Shown one piece after another: positions 1 through 38,419 of a stretch of DNA of 38,419 nucleotides. The stretch covers positions 1 through 38,419 of the forward strand of contig JAMPHJ010000016.1 in the NCBI GenBank assembly GCA_023663465.1. The letters run 5' to 3'. The position numbers and the translations under genes were made by a program. Source of the DNA: Muribaculaceae bacterium. GTDB lineage: Bacteria; Bacillota; Clostridia; Lachnospirales; Lachnospiraceae. A model generated the notes under the pieces. It saw nothing but the letters and a program-made list of their open reading frames with translations. It was not told the DNA's origin and ran no database searches. Numbering within the stretch: the stretch's first letter is position 1; every line of letters begins with the position of its first letter.

Positions 1-950
1 AATACGATATTTTCTATGGAAAATCCCAAATCATAATTTTTTCTGGGCAATATATAGTTGCGCAGTCCCAAATCGACCATGTACCATTTCCGATTGGCTT
101 TCAGAAGTTGTCTGCCCACAATATCAAAGCGTTCTACCGGGTAAAAAATAAAAGATTCCCGCAAAGCTTCCATATAATCGCTTACCGTATTTGTGGACAC
201 TTTCCGTCCAGAAGACACAAGATACCCTTCAACATTCCGAATAGATACCGGACTTCCAATCACACTGGCAAGAAAACGGGCAATCGTTTTGAGCAGCGTA
301 ATATCTGTAATCTTTCTCTTACCCACATTCACTTCTTTCCGGCTCTGACGTTCTTCAATATCCCGGACAATTACTGTATTATAGATACCTTCCAGATAGG
401 AAGCAATCTTTTCATCCGTCCTGTCCATAACAGCAAGATAGGGAAACCCGCCCGTCCTCATATATTCCGCCAATGCACACTCCGCCGGAAGCGCCGCTAG
501 TTCCAGATATTCTCCAAACGACAACGGAAGCATGGAAATTTCCACATATCGTCCCGTCAGCAGCGTCGCCAGATCTCCTGACAACAAGTAGGAATTTGAA
601 CCCGTAATATAGATATCCGTATTATTTTTTACAGATAGGCTGTCCACCACTTTCTCAAAAGCTGCCACTTTCTGCACTTCATCCAGAAAAATATAATTGG
701 TTTTGTCAGGGCAAAGGCGCTCCTTGATATATTGGTATAACGCTTTATAATCAAGTAAATGTTCGTACTCCAATTCTTCAAAATTGATGGACAAAATCTG
801 CTTAGACTCTACGCCGTTTTGCAGTAAATATTGTTGATATTGGGATAGCAGCGTGGACTTTCCACAACGGCGGATACCGGTCACTACTTTTATGACCTGC
901 TCATCCTTCCAGGAAATTAACTTTTCCAGATACTCTTTTCGTAGAACCAT
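1..950 (-). CDS. AAA-type ATPase with DUF4143-like C-terminus, 3' end cut by window edge
   Basis: The minus strand is open from an ATG at 950 to the window edge, about 316 codons, with the stop outside. The Walker A motif GIRRCGKST lies at residues 25-33 and a Walker B-like stretch YIFLDEVQKV near residue 95, followed by ITGSNSYLLSGDLATLLTGR (sensor region) and the SFGEYLEL motif. This order is typical of the AAA_14/DUF4143 ATPases that are common and often multicopy in gut Clostridia. Their cellular role is not settled; links to toxin-antitoxin-like or mobile functions have been suggested. The start has an AAGGGG ribosome site at 963-968, 12 bases upstream. The frame stays open upstream, so a longer start is possible but less likely. 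A promoter and a repeat-rich leader lie upstream. Confidence 0.85.
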   Translation of the reverse strand, partial: MVLRKEYLEKLISWKDEQVIKVVTGIRRCGKSTLLSQYQQYLLQNGVESKQILSINFEELEYEHLLDYKALYQYIKERLCPDKTNYIFLDEVQKVAAFEKVVDSLSVKNNTDIYITGSNSYLLSGDLATLLTGRYVEISMLPLSFGEYLELAALPAECALAEYMRTGGFPYLAVMDRTDEKIASYLEGIYNTVIVRDIEERQSRKEVNVGKRKITDITLLKTIARFLASVIGSPVSIRNVEGYLVSSGRKVSTNTVSDYMEALRESFIFYPVERFDIVGRQLLKANRKWYMVDLGLRNYILPRKNYDLGFSIENIV

Positions 951-1023
951 ATCAAAACCATGCCCCTTCTCAGTCTGCGATGTTTCCGTCAGATACTGCA
1001 AATGCCCTTGTTTCTGTACATTG

Positions 1024-1155
1024 TTTACATTCATTATTGCCCTCGTTGTTATATATCATTTACACTCATTATTGCCCTCGTTGTTATATACCATTTACAC
1101 TCATTATTACCCATGTTGTTGTATATCATTTATATTCATTGTTCCCATTTTATCA
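1024..1155 (-). repeat. 35-bp tandem repeat, 3 units plus a decayed fourth, in the ATPase leader
   Basis: Units lie at 1024-1058, 1059-1093 and 1094-1128, with a degenerate partial unit from 1129 to about 1155. The first three differ at only a few positions. Read on the minus strand, each unit starts an ATG followed by codons for M-(V/I)-Y-N-N. The ORF starting at 1094 ends in TGA at 1056, overlapping the next ATG at 1059-1057 as ATGA. The ORF starting at 1059 has 29 codons and stops at 970, directly before the ATPase ribosome site. The array lies inside the predicted 5' leader. Confidence 0.85.
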
Positions 1156-1175
1156 TATAATATGCACCAAATCAA
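1147..1175 (-). promoter_or_regulatory. Promoter for the ATPase gene
   Basis: On the minus strand a TTGATT -35 (1170-1175) and a TAAAAT -10 (1147-1152) are separated by 17 bases. Transcription would start near 1140, so the whole 35-bp repeat array would lie in a leader of about 190 nt. TTGTTCCC motifs recur nearby at about 1139, 1179 and 1219; the last forms an inverted repeat TTGTTCC-N6-GGAACAA. Confidence 0.6.
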
Positions 1176-1237
1176 TTATTTGTTCCCTGTATACATCATT
1201 ATTTTATAAAAATGAATTTTTGTTCCCATTTCGGAAC

Positions 1238-1271
1238 AAAAGCACCTTCCCACAAAATGGAAGATGCTTTT
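1238..1271 (-). terminator. Intrinsic terminator of panE
   Basis: A 13-bp stem pairs 1238-1250 with 1259-1271 (one G-U pair) around an 8-base loop. On the minus strand it ends in TGCTTTTG, 34 bases after the panE stop. The A/T-rich ends on both sides could make it weakly bidirectional. Confidence 0.7.
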
Positions 1272-1304
1272 CCCAAAATGTCCCATATTCTAAAAGAACC
1301 AACT

Positions 1305-2201
1305 CTATCTTATCTTTTCCAGAAACATATCATTCACCGGCGTGGCGATATGATGCTTTTTCCCTAATTCACAGATGGTTCCGGCAAAAAGCACGACTTC
1401 CGTTTTTCTGCCCGCCTTGCTGTCCTGCCTCATGGAAGGCTCGCCGTCCGGGTTCAGCGTATCGATGATTGCGACCCACTCCTGCAAATCCTGTTCCGAC
1501 AAATCCACGCCCTCCGCATTTGCCACGAGAATGGTTTCCCGCATGGCGGCTTTCATCATATCCCGCTCTTTTCCTTCCTGCTGGATGCTCCGGTAGGTTC
1601 CCTCACAGAAGGAAACTGTCTGATTCACGCCCACATTGCAAAGCAATTTCCCCCACATGGCATGGCGCATATCCGCCGGACAGGAATAAGCAAAACCTAT
1701 CCTGTCAAAAAAAGTTTTTACCGCTTCCAGATTTTCTTCCCTGCCGCCGTTTAATACGCCCAATGCAAGCTCGCCCTTATTTTTGCAGGTTGCAGCATTG
1801 CCCTCTTTCATGGCGTCCATCTTCTGCGCAATGCAGTGAATGATTTTTTCCCTGCCAAATCTTTTACCCAAATCCTCTTCGCTGCGTATGCCGTTTAATA
1901 CGGATAGGATAATCGTATCTTCACCGACTAAATGTGCCACCTCTTCCATAGCTTCCTCCAGCGCGCCATATTTTACCGCAAATAAAAGAAGCTGCGCGGG
2001 ACGCCTCTCCACTGCCGCGTCCGCATACTGGAAATCACAAATCCCTCCGTTAAATGTAATGCCGTTTTTCTGATACCGCGCAATCCGCTCTTTATCCGCC
2101 AGTACGCGGACACGCTCTTTCCCCAGCTTCTTTGTGAAAAAATCCGCATACATGACGCCCAGCGCCCCCAGCCCGATGATATCGATATTTTCTATTTGCA
2201 T
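1305..2201 (-). CDS. panE: 2-dehydropantoate 2-reductase (ketopantoate reductase family)
   Basis: The 298-aa protein begins MQIENIDIIGLGALGVMYAD, with the Rossmann GxGxxG motif at about residues 9-14. It contains the ApbA/PanE C-terminal region MWGKLLCNVGVNQ and the motif NPDGEPSMRQD-K (about residues 245-257). It should reduce ketopantoate to pantoate with NADPH in pantothenate/CoA synthesis. Family members also include paralogues of unknown substrate, and no other pantothenate genes are seen here. The start at 2201 is chosen because AAAGGCGGG lies just upstream; an extension to 2243 adds 14 residues that do not look like the family. It follows the XRE gene by 48 bases and may be co-transcribed with it. 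Confidence 0.85.
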   Translation of the reverse strand: MQIENIDIIGLGALGVMYADFFTKKLGKERVRVLADKERIARYQKNGITFNGGICDFQYADAAVERRPAQLLLFAVKYGALEEAMEEVAHLVGEDTIILSVLNGIRSEEDLGKRFGREKIIHCIAQKMDAMKEGNAATCKNKGELALGVLNGGREENLEAVKTFFDRIGFAYSCPADMRHAMWGKLLCNVGVNQTVSFCEGTYRSIQQEGKERDMMKAAMRETILVANAEGVDLSEQDLQEWVAIIDTLNPDGEPSMRQDSKAGRKTEVVLFAGTICELGKKHHIATPVNDMFLEKIR

Positions 2202-2249
2202 ATGTATGACCCGCCTTTCTGCTAATTGTGATGAAATAAGCACGCTTCC

Positions 2250-3050
2250 TCATCGCGCCAGCATCCTGAGAAGCCCCTTTATCCAGCTTCGGAATGGAAA
2301 CCAATGGGAAGAAACATTTTCATTAATTACTCTTTCTATCGTAGGATAATCAAACTGATAGTCTTTGCCGATAACTTCCTCATAGACCTCGCCCACTGCC
2401 CGGCTAAAGCCAATAGCAATCCGTCCGTGCGCCTCATCACCGACGGCGACCTGTCGCCCGTAAGACAAAGCGCCGAAGCAAAATTCCCCGAAATTACATG
2501 CTCCCATACAGAAAATGCCAAAGGAAAACGCGCCAAATGCGACGCATCCCACCGCAAAGGATCCAAACGCCATCAGTCCCACTGCAATCGTTCCCAATGC
2601 CAGAACCCCGGCGGAAAGCAACCCGATAGACACCACGCCCGCCGACAAAAAGCCAATCGCGATAACCCCTTCCGCACGGTTCCCGATCGCCAGAATCCCC
2701 CTCGCACGATACATTCCGATTCCAAACTGGACATGCACCAACGGAATCCCCTTGATGGTTTTCTGGCTCTTATATTCATAGTGCGGTCTTCTCGCCCGGA
2801 AAGAAGTATCCTCCACGGTTTCTGTTCTTTCCGTAAAAAATGGCTCCCGGCCCGCTTCTTCTTTTAAAAGGTAGTCTGTACTAACTCCAAATACGCTGCT
2901 GATTGCAACTATTTTTTCCAACTCCGGCAGGGACTGATCCGTCTCCCACTTTGAAACGGACTGTCTGGACACCCCCAGACGTTCCCCAAAAGCTTCCTGC
3001 GAAAGTCCCTTCTCGGAACGCAGCTTATATATTTTTTCTCCAAGCGTCAT
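2250..3050 (-). CDS. XRE-family regulator with a glycine-pentad repeat C-terminus
   Basis: The 266-aa protein has a Cro/C1-type helix-turn-helix at residues 1-60, including LGVSRQSVSKWE, which fits DNA binding. Residues about 115-215 form a run of about 16 pentads of the form G-x-x-(A/S/C)-hydrophobic, for example GVIAI, GFLSA, GVVSI, GLLSA, GVLAL. Such regular pentads suggest a right-handed beta-helix or a membrane-associated repeat rather than ordinary transmembrane helices. The C-terminus is amphipathic and basic (FRSWIKGLLRMLAR). The start has a GGAGG site 6 bases upstream. It may control itself and the downstream panE. Its ligand is unknown. Confidence 0.8.
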   Translation of the reverse strand: MTLGEKIYKLRSEKGLSQEAFGERLGVSRQSVSKWETDQSLPELEKIVAISSVFGVSTDYLLKEEAGREPFFTERTETVEDTSFRARRPHYEYKSQKTIKGIPLVHVQFGIGMYRARGILAIGNRAEGVIAIGFLSAGVVSIGLLSAGVLALGTIAVGLMAFGSFAVGCVAFGAFSFGIFCMGACNFGEFCFGALSYGRQVAVGDEAHGRIAIGFSRAVGEVYEEVIGKDYQFDYPTIERVINENVSSHWFPFRSWIKGLLRMLAR

Positions 3051-3212
3051 GTGAATCCTCCATTCTGTTTCGTTATGATTTGTTAGCTCGCTATGATTGT
3101 CAGCCCTATTCTAAATGATTTGTGAAAAAATGGCTATCAATAGCGCTTGGAAATTTGTCAACCGGGGGTTGCAGGGGCGGGGAATGTGGGGGATGCGTTC
3201 TAATAATGCAGT

Positions 3213-3545
3213 CTACCGAGTAATATTTTCATAATCCTGCAAGTCATGATAAATGCCACCCACGCGCACTACATTGCCTACAATTTTATATAGCATAAAA
3301 TACTGATGATGTCTGAGATGGATTGTCCGATATCCTAAAGCACGCAGGTCTGGATGATCACATAATTTAAGGCTACCAGCTACATGGGAAAGCCGAACTT
3401 TGGTATCTTCCATGTCTTCTTTTACACTGCGTGCTGCCTGCTCACTTTTCAAATCCTGCCGAAGATAGCGTAATATTTGCGCAAGCTGCATTTTAGCGCC
3501 ATGAGTAATAATGACCTTATATTCTGAGTTCTCGGCAAACTTCAT
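3213..3545 (-). CDS. RelE/ParE-family toxin
   Basis: The 110-aa protein begins MKFAENSEYKVIITHGAKMQ, then continues LAQILRYLRQDL, and ends with GYRTIHLRHHQYFMLYKIVGNVVRVGGIYHDLQDYEN. This is the ParE/RelE fold pattern: an N-terminal beta strand, two helices, then strands with a conserved late Arg and a YHxxQDYEN-like end. Members are mRNA interferases or gyrase inhibitors, and which applies here cannot be decided. The start at 3545 is preceded by GGGAG and overlaps the antitoxin stop by 29 bases, typical translational coupling. A longer start at 3599 lies deep in the antitoxin and is less likely. Confidence 0.85.
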   Translation of the reverse strand: MKFAENSEYKVIITHGAKMQLAQILRYLRQDLKSEQAARSVKEDMEDTKVRLSHVAGSLKLCDHPDLRALGYRTIHLRHHQYFMLYKIVGNVVRVGGIYHDLQDYENITR

Positions 3546-3774
3546 CCATCGCTTCTCCCATCTCCTGGTATTCTCCACTTGCAAACTGCTGCTCTGCAAT
3601 TTCTATATCCCGCAAAAAGTCATCTTTTGTCATTGGTTTTAGGAATTTGCCGACTTCATTGTCAGTTTCATGTTCCCGCAACCTAAAAAGATTCTCTGTA
3701 AAATTCTGTATCTTGAGCAGGTCAGCTTCTGGTAAGACCTTCATCATAGAAACCGTGCGTTCCAAAGTACTCAT
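3517..3774 (-). CDS. Antitoxin of the RelE/ParE-type module
   Basis: The 85-aa acidic protein begins MSTLERTVSMMKVLPEADLL. The start at 3774 has AGGAGGATTAAG directly before it; the open frame extends to 3918 without a ribosome site. The order antitoxin then toxin with overlapping ends supports the call. The N-terminus resembles small antitoxins that precede ParE/RelE toxins in Firmicutes, and the acidic C-terminal half (DDFLRDIEIAEQQFASGEYQEM) probably wraps the toxin. No clear HTH or ribbon-helix-helix is visible. Confidence 0.75.
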   Translation of the reverse strand: MSTLERTVSMMKVLPEADLLKIQNFTENLFRLREHETDNEVGKFLKPMTKDDFLRDIEIAEQQFASGEYQEMGEAMDEVCRELRI

Positions 3775-3849
3775 CTTAATCCTCCTGTTCCACGCGTAAG
3801 AAACAATTTTATAAAATGTAGCTTGATATGTGTGTTCATATTCAATTTT

Positions 3850-3858
3850 ATTATAACA
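3850..3858 (-). promoter_or_regulatory. Extended -10 promoter of the toxin-antitoxin pair
   Basis: The minus strand reads TGTTATAAT, an extended -10 about 75 bases before the antitoxin start. No good -35 is seen at 17 bases. The AT-rich leader is a plausible site for autoregulation. Confidence 0.45.
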
Positions 3859-3973
3859 TTTCTGGGCAAAATATAAACTGCTTTTTAGATATTTCCAGCC
3901 GTGGAAACACATGCACACTTGAGGGCGTTTTGTTTATAAGGAGTTAATACTGGCGCAATACAGTGGGCGGTCT

Positions 3974-4029
3974 AAAAGGAGTGTCGCAAAATAGCTAAAT
4001 TTTAGTTATGGAGCGACGCTCCTCTTTTC
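3974..4029 (-). terminator. Hairpin downstream of the feo operon (second terminator)
   Basis: The sequence around GGAGTGTCGC (plus strand, near 3980) pairs with GCGACGCTCC (near 4014) around a loop of about 23 bases. A-rich and T-rich edges lie on both sides, so it could stop transcription from either direction. It lies about 85 bases beyond the last feo gene. Confidence 0.5.
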
Positions 4030-4050
4030 ATAATCATTTTTAAAATCGAA

Positions 4051-4080
4051 ACAAGCGGCACATTCCCCAGAACATGCCGC
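4051..4080 (-). terminator. Terminator directly after the feo operon
   Basis: GCGGCA (4055-4060) pairs with TGCCGC (4075-4080). On the minus strand the stem is followed by TTGTTT. It begins 35 bases after the stop of the small FeoB-associated gene. Confidence 0.5.
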
Positions 4081-4114
4081 CCATCTCGTAATCTTTATGC
4101 TTTACAATGATTTG

Positions 4115-4258
4115 TTAATGACAATTTCCTCTGCATTGGCTGCAATCGCCGCCGCATTGTAGAGATTTCCCGTTTTTCTTATCGCGTATCATACTTCGGA
4201 TTGCCAAGCCTGCTGCCGCAATCACGACTGCTAAGGTCACTATCGTCCCTACGTTCAT
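4115..4258 (-). CDS. FeoB-associated Cys-rich membrane protein
   Basis: This 47-aa protein is MNVGTIVTLAVVIAAAGLAI at the N-terminus, a single membrane helix, then a basic stretch RSMIRDKKNG, then a Cys-rich tail with CGGDCSQCRGNC. That architecture and its place directly behind feoB match the FeoB-associated small membrane proteins of Firmicutes. Its role is not established; metal handling at the FeoB pore or a FeoC-like function are guesses from position and cysteines. A GGAGGATTTTC ribosome site precedes the ATG. The gap to the feoB stop is 30 bases. Confidence 0.85.
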   Translation of the reverse strand: MNVGTIVTLAVVIAAAGLAIRSMIRDKKNGKSLQCGGDCSQCRGNCH

Positions 4259-4288
4259 GAAAATCCTCCCATCCATACATGAAATTCT

Positions 4289-6427
4289 TTACTTGCCTAC
4301 GTTTACGCTAAGTTTCAATTCTTTACTTTCAGTATATGGTCTAAAGAGCATATATGCAAATCCAATGACTACAAGAATTGCAATTGCCGTTCCTATTCCG
4401 AAGGAACCGGATACGAAGATATTTCCAATCTGATAAATGCACAAGGATACTAAATATGCCAATCCACACTGATATCCGATTGCAAACCAGAACCATTTCG
4501 CGTTGTTCATTTCCCTCTTAATCGCGCCCATCGCTGCAAAACAAGGTGCACATAACAGGTTAAATACTAAGAAGGAATACGCTGCAAGCGCTGTCATACT
4601 GCCGGCAAGCTCTCCCCATATTTCCGCGCCGTCTTCTGCAACTTCTGCAAAACCGAACAATACGCCGAAAGTTCCTACTACGTTTTCTTTTGCAATCAGA
4701 CCGGTAACGGCTGCAACTGCCATCTTCCAATCGCCCCAGCCAAGCGGTGTAAAAATCGGTGCAATCACGCTGCCAACCCGTGCCAGAATACTGTTATCTA
4801 AAGCTTCTGCTTCCAGCATACCGAAGGAACCGTCCGTCCAGCCAAAACTCATTAAGAACCAGAGCACAATCGTGGATAAAAGAATAATCGTACCTGCTTT
4901 TTTGATAAAGGACCAGCCACGCTCCCACATGCTTCTGAGCACGCTGCCCACAGTAGGAAGATGGTACGCCGGCAGCTCCATAACGAACGGCGCCGGATCT
5001 CCTGCAAACATTTTGGTTTTCTTCAAAATAATACCGGAACAGATAATCGCTGCAATCCCTACGAAATATGCGCTCGGTGCAACCCACCATGCGCCGCCGA
5101 AAAGCGCGCCGGCAATCAATGCAATAATCGGCAGTTTTGCGCCACAAGGAATAAACGTCGTCGTCATAACCGTCATTCTGCGGTCCCGTTCGCTCTCAAT
5201 CGTCCGGGAAGCCATAATCCCAGGAACGCCGCATCCCGTACCAATCATAATCGGGATAAAGGATTTTCCGGAAAGACCAAATTTACGGAAAATACGATCC
5301 ATGATAAACGCAATTCTCGCCATATATCCGCAGCCTTCCAGGAAAGCAAGGAAGATAAACAACACAAGCATCTGCGGCACGAAACCAAGCACCGCGCCCA
5401 CGCCTGCAACAATACCATCCAGAATCAGTCCCTGTAACCAATCCGCGCAGCCGATACTTACCAACAGGCTTTCCACTGCGGGCGGAATAATATCGCCGAA
5501 CAATACGTCATTCGTCCAGTCTGTCACAAAGGTGCCGACCGTCGTTACCGATATATAATAAACAATAATCATTACAACTGCAAAAATCGGCAGTGCCAGA
5601 ATCCTGTTTGTTACAATTCTGTCAATCTTATCAGACGTCGTCAGCTGTCCTTTTTTATTCTTGGTGCAGCACTCGTCGATAATCGAAGAAATATAGACAT
5701 ATCTCTCATTAGTGATAATACTTTCCGTATCGTCGTCATACTTATCTTCCAACGCCTTGATTTCACCGGATACATCCGGCAGTGTGGTTAACTGCCCTGC
5801 AATCTTATCATCTTTCTCAAGCAGCTTGATTGCCAAAAAGCGTTTCTGCTGTTCCGGGACATCCATCCCCAGCTTATCTGCGGCGCGTTTAATAGCAGAT
5901 TCTACATCTTCCGCAAATGTATGCACCGGCGCTGCTTTTCCTTTTGCCGCCGCTACTGCTTTATTTGCTGCCTCCTGGATACCCGTGCCTTTCAGCGCGG
6001 AAATTTCTACGACCTCACAGCCCAGCTTCTTACTCAGCTTATCCGCATGGATACTATCTCCTGTCTTCGTTACGACGTCCATCATGTTTACCGCCATAAC
6101 CACCGGAATCCCCAGCTCTAATAGCTGCGTGGAAAGATAAAGATTCCGCTCCAGATTCGTCCCGTCCACGATATTCAGAATCACATCCGGTTTTTCCGTA
6201 ATCAGATAGTTTCTTGCCACAACTTCTTCCAGAGTATAGGGGGATAAAGAATAAATCCCCGGCAAATCCATAACCGAAACTTCTTTATTGTTTTTTAACT
6301 TACCTTCTTTTTTCTCTACCGTTACGCCCGGCCAGTTTCCAACGAACTGATTCGCACCTGTCAGGGCGTTAAATAGTGTTGTTTTTCCGCAGTTCGGATT
6401 TCCTGCTAACGCTATTGTAATAGACAT
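4289..6427 (-). CDS. feoB: Ferrous iron transporter B
   Basis: The 712-aa protein carries an N-terminal G domain: P-loop GNPNCGKTT at residues 9-17, G2/G3 region with NWPGVTVEKKEG and DLPGIYSL, and G4 NMMD. A GDI-like helical region follows. The membrane part has two Gate regions with FLEGCGYMARIAFIMDR, IGTGCGVPGIMASR and FIPCGAKLPIIALI, then ENVVGTFG. It imports Fe(II) across the cytoplasmic membrane. The start at 6427 (MSITIALAGN) is preferred to 6436 because of AAAGG and GGGGAG spacing. It lies 26 bases after the second feoA gene, in one operon with two feoA genes and the Cys-rich peptide. Confidence 0.95.
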   Translation of the reverse strand: MSITIALAGNPNCGKTTLFNALTGANQFVGNWPGVTVEKKEGKLKNNKEVSVMDLPGIYSLSPYTLEEVVARNYLITEKPDVILNIVDGTNLERNLYLSTQLLELGIPVVMAVNMMDVVTKTGDSIHADKLSKKLGCEVVEISALKGTGIQEAANKAVAAAKGKAAPVHTFAEDVESAIKRAADKLGMDVPEQQKRFLAIKLLEKDDKIAGQLTTLPDVSGEIKALEDKYDDDTESIITNERYVYISSIIDECCTKNKKGQLTTSDKIDRIVTNRILALPIFAVVMIIVYYISVTTVGTFVTDWTNDVLFGDIIPPAVESLLVSIGCADWLQGLILDGIVAGVGAVLGFVPQMLVLFIFLAFLEGCGYMARIAFIMDRIFRKFGLSGKSFIPIMIGTGCGVPGIMASRTIESERDRRMTVMTTTFIPCGAKLPIIALIAGALFGGAWWVAPSAYFVGIAAIICSGIILKKTKMFAGDPAPFVMELPAYHLPTVGSVLRSMWERGWSFIKKAGTIILLSTIVLWFLMSFGWTDGSFGMLEAEALDNSILARVGSVIAPIFTPLGWGDWKMAVAAVTGLIAKENVVGTFGVLFGFAEVAEDGAEIWGELAGSMTALAAYSFLVFNLLCAPCFAAMGAIKREMNNAKWFWFAIGYQCGLAYLVSLCIYQIGNIFVSGSFGIGTAIAILVVIGFAYMLFRPYTESKELKLSVNVGK

Positions 6428-6453
6428 TCTCCCCATTCCTTTCTATTTCTTTT

Positions 6454-6675
6454 TTAATCAACTTCTATCATTTCCGCATCTTCCTTGCGGACGGACAGTT
6501 CATATCCCCTTACCGTAACTTCCACGGGGTCTCCAAGAGGCGCAACCTTCCTGACATAAATCTCCACGCCTTTCGTCACTCCCATATCCATGATACGGCG
6601 TTTCAGTGCGCCGGTCCCGTTGATTCTCGTCACCGTCACGGTGTCGCCCGGCTTTGCGCTTCGCAATGTTTTCAT
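6454..6675 (-). CDS. feoA: FeoA-domain protein (second of two)
   Basis: The 73-aa protein is a single SH3-like FeoA domain: MKTLRSAKPGDTVTVTRING, then GALKRRIMDMGVTKGVEIYV and VEVTVRGYELSVRKEDAEMI. The LKRRIMDMG segment is the family hallmark. FeoA proteins are small cytosolic partners of FeoB. The ribosome site AGGAGG is strong. It sits between another feoA gene and feoB. Confidence 0.93.
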   Translation of the reverse strand: MKTLRSAKPGDTVTVTRINGTGALKRRIMDMGVTKGVEIYVRKVAPLGDPVEVTVRGYELSVRKEDAEMIEVD

Positions 6676-6708
6676 AAATACATCCTCCTCGTTTGAAATT
6701 TTCCAAAT

Positions 6709-6918
6709 CTAAATCATAATTCCTTTTGCCATATTTCTGTCAATGGCAACGCGGGAATCTTTCACATTAACAATCAGGTTTCCGCCAATGGAAGAAATCA
6801 CCGTAACCGCAGCTCCTGCGACAAACCCAAGCTTTTCTAAAAAAAGCCTTGTTTCCTCTTTCCCGGTCACTTTCTTAATAGAATTTTGTTCTCCTTCTTT
6901 TGCAAATACTAACGGCAT
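6709..6918 (-). CDS. feoA: FeoA-domain protein (first gene of the feo operon)
   Basis: The 69-aa protein is a divergent FeoA domain (MPLVFAKEGEQNSIKKVTGK, then FLEKLGFVAGAAVTVISSIGGNLIVNV and VAIDRNMAKGIMI). The LEKLGFVAGA segment matches the FeoA core. Paired feoA genes before feoB are common in Clostridia. AAAGGAG precedes the ATG. The leader carries the promoter and the two iron-box-like palindromes at 7001-7050. Confidence 0.88.
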   Translation of the reverse strand: MPLVFAKEGEQNSIKKVTGKEETRLFLEKLGFVAGAAVTVISSIGGNLIVNVKDSRVAIDRNMAKGIMI

Positions 6919-7000
6919 ACACTCATCTCCTTTATCATCTGGCTTATCCTATGTAATCCCATAGGCGGCTATGGAATCTTTTCGACAAATTCCTCGACCG

Positions 7001-7059
7001 CAGTTAGTTCACTCTAACCTTTGCAATTATAAGTTAGCACTGCCTAACCTATTTGTCAA
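7001..7059 (-). promoter_or_regulatory. feo promoter with two DtxR-like boxes
   Basis: Two 20-bp palindromes of the form AGTTAG-N6-CTAACCT (plus strand) lie at 7001-7020 and 7031-7050, exactly 30 bp apart, about three helical turns. They resemble the AGGTTAG/CTAACCT arms of DtxR/IdeR iron boxes. A TATAAT -10 (minus strand, 7026-7031) sits between and partly in them. TTGACA at 7054-7059 lies 22 bases upstream, longer than ideal. Occupied boxes would cover the -10, so iron-dependent repression is likely. Confidence 0.75.
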
Positions 7060-7146
7060 GAGGATTTTTATCTTTTTTTAATATTTTTTTCATGATGCCA
7101 ACAAGAAAATCGCTACGCGATTATCTTGAGTAATTTCCTAATATGA

Positions 7147-7183
7147 TAAAAAAACAGCGCCCAACCCCTCGGCTAAGCGCTGT
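7147..7183 (-). terminator. Intrinsic terminator of pgi
   Basis: ACAGCGC (7154-7160) pairs with GCGCTGT (7177-7183). On the minus strand the stem is followed by a T run at 7147-7153. It lies 37 bases after the pgi stop. Confidence 0.85.
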
Positions 7184-7220
7184 CCACCATCTTATCATCT
7201 AATCTTATAACCTTATCATC

Positions 7221-8567
7221 TTATAATCTCTTCAAAAGCTCTTCCCTCTGCTCCTCATATCCCGGTTTTCCAAGCAGGGCGAACATGTTCTTCTTATAGC
7301 TTTCAACGCCCGGCTGGTTAAACGGATTCACGCCCAACAGATATCCGCTGACGCCGCAGGCAAATTCAAAGAAGTAGAACAACTCGCCCAAATAGAACTC
7401 ATTGACCTCTGGAATATTGATAACGAAATTCGGAACCTGTCCGTCGGTATGCGCCAGAATTGTTCCGTTCATCGCGCTCTTATTGACGAAATCCACACTC
7501 TTGCCTGCAAGGTAGTTAAGTCCGTCCAAATCTACGGGTTCTTCCCCGATTAAGATTTCTTCCCTGCTTGTCTCGATATTCAGAACCGTTTCAAACATCG
7601 TTCTTGCGCCGTCCTGGATAAACTGTCCCATAGAGTGCAAATCGGTCGTCAAATCCACACTTGCCGGGAAGATACCTTTCTGGTCTTTTCCTTCGGACTC
7701 GCCGTACAACTGTTTCCACCATTCGGAAACATAATGTGCCGCCGGTTCGTAGTTGGCAAGAATCTCGATGCCTTTTCCTTTTCTTAATAAAATATTCCGC
7801 AGCGCCGCATACTGCAGGGCGTCGTTTTCTTCAAAAGGAGCTTCTAACGCCATCTTTCTGCCTTCCGCAGCGCCTTCCATCAGCTTATCGATATCTGCGC
7901 CGGAAACTGCTATCGGCAGCAAGCCGACTGCGGTAAGCACGGAAAAACGTCCGCCTACGTCGTCCGGCACTACAAAGGACTCATAGCCTTCTTCTGTCGC
8001 CAGATTTTTCAGGGAACCTCTCGCTTTGTCCGTGGTCGCGTAAATTCTCTTCGCCGCGCCTTCTTTGCCATATTTCTTCTCAGCCATTTCCTTGAATACG
8101 CGGAACGCAATCGCAGGCTCGGTCGTCGTGCCTGACTTAGAAATCATATTGATGGAAAAGTCTCTGTCGCCGATGACATCAATCAGATGTTTAATATAGG
8201 TGGAGCTGATAGAATTTCCTACAAAATAAATTTCCGGGGTCTTTCTGATAGATTTATCCACCACATTGTAGAAGCTATGTCTCAAAAATTCAATCGCCGC
8301 TCTCGCGCCAAGATAAGAACCGCCGATACCGATGACCAGAAGCACTTCGGAATCGCTCTGAATCTGCGCCGCCGCCTTCTTGATTCTCGCAAACTCTTCT
8401 TTATCATAGTCAACCGGAAGGTCAATCCATCCGAGGAAATCGTTGCCCGCGCCGCTCTTTCCTACTAGCACTTCCTTTGCGTCCAGCGCAAGTTTTTTCA
8501 TGGATTCTACTTCCGCTTCCTTAATAAAGGGAGCCGCTTTTGAATAATCAAATTTAATTTTGCCCAT
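7221..8567 (-). CDS. pgi: Glucose-6-phosphate isomerase
   Basis: The 448-aa protein matches the Firmicutes-type Pgi in length. It shows [16 protein letters not shown], the sugar-phosphate loop [14 protein letters not shown], and the signature region [20 protein letters not shown] followed by [12 protein letters not shown]. It interconverts glucose 6-phosphate and fructose 6-phosphate in the cytosol. AGGAGAG lies upstream of the ATG. The gene has its own promoter (8614-8642) and terminator, so it is a single-gene unit. Confidence 0.96.
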
Positions 8568-8613
8568 TGTTCATCTCTCCTTCTTCTATAGTCATCCGAC
8601 TAATGTTATGTTT

Positions 8614-8642
8614 AGTGTAGCATTGCTTATCGGCTTTTTCAA
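8614..8642 (-). promoter_or_regulatory. pgi promoter
   Basis: On the minus strand TTGAAA (8637-8642) and TACACT (8614-8619) are 17 bases apart, about 47 bases before the pgi start. Confidence 0.7.
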
Positions 8643-8692
8643 GATAAAAAATTGGAAGCCGCAGGGCGGAAAGCCCGCAAAGGTTTTTTGCG

Positions 8693-10300
8693 TCATTTCG
8701 CCCTAAACCCGTCTTCTATGCTATCGCCTATCAGCGTACTTCTCTCCAGCATAACCGGGTAGCATGTTCCGGGGCATACATGGTAACTATTTATTTCAAT
8801 CCCGTCCGCCGCATAATAAATTGTATTTCCGTTGATTTCAAGACTCTGCATATTTCCGCTGTCATAGTCTTTCTGCGCGATATAGTAAGGTTCTTTCAGA
8901 TTGTGTTTTATAAAAACGCCCGCGTCCGTCACATACTGGTCCCAATAAGGACTGACGGATACCAGGATGCAGAATAGCAGCCCGCCTGTCGCAAGGCTGG
9001 CGAAACCTTTTTTCGGCATACTGATGCATTCCCCTACGGCAAGCATAATCACCGCAAATAGAAATGCAAGCCCATACCGGATAAAAGGCGCCATCAGGAA
9101 CCAGACTAAGATGTTTGCCCATATGGTAATATGAAGAATCCCGTATTTTAGTGAAAATTTCTCTTTTTTTACCGCCTTCACGCCCCAGATAAAAAGCTGC
9201 AGTGCCGCCCCCAGAACGACCGCGCCAAGAAACATCTGCTCATACCGGAACTGATGTTCCCACCAGACCGGAAGCCACTTAGAAACCGGCAAATCCACTT
9301 TTGCCGTATCGTACAGGCAGCGCCCCCAGACTTTAATCTGATTCGCGTCTATTAGAAGATATTCTTTGGGGATTTTCCATTCCGGGTGAAAAATATCGAT
9401 ATGTTCAAACGGATATAAAAGCCAGCCGGAAATCAGATAATTCCGAACCAGAAAAGGACATAAAATAACGCAGCCGCAAAGAAGACATGCCGCGATATCT
9501 TTCCACTTTTTCTCTTTTATCAGATAAACGGCGGGATAAACCGCCAGCAGGACAAGCATACATGCCGAAAACTTCAGCGTCGCCACAAAGACTGCGGCAA
9601 TCGACAGCAGCGCGTAGGGGCGGATGTCCGTACCGGAAACATTCGCTTCACACCACGCCGTCAGAATGAAGAAAACAAAAAACATAACCGCGTAGTCTGT
9701 CGCCGGGGACATGCTGCGCGTGATATTTACCAACGTATAAAATAAAATGCCTATTTTCATCATATCCGGGACATGATTCTCATGCCGTTTGAAATCTTTT
9801 AACCCATGAAAGGCATACAGACACATGACGACTTCCAAAAATCCCGTCGTCGTATGCAGGGAACGCCCCAACAGCCACCGCAGACTGAACATGGCGGCAA
9901 AGGCAAGATAAGAACTATTGTAGGCAAAATGCAGCTGCAGATTGCCCACGCCTTTTATCAGACCATACTCCTCATACAGCCGGATTGCCGCGGCATGATA
10001 AATATTCGTATCGGTATGAAATTCCCCTCTGGAAGTAAAAAAAGCGATTCCCAGAATGAAACAGGCATAGAACACCCCTTCCCAGGAACGCACCACCGGC
10101 GCATAGGTTTTCCAAAGCTTTCGCAGCGTATCCCTTCTCCGGTAAGCACAAAATAAGGCAATCGCAAACAATAAAATGTGAGAAACCGCCCCTATCCTGC
10201 CAAAAATGCTAAAAAACTGCGCATACACAGTAATTCCTATCATCCCCGCAACAAGATAGTGCGTCCATGAGAATTTAATGCTTTTTACCCCCCCCCTCAA
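8693..10300 (-). CDS. Polytopic membrane protein, main reading frame, split from its start by a G9 tract
   Basis: The 535-codon frame encodes about ten or more hydrophobic segments (for example HYLVAGMIGITVYAQFFSIF and HILLFAIALFCAYR) and a C-terminal soluble tail. It resembles glycosyltransferase-like or LIC_10190-type multipass proteins; the function is not known. The only upstream start in this frame is a TTG at 10300 with no convincing ribosome site. A well-placed ATG at 10367 with GGAGG lies in another frame and would add a first membrane helix. The two frames join if the run at 10288-10296 has eight G instead of nine. The gene is therefore either off, phase-variable, broken, or affected by a homopolymer error. 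Confidence 0.8.
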   Translation of the reverse strand: MRGGVKSIKFSWTHYLVAGMIGITVYAQFFSIFGRIGAVSHILLFAIALFCAYRRRDTLRKLWKTYAPVVRSWEGVFYACFILGIAFFTSRGEFHTDTNIYHAAAIRLYEEYGLIKGVGNLQLHFAYNSSYLAFAAMFSLRWLLGRSLHTTTGFLEVVMCLYAFHGLKDFKRHENHVPDMMKIGILFYTLVNITRSMSPATDYAVMFFVFFILTAWCEANVSGTDIRPYALLSIAAVFVATLKFSACMLVLLAVYPAVYLIKEKKWKDIAACLLCGCVILCPFLVRNYLISGWLLYPFEHIDIFHPEWKIPKEYLLIDANQIKVWGRCLYDTAKVDLPVSKWLPVWWEHQFRYEQMFLGAVVLGAALQLFIWGVKAVKKEKFSLKYGILHITIWANILVWFLMAPFIRYGLAFLFAVIMLAVGECISMPKKGFASLATGGLLFCILVSVSPYWDQYVTDAGVFIKHNLKEPYYIAQKDYDSGNMQSLEINGNTIYYAADGIEINSYHVCPGTCYPVMLERSTLIGDSIEDGFRAK

Positions 10301-10367
10301 GGATTTCCAGCCCGATAAGCGTACAAATACACGCTATATACAGCCAGCTTAACAACACCGCCACCAT
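10275..10367 (-). CDS. N-terminal segment of the membrane protein, out of frame after the G9 tract
   Basis: GGAGG, 8 bases before the ATG at 10367, starts the peptide MVAVLLSWLYIACICTLIGL, then EILEGGGKKH and a stop at 10275. It is a classic first transmembrane helix. With one G fewer the reading continues as EILEGG-VKSIKFSWTHYLV into the 535-codon frame. The promoter at 10469-10497 drives it. Confidence 0.75.
   Translation of the reverse strand: MVAVLLSWLYIACICTLIGLEILEGGGKKH
10288..10296 (-). repeat. Homopolymer of nine G (coding strand) at the frame junction
   Basis: Nine consecutive C on the plus strand (G on the coding strand), preceded by A and followed by T. A tract of this length near the 5' end of a surface or membrane gene is the usual layout of a slipped-strand contingency locus. 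G8 gives the full-length protein, G9 (seen here) stops after about 30 codons, and G10 also fails to join the frames. Confidence 0.9.
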
Positions 10368-10468
10368 AAATTCATCCTCCTACCAGAGCAGTTTTCACGC
10401 GGGCGCAAACGCCTATCCAGACTCCCGCTTATCCCTAACCGCCCTGTCTCATCATTTTATTTAAACAC

Positions 10469-10497
10469 AGTATATAAAACCTCCCTTTCCATGTCAA
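10469..10497 (-). promoter_or_regulatory. Strong promoter for the G-tract membrane gene
   Basis: On the minus strand a perfect TTGACA (10492-10497) and TATACT (10469-10474) are exactly 17 bases apart, about 100 bases before the ATG at 10367. This supports 10367 as the real translation start. Confidence 0.8.
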
Positions 10498-10591
10498 TCA
10501 CTACCCAATAATCCACCGGATTCCCAGGCATCGCTCTTCCGTCACCTCTTTACCGCCGAACCGATGGCGCCAAGGGCGCCGAGGGGAGCAG

Positions 10592-10725
10592 GGCAGATAT
10601 TATTCCCGCAAAGGTCCTTGAAAAACGCCGGCACTTAGCGAAAAAGACGCAAAGCGGCTTTTGAGCTTAGTACCGCTGCGTTTTTCACGGAGCGAGAGCG
10701 CGCCTTCGCGGGAATAATATCCGCC
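10592..10725. repeat. 134-bp palindromic interspersed repeat, copy A
   Basis: The copy starts GGCAGATAT and ends ATATCCGCC, near-inverted ends. The inner 100 bases (10610-10709) differ from copy B at about 11 positions. The ends extend into a local 31-bp inverted repeat (10579-10609 against 10708-10738, one mismatch). It lies between the end of the ABC-2 permease gene and the promoter of the membrane gene. The rest of the 10498-10793 gap is GC-rich with C runs and holds no convincing gene. Confidence 0.85.
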
Positions 10726-10793
10726 CTGCTCCCCTCGGTGCCCGCCCCCCCCCGGCGCCCGCCCCCCGGCATCCGCAACCGCAACCGCACCCC

Positions 10794-11459
10794 TCAAAAC
10801 TCCTTCTTCCGCATAATCCCCACACTAACACGAAACGACACCGCAAGACACCCCAGAAAAACCAGGCAGACCAGCATTCCCATCACCCATTTATCCAAAG
10901 AAAGAAATTCTGTAACGATATGGACAATCATATCCTGCAATTCCCCTTCCTTCGCCAGAAACGGAATCAGAATATTCTTAACCGACGTTATCACCACTAT
11001 GGCAGCAGCAAAGATTCCCAATAACACCATTCTACTTTTTTCCCCGGTAAATTTCAGTTGCAGTGGCAGCATCAGCATTTGAAAAAACATAAAAATCACG
11101 ACCGTAGCAATCGCTTCCACAAAAATCTGCATAGCAGCGCTGCGATAGAACAACATACAGACCGCCATACTAAATACCGTTCCAAATAAGCTTCCGCCAA
11201 ACATCAAAATATATTTTTCCACTGCATAAGTTTCCCGTTTCACCGGCAATGTCATAAGAAACGTCATACCCTTATTATGCACATCATAGGCAATTGTATT
11301 CAAAACCAGCAATGCAAATATCATCGACGAATATCCTATCAAAAAAGAATAATTGCCATTTCCTTGCATGACAAATACCATCATCACCAATAATAAAATA
11401 ATCATAAATCTTGCGTTATGAAGCACCAGCCTTATATCTTTCACTAATAATCCTTTCAT
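10794..11459 (-). CDS. ABC-2 type transporter permease
   Basis: The 221-aa protein begins MKGLLVKDIRLVLHNARFMI and has six hydrophobic segments, ending with the basic tail GIMRKKEF. The N-terminal LLxKDxxL pattern followed by a membrane helix is typical of short ABC-2 permeases paired with a GntR/YtrA-type regulator. GGAGGGATTCGT precedes the ATG. It lies 59 bases after the ATPase gene in the same operon. The substrate is unknown; export of a peptide or a role in envelope stress is likely by family. Confidence 0.85.
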   Translation of the reverse strand: MKGLLVKDIRLVLHNARFMIILLLVMMVFVMQGNGNYSFLIGYSSMIFALLVLNTIAYDVHNKGMTFLMTLPVKRETYAVEKYILMFGGSLFGTVFSMAVCMLFYRSAAMQIFVEAIATVVIFMFFQMLMLPLQLKFTGEKSRMVLLGIFAAAIVVITSVKNILIPFLAKEGELQDMIVHIVTEFLSLDKWVMGMLVCLVFLGCLAVSFRVSVGIMRKKEF

Positions 11460-11518
11460 ACGAATCCCTCCATATCAGAACCTCAACTGAATAACAATGC
11501 CATTCCCAGCCTGCAATC

Positions 11519-12370
11519 CTACTCCTTTTCACCCTTTGCAACCATCAGCATTATATCGTCAATACTGCCCTTTTCCACGACAATCGCCGGATAGTTATCC
11601 AGATAAAACTGCTTATCCCTTGTCAGAAGCTTATAGCCGAAAGATTCCTTCTTCCGATAGTTGATATAACGTTTATCCAACGCCCTGTACTGTTCTTCAT
11701 CCACCTTGAGAATGCCGTAATCAGACAAAATCACATCGGTATCCTCATGAAACAAAATGCTCCCATTCTGCAGAAAATATAAGTCATCGCACAATCCTTC
11801 CAAATCGGAAGAAATATGGGAGCTGACAAGGATTCCCCTGTCTTCTTCACTCATGTATTCCCGCATCTCATCCAGCAAATCATTGCGCGCTACCGCGTCC
11901 AGCCCCACCGTGGGTTCATCCAGAATCAGAAACTTCGCATCATAACTCATGGCAATCAGCAGCTTAAACTTCGCCTTCATTCCGGTAGAAAAGTCATTCA
12001 ACGGCTTCTTCATCGGCAGCCCGTATTTTTCACACTTCTGTATAAAACGCTCTTTCCTGAAATTCGGATACGCCGCTTTCATCACTGCGATAACGTCCGC
12101 GATTGTCAGGATATCGCTGAAGGTGCTTTCCGCGAGAACCACCCCGATTTGCCGCTTATCTGTCATAGAAACCTGCCGGCTGTCTTTCCCCAATATTTCT
12201 ATCCTGCCCCCGTCTATATGAATCAGTCCCAGCGCAGCTTTAAAAGTCGTGCTTTTCCCCGCCCCATTCGCGCCTATGATTCCGGTAATACGTCCCTCTT
12301 CCACCTGCAGAGAGCAATTTAAACAAAAATCTTTATATTGTTTTTGCACACCATCTAATTTTAACAGCAT
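11519..12370 (-). CDS. ABC transporter ATP-binding protein
   Basis: The 283-aa protein carries Walker A GANGAGKST (about residues 37-45), a diverged signature FSTGMKAKFKLLIAM, Walker B FLILDEPTVGLD and the H-loop SSHISSD. The FSTGMK signature in place of LSGGQ is common in ABC-2 exporters. The start at 12370 (MLLKLDGVQKQY) is preferred because GGAGCG precedes it; the open frame extends to 12448 into the regulator gene. It forms the exporter with the downstream permease. Confidence 0.9.
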   Translation of the reverse strand: MLLKLDGVQKQYKDFCLNCSLQVEEGRITGIIGANGAGKSTTFKAALGLIHIDGGRIEILGKDSRQVSMTDKRQIGVVLAESTFSDILTIADVIAVMKAAYPNFRKERFIQKCEKYGLPMKKPLNDFSTGMKAKFKLLIAMSYDAKFLILDEPTVGLDAVARNDLLDEMREYMSEEDRGILVSSHISSDLEGLCDDLYFLQNGSILFHEDTDVILSDYGILKVDEEQYRALDKRYINYRKKESFGYKLLTRDKQFYLDNYPAIVVEKGSIDDIMLMVAKGEKE

Positions 12371-12407
12371 AAACCCACGCTCCTTTTTCACTCCAGCTTT
12401 TCCGCTT

Positions 12408-12776
12408 TCATTCCATGAGTAAATCAAACAACTCCCGGATTTCCTCATCTTTCATTCCGCACTTACGCCCCTCGGCGATAGCCAGCTCCAGCTTCGCTTC
12501 CACCTCTTTTGTCTTCTCTTCCTGTAAAAAGTTGGCATTGCCCCGCGCCACAAAACTGCCTTTCCCGTGCACGGTGACAATAAAACCTTCCTCTTCCAGA
12601 CAATCGTAAGCTTTTTTCACCGTCAGGGCACTGATTTTCAGATCCTTGGACAAAGACCTTACCGAAGGCAGCATCGTTTCTTCCTGCAGCCGCCCATCCA
12701 TAATCATCGCCTTAATCTGCCCGACGATTTGTTCATAAATTGGTTCCATCGATGAATTACTGATAATAATATTCAT
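12408..12776 (-). CDS. GntR-family (YtrA-type) transcriptional regulator
   Basis: The 122-aa protein has a winged helix at residues 10-78 (PIYEQIVGQIKAMIMDGRL, LPSVRSLSKDL, TVKKAYDCLEEEGFI, GKGSFVA) and a short helical tail instead of a large effector domain, the mark of the YtrA subgroup. Such proteins usually repress their own ABC operon and respond to cell-envelope antibiotics. It is the first gene of the operon, with the ABC pair directly downstream and a repeat-containing promoter upstream. Confidence 0.9.
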   Translation of the reverse strand: MNIIISNSSMEPIYEQIVGQIKAMIMDGRLQEETMLPSVRSLSKDLKISALTVKKAYDCLEEEGFIVTVHGKGSFVARGNANFLQEEKTKEVEAKLELAIAEGRKCGMKDEEIRELFDLLME

Positions 12777-12846
12777 AGTTTTTATCCTTTTTATTTTGCA
12801 AAATTTTCATGAAAAGGAAATGCGCATTCCTGTCTCGACAATAAAC

Positions 12847-12875
12847 AGTATATAACAGTATATATCAGTTGTCAA
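12847..12875 (-). promoter_or_regulatory. Promoter and likely operator of the GntR-ABC operon
   Basis: On the minus strand TTGACA (12870-12875) and TATACT (12847-12852) are 17 bases apart. The spacer and -10 contain a 10-bp direct repeat ATATACTGTT, twice in tandem, and an imperfect palindrome ACTGATA/TATACTGT. This is a plausible autorepressor site. Confidence 0.75.
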
Positions 12876-12958
12876 TAGGGATGGCGCATCTTTTTAAAAA
12901 AAGAGGTGTTTTCTATGCAGGGGTGTGGTAAAATGCTGGGGATAGGAGGCGCTCCAAA

Positions 12959-13639
12959 ATGAAACTACTCATCCTAGAAGACGATATCGGTTTAAACCGC
13001 GGCATTTCCTACGCATTGACCCAGGAAGGCTACGAAATATCCAGCGCGCAGACTATGAAAGAAGGCTTTGCCATTTTTGAAAAAGAAACGCCCGATGCAA
13101 TCCTGTTAGATTTGAACCTGCCGGACGGTGACGGAATTGATTTCTGCAAAAAAGTACGCAGCGTTTCCGGAAGCAAATCCGAAACGCCGATTCTGATGCT
13201 TACTGCGCGGGATATGGAAGTGGATGAAATCATGGGGCTTACCAGCGGTGCCGACGATTATATCACGAAACCCTTTTCCGTATCCATCCTCAAAGTCAGG
13301 CTGCAGAATATCCTGAACAGAAAACAAAATAAAACGAACCCCCAAAACATGCTGCAGTCCGGGGATATTTCCATTGATAAAAATACGCTCCGCGCTTTTT
13401 ACAGGCAGTCGGAGTTAGACCTTAGTATCACGGAATTTCGTCTATTACGGTACTTCCTGGAAAATAAAAACCAGGCGCTTTTAAAAGAACAGATTCTGCA
13501 GCATATCTGGGACATGGACGGCAATTATGTGGAAGAAAACACCCTTTCCGTCAATATCAGCCGTCTTCGTAAGAAACTCGGCAAAGACTATATCCGCACC
13601 ATTCCGGGCATCGGCTATCTATGGGAGGAAAAAGCATGA
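12959..13639 (+). CDS. OmpR/PhoB-family response regulator
   Basis: The 226-aa protein has a receiver domain with acidic pocket EDD (7-9), phosphoacceptor D51 in LLDLNLPDGDG, and the late Lys in ADDYITKPFS. A winged-helix DNA-binding domain (ITEFRLLRYFLENKNQ, VEENTLSVNISRLRKKLG, IRTIPGIGYLWE) follows. AGGAGG lies about 9 bases before the ATG, with a weak TAAAAT -10 at 12929-12934. It is translationally coupled to the kinase by an ATGA overlap. Targets are unknown; the FtsX-type exporter 3.5 kb downstream is one candidate. Confidence 0.94.
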   Translation: MKLLILEDDIGLNRGISYALTQEGYEISSAQTMKEGFAIFEKETPDAILLDLNLPDGDGIDFCKKVRSVSGSKSETPILMLTARDMEVDEIMGLTSGADDYITKPFSVSILKVRLQNILNRKQNKTNPQNMLQSGDISIDKNTLRAFYRQSELDLSITEFRLLRYFLENKNQALLKEQILQHIWDMDGNYVEENTLSVNISRLRKKLGKDYIRTIPGIGYLWEEKA

Positions 13640-14616
13640 CGACGCAAATCTGGATTGTAACTTTATGCACAATGCTTGCCCTATACATGGTATCCCTTAT
13701 CGGAATCACCTTATACCATAAGAAACAGTGGGCAAATCTGGATAGGATTCTGGATAACATTCAAAACGAAAATCATATAGAAGCCGCCATAGAGGAGCTT
13801 TCCGAGACAAGGGAATCCAAAATCGCCAGCCGGCTGCACCGGATTTTAAATACCGCTTATTTCAAAGAGTCGCAGGCAATTGTCGAGAAAAATCAGATTA
13901 CGGTTTTACTTTCCGACATTTCCCACCAGCTCAAAACACCTCTGGCAAATATCGTAATGAATATGGAACTTTTACAGGACGATACCCTGCCAAAAGAAAA
14001 GCGGCTGGAATTTCTAGCCCACACCAAAAGTCAGGCGGAGAAAATGCAATGGCTGATGGACAGCCTTTTAAAAGCTTCCCGGTTGGAAAACGGCATGATT
14101 CAGTTTCATGCACAATACACTGGCATCAAACAGACCATCGCCCAGGCTGTCAGCGCAGTCTATGCACAGGCGTCCGCCAGACAAATCCAACTGTCCGTAG
14201 AAGATTTCCAGGATATAACCCTCTACCACAATCCCAAATGGACCGCAGAAGCGCTGACCAATATCCTGGAAAACGCTATAAAATATTCCCCGGAAAAAAG
14301 CTGCATACGCATCGCCATTTCCCGGCTGGATATTTACACAAGAATCACGATTCAGGATGAAGGCATCGGCATCCCGGAAAAAGAATACAATCATATCTTC
14401 CAGCGTTTTTACCGCGGCAAAGAAGTTAATCAGCAGGAAGGCAGCGGACTCGGACTCTACTTGGCGCAGCTCATCCTGCAATGTGAAAAAGGCTATATTT
14501 CCGTATCCTCAAAAGTCGGACAGGGAAGCTGCTTTTCTGTTTTCCTTTTAAATCCTACTTCCACGGAAATCAATTATCAGTCCGCGCTTCCTGTTGAACT
14601 GGTCAGGCAGATATAA
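13636..14616 (+). CDS. Sensor histidine kinase with one membrane helix
   Basis: The 326-aa protein starts MTTQIWIVTLCTMLALYMVS, a single N-terminal membrane helix with almost no outside part. The H-box is LLSDISHQLKTPLANI with H97. The HATPase domain shows NILENAIKYSP (N box), DEGIGIPEKE (G1) and GSGLGLYLAQ (G2). The start at 13636 is chosen for the ATGA overlap and the GGGAGG before it. Lack of a large sensor domain is typical of kinases that read an ABC transporter. Its last 18 codons lie in the left arm of a large inverted repeat. Confidence 0.92.
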   Translation: MTTQIWIVTLCTMLALYMVSLIGITLYHKKQWANLDRILDNIQNENHIEAAIEELSETRESKIASRLHRILNTAYFKESQAIVEKNQITVLLSDISHQLKTPLANIVMNMELLQDDTLPKEKRLEFLAHTKSQAEKMQWLMDSLLKASRLENGMIQFHAQYTGIKQTIAQAVSAVYAQASARQIQLSVEDFQDITLYHNPKWTAEALTNILENAIKYSPEKSCIRIAISRLDIYTRITIQDEGIGIPEKEYNHIFQRFYRGKEVNQQEGSGLGLYLAQLILQCEKGYISVSSKVGQGSCFSVFLLNPTSTEINYQSALPVELVRQI

Positions 14617-14783
14617 ATCCCATGAAGGTCCTTGAAAAACGCCAGCACTTAGTGAAAAAGTCGCAACGCGGCTTTTGAACTTAGTACTGTTGCGTTTTTC
14701 ACGGAGCGAAAGCGTGCCTTCACGGGATTTATATCTGTCTGGCCACTCTAAAACCTAAATGCGGACTGATAATTGATTTCCGT
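14563..14783. repeat. Large inverted repeat around copy B, duplicating the kinase 3' end
   Basis: A perfect 23-bp inverted match pairs 14563-14585 with 14761-14783, well outside the 134-bp element. A diverged stretch and the element ends lie between. The left arm is kinase coding sequence (codons for TEINYQS). The right arm is noncoding and stops 4 bases short of the CLC gene stop. Confidence 0.88.
14606..14739. repeat. 134-bp palindromic interspersed repeat, copy B
   Basis: The same element and orientation as at 10592-10725, the same length, starting GGCAGATAT and ending ATATCTGTC. An inner hairpin pairs GTGAAAAA/CGCAAC with GTTGCG/TTTTTCAC, and GAAGG pairs with CCTTC outside it. It overlaps the last four codons and stop of the kinase and lies between two convergent genes, where it could act as a bidirectional terminator. 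Confidence 0.87.
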
Positions 14784-14786
14784 ATC

Positions 14787-16046
14787 CTACTCCGCCTTCT
14801 TATTAATATAATTCGTCTTATATTTGGAATACATGATTTTCTGGCTATGGTAGAGACCATAATAACCGGACAGCATATAACTAAACGCAATCGTCAGCAG
14901 AAAATACGGCATTCCTTCATATCCAAACAATTCAAAACTAATCAGCAGCGAAGTAATCGGACAATTCGTAACGCCGCAGAAGATACCCGTCATTCCCACC
15001 GCCGCACAAAGCATCGGCGAAAATCCTGTCAGATTGCCGAACAGACAGCCAAACGCCGCCCCGATACAAAACGACGGCACAATCTCGCCACCCTTGTATC
15101 CGGCGCCCAGCGTGAGAGCCGTAAACACCATTTTCAGAAAAAATACTTCCCCCGATACGCTGCCGTCCATACAACGGGCAATCACATCCATCCCCGACCC
15201 GTTATACGTCTGTTCTCCCACCAGCAGCGTCAGCGCGATGATGATACAGCCGCCCACAATAATCCGTAGATAAGGATTGGTCAAAAACTTCTTATAAAGA
15301 TGTTCCGACTGATGCAGCAGGATACAGAAAAACACACTGACAAACGCGCACAAAATTGCCAGCCCGGAAACCCTTATTGCAGAGCTAATCGTAAAGGAAG
15401 GAATTTTATCCAATAAAAAAAGCTCCGCTTCCGCGCCAAAAGAAGACGCGATGCCATGCGCAATCAGCGACGCCACCACGCAGGGCACCAGCGCCACATA
15501 ATACATGACGCCCACACTGACTACTTCCATAGAAAAAATCGCCGCCGCCATCGGCGTTCCAAACAACGCAGAAAATGCGGCGCTCATCCCGCACATGGTC
15601 AGAATATGTTTATCTTTTTCATCAAAATGGAACAATTTCCCGATTTCATTTCCGATACTGCCGCCCAACTGCAGCGCCGCGCCTTCCCTTCCGGCGGAAC
15701 CACCGAATAAATGCGTAATCAACGTGGACACGAATATCAGCGGCGCCATCCTGAGTGGCAGCTCGTCCCCGGAGTGGATGGACGATAACACCAGATTCGT
15801 CCCTGTATCCTTTTCATCATGGAGCAGACGATACGCGCCCACAATCAGCACGCCCCCCACCGGAAGCAGCCAGATAATCCACGGATGCTCCGCGCGCATG
15901 GCTGTAACCGCGGACATGCAAAAATAAAAAGCCGTCCCTACAAGCCCCACTACCGTCCCGGACAAAATGGCAAAAATAACCCATTTTATCGAAGTCCTAA
16001 CCCTCTGTAGATTGTGTTTTATTTTATGTTTTACGATTTCGTTCAT
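14787..16046 (-). CDS. CLC-family anion transporter, possibly fluoride-type
   Basis: The 419-aa protein has the CLC core: GGSAGREGAALQLGGS with the gating Glu, GMSAAFSALFGTPMAAAIFS, and a late motif GAGYKGGEIVPSFCIGAAFG. The first anion motif is replaced by DTGTNLVLSSIH rather than GSGIP, and GREGA with GAGxKGGE resembles the CLC-F (fluoride/proton antiporter) clade more than chloride CLCs. That assignment is an inference. The start at 16046 (MNEIVKHKIK) is supported by the promoter at 16080-16108, which lies inside the longer open frame. The resulting leader of about 27 nt is too short for a fluoride riboswitch. Confidence 0.85.
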   Translation of the reverse strand: MNEIVKHKIKHNLQRVRTSIKWVIFAILSGTVVGLVGTAFYFCMSAVTAMRAEHPWIIWLLPVGGVLIVGAYRLLHDEKDTGTNLVLSSIHSGDELPLRMAPLIFVSTLITHLFGGSAGREGAALQLGGSIGNEIGKLFHFDEKDKHILTMCGMSAAFSALFGTPMAAAIFSMEVVSVGVMYYVALVPCVVASLIAHGIASSFGAEAELFLLDKIPSFTISSAIRVSGLAILCAFVSVFFCILLHQSEHLYKKFLTNPYLRIIVGGCIIIALTLLVGEQTYNGSGMDVIARCMDGSVSGEVFFLKMVFTALTLGAGYKGGEIVPSFCIGAAFGCLFGNLTGFSPMLCAAVGMTGIFCGVTNCPITSLLISFELFGYEGMPYFLLTIAFSYMLSGYYGLYHSQKIMYSKYKTNYINKKAE

Positions 16047-16079
16047 GATTTGTAAAATGCCTTTCCCATTGATAGCTTC

Positions 16080-16108
16080 ATCATAGCATTTCTTTATTGT
16101 AAATTCAA
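16080..16108 (-). promoter_or_regulatory. Promoter of the CLC gene
   Basis: On the minus strand TTGAAT (16103-16108) and TATGAT (16080-16085) are 17 bases apart, preceded by C at the extended position. It decides the start codon at 16046. Confidence 0.7.
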
Positions 16109-16172
16109 GGACTGCGGGGAAGCAGGAATTGCGCTGACGCAATTAATTTGCTTGGGACAGGCTTTTCCATGA

Positions 16173-16592
16173 TTATTCCAACTCTTCTACTGTAATACAC
16201 CTAATTTCCTTAAACTGTTTCAACTGTTTATCATTTGTTAAAAACAAATCACAGCCAGTTAAACAAGCTGATGCAAGCTGTAAAGCATCCATAGTTTTGA
16301 AATTTTTATATTCTGCACGAATTTGTGCTGCCTTTTCGGCTATTTCTTTATCAATACTTTTTATTCCTATATCCATTCCATCAGTAAAAGCATATAAGGC
16401 ATTTATCAGTTTCAAATTATTCTGTCGATATGGATATATCAAATATTCTGTTATCGTTATAGCCGATGTAATATAATCACAATCTACATATATTTTCCAA
16501 AATTCCTTCATTTTTGAATAATACAATTCATTATTTTCCAAATAGTACACAATCGGAGAGGTATCTAAAAAAATCTTTTTAGCATCTATCAT
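16173..16592 (-). CDS. PIN-domain (VapC-like) toxin
   Basis: The 139-aa protein shows the PIN acidic set: D10 in KIFLDTSPIVYYLE, Glu in ITITEYLIYP, Asp in KTMDALQLASA and Asp in DLFLTNDKQLK. PIN toxins are Mg-dependent RNases that cleave tRNA or rRNA. It overlaps the upstream antitoxin gene by 14 bases. The gene is more AT-rich than its neighbours, which suggests acquisition. Confidence 0.92.
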   Translation of the reverse strand: MIDAKKIFLDTSPIVYYLENNELYYSKMKEFWKIYVDCDYITSAITITEYLIYPYRQNNLKLINALYAFTDGMDIGIKSIDKEIAEKAAQIRAEYKNFKTMDALQLASACLTGCDLFLTNDKQLKQFKEIRCITVEELE

Positions 16593-16830
16593 TGTCTCGC
16601 AGCTCCCTTATATATTCATCAATCTCTTCTACCGTTCTTTCAGAAGAAATAACAAAAGCATCCGTTTCAATTAAACGCCTTCTTTTTTCTGTTCTCGTAT
16701 CAACTTTTTGTCGATTAATCCTATCTAAAATAGTAATAACCACTTCATCACCTACACTAAAATTTTTACGGTCTTCTTCATTTACAACTATCTGATTACC
16801 ATCATAATATCCTTTTACTGCTGCCAGCAT
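16579..16830 (-). CDS. VapB-like antitoxin
   Basis: The 83-aa protein starts MLAAVKGYYDGNQIVVNEED, an AbrB/MazE-like swapped-hairpin pattern (GxVKxYYDGxxIV), followed by a basic stretch TRTEKRRRL and an acidic tail ERTVEEIDEYIRELRDND that likely binds the toxin. AAGGAGG precedes the ATG. It overlaps vapC and has its own promoter. Confidence 0.85.
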   Translation of the reverse strand: MLAAVKGYYDGNQIVVNEEDRKNFSVGDEVVITILDRINRQKVDTRTEKRRRLIETDAFVISSERTVEEIDEYIRELRDNDRC

Positions 16831-16863
16831 ATAACAATTTCCTCCTTCTATTTATCCATTTGT

Positions 16864-16892
16864 ATTATAATGTATTCTTTGCATCTTTTCAA
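16864..16892 (-). promoter_or_regulatory. Promoter of the VapBC-type module
   Basis: On the minus strand TTGAAA (16887-16892) and TATAAT (16864-16869) are 17 bases apart, about 35 bases before the antitoxin start. Confidence 0.75.
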
Positions 16893-16987
16893 TGTTGATG
16901 AAAATTTCGATAGGAACAATCTTTCTGAAAACTATTCTAACATATTAATAACCACATCCATAATTTTTACCCTCACAAACCCCTTTA

Positions 16988-17050
16988 TGACAATATTGTC
17001 ACAACTTCCCGCCCTTTTGTCAGAATCCTGTAAGAAGTACCTGTTATAAT
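16988..17050 (+). promoter_or_regulatory. Promoter region of the FtsX-type exporter with a palindrome
   Basis: A perfect 14-bp palindrome TGACAATATTGTCA lies at 16988-17001. A second TTGTCA (17017-17022) is followed by TATAAT (17045-17050) at 22 bases, too far for an unaided -35. An activator site at the palindrome is likely, as for exporters driven by two-component systems. The -10 is about 42 bases before the ATPase start. Confidence 0.5.
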
Positions 17051-17091
17051 AACCTTAAAGCTTTATCAAAAAAGAAGAAAGGACTCTACAC

Positions 17092-17793
17092 ATGAAAATA
17101 CTGGAAACCGTAAATCTAAAAAAATACTACGGCAAAGGCGATACGCAGGTGAAGGCGCTTAATGGCGTGAACCTGACCGTGGAAGAAGGGGAATTTACTG
17201 CTGTGGTCGGCACTTCTGGCTCCGGGAAATCCACGCTGCTGCATATGTTGGGTGGGCTGGACTACGCGACCGAAGGCGCCGTGTCCGTTGCCGGGAAAAA
17301 GATTTTTGAACTGGACGAAACCGCACTGACCATTTTCAGAAGACGGCAGATTGGATTCATCTTCCAAAGCTATAATTTAATCCCCATCCTGAGCGTCTAT
17401 GAAAATATCGTGCTCCCTCTGGAACTAGACGGGCGAAGCATCGACGAATCTTTTATAGAAACCATCGCTCACACGCTGGGACTGCAAAACAAACTAAACA
17501 GCCTTCCGGGGCAGCTTTCCGGCGGACAGCAGCAGCGGGTGGCAATTGCCCGCGCGCTTGTGACGAAGCCGGCGATTATTCTGGCGGACGAGCCCACGGG
17601 AAACCTCGACAGTAAAACGACTCAGGAAGTGCTTGGTTTGCTTAAACTAACCAGCGAACAGTTTCACCAGACCATCGTCATGATTACCCATAACGAGGCG
17701 CTGGCGCAGCTTTGCGACAGAGTCATCCATATCGAAGATGGCAGGATTGTCGGCGACAGTGCACAGGGAAAGGAGGATTCCCATGAAAAATAA
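17092..17793 (+). CDS. ABC exporter ATP-binding protein (MacB/LolD type)
   Basis: The 233-aa protein has Walker [10 protein letters not shown] (about residues 40-48), Q-loop [10 protein letters not shown], signature [15 protein letters not shown], Walker [14 protein letters not shown] and H-loop THNE. The [16 protein letters not shown] pattern is typical of ATPases that pair with FtsX-type permeases. GAAAGGA lies 9 bases before the ATG. It overlaps the permease gene by 11 bases. Confidence 0.95.
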
Positions 17794-20410
17794 TAATGGC
17801 GCGTCCATCCGCAGACTCTCTGACCGCAGTCTGAAAAACAACTGCATGAGAAATGTTTTTGCGATTCTGGCAATCGCCCTGACCGGACTTCTTTTTACCG
17901 CCGTTTTCTCACTGACAAGCGGCGGCGCGCAGGTCATGCAGGAAGAGACCATGCGGGAAGTCGGCGGCAAATTTCATGCAGGGTTAAAAATGGCGACCAA
18001 GGAACAATACGAAAAAGTCATCGCGGACCCGTTAATCAAAAAATACAGCTATAACATTTTGATCGGAGTAGCAGACAATATCATAAAACGCCAGGCGGAA
18101 TTGCGCTATACACCGGATGAGGATTCTCTGGAAGATATGTTTATCACACTGGAAGAAGGGCACATGCCCATGGAAAAAAATGAAATTATCGTAGACACTT
18201 TCGTCCTGGACGAGTTGAAACTTCCCCATACCACAGGTGTAACTGTTCCGCTGACATTCCGTTTCCTGGATAAAACCATCGAAGATGAATTTATCGTAAG
18301 CGGCTATTACCAAGGAGACGCCATTTCCCACGCCAGCGAACTTTTTCTATCCGAAAGTTACTGGATGACACTCAAAGGCTCATGGAGCGACGAAGACTTT
18401 CTGCGCTGGGGACAGGAGCATCCGCAGGACGAACACGTTGGATTAAGAGCCGTCAATCTCTTTTTCCAGAATGATTCCCATCTGGAAGAAAAAGTAAAGA
18501 CCGTCATCCAAAATGCCGGTTATATACCGGGTGAAGAATTAAAATACGGCGTCAACTGGGCATATATGAGCAGCCGCATGGAAGCCATCGACCCTCTTAC
18601 GGCTATGATAATCGGCGTTGCAATTTTGGTCATCTTAATTACAGGCTACCTGATTATCTATAATATTTTTCAGATTTCCGTCATAAGCGATATCCGGTTT
18701 TACGGATTACTGAAAACCATAGGCGCTACCAAAAAACAACTGCGCAGACTTATCAGGCGGCAGGCGGCGCTTTTATCCCTGATAGGCATTCCCATCGGTC
18801 TGATTCTCGGCTATGGAACCGGAGCTGCCATCCTTCCGCTTGTGTTTAGGATAGCGGATAGCCAGATGAAGGACATTGCCTTGGAAATGAATCCCTGGAT
18901 TTTCATATTTGGCGCAGGATTTTCCGCCCTGACCGTCTTTTTAAGCTGCCGCCGACCGGGCAGAATTGCGGGCAATGTTTCTCCGATAGAAGCAGTCAGA
19001 TATACGGAACCCATCAAAGTCACCAAACGGGATAAAAAACGCCGCACGCGTTTTAGCGCTTTCTCTATGGCGCTTTCCAACCTTGGCAGACACAAACGCA
19101 CCACTATCGTTGTAACAGCGGCTATTTCATTCAGTATCATATTATTGGCAGTCATTATGACTGCGATAAACGGCTTTCAACTGAACCAATATCTTGAGCA
19201 GAGAATCGCCGGGGACTTTCTGGCGGCAAATGTCAATACGACTTCCATGTCCGCCAGAAGCGCTGACTGTGACATAACTCCAGAATATCTGGCGTTTGCC
19301 GATAATCTGGACGGTATTGAAAGCAGAGGCGAAATGTGGGTAAACTTTGGAAGATATTTACAGATTAACGATAAAGCGATAACACAATATCAGAAGCTTG
19401 CCGACGAAGGCAAATTGAGACAGGGTTCCTACTATGCATATAGTCTGGAAAAAATCTTAAACGGGGAAAGCTCCATGGACGGTTTCTTCTATAGTTATAC
19501 CGAAAATATGCTGGATAATCTGACTGTACTGGATGGGAAACTGGATATCGAAAAATTCTCAACCGGCGATTATATTTTATTAGGACAGATTAATGGAAGT
19601 GATAATTATATTGACGCAGACGAGCATGTTTATCACCCCGGCGATTTGGTAACGGTAGAATTTACCACCGATGATACCATTAGCCATGAAATTACGAATG
19701 AAGCCGGCGAACTTATCGACGTCCAATATGAAAACCTCGGCACGAAAGAATATGAAGTCATGGCGATTGTCGATATCCCTTACAGCATGAACCTGCACCG
19801 GTATTCTATAAACTGCTGCGACGCCGTCCTTCCTATCACGGAGCTTAATAAATCTTCCCAATGCTTTGCGGTATCCTATCAGGTTCAGGATGAATATCAG
19901 AAAGATTTTGAAGATGCGCTAAAAGAATATACGGAAACCATCGACCCACAGATGGGATTCTCCTCGAAAGCTTCCTTACAGGCGGAATTTGAAACTATTA
20001 TTTTTTCCATTGCCGCCATCGGCATGACGCTTTCCGTGGTCATTGCTTTCATCGGAATCCTCAACTTCATCAACGCCATGATTACGGAAATCATCTCCCG
20101 AAGACGGGAATTTGCCATGCTGCAAAGCATCGGCATGACCAACGCCCAGCTTAAAAAGACGCTGATTTACGAAGGTCTCTGCTACATCGGCATTTCCGGC
20201 ATCATCAGCTTTGTTTTGGGAAGCGTCTTGTCAAAAGGCATTCTGAATGCGCTAAACAATGTTATCCTGTTTTTTGAATACCGCTTCCAGATACTGCCGT
20301 TTATCATCATGCTCCCGCTGCTCATGCTCGTCGCAACGCTCACGCCGCTGTTTGCGTATAGCAGGATGCGGAAAAAGAGCATTGTGGAGAGGCTGGGGGA
20401 TGCGGAATAA
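17783..20410 (+). CDS. FtsX-type ABC transporter permease
   Basis: The 875-aa protein has two FtsX modules. Module 1: a helix near residues 27-47, an outside domain to about 270, then three helices including MIIGVAILVILITGYLIIYN, with FYGLLKTIGATKKQLRRLI. Module 2: a helix near residue 450 (TTIVVTAAISFSIILLAVIM), a second outside domain, then three C-terminal helices with FAMLQSIGMTNAQLKK. Eight helices and two IGxT/IGMT loops are seen. It likely exports a peptide or lipid or powers mechanotransmission. The start at 17783 has AAAGGAGG; 17738 is rejected. Confidence 0.92.
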   Translation: MKNNNGASIRRLSDRSLKNNCMRNVFAILAIALTGLLFTAVFSLTSGGAQVMQEETMREVGGKFHAGLKMATKEQYEKVIADPLIKKYSYNILIGVADNIIKRQAELRYTPDEDSLEDMFITLEEGHMPMEKNEIIVDTFVLDELKLPHTTGVTVPLTFRFLDKTIEDEFIVSGYYQGDAISHASELFLSESYWMTLKGSWSDEDFLRWGQEHPQDEHVGLRAVNLFFQNDSHLEEKVKTVIQNAGYIPGEELKYGVNWAYMSSRMEAIDPLTAMIIGVAILVILITGYLIIYNIFQISVISDIRFYGLLKTIGATKKQLRRLIRRQAALLSLIGIPIGLILGYGTGAAILPLVFRIADSQMKDIALEMNPWIFIFGAGFSALTVFLSCRRPGRIAGNVSPIEAVRYTEPIKVTKRDKKRRTRFSAFSMALSNLGRHKRTTIVVTAAISFSIILLAVIMTAINGFQLNQYLEQRIAGDFLAANVNTTSMSARSADCDITPEYLAFADNLDGIESRGEMWVNFGRYLQINDKAITQYQKLADEGKLRQGSYYAYSLEKILNGESSMDGFFYSYTENMLDNLTVLDGKLDIEKFSTGDYILLGQINGSDNYIDADEHVYHPGDLVTVEFTTDDTISHEITNEAGELIDVQYENLGTKEYEVMAIVDIPYSMNLHRYSINCCDAVLPITELNKSSQCFAVSYQVQDEYQKDFEDALKEYTETIDPQMGFSSKASLQAEFETIIFSIAAIGMTLSVVIAFIGILNFINAMITEIISRRREFAMLQSIGMTNAQLKKTLIYEGLCYIGISGIISFVLGSVLSKGILNALNNVILFFEYRFQILPFIIMLPLLMLVATLTPLFAYSRMRKKSIVERLGDAE

Positions 20411-20444
20411 AGGATAAAAGCGGCAATTTACAAAACGCATTCTT

Positions 20445-21104
20445 TTAAAAAATAACTTCCCCTACGACATCAAGGCATTCCTCGATATAAGACATTATGA
20501 CTTCTTCCGTATAATGCTTATACGCACTGATATCGTAGGGTTTCTTATCCGCATACTGCCCGGTAAGAAGGGACGCCTTCTGGCGCGCTAAATCTTCTTT
20601 CAGGATATAGCCGTCAACGCCGTATACATGCCCTTCTGCTAACAACTTCCAGATTTCTCCCGTATGCGCGCTCGTCTGATGGAGCCATTGGTCAAACCCA
20701 TACGCTTCTTCCCGGTACGCGGACTGTGCATAAACTTTATCATAATCTTCGCCCTGTACGATTCGTATCCGAAACGGAGCCCACATCCTTCTGTCATTCA
20801 GCCAGTCCGTCAGAAGGTGCACGCAGTACCCCGCCAGAAAATCCCGGTTTTCCGCATCCCGGCGCTGCTCCCAGAACCGGCGGATATTATCTTTCCATTT
20901 AGGACTGTCCAGCGTAACGCCCCATTTGGGACCGCAGCCGTCCCATAGATGGCTGATTTCCTTAATCCGGTAATCGTAAGGCTCATGAAAATGCACCGCA
21001 TCCGGCGCAACAGAACCCAGCACGAAATCTCCTTTTTCTTCTATCCAGTCATATCGCTCCAGCAGCCGATAGGCTGTTTCCATATGGATCATTGGGTATG
21101 GCAT
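20445..21104 (-). CDS. Zinc-dependent phospholipase C-like protein
   Basis: The 219-aa protein begins MPYPMIHMETAYRLLERYDW and carries PDAVHFHEPY, GYCVHLLTDWLNDRRM and a late TSAHTGEIWKLL, a His/Asp set like the zinc-dependent phospholipase C family (PF00882-like). No signal peptide is visible, so the protein is probably cytosolic and its substrate is unknown. The start at 21104 is preferred because AGGAG precedes it. The open frame up to 21224 encodes an unlikely basic N-terminus. It is convergent with the FtsX gene, 34 bases away. Confidence 0.8.
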   Translation of the reverse strand: MPYPMIHMETAYRLLERYDWIEEKGDFVLGSVAPDAVHFHEPYDYRIKEISHLWDGCGPKWGVTLDSPKWKDNIRRFWEQRRDAENRDFLAGYCVHLLTDWLNDRRMWAPFRIRIVQGEDYDKVYAQSAYREEAYGFDQWLHQTSAHTGEIWKLLAEGHVYGVDGYILKEDLARQKASLLTGQYADKKPYDISAYKHYTEEVIMSYIEECLDVVGEVIF

Positions 21105-21240
21105 GAAAGTTTTCTCCTGTATTTCTTTTTTGCTATTATTATGAACCTTAATAAAGAAAAGCGCAAGAAGCAAGGATATATTTTTCTTCTGAAAAATACT
21201 TATCAATCTAAAAATTTCCTGCACAATTATTAGTTATCCC

Positions 21241-21269
21241 TTGACTTTAGCATAGTAAATTGCTAATAT
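21241..21269 (+). promoter_or_regulatory. Promoter of the amino-acid importer
   Basis: TTGACT (21241-21246) and TAATAT (21264-21269) are 17 bases apart, about 43 bases before the binding-protein ATG. Confidence 0.75.
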
Positions 21270-21311
21270 GGTGACGTGCTTTAAATTTGCACAGAATGGA
21301 GGATATATATT

Positions 21312-22199
21312 ATGAAAAAATTACTTGCACTGACCTTGGCATTGACCTTATCAATGTCTCTGATTGCCTGCGGTGGTTCGGACGCAGGCAGCGACAATGC
21401 CGCCCCGGCAACTGCGGATACTTCGGGTTCTGCTGACGCTGCGGATTCTGCTGATACCTCAGATTCTACAGACGCTTCTGATTCCGGCGCAGACAGCGAC
21501 CTTGCCTACATACAGGAAAAAGGAACGCTTGTTGTAGGTATCACGGATTTCGAGCCGATGGATTACAAAGATGCGGATGGAAACTGGATTGGTTTCGATG
21601 CTGATATGGCGACAGCTTTTGCAGAAAGTCTGGGCGTTTCCGTTGAGTTCGTGGAAATCGACTGGGATAACAAAATCATGGAATTGGACGGAAAAACAAT
21701 CGACTGCGTATGGAACGGCATGACCCTTACCTCGGAAGTTACAAGTTCTATGGAATGCTCCAAAGCATATTGTAACAATGCGCAGGTTGTTATCGTACCC
21801 GCAGACGTTGCTGACCAGTATCAGGATACCGACAGTCTTTCTGAGCTTACTTTCGCAGTAGAAGCAGGAAGCGCTGGCGAGGAACAGGCGAATGCGTTTG
21901 GGCTTAACTGCACGCCGGTAAAAGCACAGTCTGACGCTTTGATGGAAGTTGCCGCCGGAACCTCTGACGCCGCAATCATAGATTCTCTGATGGCAGCGGC
22001 TATGGTAGGGGAAGGCACCGGTTATGCTGACTTAACCTACACGATAGGCTTAAACAGTGAAGAGTACGGCGTTGGTTTCCGGAAAGGCTCTGACCTTGCC
22101 GCTTCTTTAAACGATTTCTTCTCAAGCAGCTACGCTGACGGCAGCATGATGGAATGCGCCGAAACTTACGGCGTACAGGCGGCTATCGTAGCACAGTAA
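21312..22199 (+). CDS. Polar amino-acid ABC transporter substrate-binding lipoprotein
   Basis: The 295-aa protein has a lipoprotein signal ending SLIAC with Cys at residue 20, then a low-complexity Ala/Ser/Asp linker (about residues 22-60), then a family 3 solute-binding domain (GTLVVGITDFEPMDYKDADG, IGFDADMATAFAESLG, DCVWNGMT). It captures an amino acid outside the membrane; the ligand is unknown. GGAGG precedes the ATG. A terminator-like hairpin separates it from the permease gene, which fits higher expression of the binding protein. Confidence 0.93.
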   Translation: MKKLLALTLALTLSMSLIACGGSDAGSDNAAPATADTSGSADAADSADTSDSTDASDSGADSDLAYIQEKGTLVVGITDFEPMDYKDADGNWIGFDADMATAFAESLGVSVEFVEIDWDNKIMELDGKTIDCVWNGMTLTSEVTSSMECSKAYCNNAQVVIVPADVADQYQDTDSLSELTFAVEAGSAGEEQANAFGLNCTPVKAQSDALMEVAAGTSDAAIIDSLMAAAMVGEGTGYADLTYTIGLNSEEYGVGFRKGSDLAASLNDFFSSSYADGSMMECAETYGVQAAIVAQ

Positions 22200-22265
22200 G
22201 ACAAAATTCTAACATTGTTTTCAGGTCATTCCTAACGGTATGAACGATTGCACCATGATTCTTAC

Positions 22266-22293
22266 AGGTCAGGCGGCTAAAGCCTGACCTTTT
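22266..22293 (+). terminator. Intra-operon terminator or attenuator
   Basis: AGGTCAGGC pairs with GCCTGACCT around a short loop (GGCTAAA), followed by TTTT. It lies between the binding-protein and permease genes. Partial read-through would give more binding protein than membrane components. Confidence 0.75.
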
Positions 22294-22319
22294 CACCGAA
22301 AAAGGAGCAGGGTATAGAC

Positions 22320-23006
22320 ATGGATTTAATTCTCGAACAAATGCCTATCGTTATCCATTCATTAAATATTGGATTTTTACAGACACTGAAATTGTTTTTT
22401 GTAACATTAATCGGCGCGTTTCCGCTGGGGCTGATCATTGCTTTCGGTTCCATGTCGAAGTTTAAGCCGCTTTGTTATTTTACGAAATTGGTGGTCTGGA
22501 TTGTGCGCGGTACGCCGCTTATGATTCAACTTTTAATCGTCTATTATTTCCCCGGTCTGGTACTGCACACCCCTATCTGGGGCGGCGGGGAAGCCGGACG
22601 GTTCCTGGCGGCGTCCGTATCCTTTATCCTGAATTATGCCTGCTATTTTTCAGAAATATACCGCGGCGGCATTCAGGGAATCCCGATGGGACAGACAGAA
22701 GCGGGTCTGGTGCTTGGCATGACGAAAAAGCAGATTTTCTTCAAAGTCACGCTGTTACAGATGATTAAACGGATTGTTCCCCCCATGTCCAACGAGATTA
22801 TCACTCTGGTAAAAGATACTTCCCTTGCCCGCATCATCGCGCTGCAGGAAATTATCTGGGCAGGACAGGCGTTTATGAAAGGCTCACAGGGAATATCCGG
22901 CGCAATCTGGCCCCTGTTTTTTACCGCCGTATACTATCTCATTTGCAACGGTATCCTGACCGTTCTGCTTGGGCGATTAGAAAAGAAGTTGGATTATTTT
23001 AAATAG
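22320..23006 (+). CDS. Polar amino-acid ABC transporter permease
   Basis: The 228-aa protein has an HisM/GlnP-type layout with about five membrane segments and the EAA loop EAGLVLGMTKKQIFFKVTLL. TLKLFFVTLIGAFPLGLII begins the core. A single permease gene implies a homodimer. GGAGCAGGG precedes the ATG. It is 10 bases from the ATPase gene. Confidence 0.94.
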   Translation: MDLILEQMPIVIHSLNIGFLQTLKLFFVTLIGAFPLGLIIAFGSMSKFKPLCYFTKLVVWIVRGTPLMIQLLIVYYFPGLVLHTPIWGGGEAGRFLAASVSFILNYACYFSEIYRGGIQGIPMGQTEAGLVLGMTKKQIFFKVTLLQMIKRIVPPMSNEIITLVKDTSLARIIALQEIIWAGQAFMKGSQGISGAIWPLFFTAVYYLICNGILTVLLGRLEKKLDYFK

Positions 23007-23016
23007 GAGGAAACCC

Positions 23017-23793
23017 ATGCCGATTTTAGAAGTAGAACATATTCGTAAGACATTTGAACATACAGAAGTGCTCCAGGACATCAGTTTTTCCTTGGAAAAG
23101 GGGCAGGTTGTTTCCATCATCGGATCTTCCGGGAGCGGCAAAACGACCCTGCTACGGTGTCTGAATTTTTTGGAACGCCCAGATTTCGGTGTCATCCGGG
23201 TAAATGGTGAAACTTTATTCGACGCTGAAGATGCGACTACGCAAAAAGAAAGTGAAATCCGCAAGAAACGGCTTCACTTTGGTCTGGTTTTCCAGTCTTT
23301 TAACCTGTTTCCACAATATACAGCGATGCAGAACGTCATGCTGGCAAGCCAGCTACTCGCCAAAGAAGCACCCGATTATCAGGCGAACAAAAAGCAGATA
23401 TTAGAAGAAATCGAGACACAGGCTGCGGATTTGCTGATGCAGATGGGCTTACAGGATCGCATGACCCATTATCCCCATCAGCTTTCCGGCGGACAGTGCC
23501 AGCGTGTCGCCATCGCCCGCGCGCTCGCCTTAAAACCAGACATTCTCTGTTTCGACGAGCCAACCTCTGCGCTGGATCCCGAACTGACCGGCGAGGTTTT
23601 GCGAGTCATCAAAGAACTTGCCAATCAACAGACTACCATGATTATCGTCACACATGAAATGGCATTCGCAAGAGACGTTGCCAACCACGTCATTTTTATG
23701 GACGACGGACATATTCTGGAGCAGGGAGATCCTATACAGGTGATTGAACATCCCCGCGAAGAACGGACACGGCAGTTTTTATCGCGGTTTTAA
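23017..23793 (+). CDS. Polar amino-acid ABC transporter ATP-binding protein
   Basis: The 258-aa protein has Walker A GSSGSGKTT, FQSFNLFPQYTAMQNV, signature [17 protein letters not shown], Walker B ILCFDEPTSALDPEL and H-loop VTHEM. This is the GlnQ/HisP pattern and it powers the importer encoded just upstream. GGAGG is 6 bases before the ATG. Its last 4 bases overlap the opposing zinc-ribbon gene. Confidence 0.95.
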   Translation: MPILEVEHIRKTFEHTEVLQDISFSLEKGQVVSIIGSSGSGKTTLLRCLNFLERPDFGVIRVNGETLFDAEDATTQKESEIRKKRLHFGLVFQSFNLFPQYTAMQNVMLASQLLAKEAPDYQANKKQILEEIETQAADLLMQMGLQDRMTHYPHQLSGGQCQRVAIARALALKPDILCFDEPTSALDPELTGEVLRVIKELANQQTTMIIVTHEMAFARDVANHVIFMDDGHILEQGDPIQVIEHPREERTRQFLSRF

Positions 23794-24068
23794 GCATTCC
23801 CAGCATTTTCCCTCGCCCGCAGCCAGTTCAGGTTCCTTGCTTCCTGAACCTGGTCCGGGAAGTCAACTTCCTTCCAGGGCGACCGGGTGCAGTCGTCTTT
23901 GACCGGACAGACTTTACATTCCATCTTATTGGCATACCGGGTATCGCCGTTTTTTCGGACGGATTTCTTGCGCAGCACAACCCCCGTCGGACAATAAACC
24001 AGATTTTTTTCCAAATCCCGCACAAAATAACCTTCCGCCGCCCGCATTCTCATCTGTTCTTCTGTCAT
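23790..24068 (-). CDS. Small zinc-ribbon protein resembling an IS1182-type transposase segment
   Basis: The 92-aa protein contains FVRDLEKNLVYCPTGVVLRK, then KNGDTRYANKMECKVCPVKD followed by CTRSPWKEVDF. The CPxG, CxxCPxxxxC and RY-NK pattern looks like the zinc-binding insert of IS1182-family DDE transposases, but no catalytic DDE domain is present. It has a good GGAGG site at 8 bases and lies 46 bases after the chemoreceptor gene, so it may be co-transcribed and domesticated. A decayed insertion is the alternative. Confidence 0.7.
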   Translation of the reverse strand: MTEEQMRMRAAEGYFVRDLEKNLVYCPTGVVLRKKSVRKNGDTRYANKMECKVCPVKDDCTRSPWKEVDFPDQVQEARNLNWLRARENAGNA

Positions 24069-24114
24069 ACCCTTTTCCTCCCCTTGCTCGTTCGTATTTT
24101 TGCAAGTCAGGCGC

Positions 24115-25836
24115 TTACAATTTAAACTTATTCACTTCCCCGGTCAACTGATTTGCTATATTCATATTCGTATTGGCCTCGCCGCCGATATTACCTACTT
24201 TAGCAGTTAAATCAACTGACACCTCTGTCACATTTGTAATGCCCTTAGCGCTCTCTGATACCGCGATGCTGACTGCCGATATGGACTCTTTAATCTGGTC
24301 TATGCTGCGTTTAACCTGCGCGCTTTCTTCCGCAAACGTCTTCATCATTTCGCTCATATTCCCCACATCGCTGCGGTAACTCTCGCTGGTTTCCAATAGC
24401 TGTCTGTAGCCGCCCATCGCCGTTTCATCCATAAACTTTAGCATCATTTCCGCATTCTGCGCCAGCTCATTAACAGCTTCGATAACGGCTGCACTGACAT
24501 TCTGAATCTGTACAGCCGTCTGTGCGGAATTATTCGCCAGTTTCCCGATTTCATCGGCTACGACTGCAAAGCCTCTTCCTGCATCGCCCGCCCGCGCCGC
24601 TTCAATACTGGCGTTTAAGGCAAGCAGGTTGGTCTCTTCCGTAATTTCAATGATATTTTCGGTAAGAACGTTAATTTCCTCTACAGACTTAGATTTTTCA
24701 ATTTTTTCATTGACAGAAGCAGCCATTTCCTGCACCTGTATCTTGGCATTTTCTTGCGCCAAGACTGCTTCTTCGTTAATCTTCGCCGCTTTTTTCATGA
24801 CTTCCTGGGCGGAGTCTCTCTCATTCCCGGCATCCGCAGAAATCTGCTCCATCGTTCCATTGATTATCCCGATACTTTCATCAACCTGCGTCAGTGCGGC
24901 GCTGGTCTCTTCCATTGCGGCGCTCATTTCTTCCATAGTAGAAGATACGTCCGTGACGCGCATTTCCGCACCGGATAGATTCTGTACCACACTCTGCACG
25001 GAATCCACAAGCTGATTGGAATTGTCCCGGATATTCAGCATGATTCCTCTGATATATTCCAGAAGCAGATTGACGTTATTCGCAATAAGCTCCGTCTCGT
25101 CGCCAGTTGTAATTTCAAGTTTCTGCGTCAAATCCCCTTCGCTGTGCACCAAGTCGTAAATCTTGCCATTAACCAGATTCAGGCTCTTCATGACCTGTCC
25201 CACTAACAGATTCATCAGAAAAACGGATATGACTATGCACACAACCGCTGTCATGATAATCTGAAGCGTCATTTGATTTAATTTCTTAACAACATTGGCA
25301 GCGTCGTAATCACACCCAATGATGCCAACGATTTTTCCCGTGCTGTCCAAAATGGGTTTGTATACGGAAATCAAGTCCCCGTCTTCCGTGTGGTCTATCT
25401 CATCTTCTGCATATTCTTCCCCGGCAAAAACATCGGCAAGTTCCTCATAGGGAACATCAAACACCTCCCCTGCCTTCGCCTGCTGCTCCGTTTTATCGGT
25501 ATCTACACCGTAATAAATCTGGCTGCCATCTGTATACAAGGTGTACAGATACGCAATCCCGATATCTTCCTGCACGCCCCGCATCGTGTTAAGCAGCGTC
25601 TCATAACTTTCTGTACCTTCGCTGCCCGGTCCAATCCCCTCGACCAAGTCTCCGTCGATGACTTCCGTTATAATCTGCGCCGCCATCCTCGCCTCTTCCA
25701 CGCCTGCGGAAACCATTCCCTCATTAAGACGCCTATAAGCGGATATCCCCATACTGCCGCAAATCAACAAAATCAACACATTGCTTAAAAGCAATATCTT
25801 CATCCGAATGCTTATTCTTCTGACTCGTTCTTTCAT
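24115..25836 (-). CDS. Methyl-accepting chemotaxis protein
   Basis: The 573-aa protein has a membrane helix at about residues 12-34, an outside sensor of about 155 residues with a Cache-like PAS fold pattern ([40 protein letters not shown]), a second helix at about 192-216, a HAMP region, and a cytoplasmic coiled coil with the tip [20 protein letters not shown] then [17 protein letters not shown]. It should signal to CheA/CheW, not seen here. The ribosome site is weak. The gap 25837-25994 to murG has no gene. Confidence 0.94.
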
Positions 25837-25994
25837 ACTACCCTGCCATCCCTTCTCTGCCGCCTTTCTATGCGGCGCCGTTGTCTCATCATTTTTCTAC
25901 TGTTACTTTGTGGTCTTACCCAATACACGATTGCCTTACCATTTCTCTGCTGCTTCTCTATTGCTGCCTCATCCTATACGCGTTTGCTCTGCCA

Positions 25995-27077
25995 TCACTT
26001 TCCCGACTCATTCCCTGCCACCCTTTCAATAAGCGCGACAATCGTACCGATTGCGTCCCGTTGGGAACTTCTGCTCATTGCATCGATGTAGGTAAGTCTT
26101 GTAAAATAAAGCTCCTGCACTTTATCCACTAAAAGTTTCTTCGTCAAATCATCCTCATCTACTACCATACTAAATCCCTGCGCCTCAAAAGACCTGGCAT
26201 TTAGAATCTGATCTCCGCGGCTGCTGCCGGAAGGCAGAGGAATCAGCAGATTCGGCTTTTTCAGTGCGAGCAGCTCGTTAATCGCATTCGCACCGGCTCT
26301 GGATATGACGATATCCGCCATTGCAAAAATATCTTTCAGCTCGGATTTAATGTATTCAAACTGCTTATATCCCTTCGTCGTCAGAAGCAGATTATCCATT
26401 TTTTCTTTTCCGCATAGATGGACAATCTGAAAATCTTCCAATAATTCGGGCAAAGCGTCCCGGATTGCCTGATTAATCGCCGCAGACCCCTGGCTTCCGC
26501 CGATAACCATAATGACGGGCTTCGATGCATCAAACCCGCACAGCTTATACGCCTCTTCCTTACGCCCCTGCATCAGTTCTTCCCGGATAGGGGAACCTGT
26601 CAGGACAGCCTTATCCGCGGGCAATAATTTAAAAGTTTCTGGGAAATTGCAACATACCTTCTTCGCCACCGGAATACAGAGCTTATTCGCCAATCCCGGC
26701 GTCATATCAGACTCATGCACGATACACGGGATTTTCAGGGAAGCCGCCGCCCTGACAACTGGAACGCTGACAAAACCGCCCTTGGAAAAAACGATATCCG
26801 GCGCTATCGCCTTTAAATACTTTCTTGCTTCCGCCACCCCTTTTAACACGCGGAATGGGTCCGAAAAATTTTTCGGGTCAAAATACCGGCGGAATTTACC
26901 CGTCGCGATTCCGTAATAGGGTATGTCAAAATCCTCTATCAGTTTTTTCTCGATACCATCATAAGAACCCATATAGAAAATTTCATAGCCCAGTGACTTT
27001 AATTTGGGAATTAAAGCGATATTGGGCGTTACATGACCGGCGGTCCCGCCGCCAGTGAATACGATTTTCTTACCCAT
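25995..27077 (-). CDS. murG: UDP-GlcNAc--MurNAc-(pentapeptide)-PP-undecaprenol GlcNAc transferase
   Basis: The 360-aa protein has the MurG motifs FTGGGTAGHVTPNIAL (N-terminal glycine loop), FSKGGFVSVPVV, CIVHESDMTPGLANKL, VIGGSQGSAAIN and ISRAGANAINELLAL. It makes lipid II at the inner face of the membrane. GGGGG precedes the ATG. The gene stands alone, outside a cell-division cluster, as often in Lachnospiraceae. An isolated TATAAT (minus strand, 27129-27134) is a weak promoter candidate, inside the edge of the 79-bp repeat. Confidence 0.96.
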   Translation of the reverse strand: MGKKIVFTGGGTAGHVTPNIALIPKLKSLGYEIFYMGSYDGIEKKLIEDFDIPYYGIATGKFRRYFDPKNFSDPFRVLKGVAEARKYLKAIAPDIVFSKGGFVSVPVVRAAASLKIPCIVHESDMTPGLANKLCIPVAKKVCCNFPETFKLLPADKAVLTGSPIREELMQGRKEEAYKLCGFDASKPVIMVIGGSQGSAAINQAIRDALPELLEDFQIVHLCGKEKMDNLLLTTKGYKQFEYIKSELKDIFAMADIVISRAGANAINELLALKKPNLLIPLPSGSSRGDQILNARSFEAQGFSMVVDEDDLTKKLLVDKVQELYFTRLTYIDAMSRSSQRDAIGTIVALIERVAGNESGK

Positions 27078-27130
27078 GTAAAAACCCCCTGATACAACGA
27101 TGAATCCTTTTATTTTACTATCTACTACAT

Positions 27131-27289
27131 TATAAATCTGCGATTCTAATCAACATTCGCCGCTCGCCGAACATGCAAGCATGCTCTTCTCGCTAACGCT
27201 CATTATATCATAAATCTGCGATTTATGATCGGCATTCGCCGCTCGCCGAACATGCAAGCATGCTCTTCTCGCTAACGCTCATTATATCA
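27131..27289. repeat. 79-bp intergenic tandem repeat, two units
   Basis: A 57-bp block is identical at 27154-27210 and 27233-27289, 79 bp apart; the stretch before each block is also similar. The junction holds a palindrome CATAAATC-TGC-GATTTATG. Each unit contains CATGCAAGCATG and ends with TTCTCGCTAACGCTCATTATA. It lies between divergent murG and a plus-strand membrane gene. The rest of 27290-27384 shows no gene. Confidence 0.85.
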
Positions 27290-27384
27290 CAAACTAATAT
27301 CAGATTCTAGTACTTGCCGACAGAATCATCCAAAACATCTTATAAAAGAACGAAACTTGTTGATGCCTTACATGCCCGGAAATA

Positions 27385-27413
27385 TTGAGCTTCCCGTCCG
27401 CTCCTTTTATAAT
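27385..27413 (+). promoter_or_regulatory. Promoter of the 27.5-kb membrane gene
   Basis: TTGAGC (27385-27390) and TATAAT (27408-27413) are 17 bases apart, 57 bases before the ATG. Confidence 0.75.
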
Positions 27414-27469
27414 GAAGTTGTGAATGAAACGTATAAACTTATCTGATTTTGAGAAGAGGAAGTGTTTTT

Positions 27470-28150
27470 ATGCTGCAGGTTTTTTTGAAACACCCGGAAT
27501 TTATGATTCCCATTTTGACATTACTGCTCCTAAGTATTATATGCCAGATTAGCATAGGCGTGCTTTATCACAAGCTTATCTTAGAAACGGAAAATATGTC
27601 TACTACCACTAATAAATCGCTGCAACAGCTAAAATTAAAATTTTCCAGCTGCTGCAAACTCCATGACGGCATCGCCAACGTTCCCGTTTTTGTGGACAAG
27701 TATATGAACCAGATTAAAATATACGGCATTCCTTTATCCGCGCTGAGACACCTTTCCGGGCAGCTTGCCCTTTTATCCATCCTCGTATCCGGCGTAGGCG
27801 CTTATCAGGGCATTATCGGGGAAGAACCCATGCTCTATATTGCTCCTTATTATATCGTCAGCTTTCTGGGATTATACTGCTATTTTGCAATTTCTTCCCT
27901 CGTGGATATCTCCGACAGCGCCAAGGTTCTTCGCACCAATTTAATCGACTATCTTGAAAACCATTTGTCAAACCGCTTAGAGCAGACCTCGCTGGATTTA
28001 AAACTCGTCCAGGGTGAACTGCCGGACAAGCTGGAAGCGGATACGGAAATATCCTCTGCGGACGCCGAAGAAAAACAGCCGGAAGGAACCATTCTTTCCC
28101 GCACGGAAGCGCAGGAGCTGGAATCTCTTCTAAAAGAATTTCTGGCATAG
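27470..28150 (+). CDS. Hypothetical membrane protein with coiled C-terminus
   Basis: The 226-aa protein has an N-terminal membrane helix (MIPILTLLLLSIICQISIGV), a helical linker with Cys-Cys (FSSCCKLHDG), two hydrophobic segments in the middle (GQLALLSILVSGVGAYQGII and YYIVSFLGLYCYFAISSLVD), and an acidic C-terminal tail. No recognised domain. The start at 27470 has GAGGAAG; the open frame begins at 27449 without an ATG. It has its own promoter. Confidence 0.75.
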   Translation: MLQVFLKHPEFMIPILTLLLLSIICQISIGVLYHKLILETENMSTTTNKSLQQLKLKFSSCCKLHDGIANVPVFVDKYMNQIKIYGIPLSALRHLSGQLALLSILVSGVGAYQGIIGEEPMLYIAPYYIVSFLGLYCYFAISSLVDISDSAKVLRTNLIDYLENHLSNRLEQTSLDLKLVQGELPDKLEADTEISSADAEEKQPEGTILSRTEAQELESLLKEFLA

Positions 28151-28172
28151 CCAACATATCCGGGGAAAATAT

Positions 28173-28272
28173 GATACAATGGACACAGCGCGATAGTTGC
28201 GTCACAAGAATTACAGAGCAATTCTTGCTAAAATAATATAATAGACACAGATTCGATAGTTGCGTCACAAGA
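28173..28272. repeat. Direct repeat of about 37 bp before the acyltransferase
   Basis: The motif (A/T)AATxGACACAG-CGATAGTTGCGTCACAAGA occurs at about 28173-28209 and 28236-28272, about 62-63 bases apart. The second copy follows TATAAT (28237-28242), the first TACAAT (28175-28180). It may be a duplicated promoter or regulator site for the acyltransferase gene. Confidence 0.8.
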
Positions 28273-28323
28273 TGCACATTGCGAAACTTGTTTTACAAAA
28301 CTTGCACACAAGAGGTAACTTAC

Positions 28324-29463
28324 ATGACCAATGAAAAAGAGCGCCGTCCGCTTCCCGATATCCTGCGGGGGTTCGCCATCGTTCTTGTCGTCTTCGCCCA
28401 TTGCATTCAGGAAGGAAGCGGCGCTGCATTCAAGCAGGACTCCCTGTATTTTCAGGACAGGGTATATCAATTCATCTATAGTTTCCATATGCCGCTGTTT
28501 ATGTTAATCAGCGGCTATTTGTCATGGAATGGAATCCATAGGGCCGCAGGGCAGACGGCATGGAAAGAACGCTTTCCTCTTCTGAAAAAAAGAGCCCAGA
28601 CCCTGCTCTTACCAATTCTTTTATGGACGGTATTGGACTATCTGCGCATTTTTATCATCAATCTAAGCCGCGGTTATCTGGATTTATCGCCGGACACGAT
28701 TCTGCCCTCTTTTATCAGGGTCCTGCCTTCTTTTGGCATCAGCCTATTGACGAATCTATGGTTTTTATGGGCAGTGTTCTGGTGCTTTCTGCTTGTCTTT
28801 ATCATGCACTGCTATCTACGGGATTCCCTGCTTTTATATGGCATCGGCTTTTTCCTGCTGTTTCTGATACCGGACGGCATGGGACTGGGCGCTTATAAAT
28901 ATATGATGCCATATTTCATCGGCGGCTTCTACTTCCATAAATGGCAGGTGCAAAAATGGCAGGGACAGGAACGCCCGATGCAGGGCAGGGCAAACGTGCC
29001 CTTTCCCAGCGTGTGCCAATTTTATCAGCGTTTCCGGTGGGTCTGTGTGGCTTTGTCGGGTATCTTTTTTGGTTTGCTATTTTATTTGTTTTTTAACGAA
29101 AATACGCTTATTTATCTATCCGGCTATAAACTCATCGGGAAGGATATCCCTTTGCAGCTTGCGATTGACTTCTACCGTATGCTCATCGGTTTTGCCGGAA
29201 GCATCTTTTTTATCCTGCTATGGCAGGAAACGCTAAAATGCGGCTATTCTTTCCCCATTCTTACTAAATTGGGGAAAAATAGTATGGGAATTTATATCCT
29301 GTCGGGATACTTATTGGTGCTTGGCATCGCACCCCTTACTGCCACTGCGCACCCTTCCTATCTGCTGAATCTTCTGGAATGCGCAGTCGTGTTAGCGCTC
29401 TCTAACCTGCTTACAGAGCTTCTTTCACGCCTTCCATTCCTTAGAAAATTAGTGGGCAGATAG
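28324..29463 (+). CDS. Membrane acyltransferase (AT3/Acyl_transf_3 type)
   Basis: The 379-aa protein starts MTNEKERRPLPDILRGFAIV and shows the family pattern R-G-x-A-I-x-x-V-x-x-H (LRGFAIVLVVFAHCIQE), HMPLFMLISGYL and about ten membrane segments ending in ILTKLGKNSMGIYILSGYLL. AT3 proteins O-acylate surface glycans or related molecules. The acceptor here is unknown. GAGG precedes the ATG at 28324; the longer frame from 28279 lacks such a site. Confidence 0.88.
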   Translation: MTNEKERRPLPDILRGFAIVLVVFAHCIQEGSGAAFKQDSLYFQDRVYQFIYSFHMPLFMLISGYLSWNGIHRAAGQTAWKERFPLLKKRAQTLLLPILLWTVLDYLRIFIINLSRGYLDLSPDTILPSFIRVLPSFGISLLTNLWFLWAVFWCFLLVFIMHCYLRDSLLLYGIGFFLLFLIPDGMGLGAYKYMMPYFIGGFYFHKWQVQKWQGQERPMQGRANVPFPSVCQFYQRFRWVCVALSGIFFGLLFYLFFNENTLIYLSGYKLIGKDIPLQLAIDFYRMLIGFAGSIFFILLWQETLKCGYSFPILTKLGKNSMGIYILSGYLLVLGIAPLTATAHPSYLLNLLECAVVLALSNLLTELLSRLPFLRKLVGR

Positions 29464-29543
29464 CTCTTTATCCCGCCCCGCGCCATTGTAAAAAAGCGCA
29501 TAAAATAATGTAAACCCGAACACGCGTAAAATGGGCATTTTAC

Positions 29544-29573
29544 TTGACAAATTCGCCCAAAAAGGCGTATAAT
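29544..29573 (+). promoter_or_regulatory. Promoter of the 29.8-kb chemoreceptor
   Basis: TTGACA (29544-29549) and TATAAT (29568-29573) are 18 bases apart. The start would lie near 29581, giving a leader of about 255 nt before the ATG. Confidence 0.8.
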
Positions 29574-29736
29574 ATCTACCAATCAGATAAGGGAACGGAA
29601 TTGTCCGTCACTTTATATATAGTACCTATTTATACCGTATTTATGCAGTAGGCAATACCCACGCAGTATCAGTATGTAGTATCGTAGTATATATAGCATT
29701 CCATGTTTTACCCATTTTTTTCGCGCAATCGTAGAA

Positions 29737-29820
29737 TGTACAGTGTAAAGACAATTTCGACTTTCGTCTGAACCACGCCGGGGACATTTTGCGGTTACCG
29801 CGCCCCATTGGCACTGTACA
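29737..29820 (+). ncRNA. Structured leader element before the chemoreceptor gene
   Basis: TGTACAGTG (29737-29745) pairs perfectly with CACTGTACA (29812-29820), closing a domain of 84 nt. Inside, GGGG (29780-29783) pairs with CCCC (29803-29806) around a second helix GCGG-TTA-CCGC. The ribosome site GGGAGG follows at once. The layout is like a regulatory RNA, but no known riboswitch consensus, including the c-di-GMP types, is recognised. Confidence 0.6.
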
Positions 29821-29835
29821 GGGAGGATATGAAAA

Positions 29836-31563
29836 ATGGGTAAAAAATTGAGTACCAGAATAAGCAGACATCGAATTGAAAAACGACTGGAACACGGATT
29901 CCTTGTGGCATCCGGGATTCCGGCAATTGTTGCAGCCTTAGTCATGATTGTATTGATTGTGGTTGCATTTGTTTATTCAAATGCGCTACATAATTATGGT
30001 TTCGCACAGGGCGATGTAGGCAAGACCATGACGTATTTTGCAGAGACAAGGTCTGCGCTGCGTGCCGTTATCGGTTATGATGAGGCGAGCGCCATTGAAA
30101 GCATGCTGGTTACGCATGATGAGAATGTAGAATTGTTTGAAAAGAGTTTTGCAGAATTGGAAGCATCTATGGTATCGGATGCCAATAAGAAAACTTATAG
30201 TGATATTACTGCAGAGCTGGAAGATTACTGGACACTTGAAAGGGAAATCCTGGAACTGGGCGCAACCACAGACAGAACGATTACCGCACAGGCACAGGAT
30301 AGGGCAATGAACGAACTTATGCCTCTGTTTGATAGCATTTATTCACAATTAATGTCCATTATGGATATCAAGGTTGAGCGTGGAAACAGTATTTCCTCTA
30401 CCATGATGACCGCTTGTATCATACTTGTTATTGCGATTGTTGTCGTTATTGCAGGGTCTATGTTCTATTCTGTCCGCATGGGAAAAAATATCGCAGCCGG
30501 TATTTCCAAACCGCTGTCAGCGCTCGGAAACCGCCTGGAAGATTTCGCCCACGGCGATTTATTCACACCGTTCCCCGATGCAGATACGGACGACGAAGTT
30601 GCCGACATGATAAATTGTGCAAAAGATATGGCGGAATCTCTGGATTTCATCATTGCAGATATGGAATATACGTTAGGAGAGATGGCGGATTCCAATTACA
30701 CGGTAAGGTCGAGAGACAGCTCCAGATACATCGGCGATTTCAAACAGTTATTTGATTCATCCAGAAAGTTAAGAAACTGCATGGTCGATACCCTGCATTT
30801 CATTGAAGAATCTTCTATCCAGGTTACAGCGGGTGCAAGCAATCTTTCCGAGACTTCCCTGAGTCTTGCAGAAGGCGCTACAGAACAGGCAAGCGCGGTA
30901 GAAGAGCTTCAGGCGACGATTACGACTATCGCAGAAACTGCGGTACAGGCTGCGGAAAATGCAGAGGCTGCTTACCATCAATCTCAGGAATACGCTAATA
31001 TGGCTGATCGCAGCAGTGCGGATATCAAAGAAATGGTAGAAGCAATGGAGCGCATCAACGAAGCTTCCCAGAAAATTGGAAACATCATTTCCGAAATCGA
31101 AAGCATTGCTTCCCAGACCAACCTGCTTTCCCTCAATGCTTCGATTGAGGCTGCGAGAGCCGGCGAGGCGGGACGCGGATTCTCAGTCGTTGCTGACCAG
31201 ATCAGACAGCTTGCTGAACAGAGCAGTAAATCTGCAGTTGACACCAGAACGTTAATTGAAGGCGCTATGCAGGAAATCGATAACGGCAGCAAAGTTGCTG
31301 ACCGCGCAGTAGCTTCCATCGATATGGTAGTAGAAGGCATCAGAACGATTGCTACTTCCTCCAAGGATTTGAGCATCAACTCCAGCAACCAGGCGGCAAC
31401 GATGAAAGAAGCGGAAGAAGGCATCAACCAGATTTCCGATGTTATCCAGACGAACGCAGCGGTTGCAGAAGAATCTTCCGCAACCAGCCAGGAGTTATCG
31501 GCCCAGGCGACTTCACTGGATTCCTTGATTGCGAAATTTAATCTGCCGAATAGAGCGTCATAA
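29836..31563 (+). CDS. Methyl-accepting chemotaxis protein
   Basis: The 575-aa protein has a membrane helix at about residues 28-50, a four-helix-bundle-like outside domain of about 140 residues rich in Glu/Ala, a second helix at about 195-218, a HAMP region, and the cytoplasmic tip [20 protein letters not shown] then [19 protein letters not shown]. It differs from the 25-kb chemoreceptor in sensor type. GGGAGG precedes the ATG. A strong promoter, long structured leader and terminator make it a single-gene unit. Confidence 0.95.
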
Positions 31564-31662
31564 GAAAACAGAATGCCAGAACATTCTCACTGAAAATGAC
31601 CACACCACAAAACTATACTATACTTCATGAAATAAAAAATCCATAAATCAAATCATAGTAAG

Positions 31663-31698
31663 AAATCCTCTGAGTCACTTTCGATTCAGAGGATTTTT
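31663..31698 (+). terminator. Terminator of the 29.8-kb chemoreceptor gene
   Basis: AAATCCTCTGA (31663-31673) pairs with TCAGAGGATTT (31686-31696), then more T. It lies about 100 bases after the stop. Confidence 0.85.
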
Positions 31699-31774
31699 CA
31701 CTGCATCATTTATTTTCTATGGATTGTCTCTTTTCCTTACCTCGGACATGGCTTGCATTGTGATAATTTTATTC

Positions 31775-32881
31775 TTATATCTCAATCAGCTCATACTCCG
31801 CCACGCCGATTCCCATTTTCACCGCATGTTCGATACCGACTTTCCAGTTGGTCGTGGGTGCGGAGTCACAGAAGTGGTCGCCATGCGTATGCGGCATTCT
31901 GTCCAACTGGCTGTTTGCGATGACGGGCTGCCTGTTTACCGCGTCCGCACACGCCATATCCAGCGCCACCGGGTCGAAAGAGGCAAACATACCCACGTCC
32001 GGCACAATCGGAATATCATTTTCCGCATGGCAGTCGCAGTTTGGTGAAACGTCGATGACCAGATTGATATGGAAATTCTCTCTTCCCTGCAAAACCGCCT
32101 TGCTGTATTCCGCGATTTTTTTATTCAGGATATCGTTGCTCTCATCCTGCGCCGCCTGTACCGCGTCCGCCGGACACACGCCGATGCAGCGTCCGCAGCC
32201 CACGCATTTATCATGGTTGATGGACGCCTTCCTATCTGTAATCGAAGGCGCGTCATGGGCGCAAATCTGAATACACCTTCCGCAGCCGATACAGCGCGCG
32301 GACTCCACATACGGTTTCCCTGCGCTATGCATTTCCATCTTGCCGGCGCGGGAACCGCAGCCCATACCGATATTCTTTAAGGCGCCGCCAAATCCCGTGG
32401 CTTCATGCCCCTTGAAATGGTTTAACGTAATGATAACATCCGCATCCATAATCGCCCGCCCGATTTTCGCCTCTTTCACATACTCGCCGCCTTCCACCGG
32501 AACAAGCGCCTCGTCCGTGCCTTTCAGACCGTCCGCAATCAGCACATGGCAGTCTGTGGAAAAGGGTGAAAATCCGTTGCGATACGCTGCGTCCAAATGA
32601 TCCAGCGCGTTTTTCCGACCGCCTACATAGAGCGTATTACAATCCGTCAGAAACGGCTTCCCGCCCAGCTCCTTGATGACCTTGACGACGACTGCCGCAT
32701 AATTCGCCCGTAAGTACGCCAGATTGCCCGGCTCGCCAAAATGTATCTTGATTGCGGCATACTTGTTTTGAAAGTCAATCTTTCCAATTCCAGCCGTCTT
32801 CATCAGCCGCTCTAACTTCTGCGGCAGATTCTCGCTGAAAGAAGTCTTCAAATCCGTGTAATACACTTTTGATTTTTCCAT
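31775..32881 (-). CDS. DUF362 protein with two 4Fe-4S ferredoxin motifs
   Basis: The 368-aa protein has a DUF362 domain with DADVIITLNHFKGHEATGFG and LKNIGMGCGSRAGKM, and an inserted ferredoxin pair CIGCGRCIQICAHDAP and CVGCGRCIGVCPADAV. Such proteins are cytosolic iron-sulphur proteins of uncertain function in anaerobes. The start at 32881 (MEKSKVYYTD) has AGGAGG; the open frame to 32983 runs through the terminator hairpin and is rejected. A terminator-containing leader lies directly upstream. Confidence 0.88.
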   Translation of the reverse strand: MEKSKVYYTDLKTSFSENLPQKLERLMKTAGIGKIDFQNKYAAIKIHFGEPGNLAYLRANYAAVVVKVIKELGGKPFLTDCNTLYVGGRKNALDHLDAAYRNGFSPFSTDCHVLIADGLKGTDEALVPVEGGEYVKEAKIGRAIMDADVIITLNHFKGHEATGFGGALKNIGMGCGSRAGKMEMHSAGKPYVESARCIGCGRCIQICAHDAPSITDRKASINHDKCVGCGRCIGVCPADAVQAAQDESNDILNKKIAEYSKAVLQGRENFHINLVIDVSPNCDCHAENDIPIVPDVGMFASFDPVALDMACADAVNRQPVIANSQLDRMPHTHGDHFCDSAPTTNWKVGIEHAVKMGIGVAEYELIEI

Positions 32882-32897
32882 TGGTTTTCCCTCCTGT

Positions 32898-32928
32898 AAA
32901 AAAGCCGCTCTCTGCAAAAGAAAGCGGC
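32898..32928 (-). terminator. Intrinsic terminator inside the DUF362 leader (attenuator)
   Basis: On the minus strand GCCGCTTTC pairs with GAGAGCGGC around a short loop, followed by six T (32898-32903). It lies before the ribosome site, 17 bases from the ATG, so it can only control entry into the DUF362 gene. Confidence 0.8.
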
Positions 32929-32940
32929 ATTGTTTTTTGT

Positions 32941-33044
32941 CGAAGCTGTTAGAACCGCTTGCATACTGTAAACAACTCCACAACTTCGTTTTAATTTAAT
33001 CATTATGCCAAGGCAGTTTCCTGCGATGGCATCTGTTATATGAT
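32941..33044 (-). ncRNA. Structured leader with possible antiterminator, before the DUF362 gene
   Basis: A hairpin ATGCCA-tc-GCAG-GAAA-CTGC-ct-TGGCAT with a GNRA loop lies at 33005-33032. A second stem pairs 32980-32987 with 32942-32949. Between these arms, AAGCGG (minus strand, 32955-32960) can pair with the 5' arm CCGCTT of the terminator, an alternative antiterminator fold. No known riboswitch family is recognised. Confidence 0.55.
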
Positions 33045-33050
33045 AGATTT

Positions 33051-33059
33051 ATCATAGCA
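33051..33059 (-). promoter_or_regulatory. Extended -10 promoter of the DUF362 gene
   Basis: The minus strand reads TGCTATGAT. No good -35 is visible. The predicted leader is about 163 nt long. Confidence 0.5.
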
Positions 33060-33097
33060 GAAATTTATGTCCAAACTATGACATAACTCTTAAAAAA

Positions 33098-33745
33098 TTA
33101 TAAAAACTCTAAAATACTTTTTTCCAGAATATGAATCGCCCGTTCATTTTCTTCCTGACAATAGGCAATGATTTCCTCTTCTCCTTTATTAGAGACGATG
33201 CTCGTATCCGCGCCAAGCTGTACGAAACAGATATAGTTTTCGATGGTTTCCATTCTGGACGCTTTCGCCTTGCCCAGATTCTGGGGATATTCCAGATTAT
33301 CCTGGATGAGCCGGCTCCGGTAATCTTCTAACGCCTGTTCCACTGTACCGACATAATCCTCTTTGGCATGGATAATAATCATGGTGTCGATGTCCGCTTC
33401 CGTATTCTGCTCTTCCGCGAGGAACTCCACATACATCTCTTTTGTGATTCCCGTCTTTTCTTCCAGCTCTTTTTCAGACAGCGGAATCTCCGGCCAGTAA
33501 TGCCCGCCCAGCTCCTCTTTTACGCTTTTCTTTAATTCCGACAAGGTAGGAAACTCTCTATTTCCCTGCCGCATTTCATTTTCCACGCCGGAACTTCCTG
33601 CTTCTATCTCATCCCCGCCGCCCTGTATCTCGAAAGCCTGACCCTCTTTTACCAATTCCTCCGTAGGTATATTTTCTCCGCAGCCGGAAAGCATACAAAG
33701 AAGGAGTCCGTTTAGGAAGCCCCATAACACTACTTTTTTTATCAT
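33098..33745 (-). CDS. DUF4358-family lipoprotein
   Basis: The 215-aa protein has a lipoprotein signal (GLLLCMLSGCG, Cys at residue 22), an acidic linker, and a domain with TMIIIHAKEDYVGTVEQALE, YRSRLIQDNLEYPQNLGKAK and a late FVQLGADTSIV. This fits DUF4358 lipoproteins of Clostridia, which often lie beside MBOAT/SGNH-type acylation genes, as here in the divergent direction. The function is unknown. It is anchored outside the membrane. Confidence 0.85.
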   Translation of the reverse strand: MIKKVVLWGFLNGLLLCMLSGCGENIPTEELVKEGQAFEIQGGGDEIEAGSSGVENEMRQGNREFPTLSELKKSVKEELGGHYWPEIPLSEKELEEKTGITKEMYVEFLAEEQNTEADIDTMIIIHAKEDYVGTVEQALEDYRSRLIQDNLEYPQNLGKAKASRMETIENYICFVQLGADTSIVSNKGEEEIIAYCQEENERAIHILEKSILEFL

Positions 33746-33807
33746 ATTGCGCCGCTCCTTTCCGGGATATCCGCTAAACTGCCGGATAATTTATCTTTCA
33801 TTATCCA

Positions 33808-33836
33808 TTGTAACCCTTTTATGAATTTGGTATACT
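33808..33836 (+). promoter_or_regulatory. Promoter of the MBOAT gene, in a palindrome
   Basis: TTGTAA (33808-33813) and TATACT (33831-33836) are 17 bases apart. The -10 lies in a near-perfect palindrome TGGTATACTATACCA (33828-33842) between the divergent lipoprotein and MBOAT genes. It may give both a -10 or bind a shared regulator. Confidence 0.65.
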
Positions 33837-33906
33837 ATACCATATTTGAATTTCTCATTTTATCTATCCGCGCGCACGAAAGAGGGCGGATAAAACGGGA
33901 GCGATT

Positions 33907-35403
33907 ATGTTATTTAATTCTTTTTTATTTATTTTCATATTTCTGCCGCTTACCCTGCTCGGCTGGTACGGACTGAACCACTTAAAGCGTTTTGAACTGG
34001 CGAAAGTTTTCTTAGCAGGCATGTCCTTATGGTTTTACGGTTATTTCAACTACTACTATCTTGCCATTATTCTAATCAGCATCGCCGTAAATTACCTGAT
34101 AAGCCTTTTTCTGCATACTGCCAAGTCGAAACGATGGAATCGACCTGCGCTGTTTGTGGGTATCATTTTTAACTTAGGACTGCTATTTTATTTTAAATAC
34201 TATGACTTTTTTATGGAAAATATGAACGCTGTCTTTCACACGGATTTTGCCCTGAAACACATCTTACTGCCATTGGGCATCAGCTTTTTTACCTTCCAGC
34301 AGCTTTCTTTCATCATAGACCGCTGTCTGGGCAGGGCAGAGCATTACCGCCTTGTAGACTATGTGACGTTTGTTACCTTTTTTCCACAACTGATTGCCGG
34401 ACCCATCGTTTTATATAAAGAAATGATTCCGCAATTCGAGGATATATCCAACCGCAGATTTCAGGCGCAGAACTTCGCGCAGGGCATTATTTTATTCGTC
34501 CTCGGTCTGGGAAAAAAGGTCTTGCTTGCCGACGTGCTGGCGCTCCCCGTCAATTACGGTTTCGCCCAGACGTTCAGTCTGGATACGCCCTCGACTCTTC
34601 TGGTTATTTTATCCTATACCTTTGAAATCTATTTCGATTTCAGCGGGTATTCCGATATGGCGATGGGGCTGGGCAGAATGTTTAACATCATTCTTCCCGT
34701 CAACTTCAACTCACCCTACCGCGCCTGCACGGTAAAAGAATTATGGCAGCGCTGGCATATGACCTTGTCGCGCTTTTTCATTACCTATGTATACATTCCG
34801 CTGGGTGGCAGTAAAAAAGGAAAGGCAAGAACCATTTTTAACACCTTCCTCGTATTTTTCCTGAGCGGACTCTGGCATGGGGCGGCATGGACCTATATCG
34901 CCTGGGGCGTGATGCAAGGGCTTCTCGTTATCTGGGACAACTTAGGCATCGTCGGCATCAAAGGCAGGAATGAAAAGCGCCCCGCCAAATTCCACATTCC
35001 TCCCTGGCTTGGCTGGATATGCACCTTTACCTTTTTTAATCTGTCTTTGTTCTTTTTCAGAAGCCAGAGCATGTTAGGCGCATTCCAGATGTTTAAAAAC
35101 CTGTTTTCTTTCCAGAATACGGGCAAAGTGTTAGAAGTGGCGTCCACCTTAGATATCTCAGAATTTTATGTGATAAAAGAAGCGCTCTCTATCCTTGCGC
35201 CGTCCCTTATCGGATACGGCTTCCTCGCGCTGCTTCTCTTCTACCTTGCACTGTCCTTTTTCCTGATTTTCAGAAAAAACGCACTCTGCATCGCCGAAGA
35301 AGGGACGCTGACTTCTGGGAAATGCTGGGCGGTTACGTTTCTTTTCGTGTGGTGCGTGATTTCGTTATCGCAGGTTAGTACCTTTTTGTATTTTAATTTT
35401 TAA
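33907..35403 (+). CDS. MBOAT-family membrane O-acyltransferase (AlgI/DltB-like)
   Basis: The 498-aa protein shows the MBOAT core: FFPQLIAGPIVLYKEMIPQF, FDFSGYSDMAMGLGRM, FNSPYRACTVKELWQRWHMT then LSRFFITYVYIPLGG, and FFLSGLWHGAAWTYIAWGVM with the conserved His324. It should move acyl groups across the membrane to an outside partner, here probably the SGNH-like protein encoded next. The length fits AlgI. GGGAG precedes the ATG. Confidence 0.94.
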   Translation: MLFNSFLFIFIFLPLTLLGWYGLNHLKRFELAKVFLAGMSLWFYGYFNYYYLAIILISIAVNYLISLFLHTAKSKRWNRPALFVGIIFNLGLLFYFKYYDFFMENMNAVFHTDFALKHILLPLGISFFTFQQLSFIIDRCLGRAEHYRLVDYVTFVTFFPQLIAGPIVLYKEMIPQFEDISNRRFQAQNFAQGIILFVLGLGKKVLLADVLALPVNYGFAQTFSLDTPSTLLVILSYTFEIYFDFSGYSDMAMGLGRMFNIILPVNFNSPYRACTVKELWQRWHMTLSRFFITYVYIPLGGSKKGKARTIFNTFLVFFLSGLWHGAAWTYIAWGVMQGLLVIWDNLGIVGIKGRNEKRPAKFHIPPWLGWICTFTFFNLSLFFFRSQSMLGAFQMFKNLFSFQNTGKVLEVASTLDISEFYVIKEALSILAPSLIGYGFLALLLFYLALSFFLIFRKNALCIAEEGTLTSGKCWAVTFLFVWCVISLSQVSTFLYFNF

Positions 35404-35474
35404 TATCGCAGCAAAATTTATTCAGCCTGCAAAACGATGTCTTATGGTGATAAATTGTAAGTTGAAAGAAAGGT

Positions 35475-36536
35475 ATGGTGCAGAATTTTATGGAGAAAAA
35501 ATTTATCCGCTCCTTTTTCATAAGAAGTATCTCGCTGCTTTTGCTAATCATTGCGCTCGTCGTGCTATTCGACCCTTTTTACCAATATCATAAACCGCTT
35601 CCGGGCTTAAAAAGCGTGCTGACCGATAAAGAATATCAGTGCGTGGGAACGCTGCGCAATTTTGACTACGACAGTCTCATCGTCGGATCCTCAGTTTGTG
35701 AAAATTATAACAATCATTGGTTCGACGAAGGTTTCGGCTGCACTGCCATCAAGGCAATCCGTTCTTATGGCGCAACGGCGGATTTATGCTATCTGCTGGA
35801 CGTGGCGTACCAGAACCGGGATTTGAAGTATGTCTTTTATAACATAGACCCTTCCTCCCTTTCCTCCGATACGGAACCGACTTACGAATCCACCGGATGC
35901 CCGATGTATCTGTACGATACTTTTTATTTAAACGATTACCCCTATGTATTAAATAAAGACATTCTGCTGGAAAAAATTCCCTATATGCTTGCCTTTTCCG
36001 TAAAAAGCGACTATGATGAAGGAAACTCCTACAACTGGGCGCAGTGGAAATATTTCAGCGCAGAGCTTGCCACCGGAATGTACAACCGGCTCTCCGCCGC
36101 TAAACCCATGTATGAGGAAACCTATTACGAAGAAAAACTCGCGGGAAATATCGCCCTGCTAACGAAACAGGTAACGTCCCATCCGGAAACCACCTTCAAG
36201 TTTTTCTTTTCCCCGTATTCTATGCTCTGGTGGGACAATATCTACCGAAGCGGCGAGCGCGATTCCTATCTCTACAACGAGAAACAGGCAATCGCCGCCC
36301 TGTTAGAATATGACAACGTAGAAATTTATTACTATCAGGATGAGGAAGAAATCATCACGAATCTGGACAACTACATGGATACCATTCATTTTTCCAAAGA
36401 TATCAATCAGCTTATCTGTGAAAAAATGATTGCTGGGGAAGGCAGGCTGACGAAGAAAAATTATGAGACGAGACTTCAGGATATGTATGAGCTTTCAGAA
36501 AGAATCGTAAGGGAAGATATTTTGGAATATTACTGA
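35475..36536 (+). CDS. SGNH/DHHW-like membrane-anchored protein, MBOAT partner
   Basis: The 353-aa protein has one N-terminal membrane helix (SISLLLLIIALVVLFDPFYQ) and an outside domain with DSLIVGSSVCENYNNHWFDE (GxS nucleophile region) and a late NYMDTIHFSKDIN (DxxH-like). This is the AlgJ/DHHW-type partner of MBOAT enzymes that passes the acyl group to a surface glycan. The start is uncertain: ATG 35475 has AAAGG too close, and 35478 (GTG) or 35490 are alternatives. It lies 71 bases after the MBOAT gene. Confidence 0.82.
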   Translation: MVQNFMEKKFIRSFFIRSISLLLLIIALVVLFDPFYQYHKPLPGLKSVLTDKEYQCVGTLRNFDYDSLIVGSSVCENYNNHWFDEGFGCTAIKAIRSYGATADLCYLLDVAYQNRDLKYVFYNIDPSSLSSDTEPTYESTGCPMYLYDTFYLNDYPYVLNKDILLEKIPYMLAFSVKSDYDEGNSYNWAQWKYFSAELATGMYNRLSAAKPMYEETYYEEKLAGNIALLTKQVTSHPETTFKFFFSPYSMLWWDNIYRSGERDSYLYNEKQAIAALLEYDNVEIYYYQDEEEIITNLDNYMDTIHFSKDINQLICEKMIAGEGRLTKKNYETRLQDMYELSERIVREDILEYY

Positions 36537-36627
36537 TTTAGAAGGCTATGAGTTGAAAGATTACGGATTTAAGAGATGAAAATATACGAGTGAAATATAA
36601 AACTCAGAGAAAGGCACGGATTAAGAG

Positions 36628-37383
36628 ATGAAACTAATATCATGGAATGTTAATGGATTACGGGCTTGCATGGGAAAAGGCTTTATGGACTTTTTCAAAG
36701 AACAGGATGCAGATATTTTCTGCTTACAGGAAACCAAATTGCAGGAAGGACAGATTGCACTGGAACTGCCGGGTTATCACCAATACTGGAACTATGCGGA
36801 GAAAAAGGGCTATTCCGGCACCGCCATTTTCACCAAAGAAGAGCCTCTTTCAGTTTCCTATGGCATCGGCATAGAAGAACACGACCACGAGGGGCGTGTC
36901 ATTACGCTGGAATTTCCCGATTTTTATGTCGTTACCGTATATACCCCCAACTCCAAACGGGAACTGGAACGGCTGGATTACCGCATGAAATGGGAAGATG
37001 ATTTTCTTGCCTATATTAAAAAACTGGAAGAGAAAAAGCCCGTCATTTTCTGCGGCGATTTAAACGTAGCGCATCAGGAAATCGACTTAAAAAATCCTAA
37101 AACCAACCACAAAAACGCCGGTTTCACCGACGAGGAGCGCGCCAAATTTACGACCGTCACACAATCCGGTCTAATCGATACCTTCCGCTATTTTTATCCC
37201 GATTTGGAAGGCGTTTATTCCTGGTGGTCCTATCAATTCCATGCCCGTGAAAAAAATGCCGGCTGGCGTATCGACTACTTCGTGGCATCAGAATGCCTGA
37301 AAGAACGCTTGCAGGACGCGTTCATTTATACGGATATCATGGGGTCTGACCATTGCCCGGTGGGGTTGGTGATTGAGGGGTAG
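36628..37383 (+). CDS. xth: Exodeoxyribonuclease III / AP endonuclease
   Basis: The 251-aa protein carries the EEP motifs [17 protein letters not shown] with the metal-binding Glu, [23 protein letters not shown] and GSDHCPVGL. It repairs abasic sites and blocked 3' ends. A direct repeat of about 19 bases (near 36563-36582 and 36616-36634), including AAGAGATGAAA, lies around its start, with the second copy holding the ATG. Confidence 0.95.
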
Positions 37384-37586
37384 AAGGGGATTTTCTGCTC
37401 CGCTTTCGCCCATTCAACAGCTTTAAGTTGATCTTCTAGTTGTTCACTTAAAATGATATGCTCTGCCATGACTATATCCTTTCTGCATGACTTTTTATCG
37501 GAGCAGCATAGAATCTTTTCCAGAATTTTTTCTTTTGATTCGCCCAAACCCTGTAACTCTTCCAAGTCCTCCAGCCATTCTTTCAT
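37326..37586 (-). CDS. Small hypothetical ORF or gene remnant
   Basis: The 86-codon frame ([20 protein letters not shown]) overlaps the 3' end of the exonuclease gene by 58 bases. An inner start with AAAGGA gives [21 protein letters not shown] promoter-like pair lies upstream at 37650-37677. The helical acidic sequence is unlike random shadow translation, but no family is recognised. It may be a small antitoxin-like gene or a remnant; the overlap argues for caution. Confidence 0.35.
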
Positions 37587-37649
37587 CCGATATCTGAAAG
37601 TCCTTTGTCAAACCTGCAGGGACTCCTTGTTATCAATTTGTCAATCCAT

Positions 37650-37677
37650 ATTATAGTTTTCCGAAAGTATGAAACAA
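37650..37677 (-). promoter_or_regulatory. Promoter-like site before the small ORF
   Basis: On the minus strand TTGTTT (37672-37677) and TATAAT (37650-37655) are 16 bases apart. An AAGGAG lies about 20 bases downstream of the -10. Confidence 0.4.
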
Positions 37678-37807
37678 AATCATATAAAACATTATAGCAC
37701 AAAATAAACGAGGTATAGTAGACTGATTGGAATGCTTTCAAAATTTTTAAGATTTTTCTGCGACTGATTTGGCGTCATTTTCCTATAGATTTTTTTCTAA
37801 AATCGTA

Positions 37808-37813
37808 TATAAT
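37808..37813 (+). promoter_or_regulatory. -10 element of the standalone RNA
   Basis: A TATAAT with an A-rich context, about 7 bases before the RNA start near 37820. The -35 is weak. Confidence 0.55.
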
Positions 37814-37819
37814 AAAAGC

Positions 37820-37949
37820 AGGAAATAACACAGGCTCACATGCTGAGGGAATCATATCGGCTGATCCGGGCACTCCCCTGTTTAAAAAATAATCGTGAAC
37901 GATTGCCGATAGCAAAGTTCTTGGGTAATTCCAAGGGCTTTTGTTTTTT
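37820..37949 (+). ncRNA. Candidate standalone structured RNA of about 130 nt
   Basis: The unit has a -10 (37808-37813) and an intrinsic terminator (37913-37949) but no credible ORF. ACAGG (37830-37834) pairs with CCTGT (37877-37881). Inside, GGAATCA pairs with TGATCC around the loop TATCGGC (37855-37861), and that loop is perfectly complementary to GCCGATA (37905-37911), a likely pseudoknot. A hairpin AATCG-TGAA-CGATT (37891-37904) lies between. It does not look like 6S, SRP, tmRNA or a riboswitch known to me. Confidence 0.65.
37913..37949 (+). terminator. Terminator of the standalone RNA
   Basis: CAAAGTTCTTGG (37913-37924) pairs with CCAAGGGCTTTTG (37931-37943) with one bulge, followed by six T. 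No gene on the plus strand lies before it within 500 bases, so it must end a noncoding transcript. Confidence 0.8.
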
Positions 37950-38067
37950 ATAAAGGAAAATCTATACACATATGAATGTCTGCACAGCGATTATTCCAAC
38001 GATGAATATACCTTTGATATTAGTATGTACAAAGTGCTTATCAATAAAATAAGCTTCCTTTGGACGC

Positions 38068-38106
38068 AAAAAAGCGCATGGTTTACATTTTACCGTTTCC
38101 ATGCGC
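38068..38106 (-). terminator. Terminator of the Rpn-family gene
   Basis: On the minus strand GCGCATGG pairs with CCATGCGC around a 17-base loop, followed by six T (38068-38073). It lies about 55 bases after the gene's stop. Confidence 0.85.
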
Positions 38107-38159
38107 CTATACCAACACATCCGCAGGTATGTGTTATTGTGATATTAAATTATTTTTGA

Positions 38160-38419
38160 CTACGCCAACTGCATAATCTCACTCTGTAAATCTTTAATTA
38201 CATCAAGAGATAATTCTGTGTAATCTGCTATATCCTCCAATGACATTTTACCCGCCTTAATCATGCGGATAGCTGTCTTTTTTGCTTGGTTCTGCGCTGC
38301 TTCTTGCGCCGCTTCCTGCGCCGCTTCATAGCGCTCACTTTTAATATAAGACCTTATAACTTCCTCCTCGTCAAATAAACTCATCATAATTGACACAACC
38401 TCCTTTTCCCTGTCAAGCA
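38160..38419 (-). CDS. Rpn-family nuclease/transposase-like protein, C-terminal end only
   Basis: The frame is open to the window edge and reads LDREKEVVSIMMSLFDEEEV followed by IRSYIKSERYEAAQEAAQEA. This is the C-terminal tail of the Rpn (PD-(D/E)XK) family of recombination-promoting nuclease/putative transposases. The Ala/Gln/Glu repeat AAQEAAQEAAQ and the small three-helix end (MSLEDIADYTELSLDVIKDL) are typical. The catalytic domain is outside the window. A GTG at 38396 could look like a start but is most likely internal. Confidence 0.8.
   Translation of the reverse strand, partial: LDREKEVVSIMMSLFDEEEVIRSYIKSERYEAAQEAAQEAAQNQAKKTAIRMIKAGKMSLEDIADYTELSLDVIKDLQSEIMQLA

Follow-up and report, generated by a model that had tools for sequence, protein, structure and literature searches.

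Slipped-strand phase variation is well known in Neisseria, where homopolymers in the porA and opc promoters tune transcription, and in Treponema pallidum the promoter of tprL also contains a homopolymer tract. The tprL gene is among the systems compared here (PMC7864442). For cgtB of Campylobacter jejuni, cells with 8 or 9 G have been reported (PMC6437147), and the G/C tracts of Campylobacter have been reviewed and its phasome surveyed (PMC8355987, PMC6321876). The poly-G loci of C. jejuni resemble the locus described below in that G tracts lie in the coding sequence of surface-glycan genes and turn the reading frame on or off; C. jejuni, however, is a Gram-negative pathogen, whereas the tracts considered here belong to a Lachnospiraceae lineage, sit in other genes and are commonly found in promoter spacers. 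Repeat tracts in both the promoter and the coding region, subject to slipped-strand mispairing, have been described for sabA of Helicobacter pylori (PMC2715451). Both sabA tracts (poly-T and CT repeats) occur at one gene, whereas here the tract is poly-G and its place varies by ortholog. In Bordetella, a C-stretch in the promoters of fim2, fim3 and fimX tunes transcription, for which an activator-distance model has been discussed (PMC1891110); the likeness lies in the promoter homopolymer, but in the present genus the tract abuts a TANNAT box 16–20 bases from TTGACA, and it does so at many loci.

Gut species are known to vary stochastically by means of invertible promoters in C. difficile and Bacteroides (PMC11868660), and homopolymers have been considered in Akkermansia (PMC3048395, PMC13055324). 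Among the cases compared here, those in Clostridia are DNA inversions rather than repeat slippage, and Akkermansia belongs to another phylum. Within the Lachnospiraceae, a study of Mediterraneibacter gnavus found that expression from a capsule promoter was not bimodal (PMC13121745). Among the open-licence PMC matches listed (titles and abstract starts, partly the best 20), there was no report of slipped-strand phase variation in Lachnospiraceae; the two papers that contain both “Lachnospir” and “slipped-strand” were PMC6437147, in which the tract is that of C. jejuni, and PMC10305163.

The locus compared with these systems lies on a 38,419-nucleotide stretch (contig JAMPHJ010000016.1) of a Lachnospiraceae draft genome; this whole stretch is referred to as the window. 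The gene is on the minus strand and has the following parts:

10469..10497, minus strand: sigma-70-type promoter, TTGACA-17-TATACT, with 11 of 12 consensus matches, a spacer free of poly-G, and the same letters in the sister species
10376..10380, minus strand: Shine-Dalgarno sequence GGAGG, read from the sequence
10275..10367, minus strand: pre-tract frame of 30 codons, encoding the first membrane helix and then out of register, read from the sequence; the helix is kept in 18 aligned proteins
10288..10296, minus strand: G9 tract and proposed slipped-strand switch, caught here in an OFF register; G8 in the sister (in frame) and in genome G038 (out of frame)
8693..10300, minus strand: post-tract body of 535 codons, a polytopic membrane protein of the LIC_10190 family (NF047510, 283 bits), for which TTG 10300 is not the natural start

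Direct reading agreed with most of the original prediction for this gene. The frame opening at ATG 10367 behind a GGAGG ribosome site (10380–10376) encodes a first membrane helix and runs into nine G (MVAVLLSWLYIACICTLIGLEILEGGGKKH, 30 codons, ending at 10275), and the 535-codon frame is indeed listed from a TTG at the tract (10300) to 8693. The promoter at 10497–10469, which had been called perfect, is present and is the best of 12 sites in 3 kb (shuffles give 5.4 sites), but with 11 of 12 consensus matches it is near-perfect. As had been claimed, loss of one G joins the two frames and gain of one does not: with one G fewer the body falls into the pre-tract frame, as in the natural G8 copy of the sister species, and with one G more the tract is read into GGG TAA, that is, a stop.

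The window body scored 283.4 bits against the NCBIfam model NF047510 (LIC_10190 family membrane protein; cut-off 100 bits), and the whole 556-residue protein of the sister scored 298.7 bits. A hydropathy scan placed nine hydrophobic segments in the body and one ahead of the tract. For the window protein, Pfam gave a sub-threshold match to DUF2232 only, a PDB sequence search gave one chance-level match (E 0.74), a PDB search with the protein’s profile gave no match, and the open-licence PMC text contained no paper naming LIC_10190, DUF8201 or NF047510. Based on the topology, a conserved HTDTNIYH loop and the company the gene keeps (acyltransferases, an EPS kinase and other polytopic proteins), our guess is that the product is a GT-C-like glycosyltransferase acting on a surface glycan; it stays a guess because no solved relative was found.

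A homolog search over the 77 genomes of the genus, including the one studied here, found homologs in 75. In the sister species G034 (same contig as JAMPFM010000017.1), the protein shares 98% amino-acid identity with that of the window, the equivalent place reads CT-G8-TAAAAAG, and a single open frame extends over 586 codons from stop to stop. Besides the one G, the two sequences differ at the tract by a 3-base in-frame change and a substitution, so the change is not a clean one-step slip. The ortholog in G038, 55% identical, has a G8 in the same TM1–TM2 linker, and its reading frame is broken, as is that of the window copy. Tract length thus sets the register, the gene being broken with G9 in the window and with G8 in G038, and whole with G8 in the sister. 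All 17 orthologs at 64–72% identity (L003–L019) have intact frames and lack a coding tract.

The first helix is found in all 18 aligned proteins (the sister’s and 17 others), with W8, Y10 and G19 invariant, which places the tract inside the protein and not ahead of it. We therefore rejected TTG 10300, downstream of the tract, as the natural start of a protein to which the upstream frame would be unrelated, a reading suggested by the listed 535-codon frame that opens there. A purine stretch resembling a ribosome site precedes the upstream start in most of the genes, and none is evident before 10300; we regard a start at this TTG as extremely unlikely. The original prediction had named two kinds of relatives that would speak against a switch. 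Proteins starting naturally near 10300 were not seen, the helix ahead of the tract being general among those aligned. Close relatives with an intact frame and no tract were found in part: the description fits all of the orthologs at 64–72% but not the closest relative, with its in-frame G8.

Five of those 17 orthologs (G012, G011, G062, G053, G072) carry G9–G10 exactly between the -35 and -10 boxes, with TTGACA followed by TAAAAT, TATAAT or TATGAT (TANNAT) and spacers of 16–20 bases. Long poly-G homopolymers are therefore present both in the coding region of the window gene (G9) and in the promoter spacers of five orthologs (G9–G10), where their length sets the spacing. Taking the first ∼33 codons and the promoter spacer together, 8 of the 20 loci at ≥55% identity (L001–L020) have a G8–G10 tract, and the other 12 have no G/C run longer than 5 in either place (for L017, within only 119 bases upstream). 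Among the more distant loci L021–L030, a G or C run of at least 7 was found in 0 of 10, and L035, L038 and L042, from outside the G genomes, have no G or C run of at least 8. When the density of G9 across the genus was used for a rough Poisson estimate, made post hoc and assuming 22 loci of 680 bases each, it gave P ∼1e-8 for six tracts and 2e-5 for four independent ones. In the protein tree, carriers of promoter tracts appear in three places and carriers of coding tracts in two; its deep forks are open and long branches meet, and for each of the two labels at most one change is required by the starred branches.

We interpret the G9 tract as a slipped-strand (simple-sequence-repeat) phase-variation switch acting on translation and as one contingency locus of a genus repertoire, with a probability of roughly 0.85. 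The switch had been predicted from the window alone, and the tracts in relatives support it. Replication slippage would change the G run by one base; at G9 the ribosome would leave the frame past the first helix and stop, so that the gene would be OFF, and in another register, such as that of the sister, the whole LIC_10190-family membrane protein would be made. For this gene in several relatives, switching would instead affect transcription, through the promoter-spacer tracts. Across the repertoire, tracts of ∼9–10 G would act from the coding sequence, from the -35/-10 spacer or, in one case, possibly from the Shine-Dalgarno position, and the genes so controlled would be mostly those of surface proteins and of membrane enzymes with a probable role in making or modifying glycans of the surface. 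From the sequences we infer slippage as the mechanism, reversible switching within a clone and an effect on expression.

The same comparisons bear on two other explanations. One is that the gene is a recent pseudogene, with an ordinary frameshift in a gene that is being lost and no reversible switch; it is broken in both the window and G038, and the 17 of 17 intact orthologs at 64–72% have no coding tract, as this would have it. Against this, two species that are far apart both have the break precisely where a long G run stands, and other orthologs carry promoter tracts. The dN/dS of ∼0.08 between window and sister over 530 codons, with 1 base difference in the 66 pre-tract bases, also argues against gene loss, weakly because it mostly reflects shared history. 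We consider loss of the gene very unlikely. The other explanation is programmed slippage of RNA polymerase or the ribosome, by which DNA of a single tract length would constantly give a share of full-length protein, without a genetic switch. Long homopolymers can cause transcript slippage, and the two frames overlap at the tract. However, the sister has the whole protein in one frame and needs no such slippage, the tracts in the promoter spacers of orthologs would serve no purpose, and tract lengths differ between near species. We regard this explanation as distinctly unlikely.

Farther upstream, the intergenic region contains two more features:

10745..10753, minus strand: second G9, intergenic, upstream, abutting the inverted repeat; the sister has no counterpart of the tract
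10574–10743: inverted-repeat element, intergenic, with 41-nt arms that are 93% complementary

The second G9 was considered as a promoter switch for this gene and rejected, as it lies ∼250 bases upstream of the promoter, beside the inverted repeat, and has no sister counterpart; it is probably not part of the switch. Related copies of the inverted repeat stand beside other tracts of the own genome and of the sister (L065, L110, L138), and the element is therefore probably a dispersed palindromic repeat.

Where the original prediction described a single-locus switch, the locus itself stood, but its place in a genome-wide and genus-wide set had been missed. The own genome contains 19 G runs that are at least nine long. 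By exact length, its runs number 19 of G7, 12 of G8, 16 of G9, two of G10 and one of G11; random runs should fall several-fold with each added base, so the bump at nine, with G9 exceeding G8, is more than chance. Twelve of the tracts are coding (the window tract, L049, L051, L052, L053, L056, L057, L060, L061, L062, L063 and L064), and of the genes in which they lie, 11 encode membrane or secreted proteins and the twelfth an exopolysaccharide kinase. Eight are out of register, three in register (L051, L057, L062) and one at the 3′ end of its gene (L052), the register of L063 being judged from a plausible continuing frame; these registers are near the 1-in-3 expected of free-running ones. The products comprise the LIC_10190 protein, an MBOAT protein, an Acyl_transf_3 protein (below the Pfam cut-off), and an EPS tyrosine autokinase (TIGR01007). 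Signal-like starts are seen in LRR/DUF285, GH53, Flg_new-repeat and fibro-slime proteins, and one more signal-like protein belongs to no family; the last three products are polytopic and matched no family. No clear role is apparent for six runs (the second window run, L050, L054, L055, L058 and L065).

Some individual tracts have features of their own. In L052 (C33:10829 of the own genome), the G9 is at the 3′ end of the exopolysaccharide tyrosine autokinase gene, and slippage there would alter only the tail or stop. L063 (C173:11466) and L057 (C116:35724) differ from the ten other coding tracts in that their sense strand carries C, read as proline codons. TAAAA follows 5 of the 19 runs of G9 or more (window 10288, L053, L055, L059, L064); these are the letters of the TAAAAT boxes behind many promoter tracts, and at least three of the five runs are coding. 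L059 (C136:18742 of the own genome) is a G11 seven bases ahead of an ATG, near the Shine-Dalgarno position, in front of a gene for a secreted-looking protein, and its counterpart in the sister (L138, on C78) is a G9. A second ATG nine bases further on is also a possible start for L059/L138. This pair possibly represents a third class of switch, acting on ribosome binding.

Lengths were compared with the sister by pairing only runs of at least 8 in both genomes, which left 14 of the 31 own runs paired and 17 without a partner. Where the own run was G9 or longer, length differed in 4 of 9 pairs (window, L054, L059, L065), a between-species comparison with small numbers; where it was G8, length differed in 0 of 5, a result favored by the pairing because a G8 that had shrunk to seven in the sister would go unseen. 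Longer runs differing more would be the direction expected of length-dependent slippage. G038, for which completeness is given as 100, has 33 runs of at least 9, of which 23 are G10, and six runs of G8; 30 of the 33 were read, and of these five clearly sit in promoter spacers, while long frames contain several.

Homopolymers are prone to sequencing error, the own genome is a draft of 182 contigs (86% complete), and most of the other genomes compared are drafts too. Since the sister has G8, the window tract could also be a true G8 that was misassembled or miscalled, the gene being simply intact. An error of one base would nevertheless leave the tract in place, and it would not explain the recurrence in G038, the five ortholog promoters, the excess of G9 over G8 or the classes of genes concerned. 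We consider such an error unlikely, and if it did occur here, the assembly would have caught the switch in its ON state.

Promoter-spacer tracts were sought more widely with the pattern TTGACA-N3..13-G8-N0..4-TANNAT, using the reversed pattern as a control. The genus gave 57 matches (56 distinct) in 27 of 77 genomes, with one for the control, and none of the matches was in the own genome or the sister. In a sample of the family, 25 of 299 genomes (298 genera) together had 33 matches (control, 0), or 24 of 297 genomes with a match after two own-genus genomes were removed, and a phylum sample gave five matches in 5 of 398 genomes (control, 0). For spacer statistics, a duplicate G037 row was dropped from the genus set (57 to 56) and two own-genus G038 rows from the family set (33 to 31). 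Spacers of 16–20 bases made up 53 of the 56 in the genus, against a share of 0.45 expected from independent placement (P 3e-15 if rows were independent, which related sequences are not). The mode was 19 (34 of 56), and just three spacers were of 17, so most assemblies seem to have caught these promoters off the textbook optimum.

Genes downstream of the promoter tracts were examined at 30 loci derived from the 57 rows; with L095 dropped (the same site as L073) and L089 having two sites, these gave 30 proteins. As the downstream gene we used the longest frame whose start lay no more than 700 bases away, and wrong starts are possible. Seven of the 30 matched LRR_5 (BspA-type), five DUF285 and three Cache sensor domains, and five were the LIC_10190 gene itself. 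By eye, many had signal-peptide-like starts; one GH77 glucanotransferase and one protein kinase were not obviously surface proteins.

Taken together, the tracts have the look of a surface repertoire that is phase-variable at multiple loci, in a Lachnospiraceae genus for which we infer a gut habitat and commensal life. We think it quite probable that this commensal genus has a Campylobacter-like poly-G phasome, with many surface loci per species and tracts of ∼9–10 G in three positions (the spacer abutting the -10 box, the Shine-Dalgarno position and the coding sequence) that differ among species for the same gene. The mechanism is known from Campylobacter, Helicobacter, Bordetella and Neisseria; what appears to be new is the lineage and the scale. 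If such a phasome exists, draft genomes of these bacteria would hold seemingly “broken” surface genes that are really switches, surface variation would be possible without invertible promoters, and populations would be mosaics of surface variants that arise without DNA inversions.
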